Under the pieces are notes generated by a model. It was not told where the DNA came from. It did no database searches and was given only the letters and a program-made list of their open reading frames with translations. DNA of 64,000 nucleotides from an uncultured bacterium (GTDB taxonomy: Bacteria; Myxococcota_A; Polyangia; Polyangiales; Houyiibacteriaceae). The DNA is taken from positions 62,001-126,000 of the forward strand of contig CALJDU010000014.1 in the NCBI GenBank assembly GCA_938024995.1, given 5' to 3'. Below, one piece after another: positions 1-64,000 of this stretch; the stretch's first letter is position 1; each line of letters starts with the position of its first letter. The position numbers and the translations under genes were made by a program.

Positions 1-523
1 CGTCGGCGACGTCGACGGGGACGGACGCGACGAGCTCTACGTCGCGGTCGAGGCGCTCACGTCGCGCGAAGGCGGCAGCCTCCAGATCACCGAGCCAGTC
101 GAGATCCGCCGCTACGACGCGGACACCCCCGCGGACGGCGGCGTGGTCGTCGCGACCATCAACGATCGCTTCACCCGCTTCCTCACCGTCGGCGATGTCG
201 ACGGCGACGGAAAGAAGGAGATGATCGCCGCCTCGTTCCGCGCCGGCATCTGGCTCCTCCGCCCGGGCAGCAACCCACGTGGCGAGTGGGGCACCGAGAG
301 CGTCGACCGCGACTCGGGCGGCTTCGAGCACGCCGCGTTGCTGACCGATCTCGACGCCGACGGCAGAGACGAGCTCTACGTGTCGTCCGACACCGACGGA
401 GAGATCCGGCGCTACGTTTGGCGCAACGGCCGCAGTCGGCGCGAGGTGATCCACCGCCGCGAGATCCCGCGCGCGATGATGACGTGGAACATCATGCCCT
501 TCCCGACCGAGATGGTTCAGTAG
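1..523 (+). CDS. FG-GAP/VCBS repeat protein, C-terminal part
   Basis: The reading frame is open at the left edge of the window, so only the last ~173 residues are seen. It contains three calcium-binding-like repeat cores of the FG-GAP/VCBS type (VGDVDGDGRDELYV, VGDVDGDGKKEMIA, LTDLDADGRDELYV), spaced about 60 residues apart. Such repeats form blades of a beta-propeller and are typical of exported or surface proteins of myxobacteria. The N-terminus and any signal peptide lie outside the window. The next gene seems to start inside its last codons. Ligand and role cannot be told from the repeats alone. Confidence 0.85.
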   Translation, partial: VGDVDGDGRDELYVAVEALTSREGGSLQITEPVEIRRYDADTPADGGVVVATINDRFTRFLTVGDVDGDGKKEMIAASFRAGIWLLRPGSNPRGEWGTESVDRDSGGFEHAALLTDLDADGRDELYVSSDTDGEIRRYVWRNGRSRREVIHRREIPRAMMTWNIMPFPTEMVQ

Positions 524-1962
524 CGAACGCTGGCAAAGCTCGGCTCGGGCGCCTTGCGCTCGCCTGTGTCTTGATCGCGGGCGCAGCGTTCGCCTACGCG
601 CGTCGCGACATGGTGGTGGAGACCGCGAGCCGCGTCGCGACAGAGATCGCGCAAGAGACCCGCGGCGCGCTTCCCGCGCCGGCTCCGCTCCAGGTCCGGC
701 CGCCTTCCTCGCTCGCGGCCCCGCCGCTGACCGCGAGCGCGTGCAACCAAGACGCCTCGCCGAGCGCGCCCGCGCTCAACGACCCGGTCAACACGCGGCT
801 GGCCGAGCTGTGGGATCGCGCTCGGCCGATCCTCCGCGGGAGCTCCGGGAGCGATGAACTTCGCAGCGCCATGCGTGCGCTCTTCGTCACGGAGCGCGAT
901 CCGGAAGACGCGTTTCCCCTGTTGGCGAGCGCGCCCGATCGCGTCGTTGACGGCTTCGATCAACTGATCGCGGCGCACCTCCTCGCCGGCGTACGTGCGC
1001 TCAAAGAAGACCAGCGCGAGACGCTTCATCGGCACGCGGACGCCGCGCGACGCCTCGCTCCCGAAGACCCCCTCCCCGACGTCTTGCTCGCGTTGGCCGA
1101 TCCGGAGGAGCGAGACGCTCTGACGCGCGCGTTCGAGCTCGACGAAGAAGAGCCCGCGGTCGCCTTCGCGCTGGCCCATCGCGCGCTCAAGGTGGCCGAC
1201 GTCGAGCTCGCCGCGCGCGCGATCGAGGCCTATCTCGACGTCATCCCGGACGACGTCTACGCGCGAGCGCTTCGCGAACGAACGCTCGCTCGCGTCGCCG
1301 TTCATCGCGACATGGTGACGAGCGAGCGCGCTGGAGTGTCGCTTCACCACGCGCGCGCTTCTTCCGTCTCGCGCGACGTTCACTTGGCCGTGCTGACCGG
1401 GCTCGAGAACGCGGCGCGGCTCCTCGGGACCGTTCGCCGCGAAACGCTCACGGTCGTGCTCTACCCCAACGACGAAGCCATGCGCGCGAGCATCTGCGCG
1501 CCTTCCTGGACCGGAGCGCTCTATGACGGAGTGCTCCACCTCTCCGCGGCGCGCTCCAGCGCGCAAGTCGTTCAACACGAAGCGCTCCACGCGCAGCTCC
1601 ATGAGGTCGCGCCACGCGCTCCGGTCTGGTTCCACGAAGGCGTCGCGCAATACATCGCCGAGGAGCGCGATCCGGGTGTCGCGCGGAGCTACACGCTCAT
1701 GCGGGAACAGCGAACCTACATCCCGTTCCCATCGATCGAGGGCAGCTTCGTCGTTATCGAAGATCCCGGCGCGGCGCGGCTCGCCTACCATCAGAGCCTC
1801 GCGCTGATCGAGCTGCTGGTGGAGCGCGAAGGCGAAGCGGTGCTCCCGCGCGCGGTGACTCTGCTGAACGCGCTCGACGAGCCGCTCCTCCCGCGACTGA
1901 CCACGCCGCCGCTCACCGGCGACGACCTGCTCCATTGGCTCGACGTTCAAGCGAACCCCTAA
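484..1962 (+). CDS. Membrane-anchored HExxH metalloprotease-like protein (peptidase MA-like)
   Basis: About 492 residues. A single hydrophobic segment near the N-terminus (LALACVLIAGAAFAYA) followed by two Arg suggests a signal anchor. The middle (roughly residues 120-300) is helical and tetratricopeptide-like. The C-terminal third carries QHEALHAQLHE followed by WFHEGVAQYIAEE, the HExxH plus downstream Glu arrangement of gluzincin peptidases of the MA-like/DUF1570 kind; this suggests a zinc protease acting outside the cytoplasm. The start is uncertain: GTG at 484 keeps the hydrophobic segment but overlaps the upstream gene by 40 bases, TTG at 571 and ATG at 610 are alternatives. The frame stays open further upstream, but that part is Arg-rich and looks like a shadow of the FG-GAP gene. 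Confidence 0.75.
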   Translation: MEHHALPDRDGSVANAGKARLGRLALACVLIAGAAFAYARRDMVVETASRVATEIAQETRGALPAPAPLQVRPPSSLAAPPLTASACNQDASPSAPALNDPVNTRLAELWDRARPILRGSSGSDELRSAMRALFVTERDPEDAFPLLASAPDRVVDGFDQLIAAHLLAGVRALKEDQRETLHRHADAARRLAPEDPLPDVLLALADPEERDALTRAFELDEEEPAVAFALAHRALKVADVELAARAIEAYLDVIPDDVYARALRERTLARVAVHRDMVTSERAGVSLHHARASSVSRDVHLAVLTGLENAARLLGTVRRETLTVVLYPNDEAMRASICAPSWTGALYDGVLHLSAARSSAQVVQHEALHAQLHEVAPRAPVWFHEGVAQYIAEERDPGVARSYTLMREQRTYIPFPSIEGSFVVIEDPGAARLAYHQSLALIELLVEREGEAVLPRAVTLLNALDEPLLPRLTTPPLTGDDLLHWLDVQANP

Positions 1963-1987
1963 GCGCTTGTTGAGGTACCCTCGCGCG

Positions 1988-2440
1988 ATGACCTTGGCAG
2001 AAGATCAGCTCCGCGCCGTGTTCCCGATCGACAGCGATCTCGTCCAGCTCACCGTCGAATCGGTACGCGATGAGCTCGACGCAGACGGCGCGCTCTTCGC
2101 GACGATGCGCATCATCATCTTGGATCGCGGCGACGACGGCGCACGTCACGTGCGCGACATCAAAGAACAAGAGGTCAAGGTCGCGCCTGAAGGGATCTCT
2201 TCTGGCGAGCTCTTCGCGCAGTACCTCGAGGGATGGACGGCCGCGATTCAGGTCGCGCTGAAAGCCGCTAGCGCGCGTCTCGCGGCGGGCGAAGCGCGAC
2301 AGGGGCGCGCGTCGGTCAAGCAGTGGATGCCGAACGACTTCGTCGCGATGGACGTCTTCAAGTTGAAGACCGCGAAGACCGCCGAGCAGTTTCGAGAGGC
2401 CTACATGACCAAAGCGCGGCTCGGCGAACTCATCGATTGA
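1988..2440 (+). CDS. Small protein of unknown function
   Basis: 150 residues from ATG 1988, 25 bases after the protease-like gene. The sequence is mixed alpha/beta (LVQLTVESVRDELDADGALFATMRIIILDRG) with an acidic N-terminal half and a basic C-terminal half, no signal peptide and no membrane segment, so it is probably cytoplasmic. No family was recognised. The same frame extends back to a TTG at 1967, but the ATG gives the more natural beginning. About 150 bases with nothing recognisable separate it from phoH. Confidence 0.7.
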   Translation: MTLAEDQLRAVFPIDSDLVQLTVESVRDELDADGALFATMRIIILDRGDDGARHVRDIKEQEVKVAPEGISSGELFAQYLEGWTAAIQVALKAASARLAAGEARQGRASVKQWMPNDFVAMDVFKLKTAKTAEQFREAYMTKARLGELID

Positions 2441-2590
2441 GACTTGACCCTCGTCCTCTCGTGCGCACCTTTGGGTCGCGAGGGCGGGACGCGACGACAG
2501 TTCCTCTGCATACTGTCGGTCGGCACTGGTCCTCTTGCACCTCAGCACTGATCCTCGGCGCGCCACGCGCAGAAAGCACAGCACCGCGAA

Positions 2591-3598
2591 ATGGGAAAAA
2601 ACGCCAAGCGTGAAGAAGAGATCGTCGCGCGTGAAGTCGAGGTCAGCGACGCCGAGGTGCTCTTGCGCCTGAGCGGTCCGAACAGCGCTCACCTTCGCAC
2701 CATCGCAAAGGAGTTCGGCGTCGCGGCGGGCTTGCGCGGGAACACGATTCACATGCGCGGCCGCGAGTCGGTGGTCGCTGGAATGGAGCGCGTGCTCGCC
2801 GAACTGATCGAGGTCCTCGAAGGCGGAAAGAAGCTGAGCGAGAACGAGATCGCGCGCGCCACGCGAACCCTGCGCGACCATCCCGAGGTACGCCTGCGAG
2901 ACCTCTTCGACGACGTCATCCTCACCACCGCCCAGCGACGGATCATCTCGCCGAAGGGCGTCGCGCAGCAGCGGTACATCCAGTCCATCCGCGAGCACGA
3001 CGTGGTCTTCGGCATCGGCCCCGCCGGAACCGGAAAGACCTACCTCGCGATGGCGATGGCGGTCCGCGCGCTGACGGCGCGTAAGGTAAAGCGCATCATC
3101 CTGACACGCCCCGCGGTCGAAGCCGGTGAGCGCTTGGGCTTTCTGCCGGGCGACCTCGCCGACAAGGTGAACCCGTATCTGCGGCCGCTCTACGACGCGC
3201 TTCACGACATGATGGAGGACGATCAGGTCGCGATGCTCATTCAGCGCGGCACCATCGAGGTCGCCCCGCTCGCCTTCATGCGCGGCCGCACCTTGAGCTC
3301 CGCGTTCGTGGTGCTCGACGAGGCGCAGAACACGACCCCCGCGCAAATGAAGATGTTCCTCACGCGAATCGGCTTCGACTCGAAGGCCGTGATCACGGGC
3401 GACGTGACGCAGACCGACCTCGGGCGTGGTCAGCGGAGCGGTCTGGCCGACGCGCAGTCGCTGCTCAAGAACATCGAGGGGATCGACTTCTGTCGTTTCA
3501 GCGAGAAGGACGTCGTTCGTCACCCGCTCGTCCAGCGCATCGTCCTCGCGTATGATCGTCGATCGGAGAAACGCCGCGCGAGCCGAGAAGAGGAGTAG
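2591..3598 (+). CDS. phoH: PhoH family ATPase (YbeZ type)
   Basis: 335 residues, the usual length for the YbeZ/PhoH family. Residues ~20-75 resemble the KH-like N-terminal domain of the family. The ATPase core has Walker A GPAGTGKT (143-150) and Walker B FVVLDEAQ (239-246), and the family signature TRPAVEAGERLGFLPGD (172-188). The family is cytoplasmic and linked to RNA metabolism; in many bacteria it is co-transcribed with ybeY, the 16S rRNA maturation endonuclease. Here ybeY is not next door: a GHKL ATPase starts 11 bases after the stop. A second PhoH protein with a PIN domain is encoded at 51528. Confidence 0.95.
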   Translation: MGKNAKREEEIVAREVEVSDAEVLLRLSGPNSAHLRTIAKEFGVAAGLRGNTIHMRGRESVVAGMERVLAELIEVLEGGKKLSENEIARATRTLRDHPEVRLRDLFDDVILTTAQRRIISPKGVAQQRYIQSIREHDVVFGIGPAGTGKTYLAMAMAVRALTARKVKRIILTRPAVEAGERLGFLPGDLADKVNPYLRPLYDALHDMMEDDQVAMLIQRGTIEVAPLAFMRGRTLSSAFVVLDEAQNTTPAQMKMFLTRIGFDSKAVITGDVTQTDLGRGQRSGLADAQSLLKNIEGIDFCRFSEKDVVRHPLVQRIVLAYDRRSEKRRASREEE

Positions 3599-3609
3599 CG
3601 TAGCCCCGG

Positions 3610-5238
3610 ATGCCGTATCGGAAGAGGAGCGGGAAGCGCGACGTCAGCGCGCCGCGCGATCAGGGGATCGTCGGCGAGCTGATCGACCAGTTCGCCGACT
3701 CGTTCGCCTTCTACCGAGAGCTCATTCAGAACGCGCTCGACGCCGGCACTGAGCGGATCGACATCAAGCTCGCTTACGACCACGGCACGCTCCGGGTCTC
3801 CGTTCAAGATCACGGCGTCGGGATGACCCAAGAGGTCCTCGAAGATCAGCTCCTCGTGCTCTTCAAGAGCGGCAAGGAGGGGCGCGACGACATGATCGGC
3901 AAGTTCGGGGTCGGGTTCGTCTCGGTCCTCGCGGTCGAGCCGACGCTCGTCAGCGTCCGGACGTCAATCGGCGAAGGTCCCTCGCTCACGCTCGAGCTTC
4001 ACGCGGACCACAGCTACGAGATCTTTGAGAGCGGCGGGACGAAAAAGGCCGGCACCACCGTCACGCTTCACCTCGACCTCGAAGAGGACGCGGTGCCCCG
4101 CTTCGCGAAGGAGAGCCGCGCGGCGATTAAGCGGTGGTGTCGCCACGCCGCGATCCCGATTCACTTCCAGGTGTTCCTCAACCCCGGCGAAGAACCGACG
4201 CGAGAACGTCTCGACGAAGACTTCGCGCTCGACGACGCGTTCCTCTCCCACCAGGAGGTCATCGACGACACGACGATCATTACCGGGCTTGGTCAGACGA
4301 CGTACGGCGGCTTCTATCGCCAGGGGTTGATGCTCTACGAAGAGACCCCGTCGACGACCCACCGCTTCATGTTCAAGGCGAGCGACCGAAGGCTCGAGCA
4401 CACCCTGAGCCGCGACAACGTCAAGCAAGACGCGACGTATTACTCAGTGCTGAAGAAGGTGAACGCGGTCGGTCGACGCCTCGGCCGACTCGCGGTGGAC
4501 GAACTAAAACGAGCCGTTCTCGAAGACCCTGAGCAGCACGCTCGCCTCACGGTCGCGGCGCTCGGGAGCGAGATCGTGGCGCGGGAGCTGATCCCGATGC
4601 GTCTCCTCTCCCGCGAACCCGCCTCGGTCACCCTCGCGGCCTTCGACAAGGTCAAAGATGTTTGGCTCGCGCGGCACGACTCACTTCTCACGGACGCGCT
4701 GACCGAGCGCGGAGCCCTCGTCTTGGACGGGACGTTTTGGAAGAACGAACACGCGCTGACCGTGATCGCGCGAGGCGAGCGCGCGCGCCCGTTCTTCGCG
4801 GAGGAGTCGCTCACGTACGCCGGTGCCGTCGACCTCGACCGCGACGACGAAGCGTTACTTGAGGCGGTCGGTGAGCTCCTGAGCCACACGATTAAGCCGC
4901 CGCGCGGGCTCCACTTCGCCCGCTTCGTCGGCGAGGGTCGCGACGCTTTCATGGTGACCGGCCCGAACATGATCGCCTCCCTCGCGGAGCGAACGCTTCC
5001 GTGGGTGATCGACGCGACCGACGCCAAGCGCTCGCCCTTTGCGGTCTTGCGGCGTCCCCCGATCGCGCTCAACACGCGACACGAAGCGGTCAAAGAAGCG
5101 CGCCGCGTCGCGGAGGACAACGTCCTGCTCGCCGCCGAGGTCCTGTGCCGACTCATCTTCCTTGAGCACGAGGAGCTGACGGAGAAGCGCGAACGACTCT
5201 TGACCGAGCACATGCTCGAGAAGCTGCTCTCCGCATGA
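3610..5238 (+). CDS. GHKL (Hsp90-like) ATPase, first gene of an overlapping pair
   Basis: 542 residues. The N-terminal ~200 residues carry a complete Bergerat ATP-binding fold: N-box FYRELIQNALDAG with catalytic Glu37 and Mg-binding Asn41, G1 box DHGVGM (67-72) and G2 box GKFGVGF (97-103), as in HtpG, MutL and MORC proteins. The N-box phrase is close to that of Hsp90 (ELISNAxDA), but the middle and C-terminal Hsp90 domains are not recognisable. There is no signal or membrane segment. The gene ends in an ATGA overlap with the 1742-residue protein, so the two are almost certainly translated together. An ATP-driven chaperone-like or conformational-switch role is inferred; it could equally belong to a stress or defence complex. 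Confidence 0.85.
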   Translation: MPYRKRSGKRDVSAPRDQGIVGELIDQFADSFAFYRELIQNALDAGTERIDIKLAYDHGTLRVSVQDHGVGMTQEVLEDQLLVLFKSGKEGRDDMIGKFGVGFVSVLAVEPTLVSVRTSIGEGPSLTLELHADHSYEIFESGGTKKAGTTVTLHLDLEEDAVPRFAKESRAAIKRWCRHAAIPIHFQVFLNPGEEPTRERLDEDFALDDAFLSHQEVIDDTTIITGLGQTTYGGFYRQGLMLYEETPSTTHRFMFKASDRRLEHTLSRDNVKQDATYYSVLKKVNAVGRRLGRLAVDELKRAVLEDPEQHARLTVAALGSEIVARELIPMRLLSREPASVTLAAFDKVKDVWLARHDSLLTDALTERGALVLDGTFWKNEHALTVIARGERARPFFAEESLTYAGAVDLDRDDEALLEAVGELLSHTIKPPRGLHFARFVGEGRDAFMVTGPNMIASLAERTLPWVIDATDAKRSPFAVLRRPPIALNTRHEAVKEARRVAEDNVLLAAEVLCRLIFLEHEELTEKRERLLTEHMLEKLLSA

Positions 5239-8200
5239 GCTGGCGCGGACGAAAGGTCGGCAAGGGTCGACTGCGGGTCGACGCGAAACGCGCCGTTCAG
5301 AAGCTCCGCGAATACCAGCTCCCGGATCCAACGCACTGGGCGCTCGAGGTCCTCCGCGCGGCGGTCGCGTTCGGCGCAGAGGCGATCGAGGTGACCGGGG
5401 ATGCGGACGATCTGTATATCGCGTGGCGCGGCGCGGCGCCGGAGCTGGACGATCTGATCGAGACGCTCAACGAGCTCGTCAGCCCGGCCCCCGACGAAGC
5501 GCGACGTGGGTTTAAGCTCCTCGCGACTGGCATCAACACCGCGCTCGGCAAGGCGCGCTACGTCGACGTCTACCGCATCGGCGCGGAGACGGCGCAGCGC
5601 GTTCGCTTCACCCCGCAGCTCCACGCGGTCAGCGACGACAACGAGGGGGAAACGCTCGATGATCTCATCGAAGCCACCGAGGTCGTCGCTCCCCACGAAG
5701 CGATGGGCGAGGGCGTCGTTGTGCATCGTAAGTCCCGCGTGAGCGTCGACGTCATGCGCACGGCCATAGCCTTTGGGGAGCCTCCCGAGCTCCGGCTCGC
5801 GCGTGATCGATGCGCCGACATCCGGGTCCCGCTCCGCGTCGGGAACGCGACGATGCACCGCGCCATCTCACCTTCCGACGTTCTCCGGCTCCCGCTCGGC
5901 GCCAATTGGAACGGCTTCATCGCGCTCCTCGATCCACGCGCCCACCCAGACCGCGAAGGCATCGAGATCGCGTACGCAGAACAAGGCGTCATCCTCGAGC
6001 GCCGATTCTCGCCCAACTACTACGACGGCCCCGCCCCGCCGGTCCGCGTCTTCATCGACGAAGACCAGCTCCCGACCAACGCCTCGCGCTCGCTCGTACG
6101 TGACGATCAGCCGCTCGTACAGCGCGTGAACGAACGGGTGCGCGAACTCTTTCCAGACTTGATCGAGCGCGTCACCAAGGAGCTCTCCGAGCCCGATCGA
6201 CAATGGTCGGAGGTTGACCGAACCCGGCTTCGCGACGGCGCGCTTCATCTCCTCGCTTCCCTCGGTCGTGCGCGTGACGTCGCCTCGAAGCTCGCGGACC
6301 GGGACGACGCATACGGGCCCCTCGCGGCGCTCCCGCTCCTAACGAGCGCACTGGGTGAACCCCTCGCACCTCGCGACTTGAAGGACGCCGCCATCGTTCA
6401 TCGCAAGCGCGATCCCGTCGACGAGGAACTGCGCGCCTGGTTCGAGGGCATCGTATGGGCGCGGCCTGGGGACGAAGGCAGCGTCTTCGCGCGCGCGTCT
6501 GGAATCGTGATCCCGTCCGACCAGCGAATCAAGACCGCCAAGAACGAGCTCAAGGCGCGGCGGCGCTTTCTGCGCCAGCGAACGCGCCCGCTCGTCACGA
6601 ACGCCAAAGGACCGCGATGGGTGTTCCAAGAGGACACGCTCCCGCAAGGGAGCATGATGCGGCAGACCCGCTCTCGCCGGCTCATCCCAGCCGGGCTCCG
6701 CGGCGAGGTCCGCGTGATCGGCGGCAGCGGCGTGTCCCAAATCGACCTCATGCTCGAAGAGCGCGTCCTCGAGACCGTCAAGCTCGAGGGGCTCGTGCGC
6801 TTCCGTGGTCAGATCACGTTTGACGAGCTCCGCCCCGCCCCGGACTACCGCGAAGCCGAACAGAACGTGAAGCTGCGGGAGATGATCCGCGGCGCGAGCT
6901 ACGCCGCGATCGCCGCGCTCGAGGCGACCGTTTCGCGCGGCGACAAGCTCCCGCGTAAATTCATCGAGGAGCTCCCGCGCGTTCTCGCCGCCTGTCTCAC
7001 CAAGAGCGATCTCTCGCTCAAGCGTGTCGCGTCCAGTCCGCTCGCGCGCGTGCCTTGCTTCCGCGTGGTCGACGATCAAGGGGACGCGCGGTTCATCTCG
7101 CACTCCAAGCTGACTGACGACCCGCTGCTCTTCAGCGAACGAAGGGTCTGTCCGCCGGTGGGCGCACGGGTGGTCGTCGGTCAGGCGATCGGAGACGCGA
7201 CATCGTTGCTCTTCCCCAAGCGGACACAAGTTCCGTACGAACCACGCGAGCGCCCACGCGCCACGTTCGCGGAGCGCGGCGCGGTTCAGATGGAGTGGAC
7301 CGAGGGTCCCGTCAACGGCGCCATCGCGTGGTACCGACACGGGCGCGCGACGCGTTCTCCGGTCTACCACTACCACCGCGGGATCCCGCTCGGCCAGTCC
7401 GAGGCGGAGCTCACGGTCCCTGCCGTCGTTCGCATCGAAGACGACCGGCTCGTCCCGGACCCAAACTGGCAGCGCGTGTTGGTTTCGCCCAAGTACGATC
7501 CCCATCGATGGGAGATCGCGCTGGTCAAGGCCTTCATCGCGCACCTGAGCGGCGAAACCATGGCGGGGTTCTCATCACGTGACGCGGACGGCTCGGTCAC
7601 GGACATGCTGATCAAGTGCGTCGCGAACAGCGAACGGGTCCGAGCCGCGCTGACAGAAGACGAGTTCACCGCCTTCATGAACGCGGACCTCCTCACGGAT
7701 GTGGACCGCAACGCCGTCACCCTCGCGCAGTTGCGCGATGACCGATCCGCCTATCCATACTTCCTCACGGAGGACGTCGTCTTCCCCGTCGACGTGAGCG
7801 GGTTCCCCGCGATACGCGCTTACCCCGACACCGTCCGCGCGGTTCAGAAGCTCACCGGTCACGAGCTGAAGAACGGTACGAACCCGTTGCAAGCGAGGGC
7901 GACGCAAGCGAAGCGAAACGAGGCGCTCAAGCAGCATCGACAAAAGCGAGAGGTCGAGCTCCGGCCAGGTCACGCTGTCCACAGCGTTGTCGATCGCGCG
8001 TACGCAAACGGGTTCACCTGGCGAGAGCGGAGCCAGCCGAACGTCGCGAAGATTTACGTCGAAGATCGCTTGATCGGGATGTTCCCGATGGAGCACATCT
8101 CCGTCTCGCTGAACGTGCACCTGAATGACGGAGAGGTGCTCGAGGGGCTCCTCGGGCGCTGGAAGCTTCGCGTCGCGGGGCTGCTCCCGAGCCTCATGAG

Positions 8201-10463
8201 TGACCTCATCTCGGCGGAGATCGCCGGCGATCCAAACGCGCTCATCAACACGCCGAAGGGGCGCGCGTTTCTCGCGACTTGGCTCAAGCTCCCGACCAAG
8301 AAGAAGAAGCACCTCGCCAAGCGAAACGCGATCAAGAACGTCCTCCGGAGCGCGAAGGTGTTCGCGTCGCTGCAGGGTGACCAGGTCTCCATCAAAGACG
8401 CTTCCACCAAGACCCGCGTGAGGTCGGCCCGCTTCCAAGGAGAATGGCTATCGCCCGCGCAAGGAGAACAGACGACCGCGCAGGACCTGCCCATCTTGTT
8501 GCTGCCGATGAGCGACGAGGCCGCGGGGTTCACTGACCTGGTCGATGGAATCGCGGACGGCCCGATCTGTTTTGACTACACCAAGGCTGTGCTCGCGACC
8601 CAAGGGCGCCGACGCGTCGAGCGGGGGCTCGTGGTCGCGCCGACCGTCGACGCCAAGAGCGAAGTCAAGCGATCCATCAAGAGCCTCGCGCTCCCCAGTC
8701 AGCTCCGGCTCTTGGGTGCAGGCGAGATCGCGCTCTCGCGCCACCCTGGCCGCACGGTCCGCTTGTTCGCCGATGGAGTACGCCGAAAACAGTTGATTCA
8801 GTCCGGGGTCAGCCCCTCGGTCGAGGTCGCGCTGGAGTCTCCCTCGCTGGTCCATGAGTTCGCCAAAGGGTCGCTGCCCAAGCGCGCCGAAGAAGCGCTC
8901 GACGCCGTCGGCTATGCGCTGATCCGCGCGCTCTCGGGAGACCTTGAGGCGCTCCCGCAGTGGGCGCGGAACGAGCTGAGACGGGTCGCGATGATCGACA
9001 TGAACTTCAACCTCGACGGTTTCATGGAGATGCCGCTCTTCGAGACCACCGACGGGCGCGATCTATCCTTCGAAGACCTAATCGCGGAAGAGTCGGGACG
9101 AGGCGAGCTCGTCATCACGACGGACGAAAAAGAAAGGCGGACGCTGAGCGACGATCGCCCCGTGATTCGATTGCATCCAGATGAGCTCCTCTACATCGAA
9201 GGTACGTTCACGATCATCGACGCGCAGGCCGCGTTCAAGGTCGAAGCCGAGCGCGCCCACAACATGGCGCGCCCGGCGCGCACCGGGTTCGGCCTGAGCC
9301 TCGACGGGAGGCAACCCGCCAGCGCGCTGCTGCACCAAGTGGCGCTCTCGGGAGACGGCGTCTCCGCGCCGCGCGGTCGGGTTGGCCTCCTCAAGCCACA
9401 CGCGAGCCTCTTGGCCGGCATCACGATCCTGAGAGACATGAAGCCACTGGGCATGACGCAGGTGAACGGACTCCCGGTCGTGGCCACGGTGGACTACGCG
9501 GAGCTGACCCCCAACGAAACGTTCAGCGCTCCGGTCCAAGACGAGGCGCTGGGAGCGGTGCGCGCGGCGGTGGTCGCCGCCCGAGAGCAGATGCTGAAGA
9601 GCATCGTGACGAAGCCACCAAAGAACGCTTTGGTGTCGCTTCGGATTGATACCCCCGACTCATCGGGCTGGGTCTGGCTCGACCCCGCGCTCGCAGGCCG
9701 CGTGACCGTTCTCGACATCCGAGGCGCGTTCGAGCTCCCGCGTGAGACGACCTTCCGTTCGCTCGCGGGCGACCTGATCCGCTCGGGCGTCGGGAGGAAC
9801 ACCACGAGCTTCGTCCGTGACGCGCACCGTAAACTCGCGAAGGCGCTCGCCGATCAGCTGGCAGAAGACAAGGTCGATGACGCGCGACGCGACGAAGCGC
9901 TGGCGCACCTGTTGATCGCGGCGCGCACCCGCATCGTCACCGAGTCGGAGCTGCCGGGCGCCCTGATGATCGACTGCTTCTCCCCCACGCCCCGCTCGCT
10001 CCGCGACGCGCTCGAACTGCTCCGCGGTCGCGCGCGGGTGGCCATCCTGAAAGACGCATGCCGCGTGAGCGGAGTTGTTGACGACCAGAGCCAGTGCTTT
10101 CAGGTGATCCTCAACGAACTGGGTTCACGCGCGCTCGGCGGTGAAACGGTCACCGTAGAGACCTCATCACCCGGCGCATCCGGAGTCGCGACGCGATTGA
10201 CCCGCGAACTCGCGGCGCTGGGGATCTCGCACGAGGTCACGGTCGGGCGTCACGAAGCGCTGCTCGACTTCGCCAAAAACCAGCTCACCGTCTCGCTCAT
10301 GCACCAAGCGACAAACATCATCTCGGTCGATGACGCGAGCCCGCTCTTCGGGACCCTCCTGCTCAGCGCCGTCTCGACGCTCAATCGAAATCTCGACTCC
10401 GTCACCGATTCGCACGAGCGCAGCGCTCTCCTAGCGGTTCTTGAGAGCTGGCCGAGTACCTGA
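5235..10463 (+). CDS. Giant protein (1742 aa) with a degenerate GHKL-like N-terminus
   Basis: 1742 residues, starting inside the stop of the GHKL gene (ATGA). I recognise no named family across its length. Residues 35-48 (WALEVLRAAVAFGA) align by eye with the N-box of the neighbour, keeping the Glu but replacing the Mg-binding Asn by Ala42; the G1 Asp is replaced by Trp64 (AWRGAA), and a G2-like stretch near 92-104 keeps only part of its glycines. A second GHKL-like feature, VRVFIDEDQLPTNASRSLV around residue 275, resembles the loop after the ATPase domain in Hsp90-like proteins. The rest alternates beta-rich and helical regions with a basic segment (TKKKKHLAKR) near 1020. No signal peptide, no membrane helix. 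Probably a large cytoplasmic scaffold or partner of the active ATPase. Confidence 0.85.
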   Translation: MSWRGRKVGKGRLRVDAKRAVQKLREYQLPDPTHWALEVLRAAVAFGAEAIEVTGDADDLYIAWRGAAPELDDLIETLNELVSPAPDEARRGFKLLATGINTALGKARYVDVYRIGAETAQRVRFTPQLHAVSDDNEGETLDDLIEATEVVAPHEAMGEGVVVHRKSRVSVDVMRTAIAFGEPPELRLARDRCADIRVPLRVGNATMHRAISPSDVLRLPLGANWNGFIALLDPRAHPDREGIEIAYAEQGVILERRFSPNYYDGPAPPVRVFIDEDQLPTNASRSLVRDDQPLVQRVNERVRELFPDLIERVTKELSEPDRQWSEVDRTRLRDGALHLLASLGRARDVASKLADRDDAYGPLAALPLLTSALGEPLAPRDLKDAAIVHRKRDPVDEELRAWFEGIVWARPGDEGSVFARASGIVIPSDQRIKTAKNELKARRRFLRQRTRPLVTNAKGPRWVFQEDTLPQGSMMRQTRSRRLIPAGLRGEVRVIGGSGVSQIDLMLEERVLETVKLEGLVRFRGQITFDELRPAPDYREAEQNVKLREMIRGASYAAIAALEATVSRGDKLPRKFIEELPRVLAACLTKSDLSLKRVASSPLARVPCFRVVDDQGDARFISHSKLTDDPLLFSERRVCPPVGARVVVGQAIGDATSLLFPKRTQVPYEPRERPRATFAERGAVQMEWTEGPVNGAIAWYRHGRATRSPVYHYHRGIPLGQSEAELTVPAVVRIEDDRLVPDPNWQRVLVSPKYDPHRWEIALVKAFIAHLSGETMAGFSSRDADGSVTDMLIKCVANSERVRAALTEDEFTAFMNADLLTDVDRNAVTLAQLRDDRSAYPYFLTEDVVFPVDVSGFPAIRAYPDTVRAVQKLTGHELKNGTNPLQARATQAKRNEALKQHRQKREVELRPGHAVHSVVDRAYANGFTWRERSQPNVAKIYVEDRLIGMFPMEHISVSLNVHLNDGEVLEGLLGRWKLRVAGLLPSLMSDLISAEIAGDPNALINTPKGRAFLATWLKLPTKKKKHLAKRNAIKNVLRSAKVFASLQGDQVSIKDASTKTRVRSARFQGEWLSPAQGEQTTAQDLPILLLPMSDEAAGFTDLVDGIADGPICFDYTKAVLATQGRRRVERGLVVAPTVDAKSEVKRSIKSLALPSQLRLLGAGEIALSRHPGRTVRLFADGVRRKQLIQSGVSPSVEVALESPSLVHEFAKGSLPKRAEEALDAVGYALIRALSGDLEALPQWARNELRRVAMIDMNFNLDGFMEMPLFETTDGRDLSFEDLIAEESGRGELVITTDEKERRTLSDDRPVIRLHPDELLYIEGTFTIIDAQAAFKVEAERAHNMARPARTGFGLSLDGRQPASALLHQVALSGDGVSAPRGRVGLLKPHASLLAGITILRDMKPLGMTQVNGLPVVATVDYAELTPNETFSAPVQDEALGAVRAAVVAAREQMLKSIVTKPPKNALVSLRIDTPDSSGWVWLDPALAGRVTVLDIRGAFELPRETTFRSLAGDLIRSGVGRNTTSFVRDAHRKLAKALADQLAEDKVDDARRDEALAHLLIAARTRIVTESELPGALMIDCFSPTPRSLRDALELLRGRARVAILKDACRVSGVVDDQSQCFQVILNELGSRALGGETVTVETSSPGASGVATRLTRELAALGISHEVTVGRHEALLDFAKNQLTVSLMHQATNIISVDDASPLFGTLLLSAVSTLNRNLDSVTDSHERSALLAVLESWPST

Positions 10464-10473
10464 GATCACGTTC

Positions 10474-10501
10474 TTGACAACCTCGGACCAAAAGCTAGTC
10501 T
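10474..10501 (+). promoter_or_regulatory. Likely sigma-70 promoter of tRNA-Phe
   Basis: A perfect -35 hexamer TTGACA (10474-10479) is followed after 16 bases by TAGTCT (10496-10501). The predicted transcript would begin about 33 bases before the tRNA. The leader contains a hairpin GCTCGG-GTCAAA-CCGAGC (10508-10525). Confidence 0.6.
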
Positions 10502-10540
10502 CGCCTCGCTCGGGTCAAACCGAGCCACCTACTTGCTTTT

Positions 10541-10613
10541 GCCCAGATAGCTCAGTTGGTAGAGCAGGGGATTGAAAATCCCCGTGTCGACGGTTCGATT
10601 CCGCCTCTGGGCA
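10541..10613 (+). tRNA. tRNA-Phe (GAA)
   Basis: A complete cloverleaf: acceptor GCCCAGA (10541-10547) pairs perfectly with TCTGGGC (10606-10612), D arm GCTC...GAGC, anticodon stem GGGGA/TCCCC around loop TTGAAAA with anticodon GAA, and T loop TTCGATT. The T stem GACGG/CCGCC holds one A-C mismatch (10590 with 10604). The discriminator base is A; the following bases are CCCA, so the CCA end is not encoded in register. Confidence 0.96.
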
Positions 10614-10621
10614 CCCAAAGA

Positions 10622-10645
10622 CCCTCGCCTCGTGCGGGGGTTTTT
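10622..10645 (+). terminator. Intrinsic terminator of tRNA-Phe
   Basis: Stem CCCTCGC (10622-10628) and GCGGGGG (10634-10640) with a 5-base loop and one G-T pair, followed directly by TTTTT. It sits 9 bases after the tRNA, so the tRNA is a single-gene transcript. Confidence 0.85.
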
Positions 10646-10727
10646 ACTTCCGTCGGCGCGATGGACACGTTTCGGATGTGGGGACCGCGGACTCAGCCCG
10701 TCGCGGTCGCGAGCTCAAAGCTACCGC

Positions 10728-11075
10728 CTACATCGACTCGCAACACATCGACGACGCGGTGCCCACCGAGCCGAGGTTCTCCTCCGTCCCGTCCGCGCGA
10801 ACGACGATCAGATCACCAAGCTCTGCGTCGGGCGCGCATGTACACAGGTCCACGCACGCGCTCGCCTCACCGCCTTCGACCGCGAGGCTCCCGAAGCTCA
10901 GGTTGGCCACCCCTCCTTCGACACGCGCCGTCAGCGCTTCGCCATCATCGGCACCCGTAATCGTCACGCACAACCGCGACCCTCCTGCCGGGCCTCCCGC
11001 TTCGCTTGAGATCTCAAAGCCGAGACCTCCGCAGCCGAGGAGAAAGAAGGAGCACACCAAAGCGACGCGAGACAT
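10728..11075 (-). CDS. Small lipoprotein of unknown function
   Basis: 115 residues from ATG 11075. The N-terminus MSRVALVCSFFLLGCGG is a lipoprotein signal with lipobox LLGC. The mature part is small, acidic and Cys-containing (a cluster CVDLCTCAPD and a CC pair near the end), which suggests disulfides outside the cytoplasm. The open frame extends 24 codons upstream but that part has no signal character. It is divergent from the oxidoreductase gene and faces the tRNA terminator. No family recognised. Confidence 0.7.
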   Translation of the reverse strand: MSRVALVCSFFLLGCGGLGFEISSEAGGPAGGSRLCVTITGADDGEALTARVEGGVANLSFGSLAVEGGEASACVDLCTCAPDAELGDLIVVRADGTEENLGSVGTASSMCCESM

Positions 11076-11191
11076 GGGCACACCGTACCATCGGAGGCCG
11101 CAATTCCCCGCGCGTACAAACTGCGCCGCGCTGTCGCCAACAAACAACGCGCTGCCTCGATGCCACCACGATGTCGCTGTACTGTCGCGGG

Positions 11192-12415
11192 ATGCCGACG
11201 CTCGCCGACCCGCTCCCGCTTCCTTGCGGCCTCACGCTGAAGAACCGGATCGTGAAGTCCGCGATGAGCGAGAACCTCGGGACGCCCGCGCACGCGCCTT
11301 CAAACGGCATCGAGACGCTTTATCGACGATGGGCGGCTGGCGGGCTCGGGCTGCAGGTGACGGGCAACGTGATGGTGGACGGTCGCGCGCTCGGCGAGCC
11401 TGGGAACATCGTCCTGGAAGACGAACGCGACCTCCCCTCGTTCCAGCGATGGGCGAGCGCCGCGACCGAGAACGGGACGCGCTGCTTCATGCAGCTCAAC
11501 CACCCAGGCAAGCAGTCGCCGACGTTCCTCTCGAAGCAGACCGTCGCGCCGTCCGCGGTGGGCTTTGGGGAGACGCTCGAGAAGATGTTCGCGACCCCAC
11601 GCGCGCTCCGCCCGGACGAGATCACCGACCTCATCGCGCGGTTCGGGAACAGCGCGGCGCTCGCCAAGGAGGCAGGGTTTTCAGGCGTGCAGATCCACGG
11701 CGCGCACGGCTACCTCGTGAGTCAATTTCTCTCGCCGCGTCACAACATTCGCGACGACGAGTGGGGCGGCAGCCAGGAGAACCGCGCGCGGTTCCTACGC
11801 GAGGTGTACCTCGCGATCCGCGCCGCGGTCGGTCCGGAGTTCCCGGTCGCGATCAAGATGAACTCGGCGGACTTTCAAAAAGGCGGGTTCAGCGAGGATG
11901 ACTCCATCGAGGTGATGCGGTGGCTGGAAGACAACGGCATCGACTTCATCGAGGTATCCGGCGGGACCTACGAGGCACCCGCGATGATGGCCGGCGATCG
12001 GAAGAAGAGCACCGTGCAGCGCGAGGGCTACTTCCTCGACTTCGTCGCGAAGGCGACCCGAGAGCTGAGCGTACCGGTCTGCATCACCGGCGGCTTTCGT
12101 AGCCCGCGCGGGATGCAGCACGCGCTCGACGAGGGCGCCGCGATGGTCGGTCTCGCGCGCACGCTCTGCGTTCAACCTGGGTTCGCGGGCCAGGTGCTCG
12201 CGGGCGAAGATGTCATGAGCCAGGTGGAGAAGAAGTCGACGGGCATCAAGCTCATCGACGGCATGGGGATGCTCGACGTCCTTTGGTATGAGGACCAGCT
12301 CGCGCTCCTCGCCAGCGGCCGCGAGCCTGTCCTCAAGATGTCCGCCGCGCGGAGCTTGCTCCGAACCGTGATGCGGGGCGGCTGGCAGTCACTGCGGATG
12401 CGCCGCGCCAAATAG
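11192..12415 (+). CDS. NADH:flavin oxidoreductase (Old Yellow Enzyme family)
   Basis: 407 residues from ATG 11192, giving the family's typical opening (LPCGLTLKNRIVKSAMSENL). The family motif GVQIHGAHGYLVSQFLSPRHN followed by DDEWGGSQENRARF is clear in the middle of the (beta/alpha)8 barrel; it holds FMN contacts and the active-site His/His or His/Asn pair region. These enzymes reduce activated C=C bonds of enones or nitro compounds with NAD(P)H in the cytoplasm. It lacks the C-terminal FeS/FAD domains of 2,4-dienoyl-CoA reductase types. A haloalkane dehalogenase-like gene follows after 38 bases on the same strand, probably the same transcript. ATG 11171 is an alternative start. Confidence 0.92.
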   Translation: MPTLADPLPLPCGLTLKNRIVKSAMSENLGTPAHAPSNGIETLYRRWAAGGLGLQVTGNVMVDGRALGEPGNIVLEDERDLPSFQRWASAATENGTRCFMQLNHPGKQSPTFLSKQTVAPSAVGFGETLEKMFATPRALRPDEITDLIARFGNSAALAKEAGFSGVQIHGAHGYLVSQFLSPRHNIRDDEWGGSQENRARFLREVYLAIRAAVGPEFPVAIKMNSADFQKGGFSEDDSIEVMRWLEDNGIDFIEVSGGTYEAPAMMAGDRKKSTVQREGYFLDFVAKATRELSVPVCITGGFRSPRGMQHALDEGAAMVGLARTLCVQPGFAGQVLAGEDVMSQVEKKSTGIKLIDGMGMLDVLWYEDQLALLASGREPVLKMSAARSLLRTVMRGGWQSLRMRRAK

Positions 12416-12453
12416 CCGGCGGTGCGCAGGAGACCCGCTGGTACCCTCGCGCG

Positions 12454-13350
12454 ATGGACGCTCTCCGTACCGACGACGCGCGCTTTGCGAACCTCCCCGA
12501 CTTTCCGTTCGCGCCGCGCTACGCCCACGACCTGCCGGGGTACGACGGTTTGCGGATGCACTACCTCGACGAAGGCCCGCGCGACGGTCACGTGTTCTTA
12601 TGCCTGCACGGCGAACCCTCGTGGAGCTATCTCTATCGAAAGATGATCCCCGTGTTCGTGGCCGCCGGGGGCCGCGTCATCGCGCCTGACTTCTTTGGCT
12701 TTGGTCGATCCGACAAGCCCGTCGACGATGCCGCGTACTCGTTCGGGTTTCATCGCGGCGCGCTCATGGCGATCATCGAGCACCTTCAGCTCTCACGCTT
12801 CACATTGGTCTGCCAAGACTGGGGCGGCGTCCTTGGGCTGACGATCCCCGCCACGCACCCCGACGTTATCGCGAGGCTGATCGTGATGAACACCGCGCTC
12901 GCGATCGGCGTGCACCCGGGCAAGGGCTTTATCGAGTGGAGAGACTACGTCGCGAACACGCCCGACTTTGACGTCGCGGGGTTGATGAAGCGCGCGATCC
13001 CATCGCTTCGCGACGAAGAGGCGCGCGCTTATGATGCGCCCTTTCCGACCGCCAGACACAAAGCGGGGGTGCGGACGTTTCCGGCGCTCGTCCCGATCTC
13101 TGCGGACATGCCCGGTGCAGACCTCGCGAAAAAGGCAGGCTTGTTTTGGTCCACGCAGTGGGCGGGTGCGTCCTTTATGGCGATCGGCAAGCAAGACCCC
13201 GTGCTCGGGCCGAAGGTCATGAACACCTTGCGACAGATGATCCGCGGTTGCCCGGAGCCGCTCGTTCTCGAAGACGCGGGTCACTTCGTTCAGGAATCGG
13301 GAGACGTGGTCGCGAAAGCGGCTCTGGCCCGCTTCGCCTCGCTTCCGTAA
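12454..13350 (+). CDS. Haloalkane dehalogenase-like alpha/beta hydrolase
   Basis: 298 residues, close to the 300-310 of subfamily I haloalkane dehalogenases such as DhlA. It has the oxyanion-hole phrase HGEPSWSYLYRKM (52-64), nucleophile Asp122 followed by halide-binding Trp123 (CQDWGG), a likely acid Asp248 (GKQDPVLGP) and base His277 (DAGHFVQE). An Asp nucleophile followed by Trp separates these from ordinary esterases. The reaction would be hydrolytic removal of halide from an alkyl halide, though the natural substrate of such genomic copies is often unknown. It probably forms a transcript with the upstream oxidoreductase. Confidence 0.88.
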   Translation: MDALRTDDARFANLPDFPFAPRYAHDLPGYDGLRMHYLDEGPRDGHVFLCLHGEPSWSYLYRKMIPVFVAAGGRVIAPDFFGFGRSDKPVDDAAYSFGFHRGALMAIIEHLQLSRFTLVCQDWGGVLGLTIPATHPDVIARLIVMNTALAIGVHPGKGFIEWRDYVANTPDFDVAGLMKRAIPSLRDEEARAYDAPFPTARHKAGVRTFPALVPISADMPGADLAKKAGLFWSTQWAGASFMAIGKQDPVLGPKVMNTLRQMIRGCPEPLVLEDAGHFVQESGDVVAKAALARFASLP

Positions 13351-13456
13351 GATCGGCTCGGAACCGCGTCGCTCGGTCGTCGACGAGCCCATCCATCATC
13401 GAACGAAAAGCGTCAGTCGCCCCCATCGCTTCCCAAGACCTGCTAGGGTCCGCTCG

Positions 13457-13891
13457 ATGGGCGTGGAGAAGATCGTGATCGAGCTCTCCTTCCCCGTAGG
13501 CGGCCTCGGCGAGTGGCTCGACTCGACGATCGACCTCACCGACATCGTCTACGACGGTTGGGAACGCATTCAGAGCAAGCTCCCCGAGCTCGGCGACGCG
13601 GCCACCGCCAAGGCCTTGCTCGATGCCCTCGAGGGCGCGGTCTCGTACGCCACTGAAGACGACCACGGTTTCTCGTTGATGGGTGGCCTGCCCGACGATG
13701 AGCGCCTGGTCGAAGCGTACAAAATCGTCGCGGTGGTCTCCGGAGCCGCGCGCTTCGGGGCGGAAGGCGTGGCGACCTTTGTGGACTGTCAGTTCGAGGA
13801 CGAAGCGCCGTTTCATTCGCGAATGCGCGTCGAAGATCGGGACGTCCATGACGCCGATCTCTCCGATCGCGAAGCGAACGCGCTCCTCTAA
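13457..13891 (+). CDS. Small acidic protein of unknown function
   Basis: 144 residues, strongly acidic at the C-terminus, no signal peptide or membrane helix. It contains a hydrophobic patch (LVEAYKIVAVVSGAARFGAEGVATFVD) and otherwise mixed structure. No family recognised. It is 106 bases after the dehalogenase-like gene and about 195 bases before prkA. Confidence 0.65.
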   Translation: MGVEKIVIELSFPVGGLGEWLDSTIDLTDIVYDGWERIQSKLPELGDAATAKALLDALEGAVSYATEDDHGFSLMGGLPDDERLVEAYKIVAVVSGAARFGAEGVATFVDCQFEDEAPFHSRMRVEDRDVHDADLSDREANALL

Positions 13892-13991
13892 CCACCGTCC
13901 TGGTCACCCTCGAGTGGTGCGGGGAGGTGAAATTGAGCCCCTACGCAGGTCACGATCGGTGGAGCGCGCCCTTTGCCGAGCGCGCTGCTAT

Positions 13992-14021
13992 GTTTGCGAC
14001 GTGACTGTTTGCGATGTGACT
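13992..14021 (+). promoter_or_regulatory. Tandem 15-bp direct repeat upstream of prkA
   Basis: Two abutting 15-base units (13992-14006 and 14007-14021), GTTTGCGACGTGACT and GTTTGCGATGTGACT, differ at a single base. They end 65 bases before the prkA start, a position suited to a regulator binding as a head-to-tail dimer. Function is inferred from position only. Confidence 0.4.
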
Positions 14022-14086
14022 CCAACGCCACTCTTCTCTTCTCGCGTCAACGAACGGCGTATGCCGACGACTCACGAGGTGATGTC

Positions 14087-16135
<2,049 letters not shown>

Positions 16136-16137
16136 CC

Positions 16138-17343
16138 ATGCGCGGGCCTTCGGCACGCGTCTTCGTCATCGTTGCGCTCGCCCTCGCGACCACGGCGATG
16201 ACGTGGACGTCAGCGGACGCGCTCGGCGACGTAAACTGGCGGCGTCAGTACACGCGCGCCCGAACGCGAGAGGCGACCGCCTTCCACGGCCTCTTGGTGT
16301 GCCGGGTCCGCGCGGAACGAGGTCGCTCCTACGACGGAGCCGGCGTCCTGCCGGGTCGCGTGCCGGTCTTTCCTGGCGTCTCTGTTCGTTTCGCCCGCCC
16401 TCGTCTCCACGCGCCTGAGCTCATGACGCGAATCGCGGTCGGCGCGCGGGTCGTCGAGATGGGCGGCGCGCAAGATCGCTACGAGGAGTACGTCGCGCTC
16501 GGTGGGCTCCGGCTGACCGTCGGGACAGAGCTGTCCGTGTCGGTCCGCGATCAAGACATCGCGAGCGATGACATGCTCGGCCGCATGACGCTTCGTTACG
16601 AGGGCAGGTTTCCGATGACCGCTGAGGCCTCGCCGGCCTCGATCTCGTGTCGTGGTCAGGAACAACGCCCGCTCCTCCGCTCACAGCGCGGCGCGCTTCG
16701 CCGATTGGGTCGCGCCCTTGCGCGCCTCCCCGAGCCGGAGCTCGACGACACCGATCCGGAGTTCGACGGCACCTTTCTCTCGCGACTCAAGACCGTGACG
16801 AGGTCGCTCGCTCCGCTTCGGCAGCTTCTTGGGGACGACGCGGAAGAGCTGAGCGACGCGATCACGACGACGACCACAAGAGAGCAGCGGTTCCGCGCCT
16901 CGGTTCGCGAGCGGCTCGCGAGCGGCGGCTCCGCGTTCGAGATGACCCGTCATGAGTACATCGACACCATGACGACACCGGCCGATCGCTCGTTCGAGAG
17001 TCACCGCGAAGCGCATGAGGAGCAGATTCGGCTCCGGGAGCGGTTCCGCTATCGGCGCGCGGTGCCGCTGCGGGTCTTCCGGGTGAACGTGAAAAACGCA
17101 GAGCGCCGCCGCGCCCCTCGGGCCCGGCTCTATAAAGACAGCGAAGCCATCGAAGGGAGAACCGAGGTGTTCCTCTTGGGCGGGCGTCGGCCGAGGCGCT
17201 TACGCCCGAACGCTCGACTCCCGCGCGGAGACGCAGAGCTGATGGTCGCCTACTACGGGTCCGAGGCGCTGCCCGATGTCCTCCGCCTCGTCTACCGGCA
17301 AGGGGCCGTCTACCTTCGGCTTCGCGGCGCTACGGCACCGTAA
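16138..17343 (+). CDS. Exported protein with a C2-like domain
   Basis: 401 residues, starting 2 bases after prkA and therefore likely in its operon. The N-terminus VFVIVALALATTAMTWTSADA reads as a cleavable signal peptide. Residues ~60-165 look like a C2-type beta-sandwich, most clearly in LSVSVRDQDIASDDMLGRM, which matches the calcium/lipid-binding loop pattern of C2 domains (V-x-D-x-D-x6-D-x-L-G). The remainder is Arg-rich and helical, with the conserved-looking piece SFESHREAHEEQIRLRERF. It overlaps the convergent GH10-like gene by 14 bases. No closer family known to me. Confidence 0.7.
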   Translation: MRGPSARVFVIVALALATTAMTWTSADALGDVNWRRQYTRARTREATAFHGLLVCRVRAERGRSYDGAGVLPGRVPVFPGVSVRFARPRLHAPELMTRIAVGARVVEMGGAQDRYEEYVALGGLRLTVGTELSVSVRDQDIASDDMLGRMTLRYEGRFPMTAEASPASISCRGQEQRPLLRSQRGALRRLGRALARLPEPELDDTDPEFDGTFLSRLKTVTRSLAPLRQLLGDDAEELSDAITTTTTREQRFRASVRERLASGGSAFEMTRHEYIDTMTTPADRSFESHREAHEEQIRLRERFRYRRAVPLRVFRVNVKNAERRRAPRARLYKDSEAIEGRTEVFLLGGRRPRRLRPNARLPRGDAELMVAYYGSEALPDVLRLVYRQGAVYLRLRGATAP

Positions 17344-18889
17344 CGACGACCCCCTGGCTCTCGACACCGCGACGATCAATCGCGCTGATCGCCCAGCGTC
17401 CAGAGGCAAGCGTGACCGCGGTGGTGGACCCCAGCGTCAATCGGTCGAAGATGAAGCCCGCGCCTTCCGCCCGATAGACCGCGTAGTGGCGTGGATCTCC
17501 TCGGTGAGAGAGCGAGGCGCTCGCGCCTTCCATGTCGAGATCCGGAGGCGCCATCGTTTCACCGCGCGCCGACACCATCACCGGGAGCGCGACCGGGTCC
17601 TGATAGAACGTGCTGCGAAGCGCGTCGGTGATTCCCAAACGGTTCTCCATGATCGGGCCGCTGTGGAAGAAGATGTTGCCAGGCGCGCCAGGACGATCCC
17701 GCCCGAGTCGCACCTCTTCGATGAACTCTTCGCGCGACCACTTCGGCTCGCTCCCGAGCTCGCTCAAGTAGTTCCCCGGAATGATCCAGGTCTCCCCTGC
17801 GGCTTGGTCAACCCACCAATCAAGCAGCGGCTCGTAGGCTTGCGCCGCCTGCGTCGTCGGCCAGTAGAGCTGCGGTGCCAGATAGTCGAGCCAACCTTCG
17901 TTCATCCAGAGCACCGGGTCGGCGAAGATCGCGTCGTACTGATCGAGCCCGCGGATCCCCGCCGGCATCCCCGGTCGATAGATGCCGAACGGACTGATCC
18001 CGAAACGCACGTTGGGGTCGGCGTCGCGAACGGTCTCGTCCAGACGCCGCACCATCTGGTTGACGTTGTCGCGTCGCCAATCGTTGCGTTCAAGCGTCCC
18101 GCCGCCCGCCTGGTACGCCGCGTACGTGGCACCGTCGGGGAACGCGGTGTCCTGCGGGTAGGGGTAGAAGTAGTCATCGAGATGAACGCCGTCGACGTCG
18201 TATCGCGTGACGATGTCTCGCACGACCGCCAAGGTGTGGTCTTGAACGTCGCGTGAGGCGGGGTCCATCCACACGTTGCTCCCGTACACGTGCGCGTGCT
18301 CCGGAAAACGCTGCGCCATGTGACCCGTCGCCAAGCTTGAGCGGGTCGATACCTTGGCGCGATAAGGATTCAGCCAGGCGTGAAGCTCGATGCCGCGCGT
18401 GTGGCTCTGCTCAATCGCGAAGGCGAGGGGATCCCAGCCTGGGTCTTCGCCCTGGGTCCCCGTCAGAAAGCGGCTCCATGGTTCAAGTTCGGATCGGTAG
18501 AGCGCGTCGCCCTCTGGCCGGACCTGAAAGAACATCGCGTTGTAACCGTTGTTCGCGAGGCCCTCGATCAACGCGACCAGCTCGTCTTGCTGCGCTTCCA
18601 CGCTGAGACCTGTGCGGCTGGGGAAGTTGATGTTGAACACGGTCGCGACCCAGACGCCGCGGAGCTCACGCGCGTGGCTGACCGTCACCAACTCGCGCGG
18701 GTCGGAGGTGTCGGGTGGGTCGACGTCTTCGCGGGTGTCACCACGCGCATCTTCTTGAACGTGGGAATCGGACGCATCGACCATCGCGTCCACGACGCCG
18801 CTGTCCACGACGTCGCTGTCCGCGTCGTCGTCGCCCCCGCCACACGCGAAGAGGGAGGAGAAAAGAAGAGCCCAGGCACACGCTCGCAT
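17330..18889 (-). CDS. GH10-like (GHL10/DUF187) lipoprotein
   Basis: 519 residues. The N-terminus MRACAWALLFSSLFACGGGDDDAD is a lipoprotein signal with Cys-Gly-Gly-Gly-Asp-Asp-Asp, then an acidic tether to about residue 65. The catalytic-type domain follows: RELRGVWVATVFN, FFQVRPEGDALYRS, GIELHAWLNPYR, VDGVHLDDYFYPYP, FGISPFGIYRPG and APQLYWP, which together are the signature of the glycosyl-hydrolase-like 10 family (YngK-like). Members act on cell-wall or exopolysaccharide glycans. The C-terminal ~100 residues look like a beta-sandwich. It probably acts at the cell surface. Confidence 0.9.
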   Translation of the reverse strand: MRACAWALLFSSLFACGGGDDDADSDVVDSGVVDAMVDASDSHVQEDARGDTREDVDPPDTSDPRELVTVSHARELRGVWVATVFNINFPSRTGLSVEAQQDELVALIEGLANNGYNAMFFQVRPEGDALYRSELEPWSRFLTGTQGEDPGWDPLAFAIEQSHTRGIELHAWLNPYRAKVSTRSSLATGHMAQRFPEHAHVYGSNVWMDPASRDVQDHTLAVVRDIVTRYDVDGVHLDDYFYPYPQDTAFPDGATYAAYQAGGGTLERNDWRRDNVNQMVRRLDETVRDADPNVRFGISPFGIYRPGMPAGIRGLDQYDAIFADPVLWMNEGWLDYLAPQLYWPTTQAAQAYEPLLDWWVDQAAGETWIIPGNYLSELGSEPKWSREEFIEEVRLGRDRPGAPGNIFFHSGPIMENRLGITDALRSTFYQDPVALPVMVSARGETMAPPDLDMEGASASLSHRGDPRHYAVYRAEGAGFIFDRLTLGSTTAVTLASGRWAISAIDRRGVESQGVVVTVP

Positions 18890-18933
18890 CGCGGCAGTAT
18901 AAGGCCGGCGCGAAAGGGCGTCTGCCCCAACGC

Positions 18934-18964
18934 AAAAACGCCCGGGGCGGACCCGGGCGTTTTC
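18934..18964 (-). terminator. Intrinsic terminator of the OmpA/coiled-coil operon
   Basis: Inverted repeat AACGCCCGGG (18937-18946) and CCCGGGCGTT (18952-18961) with a 5-base loop, flanked by A's on one side and T's on the other, so it can work in both directions. On the minus strand it follows the coiled-coil gene by 25 bases. Confidence 0.85.
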
Positions 18965-18988
18965 GTCGTTAGCGCATCGAAGGAAGCG

Positions 18989-21796
18989 TTACTTGTACCA
19001 GCCCTCAGGCGGCTTGGCGGTGTCCGGCTCCTTGGCGAAGCGCTTGCACTGCATGACCCACTTGTCCCGCTCGATGCGGTCCGGGAACGAGTTGATGTGC
19101 TCCGCGACCCAGATCACGTCCGCCTTGTTGAAGTCGGCGACCTGCCAGAAGTAGTAGACGCCCAGGCTGTTGAGCACGCCTTCAAGCACCGGTCCGATGC
19201 CGTAGACTCGCTTGAGGTCATCCTTGACGCCGTAACGAGCGGTCTTGAAGAGGTACGGCTGACCTTCCGGCTTCGCGGGACGTACCGGCTTGGCGGTCGC
19301 CTTCTTGAGGAGCGCCTCGAGCTCGCGGATGCGGATCTGGAGCTTCTCGATTTGACCCGCGCGGTTGCGCCAGTCGGTCAGGTCGCGCGCCATCGTCGCG
19401 AGCTTGCGTGAGCAATCGTCACACTCGGCCTTGCTGTCGCTCGCCAGCTTGCGCCAGCGCTTCAGCTCGGTGTCGTTGTCGCCAGCCAGCTTCCGCCAGC
19501 GCGCGAGCTCCGCTTCGTTGTCGCCCGCGCTCTTTTGGAACGCGCCAAAGTCGAGGCGCAACTTGTCGCGCTCCGAGGTGAGGGCGCGCAGGCGACCCAG
19601 AGCGTCGTCGAGCTCCTTGCCGCGACCCATCGCGACGCGGTACTTCGCGTTCAGCTCATCCCAGTCGGTGCTCTTCGCCTCGAACTTCGCTTGGATGGTC
19701 TCAAGGCGACCCTTGAGCTCGTCGATCTGCTTTCCGCGGGTGTTCCACTCGCCGGTCTTGGCGGTCAGTCGCGCGGTCAGCGCGTCCGTCTTCTCGGTGT
19801 CGTTCTTGGCCTTCTCGAGCTCTCGCTTGAGCGCTTCGTGCGCCTTGCGCAGCTCGTTCAGGTCGTCCGTGCGTGACTTGTAGCTCCCCTTGAGATCGGA
19901 GAACTCCTTGTTGAGCTGGTCCAGCTGACCCACGCGACGCTGCATCGACGCCAGCTGTCCCTCGAGGTCACGGATCCGGTCGGTCTTGCCCTTCGCGTCT
20001 TCGCGCGCCGCCAAGAGCGACTGATCCCGATCAGCGACCTCGTGCTCGAGCTTGACGCGGTTGCCGTTCCAGCCATCGCGCTCCTCGGAGTACCGCGCGC
20101 GAAGCTCAGCAAGCGCCCGCTCAAGATCCTTGACGCGATCACCGGCGCCCTTCGCGCTGTTGAGGTCCGCCCGAAGCGTCCCGACGAGTCCCTGCAGCTC
20201 GACGCCGCTCTTCTTCTCGTTGTCGAGGTCTCCGCGGAGAACCAGGATGAGCCGCTCGTGCTCGGTGCACTCGTTGTTCTTCCGGCCGAGCTCGTCGCGC
20301 AGCCGCTTGAGCTCCGCTTCGTGCTTCTTCGCGTCCGCCTTCGCGCCGTCAAAGTTCGACAGGAGGGTGGTGTACTGGACCTTGTAGTCCGCGCCGCCCT
20401 TCTTCTCGCGCTCAAGCTCGCCCTCGAGCCCCTCGATGCGTCGCTGGTAGCCCGCGCTTTGCTTACGCGCGTCGTCGAGCTGCTTCTGCAGGTCCTTGAA
20501 CTTCAGCTCCCACGAACCGCCGCTCTTCTTCGCCGCGTCCAGCTCCTTGCGGAGGTCGTTGAACTTCAGCTCCCACGAACCGCCGCTCTTCTTCGCCGCG
20601 TCCAGTTCCTTCTGCAGGTCCTTGAACTTCAGCTCCCACGAACCGCCGCTCTTCTTCGCTGCGTCGAGCTCCTTCTTGGCGTCGTTGAACTTCAGCTCCC
20701 ACGAGCCGCCGCTCTTCTTCGCCGCGTCCAGGTCCTTGCGGAGGTCGTTGAACTTCAGCTCCCATGAGCCACCGCTCTGCTTGGCGCCTTCGAGCTCCTT
20801 CTGCGCATCCTTGAAACGCAGATCCCAGTCGGCGTTCGCCTTCTTGGCGTTCGCGAGCTCGGCCCGGAGCTTCGTGAGCTCGCCGTCCAGCTTGTCGTAG
20901 TTGTCGCTGAGCGCGCTGCGCTCCTTTTCGAGGCGACCGTTGGTCGTCGCGAGGTCGTCGCGCTCCCCGGTCATCTTGTCGAGGTCGGCGCGCAGCCCGC
21001 TGAGCTGACCGTCGAGGTCCGTCTTCGACGAGAGCAAGCCCTGGATCTCGCTGGTGCGGCTGTTGAGCGCGGAGTCGTGCTCGGCCTTGAGCGCGTCAAG
21101 CTCGGCTCGGAGGCGCGCGGCCTCGTCCTTCCCTGACGCGACGTCACCTTCAAGCGAGGCCTTGATGCCGTTCGCGGCGCTGAGGTCGGCCATCAACACG
21201 GTGATCCGCTCGTTCAGACCATCGGTCGCGCTGCTGTCGGCCTCGGCCGCCGCGAGCCTCTTCTTCAGCTCCACGATCTCGGCGTCGAGCTTGCCGATCT
21301 TGCCGCGGGCGTCGTCTCGCTCTTGGGTTCGACTCGCGAGCGCGCTCGACTTGTCGTTGAGCGCCTTGGTCTTCTCGCGAACGAGCGCGGCCTTGGCCTG
21401 CGCGTCCTTCTCGAGCGTCTCCTTCTCCTTATCGAGACTCGTGACCTTGCCCTCGAGCTCACGGATCCGCGAGCGGAGGCCGTCCAGGCTCGAGACCGCG
21501 TCGTCGCGCTCCTTGCCGAGCGCGGTCTTCGCGTCGAGCAAGCCAACGATACGACCGTCTAGTTCGTCGCGTTCGTCGCGGACTTCATCACGCTCTGCGC
21601 GAAGCGTGTCGCGCTCACCGAGGAAGCCGTCACGCTCACCTTCGACCACGCGCAGACGACTTCGCCAGTCGTCGATCATGTCTTTGTACTTCGCCCACAG
21701 CCACCAGCCGAGCGCGAGTCCAATCGCAAACGCAAACAAGAGACACAGCAGAATCTTCCCAATGAGGAAGCTCCAACCTGAAACCAAGAACACCAT
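18989..21796 (-). CDS. Membrane-anchored long coiled-coil protein with C-terminal helix-hairpin-helix domain
   Basis: 935 residues. One membrane helix at residues ~7-35 (IGKILLCLLFAFAIGLALGWWLW) is followed by Lys/Arg, which predicts a cytoplasmic C-terminal body. Residues ~45-840 are nearly unbroken coiled coil with Leu/Lys/Asp/Glu heptads; five near-identical 21-residue units (SGGSWELKF plus NDLRKELDAAKK) lie at about 330-430. The last ~70 residues (DDLKRVYGIGPVLEGVLNSLGV then INSFPDRIERDKWVMQCKRFA) match the helix-hairpin-helix module found at the end of many such proteins and in ribosomal/NADH dehydrogenase-related paralogues. The BON/OmpA gene lies 3 bases upstream in the same operon. 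A spacer or scaffold at the inner membrane is inferred. Confidence 0.85.
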   Translation of the reverse strand: MVFLVSGWSFLIGKILLCLLFAFAIGLALGWWLWAKYKDMIDDWRSRLRVVEGERDGFLGERDTLRAERDEVRDERDELDGRIVGLLDAKTALGKERDDAVSSLDGLRSRIRELEGKVTSLDKEKETLEKDAQAKAALVREKTKALNDKSSALASRTQERDDARGKIGKLDAEIVELKKRLAAAEADSSATDGLNERITVLMADLSAANGIKASLEGDVASGKDEAARLRAELDALKAEHDSALNSRTSEIQGLLSSKTDLDGQLSGLRADLDKMTGERDDLATTNGRLEKERSALSDNYDKLDGELTKLRAELANAKKANADWDLRFKDAQKELEGAKQSGGSWELKFNDLRKDLDAAKKSGGSWELKFNDAKKELDAAKKSGGSWELKFKDLQKELDAAKKSGGSWELKFNDLRKELDAAKKSGGSWELKFKDLQKQLDDARKQSAGYQRRIEGLEGELEREKKGGADYKVQYTTLLSNFDGAKADAKKHEAELKRLRDELGRKNNECTEHERLILVLRGDLDNEKKSGVELQGLVGTLRADLNSAKGAGDRVKDLERALAELRARYSEERDGWNGNRVKLEHEVADRDQSLLAAREDAKGKTDRIRDLEGQLASMQRRVGQLDQLNKEFSDLKGSYKSRTDDLNELRKAHEALKRELEKAKNDTEKTDALTARLTAKTGEWNTRGKQIDELKGRLETIQAKFEAKSTDWDELNAKYRVAMGRGKELDDALGRLRALTSERDKLRLDFGAFQKSAGDNEAELARWRKLAGDNDTELKRWRKLASDSKAECDDCSRKLATMARDLTDWRNRAGQIEKLQIRIRELEALLKKATAKPVRPAKPEGQPYLFKTARYGVKDDLKRVYGIGPVLEGVLNSLGVYYFWQVADFNKADVIWVAEHINSFPDRIERDKWVMQCKRFAKEPDTAKPPEGWYK
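20501..20815 (-). repeat. Five 63-bp tandem repeats inside the coiled-coil gene
   Basis: Copies begin at 20501, 20564, 20627, 20690 and 20753, each 63 bases and coding for 21 residues (three heptads). The first four are nearly identical at the DNA level, the fifth is diverged and a degenerate sixth follows to 20878. Because 63 is a multiple of three and of seven codons, gain or loss of a copy keeps both frame and heptad phase. Confidence 0.92.
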
Positions 21797-21799
21797 TTA

Positions 21800-22873
21800 T
21801 CAGTTCCTCTCGATGTGCATTTCGATGCGGCGGTTTTGCTGCCGCCCTTGTGCGGTCGCGTTGTTTCCGATCGGACGATCTGGACCAAAGCCTTCGGTGC
21901 CCAAACGTTCGGCACCGATCTCAAGTCCAGAGAGCGCGTCTCGGACCGCGTCAGCCCGTTGTTGGCTGAGCGTCATGTTTGCGTCGTGGTCACCGCGGCT
22001 GTCCGTGTGACCTTCAATCTTGATCGTGCCGGGGCAGTCCCGAGCGACGTCGGCGAGCTGCGACAAGAGGCGGCGACTCGCGGGGCTGATCACCGCGCTG
22101 GAGACCCGGAAGCGGATCTGCGTGCGATCAAGCAGCGACTTGAACCGTTCGTCGCACGCGTCCGCGGCTTCGGAGACGATGAGCCCGAGCGGCCCAGCGG
22201 TGTAGCGATCCGGCATCCCGCTCTGCGCACCGGCGACCGTCGGCTGGTCAGCCTCGTGCACCTCGCCGCGGAAAGAAAGCGCGCCCTCTTCGATCGCGAA
22301 CTGACCGTGCATGAGCGGAGCGAGACCCGTGAGGCCCTTGTCGAGAACCATGCGGAAGTTCCCGATGGCAGGTCCATCGTTGCTGACGATGCGGAGCTCG
22401 TCAGTGACGTTCGCGGCGCCGAAGCGATCGCCCGCCATGCTCACGAGGTAGTCACGGGTGCTCTCGTCAGGGACCTCTCCAGTCAACCGAACCGCGCCCT
22501 CCGCGTCCTTGAACCCGACCACGTCGTAGTAGCGCGCCGCGACGGGCGGAGGGGGAGGCGGAGCCGGGCTCGCGACGTTCAGCGCGTCGGCGTGGACATC
22601 GGTAACACCGTAGGCGCCCATCACGGCAGCGATCGCGCGCTCCTTGTCGGCGTCCGTGCCGACGAGCGTTCCCGACAGCACAGCCTCTTGGCCTTCCATC
22701 GTGAGCTCTACGCCGTTGGTGTCTACGTTGGCTTCACCCAGCGCAGCGACGGCGTTCTCCCTCACTCCAGACGGGATCTGCGCATCGGCTGTGCAGCCCC
22801 GCATCCGCAGGCAGAAGAAACAGAGCACGCCGAGTACGACGAGCATAATCAGCCACTTAATCGAATCGGTCAT
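21800..22873 (-). CDS. BON- and OmpA-domain envelope protein
   Basis: 357 residues from ATG 22873; AAGGA just upstream favours this start over the longer frame at 22912. An uncleaved-looking N-terminal membrane segment (WLIMLVVLGVLCFFCLRM) is followed by a BON-like domain (residues ~35-95, VELTMEGQEAVLSGTL), a short Pro run, a second BON-like region (~110-165) and a C-terminal OmpA peptidoglycan-binding domain with IKIEGHTDSRGDHDANMTLSQQRA. The arrangement resembles mycobacterial ArfA (OmpATb). It would be anchored in the inner membrane and hold peptidoglycan. The coiled-coil gene starts 3 bases after its stop. Confidence 0.9.
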   Translation of the reverse strand: MTDSIKWLIMLVVLGVLCFFCLRMRGCTADAQIPSGVRENAVAALGEANVDTNGVELTMEGQEAVLSGTLVGTDADKERAIAAVMGAYGVTDVHADALNVASPAPPPPPPVAARYYDVVGFKDAEGAVRLTGEVPDESTRDYLVSMAGDRFGAANVTDELRIVSNDGPAIGNFRMVLDKGLTGLAPLMHGQFAIEEGALSFRGEVHEADQPTVAGAQSGMPDRYTAGPLGLIVSEAADACDERFKSLLDRTQIRFRVSSAVISPASRRLLSQLADVARDCPGTIKIEGHTDSRGDHDANMTLSQQRADAVRDALSGLEIGAERLGTEGFGPDRPIGNNATAQGRQQNRRIEMHIERN

Positions 22874-23181
22874 CGGTTCCTTCGTTCCGCTTGTGATGCG
22901 GATGACGTTCAATCGGCGAACGCGGAGGGGGTTGAACGGGAGTGTTCAGAGGGTCGTGCAGGAGGGTTGTTTCCAAACTACGTGCCAACCTAGATCCCAG
23001 CCTTTGGTGTGACTTTTGTGTCGGCGTCTGTGGTGGGGAGCCTACGATCGTCGCTCAAGACCGACAGCAAAAATCCACCACACACAACAACTGGGTATCC
23101 ACGTGAAGTTTCGCTCCCACTGTCAGACGACTCAAGAAGCTCTGATCAGCGCGGGGGCGGAAAGCGGTCTACACTGACCGG
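22874..23181. other. Divergent intergenic region
   Basis: About 308 bases without a gene between the OmpA/BON operon (leftward) and the DUF444 gene (rightward). Base composition is visibly less GC-rich than the flanks. An inverted repeat TGTGGTGG (23029-23036) and CCACCACA (23075-23082) is present; no clear promoter hexamers could be fixed. Both operons must be read from here. Confidence 0.5.
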
Positions 23182-24291
23182 GTGTCCCTCAAGATCGATC
23201 AGGACCACACGCGTTTTCGCAAAATCGTCCGCGGCAAGGTCCGTAAAAACCTCAAGAAGTACATCTCTCAAGGAGAGCTGATGGGGAAGCAGGGGAAGGA
23301 CGTGGTCTCCATCCCCATTCCGCAGATCGATATCCCGCGCTTCCGCTTCGGGGGAAAACAGCAGGGAGGCGTGGGCCAAGGCGAAGGCGACGCAGGCGAC
23401 GCCGTGGGCAAAGGACCTCCACAGCCGGGCGACGGACAAGGGGAAGCCGGCGAAGGCGAAGGCCAACACGCGCTCGAGGTCGACATCACGCTCGAAGAGC
23501 TCGCCGACATTTTGGGCGAAGAGCTTGAGCTCCCCAACATCGAGAACAAGGGCAAGAGCAGCATCGTCGACAAGAAGGATCGCTACACCGGCATCCGCCA
23601 AGTCGGGCCCAACTCCCTGCGTCACTTCAAACGAACGTTCCGCACCGCGCTCCGCCGCCAAATCGCGCTGGGTCAATACGACGCCAAGCGACCCATCATC
23701 ATCCCGACCCGCGACGACATGCGCTACAAGTCGTGGAAGGAAGAAGAAGAGCCGGTCACCAACGCCGTCATCATCTACATGATGGACGTGAGCGGCTCGA
23801 TGGGAGACGAGCAAAAGGAAATCGTCCGTATCGAGTCCTTCTGGATCGACACCTGGCTCCGTCGTCAATACGAAGGCATCGAGACGCGCTTCATCATCCA
23901 TGACGCGGTCGCGCGCGAGGTCGATCGCGACACCTTCTTCCGAACGCGTGAGTCCGGCGGGACGATGATCTCGAGCGCCTACAAGCTGTGCGCGGAGATC
24001 ATCGAAGCGGACTACGGGAGCGACTGGAACATCTACCCGTACCACTTCTCCGACGGCGACAACTGGAGCGTCGACGACACGTTGCTCTGCGTGCAGCTCA
24101 TGAAGGAGCGCCTCTTGCCGGTCTCCAACGTCTTCTCCTACGGGCAGGTCGACAGCCCCTACGGCAGCGGCCAGTTCATCAAAGATCTGCTCGAGCACTT
24201 TGGCGGCGACGATCGTGTGCTCACGAGCGAGATCCGTGACCGCGACGGCATCGTCGACTCGATCAAAGAGTTCCTCGGGAAGGGCAAATAG
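23182..24291 (+). CDS. DUF444 family protein (YeaH type), partner of PrkA
   Basis: 369 residues from GTG 23182. The family opening [21 protein letters not shown] is present, then a Gly/Gln-rich low-complexity linker (residues ~55-95), then a von Willebrand A-like domain with MIDAS-type [14 protein letters not shown] and the family phrase [19 protein letters not shown]444 proteins accompany PrkA and SpoVR in most genomes that have them; their biochemical role in stress or sporulation is not established. SpoVR starts 3 bases after the stop. The cognate prkA is 7 kb upstream. Confidence 0.93.
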
Positions 24292-24294
24292 CTC

Positions 24295-25827
24295 ATGTCG
24301 CGTTTCGCGCTTAAGACCGCGCTCCCGGGTTACCTCCGTGACCAACAGAAACAGATCGAGAAGTACGCCGCGGAGTTCGGGCTCGACTTCTTCCCGGTCA
24401 TCTTCGAGATCCTCAGCTATGACCAAATGAACGAGGTCGCGGCGTACGGTGGCTTCCCGACCCGTTACCCCCACTGGCGTTTCGGGATGGAGTACGAGCA
24501 GCTCAGCAAGAGCCATGAGTACGGTCTCTCGAAGATCTACGAGATGGTCATCAACAACAATCCGTCGATCGCGTACCTCCTCGAGGGGAACAGCATGGTC
24601 GACCAGAAGCTGGTGATGGCGCACGTGCTCGGCCACGTCGACTTCTTCAAAAACAACTTCGCGTTTCAGATCACCGACCAAGGCAAAGACCAAAAGTCGG
24701 ACCTCCCGATCCGCAAGTGGGTCGACACGATGGCGAACCACGGGGCGATCGTGCGGCGCTGGGCGAACCGGGTCGGCATCGAGAAGATCGAGGCGTTCAT
24801 CGACTCGTGTTTGCGTCTCGAGAACCTGATCGATCCCCAGTCACCGTTCCTGCCCACGCCGGCGCGCCCGGACGGTCTCCTCGACGAAAAGGAGTCACAG
24901 ACCGACGAGGTCTCGCTCTTACGCGTCGACAAGGACTACATGGAGTCCTTCATCAACCCGCAGGAGTTCGTCGACTCCCAGCGGAAGAAGATGGCAGAAG
25001 AGAAGGAGCGCGAGAAGGCGCTCGACCCGACCCGCGACGTGCTCGGCTTCCTGATCCGGAACGCGCCGCTCGAGGCGTGGGAGCGTGACGTCCTCGAGGT
25101 GATCCGCCGCGAGGCCTACTACTTCCTGCCCCAGATGCAGACGAAGATCATGAACGAGGGCTGGGCGAGCTACTGGCACAGTCGCTTGATGACCGAGCGC
25201 GTCTGCGACGGAACCGAGATCATCGACTACGCGGACCGCAACGCGGGCGTGATGCAGACGTCGCCGCAGCGGCTCAACCCCTACAAGCTCGGCGTCGAGC
25301 TCTACCGTCACATCATGGAGCGCTGGGATCGCGGGCGCTTCGGCAAAGAGTGGGACGACTGCGACGATTGGGACGCGCGGCGCCACTGGGATCAGCGCAC
25401 CGGCCTTGGGCGCGAAAAGATCTTCGAGGTGCGCAAGCTCTACACCGACGTGACGTTCATCGATGAGTTCCTCACGCCAGAATTCGTGATGGAGCAGAAG
25501 ATGTACTCGTTCGGCTTCAACAACCGGAACGACCGCTACGAGATCGAGTCCCGCCAGTTCAAAGAGGTCAAGGGCAAGCTCTTGGCGCAGCTCGCGAACG
25601 CCGGGAACCCGTTCATCTACGTCGTCGAAGCGAACCACCACAACCGCGGCGAGCTGGTCCTCCAACACGAGCACCACGGGATCGACCTACGGCTCGACTG
25701 GGCGCGCGAGGTTCTCGAAGCGCTCGCTCGGGTGTGGCGACGTCCGGTCGAGCTCCACACCATCGTCGAAGACAAGCCGACGCTCATCCGCTACGACGGA
25801 AGCGATCACGTTCGCAAGCCGCTCTAG
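24295..25827 (+). CDS. spoVR: SpoVR family protein
   Basis: 510 residues, the normal family length, with the conserved phrases [42 protein letters not shown] split over residues ~60-105, MADQ-like [19 protein letters not shown], and [13 protein letters not shown]. The His-rich segment recalls a metal site. In Bacillus it is needed for the spore cortex; in proteobacteria (YcgB) it is a stationary-phase protein. It forms a two-gene operon with DUF444 and belongs functionally with PrkA. Confidence 0.96.
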
Positions 25828-25878
25828 CCCCGCACCCGAGGCTGCACAAAGCGCGAACTCCGTGCTAACGCTAGGGAC

Positions 25879-27126
25879 ATGGACGACCCGGCGATGCGAG
25901 ACACGGAGGAGCTCTCCGTGGTCCCAGCGCGGATCGGCGACTACCACATCATCGATCTCCTCGGCGAAGGCGGGATGGGCCTGGTGTTCTTGGGTCGCGA
26001 CGAGCTGCTCGCGCGTGACGTCGCGATCAAGGTCGTGCAGCCAGGCCGACTGACCGAGAACGGCCTTCGTCGCTTCGACTCGGAAGCCAAAGCGATGGCG
26101 CGTGTTCAGCACGAGAACGTGGTCGCCATCTACGCGCTCGGCGATCACCAAGGCAACCCATTCATCGCGATGGAGTACATCCCTGGCGAGACCGTCGAGA
26201 CCCTCATCGCGCATCAGCGGCTCTCCCTCGATCGCGCGCTCAGCGTCATCGATCAGATGTGCCGCGGGGTCCAAGCCATTCATGACTCGGGCACGGTTCA
26301 CGGCGACCTGAAACCGAGCAACCTCTTGGTGGGTCCCGCGTTTCGCGTGGCGGTCGCGGACCTCGGCTTCGCGCGACACGTCCGCGACGGTAGCGACGAC
26401 AACCTCATCATCGGCACGCCGGAGTATATCGCGCCGGAGATCGTGCTCGGTACCGAGCTGACCACGGAGCTGCGCAAACGCGCCGACATCTACTCGCTCG
26501 GGATGGTCGCGTATGAGCTGCTTGCGGGCGCGCGACCTTTCGAAGGCGCGTCTCCCACGCGGCTCATGCTGATGCAGGTCAACGAAGACCCGGAACCGCC
26601 GAGCCGCCAACGCAAGGGTTTGTCGCGCGCGTTCGACGCACCCATCCTCGCCGCGCTCGCCAAAGACCCCGCCGACCGGGTGCACAGCGCGCAAGCGTTT
26701 CGGGAGAGCCTCGCGAAGGCGCGCGAGATCGCAGCCGAGTCGCCGACTGGTCAGCGCTTCATCGCGCTCGATGACGATCCGGATTTTCTCGCGCTCTTGG
26801 CGACCTGTCTCGAAGAGTCCTTTCCGGACGCCGAGCTCGTGCTTTGCGAAACGGGGGCGCAAGCGCGCGCCGCGATCGAAGAGCCGTTCACGCTTGCTCT
26901 GCTCGACCTTCACTTGCCCGACGACGACGCGGGTGAGTTGACCAAGCTGATGCGCGACAAAGCACCGGTCCTGGTGATCACGGGGAGCGGAAGCGCCGCG
27001 GATTGGCAGCGCCTACAAGCGCTCGGCGCGAAGGGCTTCCTCGTGAAGCCCCTCGATCCCTACGCGCTCAGCGCCGCTGTTCGACGACTGACCTCACGTC
27101 CATCCATGATGCCGCCTGCGCGATAG
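25879..27126 (+). CDS. Ser/Thr protein kinase fused to a C-terminal receiver domain
   Basis: 415 residues. Kinase domain (~21-280): glycine loop GEGGMG, ATP Lys51 (AIK), HGDLKPSN (141-148), DLG (161-163) and APE (185-187). The catalytic loop has Gly before Asp instead of the usual Arg, and DLG in place of DFG; both occur in active bacterial kinases but suggest activation-loop control differs from RD kinases. Residues ~293-405 form a response-regulator receiver with DDD (298-300), phospho-acceptor Asp343, Thr368 and Lys390, all present. It has no membrane helix or DNA-binding domain, so the receiver probably regulates the kinase. It follows spoVR by 51 bases. Confidence 0.93.
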   Translation: MDDPAMRDTEELSVVPARIGDYHIIDLLGEGGMGLVFLGRDELLARDVAIKVVQPGRLTENGLRRFDSEAKAMARVQHENVVAIYALGDHQGNPFIAMEYIPGETVETLIAHQRLSLDRALSVIDQMCRGVQAIHDSGTVHGDLKPSNLLVGPAFRVAVADLGFARHVRDGSDDNLIIGTPEYIAPEIVLGTELTTELRKRADIYSLGMVAYELLAGARPFEGASPTRLMLMQVNEDPEPPSRQRKGLSRAFDAPILAALAKDPADRVHSAQAFRESLAKAREIAAESPTGQRFIALDDDPDFLALLATCLEESFPDAELVLCETGAQARAAIEEPFTLALLDLHLPDDDAGELTKLMRDKAPVLVITGSGSAADWQRLQALGAKGFLVKPLDPYALSAAVRRLTSRPSMMPPAR

Positions 27127-27211
27127 CCAGGCTCTCGATACGCTGACGCCTCCTACAATTCGGGTGCACGTTTTTCGTTGCGACGGATATCGGGGGGAGC
27201 AAGCATGCCCA

Positions 27212-30058
27212 ATGCGTACAACTCTCTGCCTTGCTCTCCTTTTCGCGGTCGCCTGCGGGGGTGACGACGATGTCTCGCTCGATGGCGGCGAGGACTCGGG
27301 GACAGACGCGGGGCTCTACGATGGTGGGGTCGACGCCGAAGAAGACGCTGGCGACCTGGACGCGGATCAAGACACCGGCGACGCGGACCTCGACGCGAGC
27401 GACGCGGATCCGGACGCCGACGATGCCGGAGACGCCAGCGTGGATGGCGCGACTGACGCCGATCCAGACGCGGGTGACGTGATGGATCCCGACGCGATGA
27501 CGGACGCCGATCCGGACGCGGGCGACGCGGATCCCGACGCGATGACCGACACGGGTACGCCGGACACTGGCTGCGTGGACGAGGACGGCGACGGGACCTG
27601 CGCGACGGACGACTGTGACGACACCGACCCGCGCATCTTCCCCGGCGTCCCCGAGCGCTGCGACGGCGTCGACCAAGACTGTGACGGCCTCATCGACGAA
27701 GAGCTGCCCACGCGCACCTTCTACGAAGACATCGACGGCGATGGCTACGGAGACGACACCACGAGCGTAGAGGCGTGCGCGCGACCAGACGATCACGTGC
27801 TCCGCGGCGGTGACTGCGACGATGACAGCGCGCTCGCGAGCCCGAGCGTTCCCGAGATCTGCGACGCGATGGACAACGACTGCGACGGGCTCACCGACGA
27901 AGGCGTCCCGACCGAGGAGTACTTCCTGGACGAAGACGGTGACGGCTACGGCAGCAGCACGTCGATCGACGCCTGCACCCGTCCGCGCGGCTACGCCGAC
28001 CGCGACGGCGACTGTGACGACAGCGCGCCCTTGGTTCACCCCGCGGCCGCCGAGCTCTGCGACATGGTGGACAACGACTGCGACACCCGGAGCGACGAGA
28101 GCCTGCTCGCCTACCCGTGGTACCTCGACGCCGATGGCGATGGCTATGGCGACCCGAGCGCGCCGAGCGTCGAGTCATGCGCCCCGCAAGCCGGCCGCAC
28201 GCTTCGCTTGAGCGATTGCGACGACAGCGACGCCTCGGTCCGGCCCGGCGCCGTGGAGCTTTGCGATCGCGTCGACTCCGACTGCAGCACCGGCAGCGGC
28301 GTCGCGTTCGACGAGGACAACGACGGTGACGGTCACGCGCTCCCGAGCGCAGCGTGCACCGGAGGGTTCCCCAAAGACGACTGCGACGACACGACCTCCG
28401 ACCGAACGCCGGGCCGCGCCGAGCGCTGCGACGGCCGCGACAACGATTGCGACGAGATCATCGACGAAGAGCCGATGGGGAGCGGGAGCGTCTATTACGA
28501 AGATCGCGACGGTGACGGGTACGGCGATTCCGCGAGCGCGGTCGAGCTCTGCTCCGGCGCGGTGCCCGCGGGCTACGTGCGACGTGATGGCGACTGCGAC
28601 GACGACGCGAGCGCGGTCTACCCCGGACGCGAAGAGGTCTGCAACGGCATCGACGACGGCTGCAGCGGCGTCGTCGATGACGTGCCCTCGTTCCGCGCGC
28701 CTCCCACCGACAACCCGGTCGGCGTCTGCAACACCCAGAAGCGCTGCATCGGCGGGAGCTGGCAGAACGCCTACGCAATGATCCCAGGCTACGAAGCCGT
28801 CGAGAGCTCCTGCGATGAGCGAGACAACGACTGTGACGATGAGACCGACGAGTCCCTCCTGGTCGAGCGCTACATCGACCGCGATGGCGACGGCTACGGA
28901 GACGATCCGCTCTTCTCGTGCACCCGCTCCGTCGTGAACGTCTGCCCGAGCGCGACCGGCTTCGCGACCGTCCTCGGCGATGTCGATGATGGCGACGCCA
29001 GCGTGAACCCTGGACAGGCGGAGACCTGCAATGGCGTTGACACCGATTCCGACGGCGCGATCGACGAAGGCGACCTGTGCGGTCCCGGCTCCCTCTGCGC
29101 GGCGGGGACCTGCACGCCTTGTAGCTTCCCCCCTGCCATCATGCCGACCGCGGTCACCGGGACAAACGTCTGGTGCCCCGGCGCGCTGACCATCGCGGTC
29201 CCCAGCACGACGGTCATCTTGCCCGACGCGGTCCTCGCGATCGGCGCCGGCAACCGGCTCTTGTTCGACGCTGGCGCGAGCCTCGTGGTCCGCGGCGCGC
29301 TCGAGACCTACGGCACCGCCAGCAGCCCGGTGCGCTTCGACAGCTCGCTCCCGATCCCGACCAACAACAGCTGGAGCGGGATCCGGATCGAGAACACGAC
29401 AGGTGGTCGCGTGAACCTCAACCGCGTGGACGTCCGTCACGCCTCCGGACCGCTCACGCCGACGTGCTGCAGCGGCGCCGCCAGCCGCGTCGCCGACTCG
29501 CTCTTCCGCGACAACGGGCAGGTCTTCGGGAACTACTCCAGCGGACGGATGCAGATCGTGCGAACGCGTTTCGAGGCGAACACCGGGGTCTGCCGCGCGT
29601 ACGAACTGTTCCGAGACTGCGACTTCATCGACAACACCGGGTCACGCGTCTTCGGAGCCGCCACCGTTCGCGGCGGCGAAGTGCGCGGCAACGCGGTCGT
29701 CATGAACAGCGGGAGCGGCAACACCAACATGTGCGACGTCTTGGTCGTCGACAACGACCTGCTCGTCACCTCCAGCCGAGACGGCATCACCGGGCAGCGC
29801 TGCACCTTCGCGGACAACCGCGGACCGCTCACCGGAGGCTCGCGAATCTCGCAATCGAACATTTGTCGCAACGGCGGCGAAGATGTCCGCATCAACAACG
29901 CCACCCATCGCGACTACCGTGAGAACTACTGGTGCGAGACGGACAGCGCAGCGATCGCGGGCCGGATTCATGATGTCAACGACGACCCGCTTCTCGGGCG
30001 CGCGGACTACGAGCCCTTCTTGATGTCGCCCGCGCCCGACGCGCCGGCGATTCCCTGA
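27212..30058 (+). CDS. MopE-repeat (putative metal-binding motif) lipoprotein
   Basis: 948 residues from ATG 27212. The signal MRTTLCLALLFAVACGGDDD has lipobox VAC and an Asp run, then ~100 residues of Asp/Ala-rich tether. Residues ~120-640 hold about eight MopE-type units, each with an EF-hand-like DxDGDGYGD, DCDDxDxxxxPG and ExCDGxDNDCDGxxDE; the type protein is the copper-binding MopE of Methylococcus, but in myxobacteria the units are widespread and probably bind calcium or give rigidity. The C-terminal ~300 residues (VDVRHASGPL, CDFIDNTGS and similar) look like a right-handed beta-helix. Surface location is inferred. Confidence 0.9.
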   Translation: MRTTLCLALLFAVACGGDDDVSLDGGEDSGTDAGLYDGGVDAEEDAGDLDADQDTGDADLDASDADPDADDAGDASVDGATDADPDAGDVMDPDAMTDADPDAGDADPDAMTDTGTPDTGCVDEDGDGTCATDDCDDTDPRIFPGVPERCDGVDQDCDGLIDEELPTRTFYEDIDGDGYGDDTTSVEACARPDDHVLRGGDCDDDSALASPSVPEICDAMDNDCDGLTDEGVPTEEYFLDEDGDGYGSSTSIDACTRPRGYADRDGDCDDSAPLVHPAAAELCDMVDNDCDTRSDESLLAYPWYLDADGDGYGDPSAPSVESCAPQAGRTLRLSDCDDSDASVRPGAVELCDRVDSDCSTGSGVAFDEDNDGDGHALPSAACTGGFPKDDCDDTTSDRTPGRAERCDGRDNDCDEIIDEEPMGSGSVYYEDRDGDGYGDSASAVELCSGAVPAGYVRRDGDCDDDASAVYPGREEVCNGIDDGCSGVVDDVPSFRAPPTDNPVGVCNTQKRCIGGSWQNAYAMIPGYEAVESSCDERDNDCDDETDESLLVERYIDRDGDGYGDDPLFSCTRSVVNVCPSATGFATVLGDVDDGDASVNPGQAETCNGVDTDSDGAIDEGDLCGPGSLCAAGTCTPCSFPPAIMPTAVTGTNVWCPGALTIAVPSTTVILPDAVLAIGAGNRLLFDAGASLVVRGALETYGTASSPVRFDSSLPIPTNNSWSGIRIENTTGGRVNLNRVDVRHASGPLTPTCCSGAASRVADSLFRDNGQVFGNYSSGRMQIVRTRFEANTGVCRAYELFRDCDFIDNTGSRVFGAATVRGGEVRGNAVVMNSGSGNTNMCDVLVVDNDLLVTSSRDGITGQRCTFADNRGPLTGGSRISQSNICRNGGEDVRINNATHRDYRENYWCETDSAAIAGRIHDVNDDPLLGRADYEPFLMSPAPDAPAIP

Positions 30059-30095
30059 CGCGCTCCGGACGCCCGCGCGAGAGGGGCGGCGAGGT

Positions 30096-33000
30096 CTACG
30101 CCTCCGCGTCGCCCGGGTCCGTGATCCAGTTCGTGAAGGGACCGAAGACTCGGCCTCCCACGCGGCGCACGTCCGCGATCACCACATAGAGGCAAGGCAC
30201 GATCACCAAGGTCAGCACCGTCGCGAACGAGAGCCCCCACGCGATCGCGTTCGCCATGGGCGCCAAGAGCGGCGCCCGCGCGCCCGCGATCGCCAAGGGC
30301 ACCAGTCCCGCCACGGTCGTGATGCTGGTCAAAAAGATCGGGCGCAGTCGGAGCTTGCTCGCCTCGACGACCGCCTCCAGCAGCGGCAGACCTTGGCTCC
30401 GTCGCTGGTTGATAAAGTCCACCAGCACGAGCGAGTCGTTCACCACGATCCCGGCTAGGCCCACCACTCCGATCAGCGCGATCATCCCGATCGGCGCGCC
30501 CGTCACGAAGAAGCCGATCACGACGCCGATGAACGAGAGCGGGATCGCGGCCATCACGACGAAGGGCTGCAAGAAGCTCCGGAACTGGGTCGCCAAGATC
30601 GTGAAGATGAGGAGCGCCGCGATCACAAAGGCGTTCGCGAGAGACGTCAGCGACTTGTTCGTCTCCTCGTACTCGCCGCCGAGCTCAAACATGACGTCCG
30701 GGTTGCCATCGATGAGCGGCTGAAGACGCTCGAGGAGCAAGCGGTTCACCTCCGCGCTGGTGGTCGCGCGCTCGTTGATCTGCGAGGTCACCGTGATCAT
30801 GCGCGAGCGATCGCGATGGCGGATCACCGCAGGACCACGACCCTGCTCAATCGTCGCCACGTCTCGCAAAGCCACCAGCGAACCTGCTGGCGTGAGGAGG
30901 TCCAGCGACTCCATCTGCGCCGCGTCCCGCCGCGCGCGTTCCGCCAAGCGCACGGTGATCCCGACCTCGTCATCACCGTCGCGAACCGTCGCGACCGGCG
31001 TCGCGCCAAAAGCGTTCTTGAGCCAGAGCGCGACGAACGCAGGCGTCAGCATGTGCATCGCCGCGCGCTCTTCGTCGACGTGCACCTGGAGCTCGCGTTT
31101 CCCGAGCTCGAAGTTGTGCGCGACGCCGCGGGTCCCAGGGATCGCGCGGGCCTCTCCGACCACCTCTTCCGCGAGCTCGGTCAAGCGATCGAGATCGTCG
31201 CCAAAGATCCGAACCGCGACCGGTGCCCCGCGCGGAGGACCCGGACGAAACTCAAGGACGTCGAGGCTCGCGGGCCCAACCAGGTCATCAAACAGCGCGG
31301 AGGTCGCGTCGAGCAGATCTCTTCCGGCGTGCAACGAAGAGCGCTGGTCCGCGGGTCGCAAGTAGACCGTCACCATCCCCGCGTGATCCCCGCGCTCGAC
31401 CCCGTAGTTGGTCCGGGTCAAACCGCGCGCCGCGACGACCGCTTCGACGTCGTTCCCGCTTCGCTCGGTGAGCGCCAGGAGCCGGTTCTCGATCTCGACC
31501 AGCACCGCGTCGGTCTGCGCTTTGCTCGCGTCGGTCGGGAGCTTCACGCGCACGTCGAACATGTCGACATCTCCGTCCGTGAAGAGGACCACGTCCTTGG
31601 TCTGCGCCGCGAGGGCAACCAAGCCTGCACAGAGCGCGTATGAGACGAGCACGACGACGTAACGCCGGTGGAGCGCGCGGGAGAGGAAGCGCTCATACAC
31701 GCCGTCGACCCGCTCGCCGATCTGTTCCCAACGCTGCCGAAAGGACCGCGCCGACGGCGCCATCGCCGCGCGCTCTCCGCTTCGCTCCTGAGCCACTGCG
31801 CGGTTCTTCGGCTGCTCCGTCTTCCTCGTCACCCGACCGAAGTCCGCCATATGACTCGGCAGCACGAAGAACGCTTCGATGAGCGACGCGACCAACGACG
31901 CCACCACGACCTTCGGGATGATCGCGAAGAACTTCCCGAGCGTGCCGGTCATCAAGAGCATCGGGAGGAACGCCGCGCAGGTCGTCGCGGTGGACGAGAT
32001 GACCGGCCAGAACACTTCCGACGCACCGACGATCGCCGCGCGCCGCCGCGACATGCCCTCCTCCATGTGCCGGTAGATGTTCTCGATAATGATGATCGCG
32101 TCATCGACCACGATGCCCAGACATAGGATGAGCGCGAGCAGCGAGATCACGTTGATCGTGATCCCCATCGCGTCCATCGCCAGGAGCGCGCCCGCGATCG
32201 CGACCGGCAAGCCGAGCGCCGCCATGGTCGCGTTCCGGCCACCCACGAAGAACCACAAGAGCGCGAGCACCAGCACGAGACCGGCCGCCATGTTTTCGTA
32301 GAGGGTCGAGAGCGAGCGCTCTACCTGGTGCGCGGCGTCGCCGAACACCTCGGCCGTCACTCCGTCCGGCACGTCGAGGTTCTCAAAGAGCGCGCGCACG
32401 TCTGCGCTGATCTTGACGCTGTCGGCCTGCGCTTCTTTGCGAACCAACAAGAGCACGCCCGGCTCTCCGTTGATGCGACCCGTGAGACGCGCCGGCGCAA
32501 AGCCCTCGCGTACATCCGCGACATCACGAACGCGCACGACCCCGCCTGCCGGATCGGGCCGGACCACCACGTCCTGAATCTCGCCGGCGCTACGCACCTG
32601 CGTCATCCCGCGGACCAAACGCGCGCTCTCGGTGCCGAGCGTTCCCGCCGGGATGTTCTGCGCGCGAACCCGCAGCGCGTCGGCCACCGCGCTCAGCGGG
32701 ACGCCGAAGGCCGCGAGTCGATCGGGGTCCACGTCGACCGCGATCTCGCGCTCACGCACTCCGTTCCGGCTCACGCTCGCGACGCCGTCCACGGCGTCAA
32801 CTTGGTCAGCCAGGTCGAGACCGAAACGACGCAAGACGCGTTCTGGAACGTCACCGCGCACCGCGATCGCGAGCGTGGGAATGTTCACGGCAAACGACGA
32901 TACCTGCGGACGCTCCGCGCCGGTCGGCACGGTCACGCGCGCGACCTCGTTCGAGATCTCGATGACCTTGCGATCGGTGTCCTCGATCTCGGGCTCCATC

Positions 33001-33401
33001 TGCACGAAGAGCAGCGAGATCCCTTCGCGTGACGCGCTCCAGATCACGTTCAGCCCGTCGACATTGGCGACCGCGTTCTCGACCGGGATGCTGATGAGCT
33101 GCTCTATCTCTTCAGGTGACGCGCCCGGCATCACGGTCGCGATGCTGCACCAGCCCGTCGGGATCTCGGGGAGCGATTCGCGGGTCATCCCATTCATCGC
33201 GAACACGCCCATGATCACCATCGAGAGCGCGACCAGGTTCACGAGCACGGGCTGGCTCACGGCGAAGCGAGCGAGCGCTCCGGCGGATCCTGCTTCTGCT
33301 TCCGCGGCGGCTTGGGGCGACGGACGCATGGGCTCTCCCTTGGGTTCTCCCTCAAGGTCCGGTTCCGGTTCCCTCTCGTCCGGTGCCTCTTGTTCGCTCA
33401 C
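30096..33401 (-). CDS. RND efflux pump inner-membrane subunit (HAE1/AcrB type)
   Basis: 1101 residues, within the usual 1020-1100. It has an N-terminal ~45-residue acidic extension before the first helix (PVLVNLVALSMVIMGVFAM), the two large periplasmic loops, and the TM4 proton-relay phrase LGIVVDDAIIIIENI with paired Asp. The C-terminal half repeats the fold (SFIGVVIGFFVTGAPIGMIALIGVVGLAGIVVNDSLVLVDFIN). It would export amphiphilic or toxic compounds using proton motive force. It overlaps the adaptor gene by 4 bases; no outer-membrane factor gene is seen in the window, so TolC must come from elsewhere. Confidence 0.96.
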   Translation of the reverse strand: MSEQEAPDEREPEPDLEGEPKGEPMRPSPQAAAEAEAGSAGALARFAVSQPVLVNLVALSMVIMGVFAMNGMTRESLPEIPTGWCSIATVMPGASPEEIEQLISIPVENAVANVDGLNVIWSASREGISLLFVQMEPEIEDTDRKVIEISNEVARVTVPTGAERPQVSSFAVNIPTLAIAVRGDVPERVLRRFGLDLADQVDAVDGVASVSRNGVREREIAVDVDPDRLAAFGVPLSAVADALRVRAQNIPAGTLGTESARLVRGMTQVRSAGEIQDVVVRPDPAGGVVRVRDVADVREGFAPARLTGRINGEPGVLLLVRKEAQADSVKISADVRALFENLDVPDGVTAEVFGDAAHQVERSLSTLYENMAAGLVLVLALLWFFVGGRNATMAALGLPVAIAGALLAMDAMGITINVISLLALILCLGIVVDDAIIIIENIYRHMEEGMSRRRAAIVGASEVFWPVISSTATTCAAFLPMLLMTGTLGKFFAIIPKVVVASLVASLIEAFFVLPSHMADFGRVTRKTEQPKNRAVAQERSGERAAMAPSARSFRQRWEQIGERVDGVYERFLSRALHRRYVVVLVSYALCAGLVALAAQTKDVVLFTDGDVDMFDVRVKLPTDASKAQTDAVLVEIENRLLALTERSGNDVEAVVAARGLTRTNYGVERGDHAGMVTVYLRPADQRSSLHAGRDLLDATSALFDDLVGPASLDVLEFRPGPPRGAPVAVRIFGDDLDRLTELAEEVVGEARAIPGTRGVAHNFELGKRELQVHVDEERAAMHMLTPAFVALWLKNAFGATPVATVRDGDDEVGITVRLAERARRDAAQMESLDLLTPAGSLVALRDVATIEQGRGPAVIRHRDRSRMITVTSQINERATTSAEVNRLLLERLQPLIDGNPDVMFELGGEYEETNKSLTSLANAFVIAALLIFTILATQFRSFLQPFVVMAAIPLSFIGVVIGFFVTGAPIGMIALIGVVGLAGIVVNDSLVLVDFINQRRSQGLPLLEAVVEASKLRLRPIFLTSITTVAGLVPLAIAGARAPLLAPMANAIAWGLSFATVLTLVIVPCLYVVIADVRRVGGRVFGPFTNWITDPGDAEA

Positions 33402-34534
33402 GGCGTCTCGACCGCGGCCGGCTCGGCCTCGCGCGCTTCGTCCTCGCCACCGTTCTGCGCCAGGGGCGCGACCACGTGGACCGCGCGTTCGTGAACCACG
33501 CGATCCAGCCCAGCGACGATCACGCGCGCTCCCTCTTCCACGCCATCCGTCAAAAACGCTTCGCCGTTTCGGACGCGCGAGACCGAGACGACGCGGCGCT
33601 GCGCGAGCGAGTCTTCGCCGACCACGTAGACGTACTGCTGCCCGAAGCGCTCGAAGACCGCGGCGTCCGAGATCACTTGCTCGACCCGCGGCGGGCCGGT
33701 CTCGACCACGAAGCGCCCCATCAAGCCCGGCCGCAAAAGCTTCGAGGGGTCTTCGATCGAGAGCTCCACGGGGAGACGACGCGTGCGGGGATCGATCACT
33801 TCCGAGACGCGGATCACGCGCGCTTGAAAGGTCTCTCCCGCGCGCGCGTGAACGGTCACCTGGGCCCGCGCGCCGACCGGGACGTCGAGCGCGTCGCGCG
33901 GATCGAGCATCACGTTCGCCTCGAGCTCAGTCGCGTCGACGATCGTGACGAGCGGCGCGCCGGGAGCGACGAACTCTCCGACCTCCACCGTGCGATGGAT
34001 GAGCGTTCCGGAGAAGGGCGCGCGCAGCTCCGCGTCGGTCAGCCCGCGGCGCGTCACCCCGGTCTGCGCACGCGCCGCGCGAACGGCCGCGCGCGCCAGT
34101 CGCTCCGCGTCCCGTGCGTCGTCCAAGCTCCCCGTCGCGGCTCCGCCCGCGGCCACCAAGCGCTCGGCGCGCGTACGTTGTCGCGCGGCTTGATCCAAAC
34201 GCGCGCGCGCCTGACCCACGTTGGCGTTCGCCGCCCTCAGCGCGGCTTCCGTGCGCCCACCGTCGAGGCGCGCGATCACATCGCCCAGCTCCACGTGATC
34301 GCCTGGCTCTTTCAAAAGCTCAGTCACGCGGCCGGGCGCCTCTGCGCGCAGGGTCGCGGTGCGGGTCGCGCGGATCTCCGCGATCGCTTCGGCGGTCGGT
34401 GTCACCTCACGGCGCTCCACTTCGGCCACCCGAACCGGAGGAGGAGGGGCGGCCTCGGCGGTCGCCTCTTCGTCCTTCTCGCACCCTGAGAGGAGCGCCA
34501 GCGCGGCCAGGACGAAAGCGAAACGCATGCGCAT
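33398..34534 (-). CDS. RND periplasmic adaptor (HlyD/AcrA-type membrane fusion protein)
   Basis: 378 residues. Lipoprotein signal with LLSGC followed by Glu/Asp. Lipoyl-like half-motifs (VELGDVIARLDGGRTEAAL and LRAPFSGTLIHRTVEVGEFVAPGAPLVTI) bracket an alpha-helical hairpin (~residues 85-150, Ala/Arg-rich); the beta-barrel and membrane-proximal domains follow. It bridges the RND pump to an outer-membrane channel. It is first in the two-gene operon, stop and start overlapping as ATGA. Codons 1 and 3 are both Met; either could start. Confidence 0.95.
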   Translation of the reverse strand: MRMRFAFVLAALALLSGCEKDEEATAEAAPPPPVRVAEVERREVTPTAEAIAEIRATRTATLRAEAPGRVTELLKEPGDHVELGDVIARLDGGRTEAALRAANANVGQARARLDQAARQRTRAERLVAAGGAATGSLDDARDAERLARAAVRAARAQTGVTRRGLTDAELRAPFSGTLIHRTVEVGEFVAPGAPLVTIVDATELEANVMLDPRDALDVPVGARAQVTVHARAGETFQARVIRVSEVIDPRTRRLPVELSIEDPSKLLRPGLMGRFVVETGPPRVEQVISDAAVFERFGQQYVYVVGEDSLAQRRVVSVSRVRNGEAFLTDGVEEGARVIVAGLDRVVHERAVHVVAPLAQNGGEDEAREAEPAAVETP

Positions 34535-34679
34535 TGCACAGACCTAGAAACATCAGGCCACCGATGCAAGTGAACATGCGGTTTTGTGCGGCTCTAACTT
34601 ACGGCGGGAGTCTCCAAGATCTCCGCCGCGATGGGATGTTGTGCCTCGTGATGGGGGTGGTTACTCAAGGCCAAGAGCC

Positions 34680-35609
34680 ATGGACGACACGACCCTCATT
34701 TTCGAGTCGGTGCACGGGAGCCAGGCCTACGGTCTCGCGAGGGAAGGCTCCGACCTGGATCTCAAAGGCGTGATCGTGGGTCCCGCCCACTGGTACTTCG
34801 GGTTCCGTCCCGCGCCGGAGCAGGTCGAGCTGCACGCGGACCACTTTCGGTTCGAGGTCCGGAAGTTCTTCCGGCTCCTCGCGAACGCCAACCCAACCAT
34901 TCTCGAGCTGCTCTTCACGGACGAGTCGGACCACCACGTCTGCACGCCCGCGGGTTGCCGCATGCTCGATGTGCGCGAGAAGTTTTTGACCAAGCGCGTC
35001 GGGCAAACGTTCGGCGGCTACGCGATGGGTCAGCTCAAGCGCATCAAGACGCATCGTCGCTGGCTCCTCGATCCGCCCAAGAGCGCGCCTACCCGTGAAG
35101 CGTTCTCGCTCCCTGAGCGTCGCGTGATCCCGAAAGACCAGCTCGGCGCCGCGGAGACCTTGATTGAGCAAGGCAAGCTCGCCGAGGCCGACGTGTCGAC
35201 CAACTTCTTGGAAGTGCTCGGCCGGGAGAAGCGCTACAAGGCCGCACGCGCGGAGTGGCAGCAGTTCAACCAGTGGAAGAAGAACCGCAACGAGAAGCGC
35301 GCGGCGCTCGAGGCCAAGCACGGCTACGACACCAAGCACGCCATGCACTTGGTCCGCTTGCTCCGTATGGGCCACGAGATCTTGTCGGGACGCGGCGTGA
35401 TCGTGAAGCGACCCGACCGTGACGATCTGCTCGCGGTACGCGACGGCGCGTGGAGCTATGACCAGCTCATCACGCACGCGGAAGAAAAGATGAAAGCGAT
35501 CGGCGAGGCGAAGAAGACGTCTGCCTTACCTGATGATCCCGATGAAGCCGCGCTCGAAGCGCTCTGCGTGTCGATCGTGCAAGAGGTTCTCCTCGCTCGA
35601 CGATCTTGA
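34680..35609 (+). CDS. RlaP-like DNA polymerase beta superfamily nucleotidyltransferase
   Basis: 309 residues from ATG 34680. The nucleotidyltransferase signature is GSQAYGL followed by SDLDLKG: Gly13-Ser14 and metal-binding Asp25 and Asp27. The helical body and length match the COG3541/PF10127 family (RlaP, RNA-repair-associated nucleotidyltransferase; formerly YcgL-like). Such enzymes transfer NMPs to RNA or protein ends; the substrate is not known here. A second member of the family follows 13 bases after the stop. No RNA ligase or kinase gene is adjacent. Confidence 0.88.
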   Translation: MDDTTLIFESVHGSQAYGLAREGSDLDLKGVIVGPAHWYFGFRPAPEQVELHADHFRFEVRKFFRLLANANPTILELLFTDESDHHVCTPAGCRMLDVREKFLTKRVGQTFGGYAMGQLKRIKTHRRWLLDPPKSAPTREAFSLPERRVIPKDQLGAAETLIEQGKLAEADVSTNFLEVLGREKRYKAARAEWQQFNQWKKNRNEKRAALEAKHGYDTKHAMHLVRLLRMGHEILSGRGVIVKRPDRDDLLAVRDGAWSYDQLITHAEEKMKAIGEAKKTSALPDDPDEAALEALCVSIVQEVLLARRS

Positions 35610-35622
35610 AAGAACACATCTC

Positions 35623-36417
35623 ATGACCTCCCTGAAAATCCCGAGCCTGGGCGCGCTCGTTCCAGACATCGCGAAGGGCCGGCGCTTCCTCGAAGCCAAC
35701 CCGCCGCGCGGACGCGTGCTCCTCGTCGGCGTCACCGGCGCGCACACCTACGGTTTCCCATCGGCGGACAGCGACCTCGATCTCAAGGGGATCCACATCG
35801 CGCCGACCGCGGCGTTCCTCGGGCTCGGTACGCCGCACGAGACCCACGACAAGCTCGAGATCTTTGAAGACCTCGAGTGCGATCTAACGACCCACGAAGC
35901 GCGCAAAGCGCTCAAGCTCCTCTTCAGCGGCAACGGCAACATGCTCGAGCGGATCTTGTCGCCGTTTCAGTTGGTCGAGAGCGACGCGCTCGAAGCGCTC
36001 CAAGCGATCGCGAAGAAGGCGATCAGCAAGCGCTTCGTCTCGCACTACCGCGGCTTCTTCAAAGGCATGCAGCGCGAGCACGGCATCCGCGGCACGACCA
36101 AGACGATGCTTTACTCGCTCCGCGTTCCGCTCACCGGCGCGCACCTGCTCAAGACTGGCGAGCTCTGCGCAGACGTTCGCGCGATGGGACCCGAGTACGG
36201 CTTTGGCGAGCTGGTGGACGCGCTGGTGAGCGAGAAGCGAAACGGCGAAGAGAAGGGGAAGATCTCGCCCGCGCTGGACGAACGAGGACGCGCCGCGTGG
36301 AGCGCGCTCGAAACGTTGCTGGACGAAACGCTCGCGAGCTCCGCGTTGCCGAGTGAGCCTGAGAACGTGACCGAAGCGGGCGAGTGGCTGACGAAGCTGA
36401 GGCTCGCCTCGCTCTGA
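35623..36417 (+). CDS. Second RlaP-like nucleotidyltransferase (paralogue)
   Basis: 264 residues from ATG 35623. The signature reads GAHTYGF then SDLDLKG, with Asp51 and Asp53; the Ser of the Gly-Ser pair is Ala40. It is clearly related to the preceding gene (same YGx6SDLDLKGI/V pattern and LERILSP resembling LELLFTD) but shorter and lacks the charged insertion around residues 170-210 of its neighbour. The two are co-transcribed and end at a strong terminator, which points to a heteromeric or two-step activity rather than simple redundancy. Confidence 0.88.
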   Translation: MTSLKIPSLGALVPDIAKGRRFLEANPPRGRVLLVGVTGAHTYGFPSADSDLDLKGIHIAPTAAFLGLGTPHETHDKLEIFEDLECDLTTHEARKALKLLFSGNGNMLERILSPFQLVESDALEALQAIAKKAISKRFVSHYRGFFKGMQREHGIRGTTKTMLYSLRVPLTGAHLLKTGELCADVRAMGPEYGFGELVDALVSEKRNGEEKGKISPALDERGRAAWSALETLLDETLASSALPSEPENVTEAGEWLTKLRLASL

Positions 36418-36463
36418 TCTACGCGAGTACTCCTCTTCAGGAAGAGCCACCCGAGTGTCCGAC

Positions 36464-36500
36464 ACGCGCGCCGTCCAACGGTCACGGCGCGCGTTTGTTT
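36464..36500 (+). terminator. Intrinsic terminator of the nucleotidyltransferase operon
   Basis: Perfect 11-base inverted repeat ACGCGCGCCGT (36464-36474) and ACGGCGCGCGT (36484-36494) with a 9-base loop, followed by TTTGTTT. It lies 47 bases after the second nucleotidyltransferase. Confidence 0.88.
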
Positions 36501-36610
36501 GCGACATGCTGACGCTTGAGTTCTTCGGGGAGCTGACGCGCGACGGCGAGACGCGAGAGATCGTCGGGACGGTCGAGCTCGCGCGGATAGCGTTGTCGCA
36601 TTCGGTAGCG

Positions 36611-37225
36611 CTATCGCGCGCGCAGCACTTCGCGTAGCCGTGAAAACGCGCGGGCGCGATGATCGATCTTCGCCTGCTCGGCTTCGGCCATCTCCGCATA
36701 CGTTTTGCCGCCGCCGTCGTCAGGCGCGAAACACGGCATGAACCCGTACGCGCGCGCTCCCCGAGGCGGCCAGACCAGCGTCCCAGGAGCGACCCCTTCG
36801 GCGCTCACCGTGCTGCTCGACATGCTGCTGCCTCCCGGCCACGCGATCACGAGAGCACAGACAAACGCCGCGCGGTGATCTTTGCCCTTGAGCGCTTCGT
36901 GAACGCTTCGCCTCGCTTTGCTCCAGTCGCGCGTCCCATCGGGCCGCTCGGCCCAGCGCGCCGTGAAGATCCCTGGCGCGCCGTCGAGCGCGGGGATCAC
37001 CACGCCGCTGTCATCGGCGAGCGCCGGCATCCCGGTCGCCTCTGCGCCCGCGCGGGCTTTGATGGTCGCGTTCTCGATGAAGGTGAAGCCGTCTTCGACC
37101 GGTTCCGGGAGCGCGCGGTCGCCGGCGGACTCGAGCAACGGAACGAAGTCGCCCAGCAACACGCGGAGCTCACGGAGCTTGCCCGCGTTATGGGTCATCA
37201 AGAGGAGGCGGTCCGGCCAGCGCAT
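36611..37225 (-). CDS. rdgB: XTP/dITP diphosphatase (RdgB/HAM1)
   Basis: 204 residues from ATG 37225. Family motifs are present: LMTHNAGKLRELRVLL at the start, FIENATIKARAGA, the active-site ADDSGVVIPALDGAPGIFTARWA, and a C-terminal KIDHRARAFSRL. It hydrolyses non-canonical purine nucleoside triphosphates to monophosphates, keeping them out of nucleic acids. Its ATG overlaps the stop of the upstream ArsA-like gene (TGATG), so it is the last gene of a three-gene operon. The longer frame upstream lies inside that gene and is not used. Confidence 0.94.
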   Translation of the reverse strand: MRWPDRLLLMTHNAGKLRELRVLLGDFVPLLESAGDRALPEPVEDGFTFIENATIKARAGAEATGMPALADDSGVVIPALDGAPGIFTARWAERPDGTRDWSKARRSVHEALKGKDHRAAFVCALVIAWPGGSSMSSSTVSAEGVAPGTLVWPPRGARAYGFMPCFAPDDGGGKTYAEMAEAEQAKIDHRARAFSRLREVLRAR

Positions 37226-38307
37226 CAGACCGCGGTCAGCGGGACGACCGAGCCCATCAAGCCCTTGAGCTCGTCGACATCGCGCACGTCTGCGTCGCGC
37301 TCGGGCAAGAGCCACGCGCCGTTCTGACTGCTCGCGCGGGTCACGAACTTCTTCATCTCACCGATGGCGTGCGCGTTCTGTCCGTAGACCTCCGCGCGAA
37401 CCGTGCGCAGCGCCGCGGCCAGCTCGTCGCCGCCTTCTTCAGGGGCGTGGACCGGCAAGAACGTTCCCGGCTCCGGAACGAACGCGCGGTTAAAGAAGAT
37501 CGCGTCCACGTTGATCTCGCGCGAGCTCAGCTCTTCGTGGAGCGTCTTGGCCGCGGCCAGGGTCGTGGTCCGCGGGGCGGTCACGAGGACGAACGCGGTC
37601 GTCTCTTCACGGAGGAGCGCGATGGTCTCTTGCGCGCGACTCGCGAACCCTTCCCTCAGATCAGCGAGCGCCTGAAAGAACTTCACGATCTCTTCGACGG
37701 TCGAGCTGCCGAGCGCGCGGCCGAGCAGCTTTACGGCGCGCGCGCTGGGGCCTTCCGTCGCGAGGAACCACTCCACGATCCGCTCGTCCAAAAAGCGCGC
37801 GAGGCGCCCTGGGGCATCCAAGATGTCGAGCGCGCTGGAGGTGGGCGGCGTATCGAGCACCACCAGGTCGTAGGTCGGCGCGTCGTCTTCCCGCTCCTTG
37901 CGCGTGACGTAGTGCAGCCGCTCCATCGCGACGTAGGCGTGCGACTGCGACATCGTTTTCGAGAACGCGCGGTAGGCTGGGTTCTCAAGAATGCGATCGG
38001 CGTGTTCGGCGGTCGTGATGCGCCGCATGAGATCGTCGTAGCTGGACTTGGTGTCGAGCATCGCGGCAGAGAGCGCTGGAAGCGCGGGGACGACCTTGAC
38101 CGCGTCGCTCAAACCATCGAGCCCAAGCGCGCTCGCGAGCCGGCGCGCGGGATCGATCGTCAGGACCAAGGTCTTCTTGCCGCGCGAGGCTGCGTACGCG
38201 CCGAGCGCGGCGGCCGAGGTGGTCTTGCCGACGCCGCCGGGACCCACCGCGACGATGAGCTGCTGCCCGTCGAGCCAGGTATCGAACGAAGAGGTGTCAT
38301 GCGTCAC
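37225..38307 (-). CDS. ArsA family ATPase, second of a tandem pair
   Basis: 360 residues. Deviant Walker A GPGGVGKTT near residue 22, switch-type DTPPTSSALDILDAPGRL in the middle and LTIDPARRLASALG, all as in the ArsA/Get3 family. Only one ATPase unit is present, so it would need to dimerise, either with itself or with the neighbouring 289-residue paralogue whose gene overlaps it by 4 bases. No arsenic genes (arsB, arsR, arsC) are nearby, which argues against arsenite export. Myxobacteria and chlorobi carry similar pairs; a role in membrane-protein or cell-surface assembly is only a guess. Confidence 0.9.
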   Translation of the reverse strand: MTHDTSSFDTWLDGQQLIVAVGPGGVGKTTSAAALGAYAASRGKKTLVLTIDPARRLASALGLDGLSDAVKVVPALPALSAAMLDTKSSYDDLMRRITTAEHADRILENPAYRAFSKTMSQSHAYVAMERLHYVTRKEREDDAPTYDLVVLDTPPTSSALDILDAPGRLARFLDERIVEWFLATEGPSARAVKLLGRALGSSTVEEIVKFFQALADLREGFASRAQETIALLREETTAFVLVTAPRTTTLAAAKTLHEELSSREINVDAIFFNRAFVPEPGTFLPVHAPEEGGDELAAALRTVRAEVYGQNAHAIGEMKKFVTRASSQNGAWLLPERDADVRDVDELKGLMGSVVPLTAV

Positions 38308-39173
38308 GAGACCACCTCCGTCATCGTGCGACCGAGCTCGAGGAGCTCGTCCAGCGTCGGATCGTTCGGCAGGCGCGGGAGCTCGATGGTGCTGCGCGCG
38401 ATCTTCTTCTTGAGCGAGTCGATCAAGGTACGCGCGGTGTGCTCGATCGTGAGCGCCCGCTTCGCGAGGAGCGCGTCACCGTCATCTCGACGAAAAACCG
38501 CGGCGCGCTGCCGCGGGGTCAGCGTCACGCTCGGGACGTTGTTCACGATGATGCTGCCGAGGCGCACGTTGTCGTCGGCGACGAGCTTCTCGTTGAGCTC
38601 AAGCGTCTCTTCGACGGGGAGCTCTTGCGGGAGCGTGATGATGTGGAGCGCGGTGGTCTTCGCGCGCAGCAGCACCGTGAAGCGATCGAGCAGCGCCCGG
38701 AGCGGCCCCTCGCGCGCGATGCCTTCGAAGACCTGCGGGAGCGAGAGGAACATCATCGCGTGACCGGTCGCGTCGAGGTCGACCAAGATCGGGTCGTACT
38801 TGCCCTTCTCGGCGTAGCTCTGCACGACGTTGAGGACCGCGACCTCCTGGACCGCGGGCGCGGCTTTGAAGAAGCGACCGAGCACTCGGTTCTGGGTGAT
38901 GCGCTTGGCGATGCCGCGGAGCTTCACGTGACGCACGACATAGTCGGTGACCGCTTCGTCGGGATCGACGCACATGGCGAACACCCCGCGGCCGACGCTC
39001 TGCGGCTTGTGGGCGATGGTGGTCACGCCGAACACCGCGTTCATCTGCGCGCGATGCCCGACCTCAATAATGAGCGGGCGCTTGCCGTTCGCCGCCGCGG
39101 CGATGGCGGCAGCTGCAGCGACGGTTGTCTTTCCAACCCCGCCTTTGCCTGTGAACAAGTGAACCGCGGACAC
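38304..39173 (-). CDS. ArsA family ATPase, first of a tandem pair
   Basis: 289 residues, shorter than its partner. Deviant Walker A TGKGGVGKTT (residues 8-17), VDLDATGHAMMFLSLP as switch II, and a C-terminal helical half. The regulatory insert that varies between ArsA and Get3 is short. It opens the operon ArsA-like/ArsA-like/rdgB with two overlapping junctions. The intergenic stretch upstream (39174-39268) shows nothing recognisable. Confidence 0.9.
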   Translation of the reverse strand: MSAVHLFTGKGGVGKTTVAAAAAIAAAANGKRPLIIEVGHRAQMNAVFGVTTIAHKPQSVGRGVFAMCVDPDEAVTDYVVRHVKLRGIAKRITQNRVLGRFFKAAPAVQEVAVLNVVQSYAEKGKYDPILVDLDATGHAMMFLSLPQVFEGIAREGPLRALLDRFTVLLRAKTTALHIITLPQELPVEETLELNEKLVADDNVRLGSIIVNNVPSVTLTPRQRAAVFRRDDGDALLAKRALTIEHTARTLIDSLKKKIARSTIELPRLPNDPTLDELLELGRTMTEVVS

Positions 39174-39268
39174 GTACTTCCCTCGAGGCGCGATGAAGGA
39201 GCGCGGCTCGTGGCGGACAAGGTACTAGGGTCTCCGCGTTTCGCGGTGAGAAATCACGTAGGTGGCCC

Positions 39269-39928
39269 CTATCGGGTGCCCATGACCTGGACCCAGTAGA
39301 AGTTGTAGAAGCCCACGCCGATTTCGTTGTGTCGGTTATGCAGAATGTTTGCCCGGTGCCCAGGGGAGTTCATCCACGCCGTCATCACCGAAGATGGGCT
39401 TCGCTGGCCCTGAGCGATGTTTTCGCCTGACGGGAAGGCCGAATAGGCGGTCATGCGGGTACGGTCAGAGAAGCTTCGACCGTCTTGAGACGAGTGTGAG
39501 AAGTAGCCCTGATCGTGCATGTCGATCGCGTGGCGCTGGGCGGAGAGCGCGAGCTGGCCGTCATAAGCGAACGGTGGCAGACCGGCGTTCATCCGCTCTT
39601 GGTTCACGATGCGGAAGACCTCGCAGGCCTCGGCAGGGTTCGATGGCGGGCACGAAGGAATGTGGCCGTCGGCTTCCGGCCCCGGACCGGAGTCGACCGG
39701 AGGCGGCGGGTTGGTGTCCGGCGCGTTGGTGTCTCGCCCGGGACCCGTGTCGGTCGGCGGCGGCGGGTTGGTGTCGGCGCCACCGGAGGTGTCACCGCTC
39801 ATGCCTCCGTCTTGAAGCGAGATGGGCGGACCGTCTCCGTCGCCGTCTTCGCTCTCGAGGTGCCCAAACCCGAAGTCGCACCCCACCAGGGCGACCATCA
39901 AGGACAGAACGAGAACACCGCGACGCAC
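39269..39928 (-). CDS. CAP-domain (SCP/PR1-like) lipoprotein
   Basis: 219 residues from GTG 39928, with ribosome-binding AAGGTGA just upstream. Lipoprotein signal ending VALVGC, then a ~75-residue Asp/Pro/Thr-rich tether containing a repeated TNPPPPTDTGPG-like unit. The CAP domain (~95-219) has FRIVNQERMNAGLPPF, SAQRHAIDMHDQGYFSHSSQ, SGENIAQGQ and MNSPGHRANIL, including the paired His/Glu that form the CAP cavity. Bacterial members are of the YkwD type and are extracellular; catalytic function is not settled. Confidence 0.93.
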   Translation of the reverse strand: MRRGVLVLSLMVALVGCDFGFGHLESEDGDGDGPPISLQDGGMSGDTSGGADTNPPPPTDTGPGRDTNAPDTNPPPPVDSGPGPEADGHIPSCPPSNPAEACEVFRIVNQERMNAGLPPFAYDGQLALSAQRHAIDMHDQGYFSHSSQDGRSFSDRTRMTAYSAFPSGENIAQGQRSPSSVMTAWMNSPGHRANILHNRHNEIGVGFYNFYWVQVMGTR

Positions 39929-39999
39929 GCGATCACCTTACCTGAAGGTGTACCTCTCGCAAAGAGCACCGGCGTACCAGCGACGGGTCGGCCCTGCTT

Positions 40000-40695
40000 T
40001 TACAGACCCGCCAACTTACGGATGTCGCGGACCTCCAGAATCGGCTTCGGCGCCCCCCCTCGCGCGGCCGCGATCATTGCCTTTGTGATGATCTCTGGGT
40101 TCACGGCGAACGAGGCGTTCCGGAACAAGGGCATGAACGGGGTCAGCGCCGCGTAGAGCAACCGGTACCCGCGAACACGACTCGGGCGTCCCTTCGCGGG
40201 CTCGATGAAACCTGGACGGAACATCGTGGCAGAGGAGAACGGCATCTGAAGCAAGAGCTGCTCGGCATCCGACTTCGCGCGCGCCCACATCGCGCGCCCA
40301 TCGGTCCCCTGCCCGCTGACGAAGCACATCGCGAGCGACGGACTCGCGCGGAGCATGCTCTCGGCGCCGGCGCGGGTGAAGTCGACCGTGACGCGCCGGT
40401 AGTCCGCTTCCGACATGCCCGCGGAGCTGATCCCGAGACACCAGAAGCAGGCGTCCACATCGGTCAGCCGATCTTCGATCGCGCTGAAGTCCGTGAAGTC
40501 GCTGTGACGTACATCGACGAGCTTCTCGTGCTCCGCACGCGGCGAAGAGCGACCAAGGGTGATGACCTGCGCGATCTCATCGCTGGCGAGACAAACGTCG
40601 AGGACGCCGCCGCCGATCATTCCCGACGCGCCCGTGATCACCACGCGAAGCGGCTTGGCGGTGCTCTGTTGAGTCTGTTGAGTCTGTCGAGTCAT
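40000..40695 (-). CDS. NAD(P)-dependent epimerase/SDR-like protein (NmrA/HTATIP2 type)
   Basis: 231 residues from ATG 40695. Rossmann nucleotide-binding GASGMIGGGVLDV (residues ~21-33) and an atypical SDR body resembling the TIP30/HTATIP2-like group (FWCLGISSAGMSEADYRRVTVDF, RAKSDAEQLLL). The usual Tyr-x-x-x-Lys is replaced by an R-A-K-S-D-A-E context, as in this group. Last gene of a three-gene operon; its start overlaps the upstream stop by 4 bases. Confidence 0.85.
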   Translation of the reverse strand: MTRQTQQTQQSTAKPLRVVITGASGMIGGGVLDVCLASDEIAQVITLGRSSPRAEHEKLVDVRHSDFTDFSAIEDRLTDVDACFWCLGISSAGMSEADYRRVTVDFTRAGAESMLRASPSLAMCFVSGQGTDGRAMWARAKSDAEQLLLQMPFSSATMFRPGFIEPAKGRPSRVRGYRLLYAALTPFMPLFRNASFAVNPEIITKAMIAAARGGAPKPILEVRDIRKLAGL

Positions 40696-41981
40696 GGCGT
40701 CGTCTCCGGGAGCTCCAGGAGCTCCGTCATGCGATCGCTCGGTTCGCCGTTTCGCGTCGCGATGATCGGATCTTGTTCCGCGGTTCGCCACGGCACGTCC
40801 GGCCACCATTGCTCGACGTCCTCTGGGGTCGCTGGAATGGTCGACGCGGTGACGCTCTCTCCCGGACGCGGCGCCACATAGCGAACGCTCCTCGCGAGCG
40901 CCGCCGCGCGTACCCGCTCGATCGGTTCGGTCCACCCGTGAAGCGCCAAGTCGAAGAGCCCCCAGTGAATCGGAAAGAAGACCTCGGCCTTGAGCATCTG
41001 CGACGCGACCACCGCTTGCTCAGGACCGATGTGCCAGTCCGGCCATGCTTGGTCGTAGGCGCCCACCTCGACCATCGCGAGGTCGAAAGGACCGAGTCGC
41101 TCGCCGATCTCGGTCAGCCCTGGGAACATGCCCGTGTCGCCGCTGAAGAAGACGCCGTGCGCGCTTGTGCGCATCGCGTATCCCGCCCAGAGCGTACGGT
41201 TCTGGTCGAGGATCTGACGCCCGCTCGCGTGGCGCGCCGGGGCACACGTAATCGTCATGGACGGCTGGCCATCCTTTTCGATGACGGTCTCGTCCCACCA
41301 ATCCACGGTCGTGATCTTGTCCGCCGGGACGCCCCAATACGAGAGGTGCGCGTCGACCCCGAGCGGCACGATGAAGCGCGCGTTCCACGAGCCATTGCGC
41401 GACCACTCGCCGAGCTTCTTCATGGTCGGGAAGTCGAGGTGGTCGTAGTGATCGTGGGAGATCAAGACCGCGTCGATGGCGGGCAGATCCGCGAGCGCGA
41501 TCGGCGGCGCGTACCAGCGCTTGGGCCCCGCGAACGTAAAGGGAGAGGTGCGCTCGCCGAACACCGGATCGGTCAGCACGCGAAAACCATCTTGCTCGAT
41601 CAACAACGTGCTGTGCCCCAGCCACGTGACGCGCAACCCGTCCTCTGGCGGAGTGGCGAAGAGCGCTGGGTCCACCGTGATCACCGGCAGCGGCGCGCTC
41701 GGTGAAGCGTTGTCCTGGGGCGTCTTGAACATCCCGCCGTAGTCGTTGTAGAGCGGCTCGGGATTCCGAAACTCGCCGCTGCGCCACTGCCTCGACGCGG
41801 TCGCGAGATCCCAGCGCGCGCCTTGCGCCTTTTGCCCAAACGCTTCCCAACCGATCGCGATCAGGACCGCGGACGGAATCGTGATCGCGGAGAACAAGAA
41901 CAGGAAGATCCGCGGCGCCCACTTTCGAAAGCGGTTCTTGCGTCGCTCGCGCTTGCGCTTTCCCTCAGCGGCCGAGGTCAT
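40692..41981 (-). CDS. MBL-fold hydrolase, NAPE-PLD/RomA-like, membrane-anchored
   Basis: 429 residues. N-terminal Lys/Arg-rich piece then a membrane helix (IFLFLFSAITIPSAVLIAIGW), so the enzyme is tethered and faces the periplasm. The metallo-beta-lactamase fold has TWLGHSTLLIE, the zinc motif SHDHYDHLD, CAPARHASGR, FFSGDTGMF and PIHWGLFDLALH, the order found in NAPE-phospholipase D and RomA-type proteins. A phospholipid- or lactone-hydrolysing role is likely. Middle gene of an operon with SRPBCC and SDR proteins, both junctions overlapping by 4 bases. Confidence 0.9.
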   Translation of the reverse strand: MTSAAEGKRKRERRKNRFRKWAPRIFLFLFSAITIPSAVLIAIGWEAFGQKAQGARWDLATASRQWRSGEFRNPEPLYNDYGGMFKTPQDNASPSAPLPVITVDPALFATPPEDGLRVTWLGHSTLLIEQDGFRVLTDPVFGERTSPFTFAGPKRWYAPPIALADLPAIDAVLISHDHYDHLDFPTMKKLGEWSRNGSWNARFIVPLGVDAHLSYWGVPADKITTVDWWDETVIEKDGQPSMTITCAPARHASGRQILDQNRTLWAGYAMRTSAHGVFFSGDTGMFPGLTEIGERLGPFDLAMVEVGAYDQAWPDWHIGPEQAVVASQMLKAEVFFPIHWGLFDLALHGWTEPIERVRAAALARSVRYVAPRPGESVTASTIPATPEDVEQWWPDVPWRTAEQDPIIATRNGEPSDRMTELLELPETTP

Positions 41982-42496
41982 GACCCCATCGCTGGAGAGT
42001 ACCGAACGCGGTGCTCGAACGCGTACTTCGCGAGACGCCGAAACGCGAGCTTGCCGTTCACCGTCATCGTCAATCCGACCGCGGGCCAGGTGATCCGCGG
42101 CGCCGCGAGCCGAACGGTTCCGTAGTAGTGAAGGGTGCAGCGCTCCGCGGCGAGCGGCGTGATGTCGAAAGACTCAGCGAACGCTTCCATGCGTTTGTTC
42201 GTGCCACGCGCGATTCGGAAGGCCATTCGGCGACCGGGCTTCCAGGCGAAGAAATGCTCGTCGAAGCTGTCCCCGAGCAAGGTGATCGTTCGCGTGGTCC
42301 CAACGCCGCGCGGTTCCGGCGAGGTCCAGACGAGGTCTTCGCACCCGAGCCAATCGCACCAGGCTTGGGCATCTTCAAAAATGCGAAAGAGGGTGTCCGC
42401 GTCGCACGGGATCTCGGCGCGGACGTTCCAATGGGCGCCGTCGCCTTCCGTGAGAAAGGACTCGTCAACCGGCTCGTACTCGTAGAGTTGCGTCAC
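41978..42496 (-). CDS. SRPBCC (START-like) ligand-binding protein
   Basis: 172 residues. The pattern WNVRAEIPCDADTLFRIFEDAQAWCDW followed by GVGTTRTITLLGDSFDEHFFAWKPGRRMAF is typical of the SRPBCC/polyketide cyclase-like fold, which encloses a hydrophobic ligand. No signal peptide. First gene of the overlapping operon with a phospholipase-like MBL enzyme and an SDR; together they suggest handling of a lipid or other hydrophobic metabolite. Confidence 0.85.
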   Translation of the reverse strand: MTQLYEYEPVDESFLTEGDGAHWNVRAEIPCDADTLFRIFEDAQAWCDWLGCEDLVWTSPEPRGVGTTRTITLLGDSFDEHFFAWKPGRRMAFRIARGTNKRMEAFAESFDITPLAAERCTLHYYGTVRLAAPRITWPAVGLTMTVNGKLAFRRLAKYAFEHRVRYSPAMGS

Positions 42497-42549
42497 GCCC
42501 CGACCTTAGAGCAAAACGCGGATCCTGTGGGCGACTCTGCTCCGCGTCG

Positions 42550-43977
42550 TCAGCGCCCGCACTCACACCAGTCCGACATGTGACCGGTCTCGGTGCCGCA
42601 CGCGAAAGGACTGTCGGCTTCTTTCATACAGCCCGGCTCGCCGCCGAAATGCCCGGTGCAACGAAGTCCCGCCGCGCCGCAGAAGGCGACACAACCGGCG
42701 CCGTTCGTGAAGACGCCCGCGCAGCGGTCGGGCGCGCGCTCGCAAAGCTCGAAGCCTGGAGCGGTCGCGATGGGTCCGCATGGATCGGGCGGAGGCGGTT
42801 CGTCGCTTCGCGTGACGCGATAGAGGCGGCCGCGGTTTCGGTAATCCCAGCTGGCGGTGAAGACCTCACCATCGTGGACCTCGACATCCCACAGCGCGGT
42901 CTCGGGGAAGGTGCACGCGGTCACGAAGCTCTCGCCTCCGTCACCGGAGACCAGCAAACGCGTCGGACCGGTCTCGTCTTTCCAACCGCTCGAGGTCGAG
43001 GCGAAGATGTAGCCGTCTTGTTCCGCGAAGCCGGTGACGTGGGTGGACGGAACGTCTTGAACGCGATCGAAGCGGCTCCCATCGAACGTGAAGATCGCGG
43101 TGTCACCGTCCGCGAAGAACGCGGCGCTGCCGACGAAGACCTGGTCCCCGATGGTGTCCGCGCGGAAGAAGCGATGCGCGGTCGCCGATTGCGTAAACGA
43201 GCGGCCGTCGGCGCTCCGGAGCATCTGCCCGCGGCCTTCTTGAACACCGAACGCGAAGAGCGTGTCCTCGACCACCGCGAGCTCACGCAAGTAGAGCGCC
43301 GCGTCGCCGCTGTCGAAGACGACCTCGAACGTGTCTCCATTCATCCGCAGGACTTGACCCCGAGAGCGTGTGTCGAAGTTGTACTGCACCGCGTAGAGCT
43401 GGCCTCGGAAGGCCTCGAGCGAGCAGCCGATCACGCCGTCCGGTCCGTCGTACACGCGCTCCCAATTGGCGCCGTCGCGTGAGCGGAAAATGTCGCCGTC
43501 GTTCTCGGTGTTGGCGTAGAGGGAGTCGCCGAAGGGGAGGAGCGCGCAGATCGACTCGCCGATCCCGCGGAGGCCAGGTTCCACGCGGCGCCAGCTCGGG
43601 TAGGCGTAGAGCATGCTCTCGGCTTCGCGACCGTAACCAAACGCGCCGGCGTAGAGCGTCCCGCCGAAGCTCATGAGGCTGAAGACCCCGTCCGGCACAT
43701 CGCCGGACACCGACTCGCAGCGAAAGCCATCGGTGGGTAATGGTCCAGGGGCGCGCGTATCAGCCCCGCTGTCGCGCGAATCCACCGGCGCATCGCTCCC
43801 TGCATCGCGGGTGCCGTAGGTGTCGCGGCTCACATCGGTCGCGGCGTCGGACGCGTCGAAGCTGGCGTCGCTCCTGTGGGTGTCGAACGCCGCGTCGGTG
43901 CTGGCGTCAGGGGCGCTGTCATCGTCCCCGCAGCCGACGAGGAGGAGGACCGCGAGGGATAGAAGAATGACGCGCAC
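42550..43977 (-). CDS. Lipoprotein with beta-propeller-like (BNR/kelch-like) repeats
   Basis: 475 residues from GTG 43977, which puts the lipoprotein signal VILLSLAVLLLVGCGDDD at the N-terminus; the open frame continues upstream but without coding character. An Asp/Ser/Ala-rich tether runs to ~residue 85. Repeats of the form G-x-LYA, F-x-DSLYAN, RGQLYAVQY, VVEDTLFAFG, IGDQVFVGS spaced ~40-50 residues indicate a propeller; SRDGANWERVYDG and SGDGGESFVT are Asp-box/BNR-like. The last ~70 residues are Cys-rich (ten Cys), probably a disulfide knot. Role unknown, cell surface inferred. Confidence 0.85.
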   Translation of the reverse strand: MRVILLSLAVLLLVGCGDDDSAPDASTDAAFDTHRSDASFDASDAATDVSRDTYGTRDAGSDAPVDSRDSGADTRAPGPLPTDGFRCESVSGDVPDGVFSLMSFGGTLYAGAFGYGREAESMLYAYPSWRRVEPGLRGIGESICALLPFGDSLYANTENDGDIFRSRDGANWERVYDGPDGVIGCSLEAFRGQLYAVQYNFDTRSRGQVLRMNGDTFEVVFDSGDAALYLRELAVVEDTLFAFGVQEGRGQMLRSADGRSFTQSATAHRFFRADTIGDQVFVGSAAFFADGDTAIFTFDGSRFDRVQDVPSTHVTGFAEQDGYIFASTSSGWKDETGPTRLLVSGDGGESFVTACTFPETALWDVEVHDGEVFTASWDYRNRGRLYRVTRSDEPPPPDPCGPIATAPGFELCERAPDRCAGVFTNGAGCVAFCGAAGLRCTGHFGGEPGCMKEADSPFACGTETGHMSDWCECGR

Positions 43978-44055
43978 ACAAGAGCATACCGCGGAGCGCG
44001 GAGAGGTCGTAGCCGCCGCGTTCCCGTCTACGCCGCTCTGTGATACGGACGGCGC

Positions 44056-44577
44056 ATGGGTGACTGGGAAATCCGAGAGTTCAAAGAAGACCTCGCGTCT
44101 TACAAGGCGGTCCGCCAAGAAGCGGTGCGCGAGAACGAGGACGCGTTCCTGGTGAGCTACGAAGAAGAGCTCATGGCAACCGACGAGGCGCTCCGAAAGC
44201 GGCTGCTGATCGACGCGACCCGCGGGTGCGTGATCGGCGCGTTCCTCGACGGCGAGATCGTCGGCATGGGCGGCCTCATGCGACCGGAGCGCACCAAGGC
44301 CAGTCACCGCGCGTTCATCTGGGGCATGTATGTTCGCGAGACGTTGCGCGGACGCGGCATGGGGCGAGCGCTGCTGACGCACCTGATCAATCACGCGCGC
44401 ACGATCGACGGCGTCGACATTGTGGAGCTCAGCGTGGTCGAAGGAAACGCGGCCGCGCGCGGTCTCTACACCAAGATGGGCTTCGTGTTCCGCGGCGTCA
44501 CCGAGGACGCGATGCGGGTCGGCGATCGCTCGCTCGACGAAGAGCACTTCGAGCTCCGCCTCTCGACCCTCGCCTAG
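44056..44577 (+). CDS. GNAT family N-acetyltransferase
   Basis: 173 residues. The acetyl-CoA pyrophosphate loop RGRGMGRALLTHLI (motif A, residues ~95-108) is preceded by the beta4 strand FIWGMYVRETL, and motif B reads NAAARGLYTKMGFVFRG. It is a single-domain cytoplasmic acetyltransferase; the acceptor cannot be told. It starts 78 bases from the divergent lipoprotein gene. Confidence 0.93.
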   Translation: MGDWEIREFKEDLASYKAVRQEAVRENEDAFLVSYEEELMATDEALRKRLLIDATRGCVIGAFLDGEIVGMGGLMRPERTKASHRAFIWGMYVRETLRGRGMGRALLTHLINHARTIDGVDIVELSVVEGNAAARGLYTKMGFVFRGVTEDAMRVGDRSLDEEHFELRLSTLA

Positions 44578-44636
44578 TCGTCCGACACAAACACGGCCTC
44601 TATTCCCCGGACGGCGGGACCTACACCCACGCTCGC

Positions 44637-44921
44637 GTGCGCGCGAAGACGGGCTGCGAGATCAACCTGCTCCCTGCGGGGACACGCGCGCGACGCGTCA
44701 TCGACCGAGACGCCCTCCCCGGGCTTGCCTCGATCGACGAAGACGCCTGGGTCGTCGTCGAGCAGGACACCGCGCACATCATCATGTCGGGCGCGATCAG
44801 CGAAGTCGGCGTGGTGTCGCGGAACATCGAGGCGCTGGTCTCGATCATCGAAGCCGCATCGGTACCGACCTATCGCCCCAAGGACCTGGTTCAGCGCGCC
44901 TCGCGTTGCGCGTATGCGTGA
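44637..44921 (+). CDS. Short hypothetical protein between GNAT and LysR genes
   Basis: About 94 residues if GTG 44637 is the start; the frame is open further upstream without an ATG. Codon third positions are GC-rich in this frame and the product looks natural (EINLLPAGTRARRV, DAWVVVEQDTAHIIMSGAISEVGVVSRNIEALVSIIEAA). It overlaps the tail of the convergent LysR gene by 31 bases. No family recognised. The antisense frame here is less protein-like. The true start is uncertain. Confidence 0.45.
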   Translation: MRAKTGCEINLLPAGTRARRVIDRDALPGLASIDEDAWVVVEQDTAHIIMSGAISEVGVVSRNIEALVSIIEAASVPTYRPKDLVQRASRCAYA

Positions 44922-45769
44922 AAGCGGCCTGCGGTTCCGCTGAGCCCACCTGCCGGCACCGCCCAGTGAAACGTACGCGGGATCGTGAGCGACAGGCCGG
45001 GGAGCGCCTTGAGTCGGCTCCCCTCCACCGACGCGAGCGTATGCCGTGAGAGAAACGCGACGCCGAGCCCCGCGGCCGCGGCGGAGAGGATCGCGCTCGT
45101 GCTCCCGAGGACAATGTCTTGCGTCGCCGGGCGCGTTCGGATGCCGGCTTCTTTGAGCGCGCGCGTGATGACCGCGCGCGTCCCTGAGCCAGATTCGCGC
45201 CACAGAATGGTCGCGCTCTTCAGGTCCTGTCGATTCTCGTAGCGGGTGTCGTTACGCGCTGCTTGGCTCGCGACGGGGACGATCGCGTCATCAAGAAAGG
45301 GCGTCAGCCGAACCCGCGGCGCACGCGCGCTCCCTTCGACCAGACCGAGCGGGACCTCCCCTTCGCGAATCGCTTGGATCACCTCACGGGTGTTGCCAAC
45401 GGTGAGGCGGATCGGGACGTCTGGAAAGCGTTCACGAAAGCCAGCGAGCAGCGGAGGCAAGACGTGTGACGCGATGGTCGTGCTCGCGGCGAGGTGGAGC
45501 GGTCCGAGCCGATCGGGCTCGTTCATCACCTGGGTCTTCGCGAGGAGGCGCGCGATTTCTTTCGCGACGACCAGCAAGCGTTCCGCCTCGACGGTCGGCG
45601 TCACGCCGCGCGCTTGTCGGAAAAAGAGGGGGGCGCCGAACTCCTCTTCAAGACGCGAGATCCGCGCCGTCACCGTCGGCTGAGAGACGTACAGCTCCCG
45701 GGACGCGGCCGAGATGGAGCCCGCTTCGTACACGGCAACAAATGTCGGGAGAATCGAGGGGTCGACCAC
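44891..45769 (-). CDS. LysR-type transcriptional regulator (YeiE/CysB-like context)
   Basis: 292 residues from GTG 45769. N-terminal winged helix-turn-helix (TFVAVYEAGSISAASRELYVSQPTVTARISRLEEEFGAPLFFR) and C-terminal periplasmic-binding-like effector domain. It is divergent from a YeiH-type transporter, with only 57 bases between; in enterics YeiE similarly sits by YeiH. The spacer holds a T-N11-A inverted repeat, expected for self-regulation and control of the transporter. The effector is unknown, perhaps sulfite or another sulfur oxyanion. Confidence 0.93.
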   Translation of the reverse strand: MVDPSILPTFVAVYEAGSISAASRELYVSQPTVTARISRLEEEFGAPLFFRQARGVTPTVEAERLLVVAKEIARLLAKTQVMNEPDRLGPLHLAASTTIASHVLPPLLAGFRERFPDVPIRLTVGNTREVIQAIREGEVPLGLVEGSARAPRVRLTPFLDDAIVPVASQAARNDTRYENRQDLKSATILWRESGSGTRAVITRALKEAGIRTRPATQDIVLGSTSAILSAAAAGLGVAFLSRHTLASVEGSRLKALPGLSLTIPRTFHWAVPAGGLSGTAGRFHAYAQREAR

Positions 45770-45780
45770 CTAATGCATGT

Positions 45781-45795
45781 ATCAGCTTTTCTGAT
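45781..45795. promoter_or_regulatory. LysR-type operator in the LysR-yeiH spacer
   Basis: ATCAGCTTTTCTGAT is a perfect 5-base inverted repeat around CTTTT and fits the T-N11-A LysR box (TCAG-N5-CTGA). It lies 11 bases from the LysR start and 31 from the yeiH start, so binding could affect both divergent genes. Confidence 0.6.
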
Positions 45796-45826
45796 GTGCA
45801 ATCAATAGAAACGTCTGGTTACGCTG

Positions 45827-46810
45827 ATGGACAACGTCCATACCGTTGGGGTGCCGCGGCGCCTCCATAGCGATCGACTCCAGCTGCTCGGCCTCGTCGC
45901 GGCGGGGCTCCTCGCGCTCGCCGCGCCGGCTTGGCTCGCGCTTCTCCTGGGCATCGCGATGGCGCTCGTCTTCCCGTCCGCGTGGAACGAGCGGGCCGCC
46001 AAGGGATCGTCCGCGACCCTCAAGCTCGCGGTGGTCGGGCTCGGCGCGGGTGTGAACCTCACGATGGCGCTGCGCGTCGGGCTCGAGGGCATGGGCTTCG
46101 CGGTCGCGGGCATCACGTTGGCGCTCACGGTGGGGTACTTCGCGGGGCGCAAGCTCAAGGTCGCGGGCGACGTCGCCTGGCTGATCGCGGTCGGCACGTC
46201 GATCTGCGGCGGGAGCGCGATCGCGGCGGCGGCTCCGGCCTTGGCGGCCAAGCGCGAGGACACCTCGGCTGCGCTCGCGACGGTGTTCTTGCTCAACGCG
46301 GTCGCGCTGCTCGTCTTCCCGATGCTGGGTCGCGCTTTTGAGCTCGACGCGACCCAGTTTGGTCGCTTCTGCGCGCTCGCGATTCACGACACCAGCTCCG
46401 TGGTCGGCGCGGCGAGCGCTTTCGGGAGCGAGTCGCTCGAGGTCGCCACCGTCACGAAGCTCGCGCGCGCGCTCTTCATCGTCCCGGTCACGGCGACCAT
46501 GGCCATCGTCAGCCGGAGCCGAAAGGGGCGCGCTCAAGCGCGCGGCGGCGTGAACATGCCTTGGTTCATTCTCGGCTTCGTCGCGGTCGCCGCCCTCTTC
46601 ACGTTCGCGCCTCCCCTCGCGCCGATCGGCCTCATCGTGACGAAGGTCAGCAAGGTCCTCTTCTGCGGCGCGCTCTTCTTGGTCGGACTCGGCTTCACGC
46701 GCGGCACGCTCTCGCGCCTCGGCCTCCGCCCGCTCGTGCTTGGCGTCCTCTTGTGGACCGCGCTCTCGGTCGGGACGCTCACGGCGATCAAGCTCGGCGT
46801 CGTCGTCTAA
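45827..46810 (+). CDS. YeiH family putative sulfate exporter (UPF0324)
   Basis: 327 residues with about nine to ten membrane helices. Family phrases are visible: VVGLGAGVNLTMALRVG, TSICGGSAIAAAAPALAA, AIHDTSSVVGAASAFGSESLEVATVTKLARAL, and KVLFCGALFLVGLGFTRG. The family (PF03601) is annotated as putative sulfate/sulfite exporter; the substrate is not proven. The divergent LysR gene and a TauE/SafE-type exporter on the other side suggest a shared sulfur theme. Confidence 0.93.
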   Translation: MDNVHTVGVPRRLHSDRLQLLGLVAAGLLALAAPAWLALLLGIAMALVFPSAWNERAAKGSSATLKLAVVGLGAGVNLTMALRVGLEGMGFAVAGITLALTVGYFAGRKLKVAGDVAWLIAVGTSICGGSAIAAAAPALAAKREDTSAALATVFLLNAVALLVFPMLGRAFELDATQFGRFCALAIHDTSSVVGAASAFGSESLEVATVTKLARALFIVPVTATMAIVSRSRKGRAQARGGVNMPWFILGFVAVAALFTFAPPLAPIGLIVTKVSKVLFCGALFLVGLGFTRGTLSRLGLRPLVLGVLLWTALSVGTLTAIKLGVVV

Positions 46811-46838
46811 CAGCCTGGCCGCTCGCCGGGGGGCTCTA

Positions 46839-46956
46839 ACAGGCCGCTGAAAAGTCGCTGGATGCGATTTGTGATGCTGCCCGTATCGCGTTCGTGTCCT
46901 CTGACCGAAAACAATGCCGAGCATTTTTGAGTGCCTCAGGAGTCTTTCAGCCTGCT
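46839..46956. mobile_element. MITE-like remnant with imperfect terminal inverted repeats
   Basis: The ~144-base space between two convergent genes is bounded by related ends: ACAGGCCGCTGAAAAGTCGC at 46839 and, on the other strand from 46956, AGCAGGCTGAAAGACTCCTG. They share CAGGC, TGAAA and the following GTC/CTC with small gaps. The CAGGC-TGAAAA type of end is common in insertion sequences. No transposase remains, and the interior is less GC-rich than the flanks. The right end covers the stop codon of the exporter gene. Confidence 0.35.
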
Positions 46957-47722
46957 AGCTGCGGACGACCTCAAGCAGCGCAGCGCCGAGCGCGACCAAC
47001 ACCGCGCAGAGCACGACGGCGCGGATCACCTTGGCCGGCACGTTCAGCGCGAAGCGCACCCCGAGCTGCGCGCCGATCAGCGTCGAGACCGCGAGCGCGG
47101 TCGCCGGGATCCACTCCACTTGATCCGCCGCGATGAAGATCCCGAGCGCGACGATGCCGTAAACGAACGTGCAGGCGAGCTTGAGCGCGTTCCCGCGGAC
47201 GAGATCGAAGCGAAGTGTTCCCCCAATGACCGCCAGCAGGACGAAGCCAACGCCTGCTTGAACGAACCCGCCGTAGACGCCCGCGAGGAAGAGCCCGGCC
47301 CAGGCGCGCGGCGTGCCCCTAAGCGAGCGCGTCTCTCCCTCTTCCGGCGCCAAGGCGTTGGGGCGCGCGATCATGACGAGCGCGACCAAGGCCATCGTGG
47401 AGAGCAAGACGATCTTCAGATGCTCGCGCGGGATCCACCACGCAGACGCCGCCGCGCCGACGATCGCGCCGAGGACCGTGAGCGAGACCACCCCAGGCGC
47501 TTCCCGCGTCGGCAGCTTGCCCTTCCGTTGGAAGGCGATGATCCCGCCGCCCGATTGCGTGACGACCGCCAAGCGGTTGGTCCCGTTGGCGACATCCGCG
47601 GGCAGGCCCAGCGCCATCAACGCGGGGAGCGTCAGCATCGAGCCGCCGCCAGCCAACGTGTTGATGAACCCCGCGGCGAGTCCCGCCAAGACCAAGAGCG
47701 CGACCGCGACGGGATCGTTCAT
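46955..47722 (-). CDS. TauE/SafE (DUF81) family sulfite exporter-like protein
   Basis: 255 residues, about eight membrane helices. The family pattern LAAGFINTLAGGGSMLTLPALMALGLPADVANGTNRLAV is at the N-terminus and returns weakly as the internal repeat (AGLFLAGVYGGFVQAGVGFVLLAVI). Members export sulfite, sulfoacetate or similar organosulfur anions. It starts 15 bases after the aldolase-like gene, so the two are co-transcribed. Its stop codon lies in a possible mobile-element end. Confidence 0.92.
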   Translation of the reverse strand: MNDPVAVALLVLAGLAAGFINTLAGGGSMLTLPALMALGLPADVANGTNRLAVVTQSGGGIIAFQRKGKLPTREAPGVVSLTVLGAIVGAAASAWWIPREHLKIVLLSTMALVALVMIARPNALAPEEGETRSLRGTPRAWAGLFLAGVYGGFVQAGVGFVLLAVIGGTLRFDLVRGNALKLACTFVYGIVALGIFIAADQVEWIPATALAVSTLIGAQLGVRFALNVPAKVIRAVVLCAVLVALGAALLEVVRS

Positions 47723-47737
47723 GTGCGCAGCGTCGAC

Positions 47738-48442
47738 TTACTCGTTGGGGCGGAGCAGGTCGCGGAACGAGCTGAGCTTCTCGACCCCGCGCGCATCGGC
47801 GCAGACCTCGGCGAGCCCGACCGCGCGCATCGTGATGACCTGCTGCGCGGACGCCTCGGCGGTGTTTGGGAAGAGGCCTTGGTCGACGATCGCGGCCGCC
47901 GCACCGGCTTCCAAAAAGTCCGGCGCGTTCTCGACATCGATGCCGCCGGAAACGAGGAGCGGGTCTTCCGGAAAAATCGACGAGATGATGTCGAAGTGCG
48001 CCGGCTTCATCGCGCCGGCCGGGTGGTACGTGACGAGGTCGGCGCCCGCCCGGTACGCGGTCGCGATCTCGGTCGGGGTCGCGCCGCTCGCGATCACCAT
48101 GAAGCCGTGCTGCTTCGCGATGCTGATGATCTCGGGGTCCGCGATGGGGCTCACGATGAACTCCGCGGCTGCCGCGACCGCGATGGAGATCTGCTTCTTG
48201 TCGATCACGCCGGCCACGCCGACCCGGATCTCGGCTTCGTCCGCGAGGTCATCGACCAGCTCGGTGATCTTCTCGAGGGAGACCGGGAGCGCAACGATCT
48301 CGAGACCGCCCTTCGCGATCGCGAGGCCCCAAGGCACGACGAGGTGCTCACTGGGCGCGTCCAAAATCGCGATCACCCCGTGACGCAAAATCTGATCGAT
48401 GATCGGTGCATCGGGGACACCGCTGAGGCGTGGAGTGGCCAT
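47738..48442 (-). CDS. KDPG/KHG aldolase-like protein without the Schiff-base lysine
   Basis: 234 residues from ATG 48442. Over its length it follows the KDPG aldolase (Eda) barrel: HGVIAILDAP, AIAKGGLEIVALPVS, EFIVSPIADPEI, AGADLVTYHPAGA, PLLVSGGIDVENAPDFLEAGA. By hand alignment Glu48 matches the catalytic Glu of E. coli Eda, but the Schiff-base Lys (FKFFP) is Thr138 (VTYHP) and the substrate Arg position is Leu52. An ordinary KDPG cleavage is therefore doubtful; a different lyase/isomerase or a binding role is possible. It is first in a two-gene operon with a TauE-type exporter. Confidence 0.8.
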   Translation of the reverse strand: MATPRLSGVPDAPIIDQILRHGVIAILDAPSEHLVVPWGLAIAKGGLEIVALPVSLEKITELVDDLADEAEIRVGVAGVIDKKQISIAVAAAAEFIVSPIADPEIISIAKQHGFMVIASGATPTEIATAYRAGADLVTYHPAGAMKPAHFDIISSIFPEDPLLVSGGIDVENAPDFLEAGAAAAIVDQGLFPNTAEASAQQVITMRAVGLAEVCADARGVEKLSSFRDLLRPNE

Positions 48443-48544
48443 GGGGCGGAGTCTAACGCGATCAACGTCCGCGTCATCTGATCTCCTGTTTCTCCTCCGC
48501 TTGTGGCGCAAGGCGCTGTTCCCTCTTCGCGCCGCATACGCCTT

Positions 48545-48587
48545 AAAGCAGAACAGGCGATCGCGTCACGGCGACCACCTGTCTGCT
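48545..48587 (-). terminator. Long hairpin after the fibrinogen-domain gene
   Basis: On the minus strand AGCAGACAGG (from 48587) pairs with CCTGTTCTGCT (ending 48547) with one bulge, enclosing partly paired GGTCGCC and GCGATCG, and is followed by TTAAGG. It lies 19 bases downstream of the stop at 48606. The T-run is short, so termination is likely but not certain. Confidence 0.55.
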
Positions 48588-48605
48588 CAGCGCAGCAAGC
48601 GCCGC

Positions 48606-51389
48606 CTACTCACGGAACCAGATGAACCACTCACCCGCCGCGAGGCCGGTCGTACCGCAAGTGAGGTCGCCGTTGACCTCGCCCCAGTCCGTGCCGTCCG
48701 AGGAATCCCCGTCCATGCCGCGGTCGTTGTAGTCGACCGTGAAGTCCTCGGTCGACCCGCAGTTGTCCTCACCTGTGAACGGTCCATCCGACCACGCGGT
48801 GCCGCGCGGGATGGTCGTGCCCGCCACGTTGTCGCGGCGACGAGGCGGAGGATCCAAGCGATCGTCAAACGTTCCGAAGCAGCTCTCACCGTCGGACCCG
48901 GTGGAGATGCGCTGGTACATGTCGGTGTCGAAGAACGTGAGATCGACCGTGAACGGGCCGGTCCCTGGCGTCGCGCGACAGGTAAAGCGGGTGTCGACGT
49001 TGCCGGACGCGGGCAAGACGGGCCGCATTCCATTCCAGACGTCCGTGTGACCGGCCGCCGGAGACAGCGTTGTCAGGTCCGCGTAGTAGTCGCCGCCCTG
49101 GTCGTTGAGCGTGATGTTTCTGCTCGACGCGACCAAGGTCCAGCCGCCGCCGTTGGTGGTCATGTCGCAGTAGACGTCGACCCCGTCATCCGTGAGAACC
49201 GGCTGAATCGTGTAGATGCCATCCGTCAGCGACGGGTCGTCGTCGAGGAGCTCCTTACAGCTTCGGTAGCCGCGGCCGCAAACGGCGCCGTCGCAGTTAC
49301 CGGACGCGCAGTCCTCGTCCATCGTGCACATCTCGCCGCCAAGGCAGCCAGGGCACGAGCCACCGCAGTCGATGTTCACTTCGTCACCATTGAGGCGACC
49401 GTCCATGCAGGATCGGCAGCGGCGCGCCTCGCACGACATGCTGGAGCAGTCCGCGTCGACGCGGCAGCGATCTCGATCGTCGCAGGGCTCACACGAGCCG
49501 CCGCAGTCCACATCGGTCTCGTCGCCGTTCATCATCGAGTCCTCACACGAGGTGCAAGCGCCGCCTTCGCAGCGCTCGCTGGCGCAGTCGGCGTCCAAGG
49601 TGCACATGCCGCCATCGTCACAGCCGCGACAGGTGCCGCCACAGTCGACATCGGTCTCGCCGGGGTCGAGCATCATGTTGCTGCAGACCGACTCGCGCAC
49701 GAAGATGAACCACTGTCCCGCGGTCGCGGACGAGCCCGTTCCGCAGAGCTTCTGCGAGTCGTCCTCGCCCCAGTCGGTCGGGTCGCTTCCGTCCATCCCG
49801 CGGTTGTTGAAGTCGACCGTGAAGTCGCCGCTATCGGTGCAGGAATCCTCGCCTTCCATCCAGTCCCCCGCGCTGTGCATGCGCGGCGTTCCCGACGGCA
49901 AGACCATGCCCGTGAGGTTGTTGCGTCGCTCCGCGGACGGTCGGTCGTAACCAGTGCCGTTGCTCTCGTTGAAGCAGCTGTCGCCGTCGGTCCCGGTCGT
50001 GATCTCGTGGTACCAGCCGCGCTCGTAGAACGAGAGGTCCACCCCAAATTCCGTGTCGGCCGCGGTTCGCTTGCACGCGAAGCGGATGTCCGAGATCGGC
50101 GAGGTGAAGACATCGCGGAGACCGTTCCAAATACCCTCATGGCCCATCGTGGGGTTGAGGGTCGCGAGGTCGTCGTAGTAGTCCGAGCTCTGGTCGTTGA
50201 ACGTGGTGACATTCGTGGAGCCGACCAAGGTCCAACCGCCACCGTCGGTGGTCATGTCGCAGTAGACCATCACCGGCTCGCCCGCGACGTCGGGCTGAAT
50301 CACGTACGTGCCGGAGGTCAGCGTCGGGTCGTCGAGCTTCAGCGCGCGACAGCTGCGGAGCCCCGCGCCGCACGTCCCCATGTCGCAGTCGTTGGAGATG
50401 CAGTCTCCATCTGCGGTGCACGGGTGGCCGACAGCGCAGCCGTCACAGGAGCCACCGCAGTCGACGCCGATCTCGTCACCGTTCATCACGCCGTCTTCGC
50501 ACGAGGTGCAGGTGCCAGACTCGCAACGACGGCTCAGGCAGTCGGTGTCGAGGATACATGTCAGCCCGTCTTCACAGCCCACGCAGGTGCCGCCGCAGTC
50601 CACGTCGGTCTCGTCGCCGTCCATCATCTCGTTGACGCAGAGCTCCGTGATGCACGTCTCCATGACGCACATCAGCGACATGCAATCGCTCGCCTCGACG
50701 CAGCCCGCGCCGCCCAAGCAGCCCGCGGGACACGCGCCGCCACAGTCGATGCCGGTCTCGTCGCCGTTCATGACGCCATCGGTGCAGCCCGGAGGAGCGC
50801 AGAGGCCGTCGGCGCACGACATCGTCATGCAGTCCTCGCCGTCGTCGCAGCCTTCGCCGATCGGGCACGCGTCACATTCGTCGCCGCCACAATCTCTACC
50901 GGTCTCTTCGCCGTTCATGAGGCCGTCGAAACAGCTCGGCGCCTGGCACATGCCCGCGATGCAGACACCGCTCGCGCAGTCTCCGTTCAAGCGGCAGTTT
51001 CCGCCCGTCGGGCAACCAGGACACGCGCCTCCGCAGTCGACGTCGGACTCGGACCCGTTGCGGATCGAGTCAAAGCAGGAGTCGGCCACGTCGGGACGAT
51101 CGGTATCCGGCGCGTCCATTCCGCTGTCCTCGACGCCGGTGTCCGCATCCGGGGAGCCGGTGTCCTCCGGACCGGTGTCGACCGCATCGGGTTCGGTGTC
51201 GGTTCCGCCGGTGTCGATGGGGACATCGAGCGTGACATCCGCTTCGGTGTCTTCCGCATCGTCCGACGCATCCACGGCCGTGTCCGACCCTGTGTCTTCC
51301 GTCCTGGTGTCGTCATCCCCACAGGCCACGAGCCCCCACGTCAGAGACAACAAGCCAACAATTCTTACCAAGTGCGCGAACCTGTTCAC
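48606..51389 (-). CDS. Lipoprotein with Cys-rich repeats and two fibrinogen-like domains
   Basis: 927 residues. Signal ending GLVACGDDD, Asp/Thr-rich tether to ~residue 95. Five ~45-residue Cys-rich repeats (C-x2-x-x-x-NG-x-E-T-x-x-DCGG-x-C-x2-C then C-x5-DC-x4-C-x4-C), then fibrinogen-like domain 1 (~345-563, with [16 protein letters not shown] and [11 protein letters not shown]), three more Cys-rich repeats (~565-705), and fibrinogen-like domain 2 (~708-927). The two domains share the same phrases and end ([14 protein letters not shown]), indicating duplication. Fibrinogen domains usually bind acetylated sugars or other surface ligands, so an adhesin or recognition role at the surface is inferred. 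Confidence 0.88.
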
Positions 51390-51527
51390 GGTTCCTCCAG
51401 AGTCAAAGCGAACGAGTGTTTATCGTACCAGAGCGCACGTTTTTCCGTCAGTAGGTGGTCTCGTTCGCGCGTCTTGTCTGCCCTGGCTGTTTTTTAGAAG
51501 CGCTTCTTGCTGCTACGGTCCGCTCCC

Positions 51528-52877
51528 GTGGCCGAAAAGATCTACGTCCTCGACACCAACGTCGTGCTCCATGACCCCCGCGCGGTCTTCAAGTTCGAGG
51601 AAAACTTGGTGGTCATCCCCATCTACGTTCTCGAAGAGGTCGACCAGTTCAAAAAGGAGCTGAGCGAGCGCGGCCGAAACGCGCGTCAGTTCGCGCGCAC
51701 CCTCGACACTCTTCGTGAGCAAGGCGGGAACTCGCTCGCCGCGGGCGTCGACCTCGAAGACGGAGGTCACCTCCGCGTCGTCGTGCGTGGCGACCTGAAG
51801 GAGTGGCGGACCGTCGACAAGCACGCGATGGACCACGCGATCGTCTCGACCGCGCTTGAGCTGCGCCATCAGCACCCCGACCAGTCCGTCATCTTCGTCA
51901 CGATGGACAGCAACCTCCGCATCCGCGCGGACGCGTTGGGGCTCCGGGCGGAGAACTACGAAGGCGGACGGATCGTCCGTGACGAGCTCTATAGCGGCTC
52001 GCTCATCCTCGACGTGGACAAGGCGCTGGTCGACGCGCTCGGTTCACGCGACGCGGTCGCCGCCGATGCGCTGGGCTCGCACACCGACACGCTCCCCGAA
52101 GACGCGCTTCACCCGAACGCCGGCGTGATCTTGCGCAACGCGAATCAGCCACGTCACACCGCGCTTGGCCGCTACAACGCCGAGCGCGGCGAGATCCTCC
52201 CGCTCCGCGTGGATCGCAAAGGCGCCTGGGGCGTTCGCCCGCGCAACGTCGAGCAGTACTTCGCCCTCGACCTCTTGCTCGATCCCTCGGTTCACCTCGT
52301 CACGCTCTGCGGCAAAGCCGGCACCGGCAAGACGCTCCTCGCGATCGCGGCCGGCCTTCAGTCCGTGATGGACGAGGGCAACTACGCGCGGCTGTTGGTC
52401 TCGCGCCCGATCTTCCCGCTCGGTCGTGACGTCGGCTTCTTGCCCGGGACGATTGAAGAGAAGCTCAACCCGTGGATGCAGCCCATCTTCGACAACCTCG
52501 AGTACATCTTCACAACCGGCCGTCGGCCGATCTCGACGGGCCGTGATTATGAAGAGCTGATCGCGTCGGGCGTCATCCAGGTGGAACCCCTGACCTACAT
52601 CCGCGGACGCTCGCTCCCCAATCAGTGCTTGATCGTCGACGAGGCGCAGAACCTCACGCCGCACGAGATCAAGACGGTCATCACGCGTTGCGGCGCGGAC
52701 ACGAAGATTATCCTGACGGGAGATCCTGCGCAGATCGACAACCCCTACGTCGACGCGGCCAGCAACGGTCTCACGATCGTCGCGCAACGCTTCCGCAACG
52801 AGTCGATCAGCGGCCACGTGACCCTGCTCAAGGGTGAGCGGAGCGAGCTGGCCGAGCGCGCGACCGAGCTGCTCTAA
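51528..52877 (+). CDS. PIN domain-PhoH fusion ATPase (PhoH2/YlaK-like)
   Basis: 449 residues from GTG 51528. PIN nuclease domain (~1-140) with the acidic residues in YVLDTNVVLHDP, EEVDQFKK and TMDSNLRIRA; then the PhoH ATPase with Walker A GKAGTGKT (~residue 262) and Walker B CLIVDEAQN. Such PIN-PhoH proteins unwind and cut RNA and are often the toxin-like half of phoAT modules; no antitoxin gene is evident upstream here. Its last codons lie in the first unit of a 17-base tandem repeat. A longer frame from TTG 51507 is possible. Confidence 0.94.
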   Translation: MAEKIYVLDTNVVLHDPRAVFKFEENLVVIPIYVLEEVDQFKKELSERGRNARQFARTLDTLREQGGNSLAAGVDLEDGGHLRVVVRGDLKEWRTVDKHAMDHAIVSTALELRHQHPDQSVIFVTMDSNLRIRADALGLRAENYEGGRIVRDELYSGSLILDVDKALVDALGSRDAVAADALGSHTDTLPEDALHPNAGVILRNANQPRHTALGRYNAERGEILPLRVDRKGAWGVRPRNVEQYFALDLLLDPSVHLVTLCGKAGTGKTLLAIAAGLQSVMDEGNYARLLVSRPIFPLGRDVGFLPGTIEEKLNPWMQPIFDNLEYIFTTGRRPISTGRDYEELIASGVIQVEPLTYIRGRSLPNQCLIVDEAQNLTPHEIKTVITRCGADTKIILTGDPAQIDNPYVDAASNGLTIVAQRFRNESISGHVTLLKGERSELAERATELL

Positions 52878-52933
52878 GAACCGAGCTGCTCTACGAACCG
52901 AGCTGCTCTAAGAGACGAGCTGCTCTAAGAGAC
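52866..52933 (+). repeat. Four 17-bp tandem repeats over the stop codon of PIN-PhoH
   Basis: Units at 52866, 52883, 52900 and 52917, consensus GAGCTGCTCTAAGARMC; each of units 1, 3 and 4 contains CTC-TAA, and unit 1 supplies the actual Glu-Leu-Leu-stop end of the gene. Units 3 and 4 are identical, showing recent duplication. Confidence 0.9.
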
Positions 52934-52948
52934 GCGCCCGCGAGGCGG

Positions 52949-53452
52949 TCACGAAGGCGAGACTGGACGCGCGTGATGACCTCGGCACGACCAATCGAGG
53001 TCCGAGTCGTATCGCTCCTCCGCGAGGACCCGAACGCTCTTGACCATCTTGACGCGACACCGACAGGCGTAGAGGCGGTACTCCGCGCTCCGCTCGCTCG
53101 CGACAAGCGAGCCGCGGAACCTCACGTCGTAGGCCTTTCGGAGCGCTTCACGGGAGAGGCTGCCTTGCAGCAGAACCGCGTCGAAGAACAGTACTGGGCT
53201 CCCGCACTGTTCGCATGAAAGGCGGTTGCACCCGCGGACGTCCTCCAGGTTGAGCACCACGCCGGCTCGGTCGGTAACGACTCGCGTCACCGCGCGCTCT
53301 TCCCCCCGCATCATGGGGTGCGCCATCCCCACGAGGAGGCCGTCTTCGGAGCACTTCACACAGCGATCACAACGCGCGTGGCGCGCATCGTCAAGCCGGT
53401 GACGAACAAGCTCGCGCTTGCACCCACATGCTACGCTCCGCGCGTCGTTCAC
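52949..53452 (-). CDS. Cys-rich, probably zinc-binding protein of unknown function
   Basis: About 167 residues from GTG 53452. Cysteines are arranged as metal-site pairs: ACGCKREL and CDRCVKC near the N-terminus, CNRLSCEQCG in the middle and CRCRVK towards the end, with SCRGHH last. Between them lies a beta-strand-rich part (GVVLNLEDV, PVLFFDAVLLQG). This looks like one or two zinc ribbons. It is divergent from the PRC-barrel operon and ends 16 bases from the 17-bp repeats. The start is uncertain because the frame runs into the neighbour's promoter. No family recognised. Confidence 0.55.
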   Translation of the reverse strand: MNDARSVACGCKRELVRHRLDDARHARCDRCVKCSEDGLLVGMAHPMMRGEERAVTRVVTDRAGVVLNLEDVRGCNRLSCEQCGSPVLFFDAVLLQGSLSREALRKAYDVRFRGSLVASERSAEYRLYACRCRVKMVKSVRVLAEERYDSDLDWSCRGHHARPVSPS

Positions 53453-53474
53453 AAGGCGACAGGAGAGGAAAACC

Positions 53475-53774
53475 ATGAGCATGTTCTCGCATCGGCAGCT
53501 GATCGGAAAAGACGTCATCAGCTCGGACGGCAAGCAGGTCGGAGAGGTCTCCGGCATCGACATGGACGTGTCCGCTTGGAAGGTCCTCTCGCTTGAGGTG
53601 AAGCTCGAGAAGGAAGTCCACGAGCCGCTCAGCTTGAAGAAGCCGGTCTTCGGCGTTCACTCCATCAAGATCACCGTCGACAAGGTCTCCGCGGTCTCCG
53701 ACAAGGTCGTCCTCAACGCCACCCTCACTTCATTGGCGCCGACGCCGAACGGTGAAGCCGAAGCCAGCGAGTAG
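53475..53774 (+). CDS. PRC-barrel domain protein
   Basis: 99 residues from ATG 53475, with a ribosome-binding AGGAGAGG 6-12 bases upstream. Nearly the whole protein is a PRC-barrel (LIGKDVISSDGKQVGEVSGIDMDVSAWKVLSLEVKL ... VGVHSI-like GVHSIKITVDKVSAVSDKVVL). PRC-barrels occur in photosynthetic reaction centre H subunits and in RimM, and small free-standing versions are of unknown function. The next gene begins 2 bases after its stop. Confidence 0.9.
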   Translation: MSMFSHRQLIGKDVISSDGKQVGEVSGIDMDVSAWKVLSLEVKLEKEVHEPLSLKKPVFGVHSIKITVDKVSAVSDKVVLNATLTSLAPTPNGEAEASE

Positions 53775-53776
53775 CG

Positions 53777-54253
53777 ATGAAGGAGCTCCGCGCGGACTTC
53801 CTCGGGCTCTGGGTCGCGGAAGAAGAAAAGGACTGCGTGCTCATCACGCGCGTCGACGCCGCGGACCCGTTTCGCGTCTCGGTGTGGAGAGAGCTCGGCG
53901 AAGAGGTGCTCGCGCAGAACCTGCATTCGTGGTGGTGCGCTCCAAAGAACGCGAAGCAGGTCGACGTCCTCCAAGCTGGGATCGAGCCCGAAGAGGAAGA
54001 CGTCACGGGCACGTACTCGTACGTCCTTCGCTTCGAGAAGAAGGGGCCGGACGGAAACTTCGCGCCCCTCGTTGGAGACGAACCGCTCGCGGACGTCTGG
54101 GCGCGCTCCTCCTTCCACAAAGACAACGCCGCGGCGATGGTGGGTGACTTCTACGAGGAGATCGTGATGACGGACTGGATCAGCCACGCGAGTTACCAGG
54201 TCGCGACCGCCGATCAGCTCGCGCGGTTTCGCGCGAAGGTTCCCAACCCGTGA
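53777..54253 (+). CDS. Unknown protein, first of a paralogous pair
   Basis: 158 residues, cytoplasmic by composition. Opening KELRADFLGLWVAEEE and FRVSVWRELGEEV recur in the next gene (TFRADLLGLYVAEDE, FRVSVWRGLGEAV), so the two arose by duplication. Middle WWCAPKNAKQVD and later GSFYD/GDFYEEIVM, WISHASYQVATADQ also correspond to the partner. The pair is co-translated (stop and GTG overlap) and follows a PRC-barrel gene. No named family. Confidence 0.8.
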   Translation: MKELRADFLGLWVAEEEKDCVLITRVDAADPFRVSVWRELGEEVLAQNLHSWWCAPKNAKQVDVLQAGIEPEEEDVTGTYSYVLRFEKKGPDGNFAPLVGDEPLADVWARSSFHKDNAAAMVGDFYEEIVMTDWISHASYQVATADQLARFRAKVPNP

Positions 54254-54765
54254 AGACCTTTCGCGCCGACCTTCTCGGGCTCTACGTCGCGGAAGACGAG
54301 ACGAAGACGATGAAGGTGGAGCGCGCGGCCGATGACGCGGAGTATCCGTTTCGCGTCTCGGTGTGGCGCGGACTGGGCGAAGCCGTGCACGTGAGCGCGC
54401 GCCCGGCGAGGTGGACGCCGCCGAATTTGGAAAAGTCTCAGAAGCTCGCGAGCCACCGCTGCGGAATGCTGGAAGCGGAGCTCGGCGACCGCGGTCTCGG
54501 CTGTACCTATCGGCTCTACTTCACGGCGCCGGGCCCAGAACCCAAAACGTTCGACTGGTGCGCGGTGCTCTCGACCACAACACCAGCAGAGGTCCGCGTC
54601 TTCCCCGAGTCCCGGGGCAGCTTCTACGACGCGGTCTTGGGGCACTACGACGACTTCGCAGAAGAGCTCCGCGACGCGGAGACGCACTGGGTAGGCCCGC
54701 TCTCGACCTACCGGGTCGCGAGCGACGCCCAGCGCTCCACGTTCCTCGCGAACACCCACCGTTAA
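54250..54765 (+). CDS. Unknown protein, second of a paralogous pair
   Basis: 171 residues from GTG 54250, overlapping the previous stop by 4 bases. It shares the N-terminal FRADLLGLYVAED and FRVSVWR blocks and a C-terminal GSFYDAVLGHYDDF ... TYRVASDAQR block with its neighbour; the middle differs (HRCGMLEAELGDRGLGCTYRLYF). Last gene of the PRC-barrel operon, followed by a hairpin at 54774. Function unknown. Confidence 0.8.
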   Translation: MKTFRADLLGLYVAEDETKTMKVERAADDAEYPFRVSVWRGLGEAVHVSARPARWTPPNLEKSQKLASHRCGMLEAELGDRGLGCTYRLYFTAPGPEPKTFDWCAVLSTTTPAEVRVFPESRGSFYDAVLGHYDDFAEELRDAETHWVGPLSTYRVASDAQRSTFLANTHR

Positions 54766-54773
54766 CGAAGAAA

Positions 54774-54800
54774 GCCGCGCCCGAGGGACGCGGCGTCTTC
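54774..54800. terminator. Hairpin between convergent genes
   Basis: GCCGCG (54774-54779) pairs with CGCGGC (54789-54794) around a 9-base loop. On the minus strand it is followed by TTTCTTCG, on the plus strand by GTCTTC. It separates the PRC-barrel operon from the convergent lipoprotein gene. Confidence 0.5.
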
Positions 54801-54815
54801 AGTTTCGGGGGCTTA

Positions 54816-57092
54816 TCAAAGCTGGTCGGCGAGGAGCTTGAGCGCGGTCACGCCCTTGCTGTTCTGGGCCGAGACCCACTCGATGCCGCCGGGCGCGCCT
54901 TCGTCCTCGAGCCGGTCCACGATGCCTTCGCCCTTGAGCTCGGCGATGACCTGCATCACGCGGATGTACTGGTCGAGGATGAACTGCGCACCCGCGAGCG
55001 CGCGCTCGTCTTCGGCGGTCCCCGTGCCGGCCGCGATCGCCGTCTCGAGCTGCTCGATGCGCGCGAGGAACTCGGTCTCCTGACCCAGCTCGATCTGAAC
55101 CTCGTTGACGAGCGCCGTGTTGTAGACCTTGGCGGGATCCAGCGGCACGTCGATGCCGCGCTCGGCCTCGGACATACGCTCCCACTCCTCGTGCGAGAGC
55201 ATCGCGGTCATGTCGAAGGTGTCGATGAGGAAGTTCCCGGTCGGGCGGTTGCTACGCGGAACGTAGAACTCGCGCGCGAGGTCGAACCAGATCATGTGGG
55301 ACACGGTGCCGGCGTACGCGATCTGGCGACGGGCGACCTTGACCGACTCGTAGGTGAGGTGCTTGCCGAGCGCCGCGAAACCCTCGTCCGTGAGCGCCTC
55401 GAAGTCCTCGAAGTCATCGTTGTCGGCCTGCTGCGCGGCGCCGAACTCGTTGTATGCGGCGATCTGGTCGGCGCGATCGGCCGCGTCGCGGATCGTCGTC
55501 CAGTTCGTCAGGAAGCTCTTGTAGGTCCGCTCCGCGCGAAGCGACGAGATCGTGGACTTCTGCCACTCGATGAACCAGTCGACGTGATCCTCAAAATCAA
55601 GGTCGCGCGTGCCGGTGATCTCGCGGTCGAGGTCGTCGATCTCTTCTTCGAGCGCGTGGCTGATGCGGTCATACGCCTCGGCGCTCGCCTTGAGCGACTC
55701 GAGCCGGTCGTAGTCCGGGACGCTGGTCGGGAAAGACGCCGGGAGGATGCCGCCGGCGACCTCGGCCTCGAGCGCGCTTCCGTCGACGTAGGCGGTGAGG
55801 TTGGCGATGAGCGTGTTGACCGCGTCGACGTCACCCGCTTCGACGGTGCCGTCCATCAGCGCCGCTTCGGCGATCGCGATGACGTCGTTGGCGCGCGTCA
55901 CGCCGTTGTTCGCGAGCGCGGTGACCGAGGACTGACGCGGGACGTCCATGTGGTAGCGGCTACGGGTCGAGCGGAGGTGCACGAGCGGGTCCACGAGCAA
56001 GACACCCGTGCGGCCGTCGAGATCCTCAAGCGCGTCGTTGGCTTCCATCGCTTCGTAGAGCGCGCGGACCGGCTCAAGCGGGGTCACGCGACCCGACCAG
56101 CTGACCGTCCCGCTGCGGACATCGTCGACCAGCGTGTCCCGGTAGCGTCCGCCCTCAGTGCGGACGTCGATCTTGCCCGAGCGCTTGATGCCGTCGTCAC
56201 CGACCTCGGCGCCGAACTTGGCGGCGATCAGAATGCGGCGAACGACGTCGACGCCGTCCCAGCGAACGCGACCACGCAGCTGCACCTCGTTGTTGAGGAG
56301 CGCGTACTCGCGCTGGTCGAAGTACCAGTCGTCCATGATGTCCGTGCCGAGCGAGAGCTCGCGGTCACGCAGATCGTCGTCCTGCTCGTAGCGGCCGCTC
56401 TCGATGGTGAGGGGAACGTACTTGAGCTCTTCGCGCGCGTTGTGGCTGTCGCTGTCCCACGGCATCTCGTCGATGTCGTAGCTGAGCGTGAACGCTTCCA
56501 TGATCTTGTTCCGGCGAAGCCGCGAGAAGATCGTGCGGCCGCGGGAGTCGGTGTCCGTCAGGATGGAGTGGAGCTGCTGACCGGTGATGCCCTCGATGGT
56601 CATCGTGGCCTCGAGCTCATCTGCGTCACGGGTCCACCCCGCGCTGCCCGATCCCGCGAAGGTCATCGCGTCAATGTACGGGCGGGAGTCGAGGTCGAGG
56701 TCATCACAGCGATCGCGGATGATGTCGACGAGGCGGTCGAGCGTGACCGGGCCGACGAAGGAAACATCGTCGAGCTCGTTGAAGTCATCAAAGATGTCGT
56801 CGTCGCCGGTGCCAGGCATGCCGTCCGGTCCGTTGCGGTGCTCGATAATGTTCTGCGCGGCGTTGCTCCGAACGCCGGCGTCGGTCAGCGACGCCACGGT
56901 CGTGACCGACTCGTTGACGACCTCGAGGACGTTGAGCATCTGGCAGAGCGAGTAGACGCCATCTGCCTTCGCGAGGTTTCCGCCAAAGGAGGCGCCTTCG
57001 CTGTCGCCTGGTCCGTCAGGGCCGTCTTCGGGGGTGCAGCCGACCAAGCTGGTCAATGCGCACATGATCGCGATGAGCAGGGACTTCTTCAT
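54816..57092 (-). CDS. Large lipoprotein of unknown function, divergent partner of 57279
   Basis: 758 residues from ATG 57092, which gives the signal MKKSLLIAIMCALTSLVGC. After the Cys come acidic residues and the phrase FGGNLAKADGVYSLCQMLNVLEVV; N-terminal ~60-110 resembles a helix-hairpin start of ComEA-like proteins (DDIFDDFNELDDVSFVGPVTLDRLVDI). The middle is beta-rich, residues ~400-620 are helical and coiled-coil-like with Asp/Glu (EIDDLDREITGTRDLDFEDHVDW). The frame stays open far upstream over the divergent gene, but that part is a shadow. Extracytoplasmic; no family recognised. Confidence 0.8.
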   Translation of the reverse strand: MKKSLLIAIMCALTSLVGCTPEDGPDGPGDSEGASFGGNLAKADGVYSLCQMLNVLEVVNESVTTVASLTDAGVRSNAAQNIIEHRNGPDGMPGTGDDDIFDDFNELDDVSFVGPVTLDRLVDIIRDRCDDLDLDSRPYIDAMTFAGSGSAGWTRDADELEATMTIEGITGQQLHSILTDTDSRGRTIFSRLRRNKIMEAFTLSYDIDEMPWDSDSHNAREELKYVPLTIESGRYEQDDDLRDRELSLGTDIMDDWYFDQREYALLNNEVQLRGRVRWDGVDVVRRILIAAKFGAEVGDDGIKRSGKIDVRTEGGRYRDTLVDDVRSGTVSWSGRVTPLEPVRALYEAMEANDALEDLDGRTGVLLVDPLVHLRSTRSRYHMDVPRQSSVTALANNGVTRANDVIAIAEAALMDGTVEAGDVDAVNTLIANLTAYVDGSALEAEVAGGILPASFPTSVPDYDRLESLKASAEAYDRISHALEEEIDDLDREITGTRDLDFEDHVDWFIEWQKSTISSLRAERTYKSFLTNWTTIRDAADRADQIAAYNEFGAAQQADNDDFEDFEALTDEGFAALGKHLTYESVKVARRQIAYAGTVSHMIWFDLAREFYVPRSNRPTGNFLIDTFDMTAMLSHEEWERMSEAERGIDVPLDPAKVYNTALVNEVQIELGQETEFLARIEQLETAIAAGTGTAEDERALAGAQFILDQYIRVMQVIAELKGEGIVDRLEDEGAPGGIEWVSAQNSKGVTALKLLADQL

Positions 57093-57278
57093 GACCGCTG
57101 CTATCGCATGATCCGTTCCAAGCCAAAAGCCCGAATAAGTGACTCTTGGTTGGCTTCTCAAGTGGCCAATCCGGGGTCTTGACCCCACCCAGGTGGAAGG
57201 TCGAGTTGCCGATCGTTGAGCGCGAACTACGGAATTCGCGGTTCCCTGCGTGGCATGGCTCGTGCTCTTGTTCCCGGC

Positions 57279-58493
57279 ATGAACAAGAACCTCATCTGTG
57301 CGCTGGTCCTCGGACTCGCCGGCTTTGGCTGCGCTTCCGACCCCGTCGACCCTGGGCTCGGCGAGAGCGAGGCGCCCTGCGGCATCGTCGCGTGTGAAGA
57401 AGGCACGGACACCATGATTCCGGACTGGGATGGTGACCCGGAGGCGGACCTTGGCAAGTTCGACCGCGAGAGCGTGGAGGACGCGATTTCGCTCGCCGCC
57501 GGGGATGGTGTTCTCGACAGCGATGACATCCGCGACGCCTTCGAGGCCGCCGGGAACCGCGTCGGCAAGGGCGAGATGCGCGCGATTCGTCAGGCGCTCG
57601 ACAGCACGGACTTCGAGGTCACCGATGGCGCCCGCGAGACCGCGCTTGAGCTCGCCTACGTCGCGAACCTCTTTGACTACGAAGTCGAGACGCTTCAGTC
57701 CGGCTTTAGTTACGCGGGGACCGAGGTCCCGGCTGCGGTTCGCCGCATCGTCGCCATCGCCCGTCTCAACGGCGCGACCGCGTACGACGTGCAGGAGCGC
57801 GACGACGATGGCGAAGGTGTCTGGAACCCGTACCCCGCGACCACCCCGCCCGTGGAGAACATGACCTTTGAGTACACCGAGGTCTCCCCGGCCGCGCTCA
57901 CCGCGGACATGGAAGCGACCGACCTTGTCTACAACGCGATCGTCGGCACTGAGACGGCGGAGTACTGCGACGACGCGGGCAACTGCCGCGACTACCAGCG
58001 GGCGCGCCTCGAAGAGCGGACCGGCGGCACCGGCAACGTGCGTTCGCACTATGACGAGGTCTACCACGCGGACATCTACGCGCGCGGTCGCTCCGGTCAG
58101 CAGTGGGCCAACAACTGCGCGATCCTCTCCGACGGCAGCTTGCACTGTCTCCCGGCGGCGCGTCGCTCGATCGTTCAGGACGTCATCCTCACGAACCCGC
58201 ACCTCAGCCGCTGCAACCCATACACCGGGTTTGAAGAAGGCTGTAAGCACATGCTCTACCACGGTCACATCGACATCGATGGTGGCGTGGTGGTCGGCGT
58301 CGAGATGTCCGGCCGCTTGAGCAAGCGCGCCGCCAAGGGCAAGGCGAGCTTCATCGACCCCCTCGCCGTCCTTGAGGCGTGGGGCTTTGAGATCGCAGAC
58401 GGCGTTCGCATCCGCTACGGCAACACGGAAGACGGAACCCCGACGCGCGACCTCGAGGGTCACATCTTGACCGAAGCCGAGAGCGCCCCCTGA
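57279..58493 (+). CDS. Lipoprotein of unknown function with EF-hand-like acidic N-terminus
   Basis: 404 residues from ATG 57279 (MNKNLICALVLGLAGFGC lipobox). It holds an Asp-rich, EF-hand-like helix pair (WDGDPEADLGKFDRESVEDAISLAAGDGVLDSDDIRDAFEAAG) and six or more Cys later (EYCDDAGNCRDY, NNCAILSDGSLHCLP, RCNPYTGFEEGCKHM), probably disulfides. It is divergent from the 758-residue lipoprotein, 186 bases apart, so the pair may be co-regulated and act together at the envelope. Two Met codons upstream in frame are possible but lack signal character. Confidence 0.8.
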   Translation: MNKNLICALVLGLAGFGCASDPVDPGLGESEAPCGIVACEEGTDTMIPDWDGDPEADLGKFDRESVEDAISLAAGDGVLDSDDIRDAFEAAGNRVGKGEMRAIRQALDSTDFEVTDGARETALELAYVANLFDYEVETLQSGFSYAGTEVPAAVRRIVAIARLNGATAYDVQERDDDGEGVWNPYPATTPPVENMTFEYTEVSPAALTADMEATDLVYNAIVGTETAEYCDDAGNCRDYQRARLEERTGGTGNVRSHYDEVYHADIYARGRSGQQWANNCAILSDGSLHCLPAARRSIVQDVILTNPHLSRCNPYTGFEEGCKHMLYHGHIDIDGGVVVGVEMSGRLSKRAAKGKASFIDPLAVLEAWGFEIADGVRIRYGNTEDGTPTRDLEGHILTEAESAP

Positions 58494-58517
58494 GCGAAGC
58501 CTTCTCTCCCCACAAAC

Positions 58518-58549
58518 AAAAACGCCCGGCGGTCACGTCGGGCGTTTTT
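58518..58549. terminator. Bidirectional intrinsic terminator
   Basis: AACGCCCG (58521-58528) and CGGGCGTT (58539-58546) with A's before and T's after. It serves both the upstream plus-strand lipoprotein and the convergent hydrolase gene. Confidence 0.85.
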
Positions 58550-58560
58550 CGTTCCTCGTT

Positions 58561-60108
58561 CTAGCCTCCGAAGCCTTCGACGTACTCGCTCACGACGATG
58601 GAGAGTTCGCGGCGAGTGGGCACAAGCGGGAGCTCGTCGCACAAGGTGGCCTCGCACGCGGGAAGCTCCGCGCCCGGGCTCTCCAAGAAGGCGCGAACCT
58701 GCTCCACCACGCAGTCGCCGTTCGCGCGATTGGAGATACGCGAGACGTCATGCCCAAGGCACGGGAAGACCGTCCGCTGACCGTTCGGGAAGAGCGCGAC
58801 GAAGTCAGCCGCGTCCGGAGCCGGCGTAGCGGGGTCGAGCGCTCCAGAGAGCATCAAGACCGGGTGATCGGATCCCGTGACGGACGTGAACGCTTCGCTC
58901 GGGTAGTCGTCGACGCGGTCCCCGAGGAGCCCACAGGATCCTCCGTCTCCGTCGTAGCAGAGCGTCGCGACCGACATGAGCGAGGCGCCGCCGAAGACCG
59001 CGTTCCGCGCCGCGCCCAAGAGCTGGCGGACAAAGGTGAGCCCCTCTTCCGCGTTCCCTTCACCGACGTAGGTGAAGAAGGTCTCGTTGGTCTCGTTGGC
59101 CGCGTGGTAGAGCGCGGCGAAAAACATGTTCCGGACCTGCGCCACGTACATCATCGAGAAGAAGGTCCCCGAAAGCGCGCCCAAGCTGTCGAAGGGGATC
59201 CCCGCGATCATGACGACGCCATCCCGCGCCAAGAGGGCGCTGAGCTGACCCTGAATCGTTGGCAGGTCGAACGATGGAACGAGCGCCCGGCACGCCTCGT
59301 CAACGGCGCAGCGCGCTTCGAAGTCGGCTGACGCGGTCGCGACCAATTCACTGAACGCCGGCGAACCAGGCGGGGTGCCGCTCGCGCCAGGCACATCGAC
59401 GCCTCCCAAGACCGCGACGCGAACGCTCTCTGGGTGACGCGCCAGGATCTTGCCCGCGAGACGCGTTGCGTAGGAGCCCGCGATCAGATCGATCTGCGGC
59501 ACGCCGAGCGCCGCCGGGAGCGCGGCGATGTCAGCGGCGTTCTCGAGCGTGTTGTAGGAGTGAACATCGACGCCGTCCGCTTCGAGTCGGTCGCGACACT
59601 CGGTGACCGCAGCGGTTTCGTCCGCGCGGGTCTCGGCTTCATCGAGCCGCGGACAAAGCGTATCCGGTATGGACGCCGGCACTCCGCGTTGGTCGACGTA
59701 GATCACTTCTCGACCCAAGAGAGTGCTCATCGTCAACGGGAGCTCCTGGCGCGCCGCGAAGCCGCCGTGACTCGAGCCTGGGCCCCCGGCGAGGACCACG
59801 ACCGGCGGCGCGTCGCTGGGCGCGGTGGTGGGGCGAACGAAGAAGAGCTCGATCGTGCGTCCAGTGTCCCGCACGCGGTTCTGAGGGACCTCGATGAAGC
59901 CGCAGGTCATCCCTGGCGCGTCGGAACCCACGACATCGATGCAGTCGACCGTGCGATACGCGGAGCCGCCGCCGTCAGGTGTGACGTCGGCAGCATCGCT
60001 CGCGTCGGTTGAGGTATCGCTCGCGTCCACCGCTCCGTCATCGTCCCCGCAGGCAACGAGGGCAACGAGTGAGAGGAGGAACGCGGCACGTGACGAGGGT
60101 GATTTCAT
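58561..60108 (-). CDS. TAP-like alpha/beta-hydrolase lipoprotein (peptidase S33 type)
   Basis: 515 residues. Signal ending [11 protein letters not shown] and an Asp/Thr/Ser tether. The hydrolase has the oxyanion loop VVVLAGGPGSSHGG, VIYVDQRG, nucleophile region LIAGSYATRLA (the usual G-x-S-Y-G reads G-S-Y-A after Ala), acid MLSGALDPATPAP and base PCLGHDVSR, followed by a Cys-bearing C-terminus. The order matches the tripeptidyl-aminopeptidase/proline-iminopeptidase (S33, TAP-like) family, which trims N-terminal residues from peptides outside the cell. Nucleophile elbow lacks one Gly, so activity is probable, not certain. Confidence 0.88.
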   Translation of the reverse strand: MKSPSSRAAFLLSLVALVACGDDDGAVDASDTSTDASDAADVTPDGGGSAYRTVDCIDVVGSDAPGMTCGFIEVPQNRVRDTGRTIELFFVRPTTAPSDAPPVVVLAGGPGSSHGGFAARQELPLTMSTLLGREVIYVDQRGVPASIPDTLCPRLDEAETRADETAAVTECRDRLEADGVDVHSYNTLENAADIAALPAALGVPQIDLIAGSYATRLAGKILARHPESVRVAVLGGVDVPGASGTPPGSPAFSELVATASADFEARCAVDEACRALVPSFDLPTIQGQLSALLARDGVVMIAGIPFDSLGALSGTFFSMMYVAQVRNMFFAALYHAANETNETFFTYVGEGNAEEGLTFVRQLLGAARNAVFGGASLMSVATLCYDGDGGSCGLLGDRVDDYPSEAFTSVTGSDHPVLMLSGALDPATPAPDAADFVALFPNGQRTVFPCLGHDVSRISNRANGDCVVEQVRAFLESPGAELPACEATLCDELPLVPTRRELSIVVSEYVEGFGG

Positions 60109-60179
60109 GCCGAAAACCCTAGCAGCGCGTCACCCCATCGCTCCTCGTGGGGAGCGCGCCGGATGGTTTTCGTGGATCG

Positions 60180-60612
60180 CTACTTCGTCTTTTTCGCGGC
60201 CCGCTTCTTTGTCGCGGTCGTCCTGCGCTTCTTCGTGACCTTCGACGCGGTCTTCTTTGCCGCCTTTGGGGTAGCGCGCTTCTTGGTCGCGCGCTTCTTC
60301 GTCGCCTTCTTGGTCGACTTCTTCTTCGTCGCCTTCTTCGTCGCCTTCTTGGTCGCGCGTTTCTTCGTCGACTTCTTCGTCGCCTTCTTGGTCGCGCGCT
60401 TCTTCGTCGCGTTCTTGGTCGCGCGCTTCTTCGTCGCCTTCTTCGCGGTCTTCTTCGCGGCCTTCTTGGTCGCGCGCTTCTTCGTCGCCTTCTTGGTCGA
60501 CTTCGACTTCTTCTTCGTCGCCTTCTTGGCCGTCTCGGAAGAGTCTTTCTTCTTGCCCTTCTTCTTCTTGCCCTTCTTCTTGCCGCTCTTGTCCTTCTTC
60601 GACTTCGACTTC
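60180..60612 (-). repeat. Low-complexity repeat coding the Lys-rich tail
   Basis: On the plus strand an extended run of CTTCTTCGTCGCCTTCTTGGT-like units with strong pyrimidine bias; on the coding strand it is purine-rich. Copies are irregular (15-30 bases), so slippage would lengthen or shorten the tail in frame. Confidence 0.8.
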
Positions 60613-61508
60613 GGGCGAGGAAGGTCCGCGTCGCCGACCAGCGTCACGCGATGCGCCGCGAGGCGTTCGCGCGTCTCGTCATCGACGGTCGGGTACGCAA
60701 GGCCGACGCCTTCCAAGGTCTCGCGCACGATCTTCGCGACGGCTGCCCGCATGAACGGCTTGTTGTCCGCGGGGATCACGTACCAGGGCGCCCACGGCCG
60801 CGCGGTCTCGTTGATCGCGTCCTCGAACGCCTTCATGTACTTCGGCCAGCGCGCGCGGGCCTTCAGATCACCGGACTCAAACTTCCAGTTCGACTCCGGC
60901 TCATCGATCCGATCGAGCAAGCGGTCGCGCTGCTCATCCAGAGAGACGTTCAAGAAGAACTTGAGGACGATCGTCCCGTTGCGCGCCAGGTGCTTTTCGA
61001 AGTCACGGATCGACTCGAACCGCTCGTCCCAGATGTTCTTGAGGTCGACGCGCGGGAGACGCTGGCTCCCCAGGTACTCCGGGTGCACTCGAACAACGAG
61101 GGTCTCCTCGTAGTGGCTCCGGTTGAACACGCCGATACGGCCGCGCTGCGGGAGCTGCTTGACGATGCGCCAGAGGAAGTCGTGCTCGAGCTCGTTGTTC
61201 GAAGGCTTCTTAAACGCGCTGACCTGGAAACCCGCGGGGTTGATGCCGGTCGTGACCGCGCGGATCGTTCCATCCTTGCCGGCAGCGTCCATCGCCTGAA
61301 AGACGAGCAAGACGGAGTAGCGGTCGTCGGCGTAGAGCTTGCGCTGAAGCTCGCGAAGCTCGGAGACGTGCTCCGCCAGCTCCGCTTTGTTCTTGTTCTT
61401 GTCCTGCTTGTTCGCGGGCGGCGAGTTCTTCGCGCGCGCGATGCGGAACGAGCCGTCGTACGGCGCGAGGAAGGGACTCTTGGGAGGCGTAAAAAGGATC
61501 GGCTTCAT
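60180..61508 (-). CDS. ppk2: PPK2-family polyphosphate kinase with a histone H1-like Lys/Ala tail
   Basis: 442 residues. Residues ~1-290 are a complete single PPK2 domain: Walker A MDAAGKDGT (73-81), GINPAGFQVSAFKKPS, Walker B-like RIGVFNRSHYEE (124-135) and KFFLNVSLDEQRDR, with class III-like KDGT rather than KGG. PPK2 enzymes move phosphate between polyphosphate and nucleotides. From residue 298 a 145-residue tail consists almost only of Lys, Ala, Thr and Arg (KKATKKRATKKA units), as in bacterial histone H1-like Hc1/AlgP. It should bind polyphosphate or DNA. Lys/Ser-rich stretches are also known targets of polyphosphorylation. Confidence 0.9.
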   Translation of the reverse strand: MKPILFTPPKSPFLAPYDGSFRIARAKNSPPANKQDKNKNKAELAEHVSELRELQRKLYADDRYSVLLVFQAMDAAGKDGTIRAVTTGINPAGFQVSAFKKPSNNELEHDFLWRIVKQLPQRGRIGVFNRSHYEETLVVRVHPEYLGSQRLPRVDLKNIWDERFESIRDFEKHLARNGTIVLKFFLNVSLDEQRDRLLDRIDEPESNWKFESGDLKARARWPKYMKAFEDAINETARPWAPWYVIPADNKPFMRAAVAKIVRETLEGVGLAYPTVDDETRERLAAHRVTLVGDADLPRPKSKSKKDKSGKKKGKKKKGKKKDSSETAKKATKKKSKSTKKATKKRATKKAAKKTAKKATKKRATKNATKKRATKKATKKSTKKRATKKATKKATKKKSTKKATKKRATKKRATPKAAKKTASKVTKKRRTTATKKRAAKKTK

Positions 61509-61563
61509 CGCGCACTACAGTAGTGGGCGAGGAAGCCGACGACGAGCCCTCAAACGTTCAGGG

Positions 61564-62103
61564 TCAATCGAGTCGGCGCGACGCCTCTTCCCATGCAGCG
61601 CGGACCTGAGCCTCGGTTCGCGAGCCTTCGACCGGCGGGTACTCCATCACGTTGACGCGCACGATCCCAGACGATCCCGACAAGATGGAGACGTCGAGCT
61701 GTGACGCGCGCTCATCCCGCTCACCCGCGGGGAGCGCGCGTCGAAACACCGCGCCGTCACCCACCCGCTCAACGTCCGCGGTGTTGAGGCGCGGTCCGAA
61801 GTAGGTCTGCAGCTTGCGCATTGGTACCTGCGACGTGAACGAGTGCTGCCGATCCCGCTCGAACTCCAGTTCGATGCCCATCGGCATCGTCAGGCCCGCG
61901 ATGACGATATCGGACTCTTTGAGCTCGCCGTCGAGCCCGTAGATGGAAGGCGGACGAAGCGTTGGCTCAACGACCTCGCGGGTCGTGACCGCGGCCTCCC
62001 CTTCCGGCACCTCGCAGGAGCACCCAACAAACGTCAGACACGCGAGAACCGCAGCCATGGCCGCGGTTCTCTCGAAAGACAGAGCTTTGTTCAAACGAAT
62101 CAC
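61564..62103 (-). CDS. Small lipoprotein of unknown function
   Basis: 179 residues. Signal with hydrophobic AAMAAVLACLTFVGC and then Ser-Cys-Glu. The mature part is acidic with a central two-strand piece (LTMPMGIELEFERDRQHSFTSQVPMRKLQTYFGPRL) and a helical end. It lies 89 bases after the PilY1-like gene on the same strand, so it may belong to that pilus cluster. No family recognised. Confidence 0.72.
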   Translation of the reverse strand: MIRLNKALSFERTAAMAAVLACLTFVGCSCEVPEGEAAVTTREVVEPTLRPPSIYGLDGELKESDIVIAGLTMPMGIELEFERDRQHSFTSQVPMRKLQTYFGPRLNTADVERVGDGAVFRRALPAGERDERASQLDVSILSGSSGIVRVNVMEYPPVEGSRTEAQVRAAWEEASRRLD

Positions 62104-62192
62104 CCTCTTACTGAGCTGGACGCTCGAAGGTCAGGATACGGAACTCCCCGGCGGTCGGCCAATGAATGGACAACACGCCGGGAGGTGTCGCG

Positions 62193-64000
62193 CTACTGCA
62201 CGCCGCCGAGCCAACCGCGAACGGTCGTGAACGAGGTCGGGGAGGGAAGCGTACGAGTGATCTCGCTGATGGTCGCGCCTTCAACCGGAGGGGTACCTCC
62301 GCCCGAGACGAGCGCCGTGAGCTGGAACTGTCCGCCACCGGTCTGACCGATGCGCTGGTAGTTGCGGCTGCCAACGTAGGGGTCGTCGACCGACGCGTCG
62401 GTGAAGTCCGTGCACGAGGGACGCTGCGTCACCGCGACACCCATCACGATCTGGTTGGAGAAGGGCCCGATCTTCCGGACGTAGTCGCCGGTGCCTTCCA
62501 CCTCTTCGATGCCCGCTGCCGGGAGCGGGAGACCTCGGTAGGAGCCAGCGGACTGACGGTACGCGACGCCCCAGAGGTTGCTGTAGCCGAAGTCACACGC
62601 GCTAAGCTCGTCGGCGCCCGTGCGGAAGGTCGCGAAGTAGACCTTGCTGTCGAAGAGCTGCAGCGGGCCGGTGACCTGCTCGCCACGCGAAAGCGGGATG
62701 ACCCAGTTGATCTCCGCGCTGACGTCGGTGACGGATCCAAAGGAGTCGTACTCAACGAGGTCCGTGATGGAGACGACGCGGTTCGACGAGAGCCCCTCGA
62801 GCGAGTCGACGTTGCCCGTGGCCTGAATCACGACGTTGTTGCCCTGGTTGTCGACCGAGACGATCGGCGCGAAGTGACCAGGCTGACCATCACGCGGTCC
62901 CGCGTTGTGGAACATGTCGTAGAAGGGAGTGACGTTCCAGTTGTCCATGTTCTGCGAGGACATATCGAGCCGCCAGATGACGCCGTCTTCATCCGTGACG
63001 TACGCACGGGTGGAGAGCTGGCCGACGGCGCCGCGGTCGAGCGCGACGGAACCGGTGACCGGCGAGTTGAAGGTACGGTCGTCGAAGTGCGCGAGGACCT
63101 CGCCGGTCGCCACGTCGATGACGAAGAGTCCGCGACCCTGGGTCTCCCAGCATCGGAGCTCTTCGCGGCTGACGTCGGCGCCTTCCGCGGTTTCAGGCAT
63201 CCCCGCTCCGGTCGGGCGACAGGTACCGCGGCAGAACGGAGACTCCACACCAGAGCCGCCAGGGAGAATCGCGATGGCGCGCTGCTCGACCGAGCCGCGG
63301 TTGTCGATGATGACCTGACCGAGCGCTGGCTCACCGTAGGAGAGACCCATGTTCGGGTGCGAGAACTGCCAGAGCGTCTTGGGCGCGAAGGGGTCAGTCA
63401 CGTCAAGCGCGAAGTAGCCCTTACCGCCCTGACGAAGACCCGACACGAGGACCGTGTGGTACTGCGAGGGATCCACCAGACCGTCGGCGGCCTTCCGGTA
63501 GAAGACGTCCTTGATGACCGGCGAGGAGTCGACCATCCACAGATGCGAGCGGCTCGCGCCCGCGAGGTTGGGCTGGACGAGGGAAGGGATGAAGCCGAAG
63601 AGCTCCGTACCCGCGGTGATGGTCTCGCCTGAGTGCGGACCCGCCGTGACGTTCGTGTCGCGCGTGGCGATGGCGTGGAGGATGCCGTCGTTCGAGCCAA
63701 CGTAGAGGGTCTCGGGTCGGTTCTCGACCACCGGCAAACGGCGGAAGGCGTTGAACGACTCGTCGCGCGTGTCCTGCTGAGGCGCACCGACGACCTGCGG
63801 CGAGGAGTGGTAGATGTCGCCGAGCTTCGCGTCTTCGCGGCCCTCACCGTAGAGCCACGAGACCGTGTCGCGGAACTCACCCGCGTCGCGCGTGCCGAAG
63901 CGGTAACGCGAGTACGGAACCGCGCTGAGGTCGATGTCGTTGACACCGCGCGCGGCCGGGAGAAGCGATGGATCACGTGGGCGAACCACGGCAGGACCAC
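62193..64000 (-). CDS. pilY1: PilY1-like type IV pilus protein, C-terminal part
   Basis: The frame is open at the right edge; the last ~600 residues are seen. The PilY1 beta-propeller is recognised by IYHSSPQVVGAP, ETLYVGSNDGILHAI, ELFGFIPSLVQPNL, HLWMVDSSPVIKDVFY, LVSGLRQGGKGYFALDVTDP and YVTDEDGVIWRLD, the standard order of these blades. PilY1 sits at the pilus tip and aids adhesion and pilus biogenesis. The Ca-binding Asp loop (DxDxDG in Pseudomonas) is not clear in this part. The von Willebrand-like N-terminus is outside the window. Confidence 0.93.
   Translation of the reverse strand, partial: GPAVVRPRDPSLLPAARGVNDIDLSAVPYSRYRFGTRDAGEFRDTVSWLYGEGREDAKLGDIYHSSPQVVGAPQQDTRDESFNAFRRLPVVENRPETLYVGSNDGILHAIATRDTNVTAGPHSGETITAGTELFGFIPSLVQPNLAGASRSHLWMVDSSPVIKDVFYRKAADGLVDPSQYHTVLVSGLRQGGKGYFALDVTDPFAPKTLWQFSHPNMGLSYGEPALGQVIIDNRGSVEQRAIAILPGGSGVESPFCRGTCRPTGAGMPETAEGADVSREELRCWETQGRGLFVIDVATGEVLAHFDDRTFNSPVTGSVALDRGAVGQLSTRAYVTDEDGVIWRLDMSSQNMDNWNVTPFYDMFHNAGPRDGQPGHFAPIVSVDNQGNNVVIQATGNVDSLEGLSSNRVVSITDLVEYDSFGSVTDVSAEINWVIPLSRGEQVTGPLQLFDSKVYFATFRTGADELSACDFGYSNLWGVAYRQSAGSYRGLPLPAAGIEEVEGTGDYVRKIGPFSNQIVMGVAVTQRPSCTDFTDASVDDPYVGSRNYQRIGQTGGGQFQLTALVSGGGTPPVEGATISEITRTLPSPTSFTTVRGWLGGVQ

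Follow-up and report, generated by a model that had tools for sequence, protein, structure and literature searches.

The window, a stretch of 64,000 nucleotides on contig 14 of a 6.8-Mb assembly (G000) from a member of the myxobacterial phylum, carries two overlapping genes whose products probably form an asymmetric Hsp90-like remodeling machine, with a small ATPase powering a giant partner whose own ATP site is dead. The giant combines one N-domain with six middle-domain (M) units, compared with the single N-M-C arrangement of Hsp90. The homology of both proteins to Hsp90, the repeats, the loss of the ATP site, the single origin of the giants, and the linkage and overlap of the two genes are established. 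HtpG pairs two identical protomers, and in all characterized Hsp90s known to us both protomers of the dimer are ATP-competent and each has a single middle domain. The open-licence literature that we searched yielded no published description of such an active/dead Hsp90 pair. The features of the locus are as follows.

3610..5238, plus strand: small Hsp90/HtpG-like ATPase, 542 aa (Pfam, NCBIfam, and HtpG profile alignment)
3610..4263, plus strand: ATPase N-domain, Bergerat fold, with E37, N41, D44, DxGxGM at 67-72, and G97/G100/G102 (100% in 63 ATPases)
4264..4929, plus strand: ATPase M domain with the Hsp90 catalytic-loop motif HTLSRD (R268, 100%; homologous to the giant's repeats)
4930..5238, plus strand: C-terminal segment of the ATPase, resembling the HtpG C-domain, with the LNxxHPxV motif (last part of the full-length HtpG alignment)
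5235..5238, plus strand: ATGA start/stop overlap, 4 nt (exact 4-nt overlap in 75/102 pairs)
5235..10463, plus strand: giant pseudo-Hsp90, 1742 aa (hhalign blocks, AlphaFold, Foldseek, repeat HMM)
5235..5939, plus strand: degenerate Bergerat-fold N-domain of the giant, aa 1-235 (98.2% to ATPase N by hhalign; AlphaFold, Foldseek)
5940..6689, plus strand: middle-domain repeat U1, aa 236-485, LPTNASRS loop kept (hhalign to ATPase M, 94.1%; unit HMM, E=1e-19)
6690..7319, plus strand: middle-domain repeat U2, aa 486-695 (hhalign blocks, repeat HMM)
7320..7994, plus strand: middle-domain repeat U3, aa 696-920 (hhalign blocks, repeat HMM)
7995..8684, plus strand: middle-domain repeat U4, aa 921-1150 (hhalign blocks, AlphaFold, repeat HMM)
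8685..9350, plus strand: middle-domain repeat U5, aa 1151-1372 (hhalign blocks, AlphaFold, repeat HMM)
9351..10154, plus strand: middle-domain repeat U6, aa 1373-1640 (hhalign to U2, 97.5%; unit HMM, E=0.01; AlphaFold strand pattern)
10155..10463, plus strand: giant C-terminal segment, aa 1641-1742 (hhalign to ATPase C; GRP94 match)

The first-pass annotation had described the two open reading frames and their ATGA overlap at 5235-5238, which we confirm and label as putative translational coupling. A phoH-like gene at 2591-3598 ends 11 bp before the ATPase start and possibly shares its transcript; phoH is not among the conserved neighbor families of other pair loci. A tRNA-Phe gene lies downstream of the giant, at 10540.

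By its sequence, the 542-aa protein is a small and divergent relative of Hsp90/HtpG, homologous over its full length, whose ATP site is intact. The active-looking motifs noted earlier (Glu37, Asn41, Asp67-x-Gly69-x-Gly71-Met72, and Gly97...Gly100-x-Gly102-Phe103) are, together with Arg268 of the middle domain, invariant in the 63 homologous ATPases. Pfam and NCBIfam cover just the ATP-binding part of the protein (Pfam HATPase_c_3, 6.8e-11); PF00183 gives no match, the SACS model stays below its cut-off (26.4 versus 32.8), and the curated HSP90 models NF003555 and NF010683 score 60.6 and 51.5 bits against cut-offs of 371 and 455. We assign the protein to the Hsp90s over its full length because a profile of 53 homologues aligned with HtpG residues 12-610 (E=5.4e-19) and all 60 PDB matches shown for this profile were Hsp90s; the putative C-terminal dimerization domain is included in this profile alignment. 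The ATPase shares with the HtpG/PRK14083 HSP90 family the N-M-C order, the Bergerat ATP site, and the catalytic-loop arginine of the M domain, but it differs from HtpG in its length of 542 aa, its scores far below the curated cut-offs, and its pairing with a dead giant of 2 to 7 M domains. No protein of the window's genome exceeds the cut-off of the HSP90 Pfam model, and one other HSP90-family protein, of the PRK14083 type (625 aa), is encoded on contig 43.

The giant has no match in Pfam, NCBIfam, or PADLOC. The first-pass annotation had aligned its first 110 residues by eye with the GHKL fold, and this homology was borne out and extends further: the giant N-terminal profile matched the ATPase profile over 275 columns, that is, the N-domain and the first M unit (hhalign, 99.5%, E=1.7e-22), and an HMM built from giant N termini only recovered nearly all partner ATPases in register, with E-values of about 1e-6 to 1e-23. 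At the ATP-site columns the window's giant keeps Glu38 and has lost the rest as reported before, with Asn replaced by Ala42, the G1 Asp by Trp64, and the G2 Gly by Ala97. The same losses recur across 79 giants (Ala in place of Asn in 85% and of the G2 Gly in 92%, and Phe, Trp, or Tyr in place of the G1 Asp in most), and the degeneracy is therefore a fixed trait of the family; the position of the catalytic Glu is retained in 94%. The Hsp90 catalytic-loop motif T-N-A-S-R-S is kept at aa 281-286 of the window's giant, and in long giants most of its positions are conserved to at least 90%.

The degenerate GHKL N terminus of the earlier account thus stands, and what that account missed are the six tandem Hsp90-type middle domains behind it, of about 200 to 250 aa each. 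We cut the giant into an N block, six repeat blocks, and a C block and compared block with block by hhalign, with reversed sequences as controls, all of which remained below 1%. The N block matched ATPase N as its sole partner. The six repeat blocks matched each other at 45.9 to 98.7%, and against ATPase M four of them scored 61 to 94% and the others 6% and 18%. Combined into one profile, 67 repeat units matched residues 225-406 of the ATPase profile (96.2%, E=2.4e-9); with the repeat profile alone, HtpG in the PDB was found at E=5.1, ranked behind unrelated chains. U6 is the most diverged unit and is possibly followed by a partial seventh. For the C block, hhalign gave 63% against ATPase C block-wise and 46% in a second comparison (reversed controls, 0.1%), the GRP94 C-domain was matched at E=1.1, and the motif LN..HP.V is common to the C-terminal segments of giant and ATPase; this evidence is suggestive of a probable Hsp90-like C-domain, the part by which the chains are proposed to dimerize. 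In relatives, the repeat HMM detected 2 to 7 copies per giant, from about 2 in most giants of 700 to 950 aa up to 7 in those of 1830 to 2030 aa. Copy number followed giant length with r=0.87, including loci outside the set used to build the HMM, which under-detects units in one diverged group of 1000 to 1300 aa. Giant length is largely set by repeat copy number.

Structure prediction points in the same direction. AlphaFold models of aa 1-720 (pLDDT 85.4) and aa 921-1742 (pLDDT 89.0) are locally confident. In Foldseek, the top 50 PDB matches of aa 1-720 were all Hsp90, TRAP1, GRP94, or HtpG (best E=7.7e-14), and those of aa 921-1742 were mostly Hsp90, with an Hsp90 middle-C fragment as the best (E=2.3e-4). 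Whole-chain TM-scores were low, at 0.3 to 0.4 and 0.1 to 0.3, respectively, which we attribute to the domains being arranged differently. For the N+M region, the best structural match is TRAP1, the mitochondrial Hsp90, an ATP-competent homodimer; the giant differs from it in having no ATP-site residues. We do not retain the sacsin-like or MORC-type analogy drawn in the first-pass annotation, as the pair is closest to Hsp90/HtpG and the giant consists of one N-domain and an array of M domains. Sacsin, a proposed chaperone, resembles the giant in being built from repeated Hsp90-like parts, among them N-like and partially M-like domains (PMC9880540). However, its repeat is the entire N+M unit, present three times and with nucleotide pockets that are conserved, and it also has ubiquitin-like, DnaJ, and HEPN domains (PMC9880540, PMC3710099), whereas the giant has a single dead N-domain, M-only repeats, and no Pfam match to DnaJ or HEPN, and the ATP site belongs to another protein. 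MORC- and MutL-type GHKL ATPases share the combination of GHKL and S5-fold modules. We rejected this assignment: Foldseek ranks Hsp90s first and MORC as just a later, minor match, and Pfam finds no MORC- or MutL-specific domains, including the CW and coiled-coil domains of MORC.

How tightly are the two genes linked? Giant homologues occur in 54/284 genomes of the phylum and in 53/184 genomes of the window's order, and the ATPase census (51/269 genomes at E<1e-60) returned nearly the same genomes. Among the 71 Myxococcota loci with a giant (L031-L101 set), 68 have the ATPase or its cut-off end next to it, counting L070, where the ATPase is just a weak C-terminal match. The three exceptions are L050 (a short contig), L077 (a contig edge), and L059. 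Giants are thus almost never found without the ATPase, and the conserved active/inactive pair proposed earlier is strongly supported. Both checks named in the first-pass annotation, on the predicted fold of the N terminus and on giants lacking the ATPase, thus came out in its favor. Across 102 ATPase-giant pairs, 75 have an exact ATGA, GTGA, or TTGA overlap. Several giants can accompany one ATPase, with three in L049 and L066 and two in L056 and L057; L049 exemplifies short giants, of 745 to 860 aa. Giant open reading frames of 2000 to 2750 aa were considered as ATPase-giant fusions and rejected, since the open frame simply reads on upstream of the giant and the ATPase is a separate overlapping frame; an apparent fusion in L133 was left out because it spans unknown bases.

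The giants have a single origin in the tree, with 109/109 in one clade (support 0.997). Tree distances of ATPases and giants correlate (r=0.82; highest value in permutations, 0.10), a correlation that shared descent or plain co-inheritance alone could produce. A search of named genomes with the ATPase alignment as the query found the pair in Myxococcota, including Sorangium cellulosum and Plesiocystis pacifica. It is also present in metagenome-assembled genomes labeled Elusimicrobia, Eremiobacterota, and UBP9, labels that may be wrong, as may that of a Woesearchaeota genome with three alternating ATPase-giant pairs (L173, 2205-16796).

Some loci outside the window's order add a conserved coiled-coil protein, an unnamed protein of ~350 aa, and an AAA+ ATPase, none of which has a Pfam name except for a weak AAA match. 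This companion operon adjoins the ATPase in L155 (3890-9638), L120 (1299-6699), and L158 (484-4252), and all three companions occur with the pair in five loci (L120, L125, L155, L158, and L160). The coiled-coil companion is present in 31 of the 256 phylum genomes examined; nearly all of these also turned up in the census of ATPases, and neither the window's genome nor any other of its order is among them. A search for the AAA+ companion in 58 near relatives gave no match. Its occurrence in other lineages is consistent with a role in protein remodeling but is no proof of one. In L070 (4733-5983), a 416-aa open reading frame fuses a member of the coiled-coil family with a C-terminal stretch resembling the ATPase, and a giant follows; this looks like a locus that has lost the N-terminal part of the ATPase.

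By profile, structure, and phylogeny evidence, the giant is a degenerate paralogue of its partner. It arose once, in our reading by duplication within the small ATPase family of its partner; ATP binding was then lost, the N-domain of an Hsp90 protomer was kept, as probably was its C-domain, and the middle domain between them was multiplied 2 to 7 times, to six copies here. The small protein would be the sole ATP-driven half of the machine. By analogy with Hsp90, we infer that both chains assemble into a heteromer, probably via Hsp90-type contacts, and that the pair would open and close as the small chain binds and hydrolyzes ATP. The middle domain is the main client-contact domain in Hsp90, and the array in the giant could hold one large client or several together. 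Multiple giants per ATPase might then be interchangeable client modules. With somewhat less assurance than for the machine as such, we favor a previously undescribed class of Hsp90, in which one protomer is small and live and powers another that is dead and bears an expandable array of 2 to 7 client-binding M domains, sometimes with several interchangeable giants and a dedicated AAA+/coiled-coil operon. If so, the live half, the dead half, and the multiplied middle domain would separate Hsp90 functions genetically, which bears on whether the halves of an Hsp90 must be equivalent, on how one half senses the use of ATP in the other, and on the role of the middle domain toward clients. The proposal also offers a testable hypothesis for a widespread family of ~700- to 2000-aa proteins that is unnamed in the domain libraries used.

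Alternatively, the ATPase could form a standard Hsp90-like homodimer, with the giant as a dedicated co-chaperone or scaffold that docks without replacing a protomer, in the way of Hsp90 adaptor or activator proteins. Some family ATPases have no giant (L141, L146, L150, and L157), and the ATPase may therefore act alone or as a homodimer. Giant-free ATPases in L150, L157, and L170 keep the companion operon beside them, which likewise argues that the ATPase can function without a giant, and the C-domain homology of the giant is weak. Yet the giant is an Hsp90 paralogue with an N-domain and the M catalytic-loop motif, which favors protomer-type contacts, and the exact gene overlap is conserved; we regard the co-chaperone explanation as unlikely. 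A role in anti-phage defense or conflict, with a large effector under the control of the GHKL ATPase and in the manner of other GHKL-containing defense systems (MzaB, TmtA, and MORC-like), would fit the patchy presence in the phylum (54/284 genomes) and the tandem, diversified giants of L049, L056, L057, and L066. The PADLOC TmtA and MzaB models do match the ATPase weakly in its ATP-binding region; across the anti-phage GHKL models of PADLOC, however, no full-length match was obtained, and the giant had none. No library used revealed an effector or nuclease domain in the giant, plasmid records gave no match (P0002 and shorter giant queries), nor did phages (shorter giant query), viral contigs gave just weak ATPase-domain matches, and the conserved neighbors are the coiled-coil and AAA+ genes and not defense genes. 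Because effector domains, plasmid or phage matches, and defense-gene neighbors are all missing, a defense function is improbable. That the giant is a decaying relic, an Hsp90 fold without any role, would agree with its lost ATP site and the low sequence identity between giants but is hardly credible, given that dozens of genomes have long intact frames, that N-terminal residues are strongly conserved, that the ATPase overlap is retained, and that the giants go back to a single ancient origin.

Further downstream, the window contains a PrkA kinase gene followed by a 401-aa open reading frame without a Pfam match (13973-17343), a 935-aa coiled-coil-like open reading frame adjoining an OmpA-BON protein (18992-22912), and SpoVR (24295-25827). 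A 964-aa open reading frame at 27164-30058 contains seven MopE-type putative metal-binding motifs.
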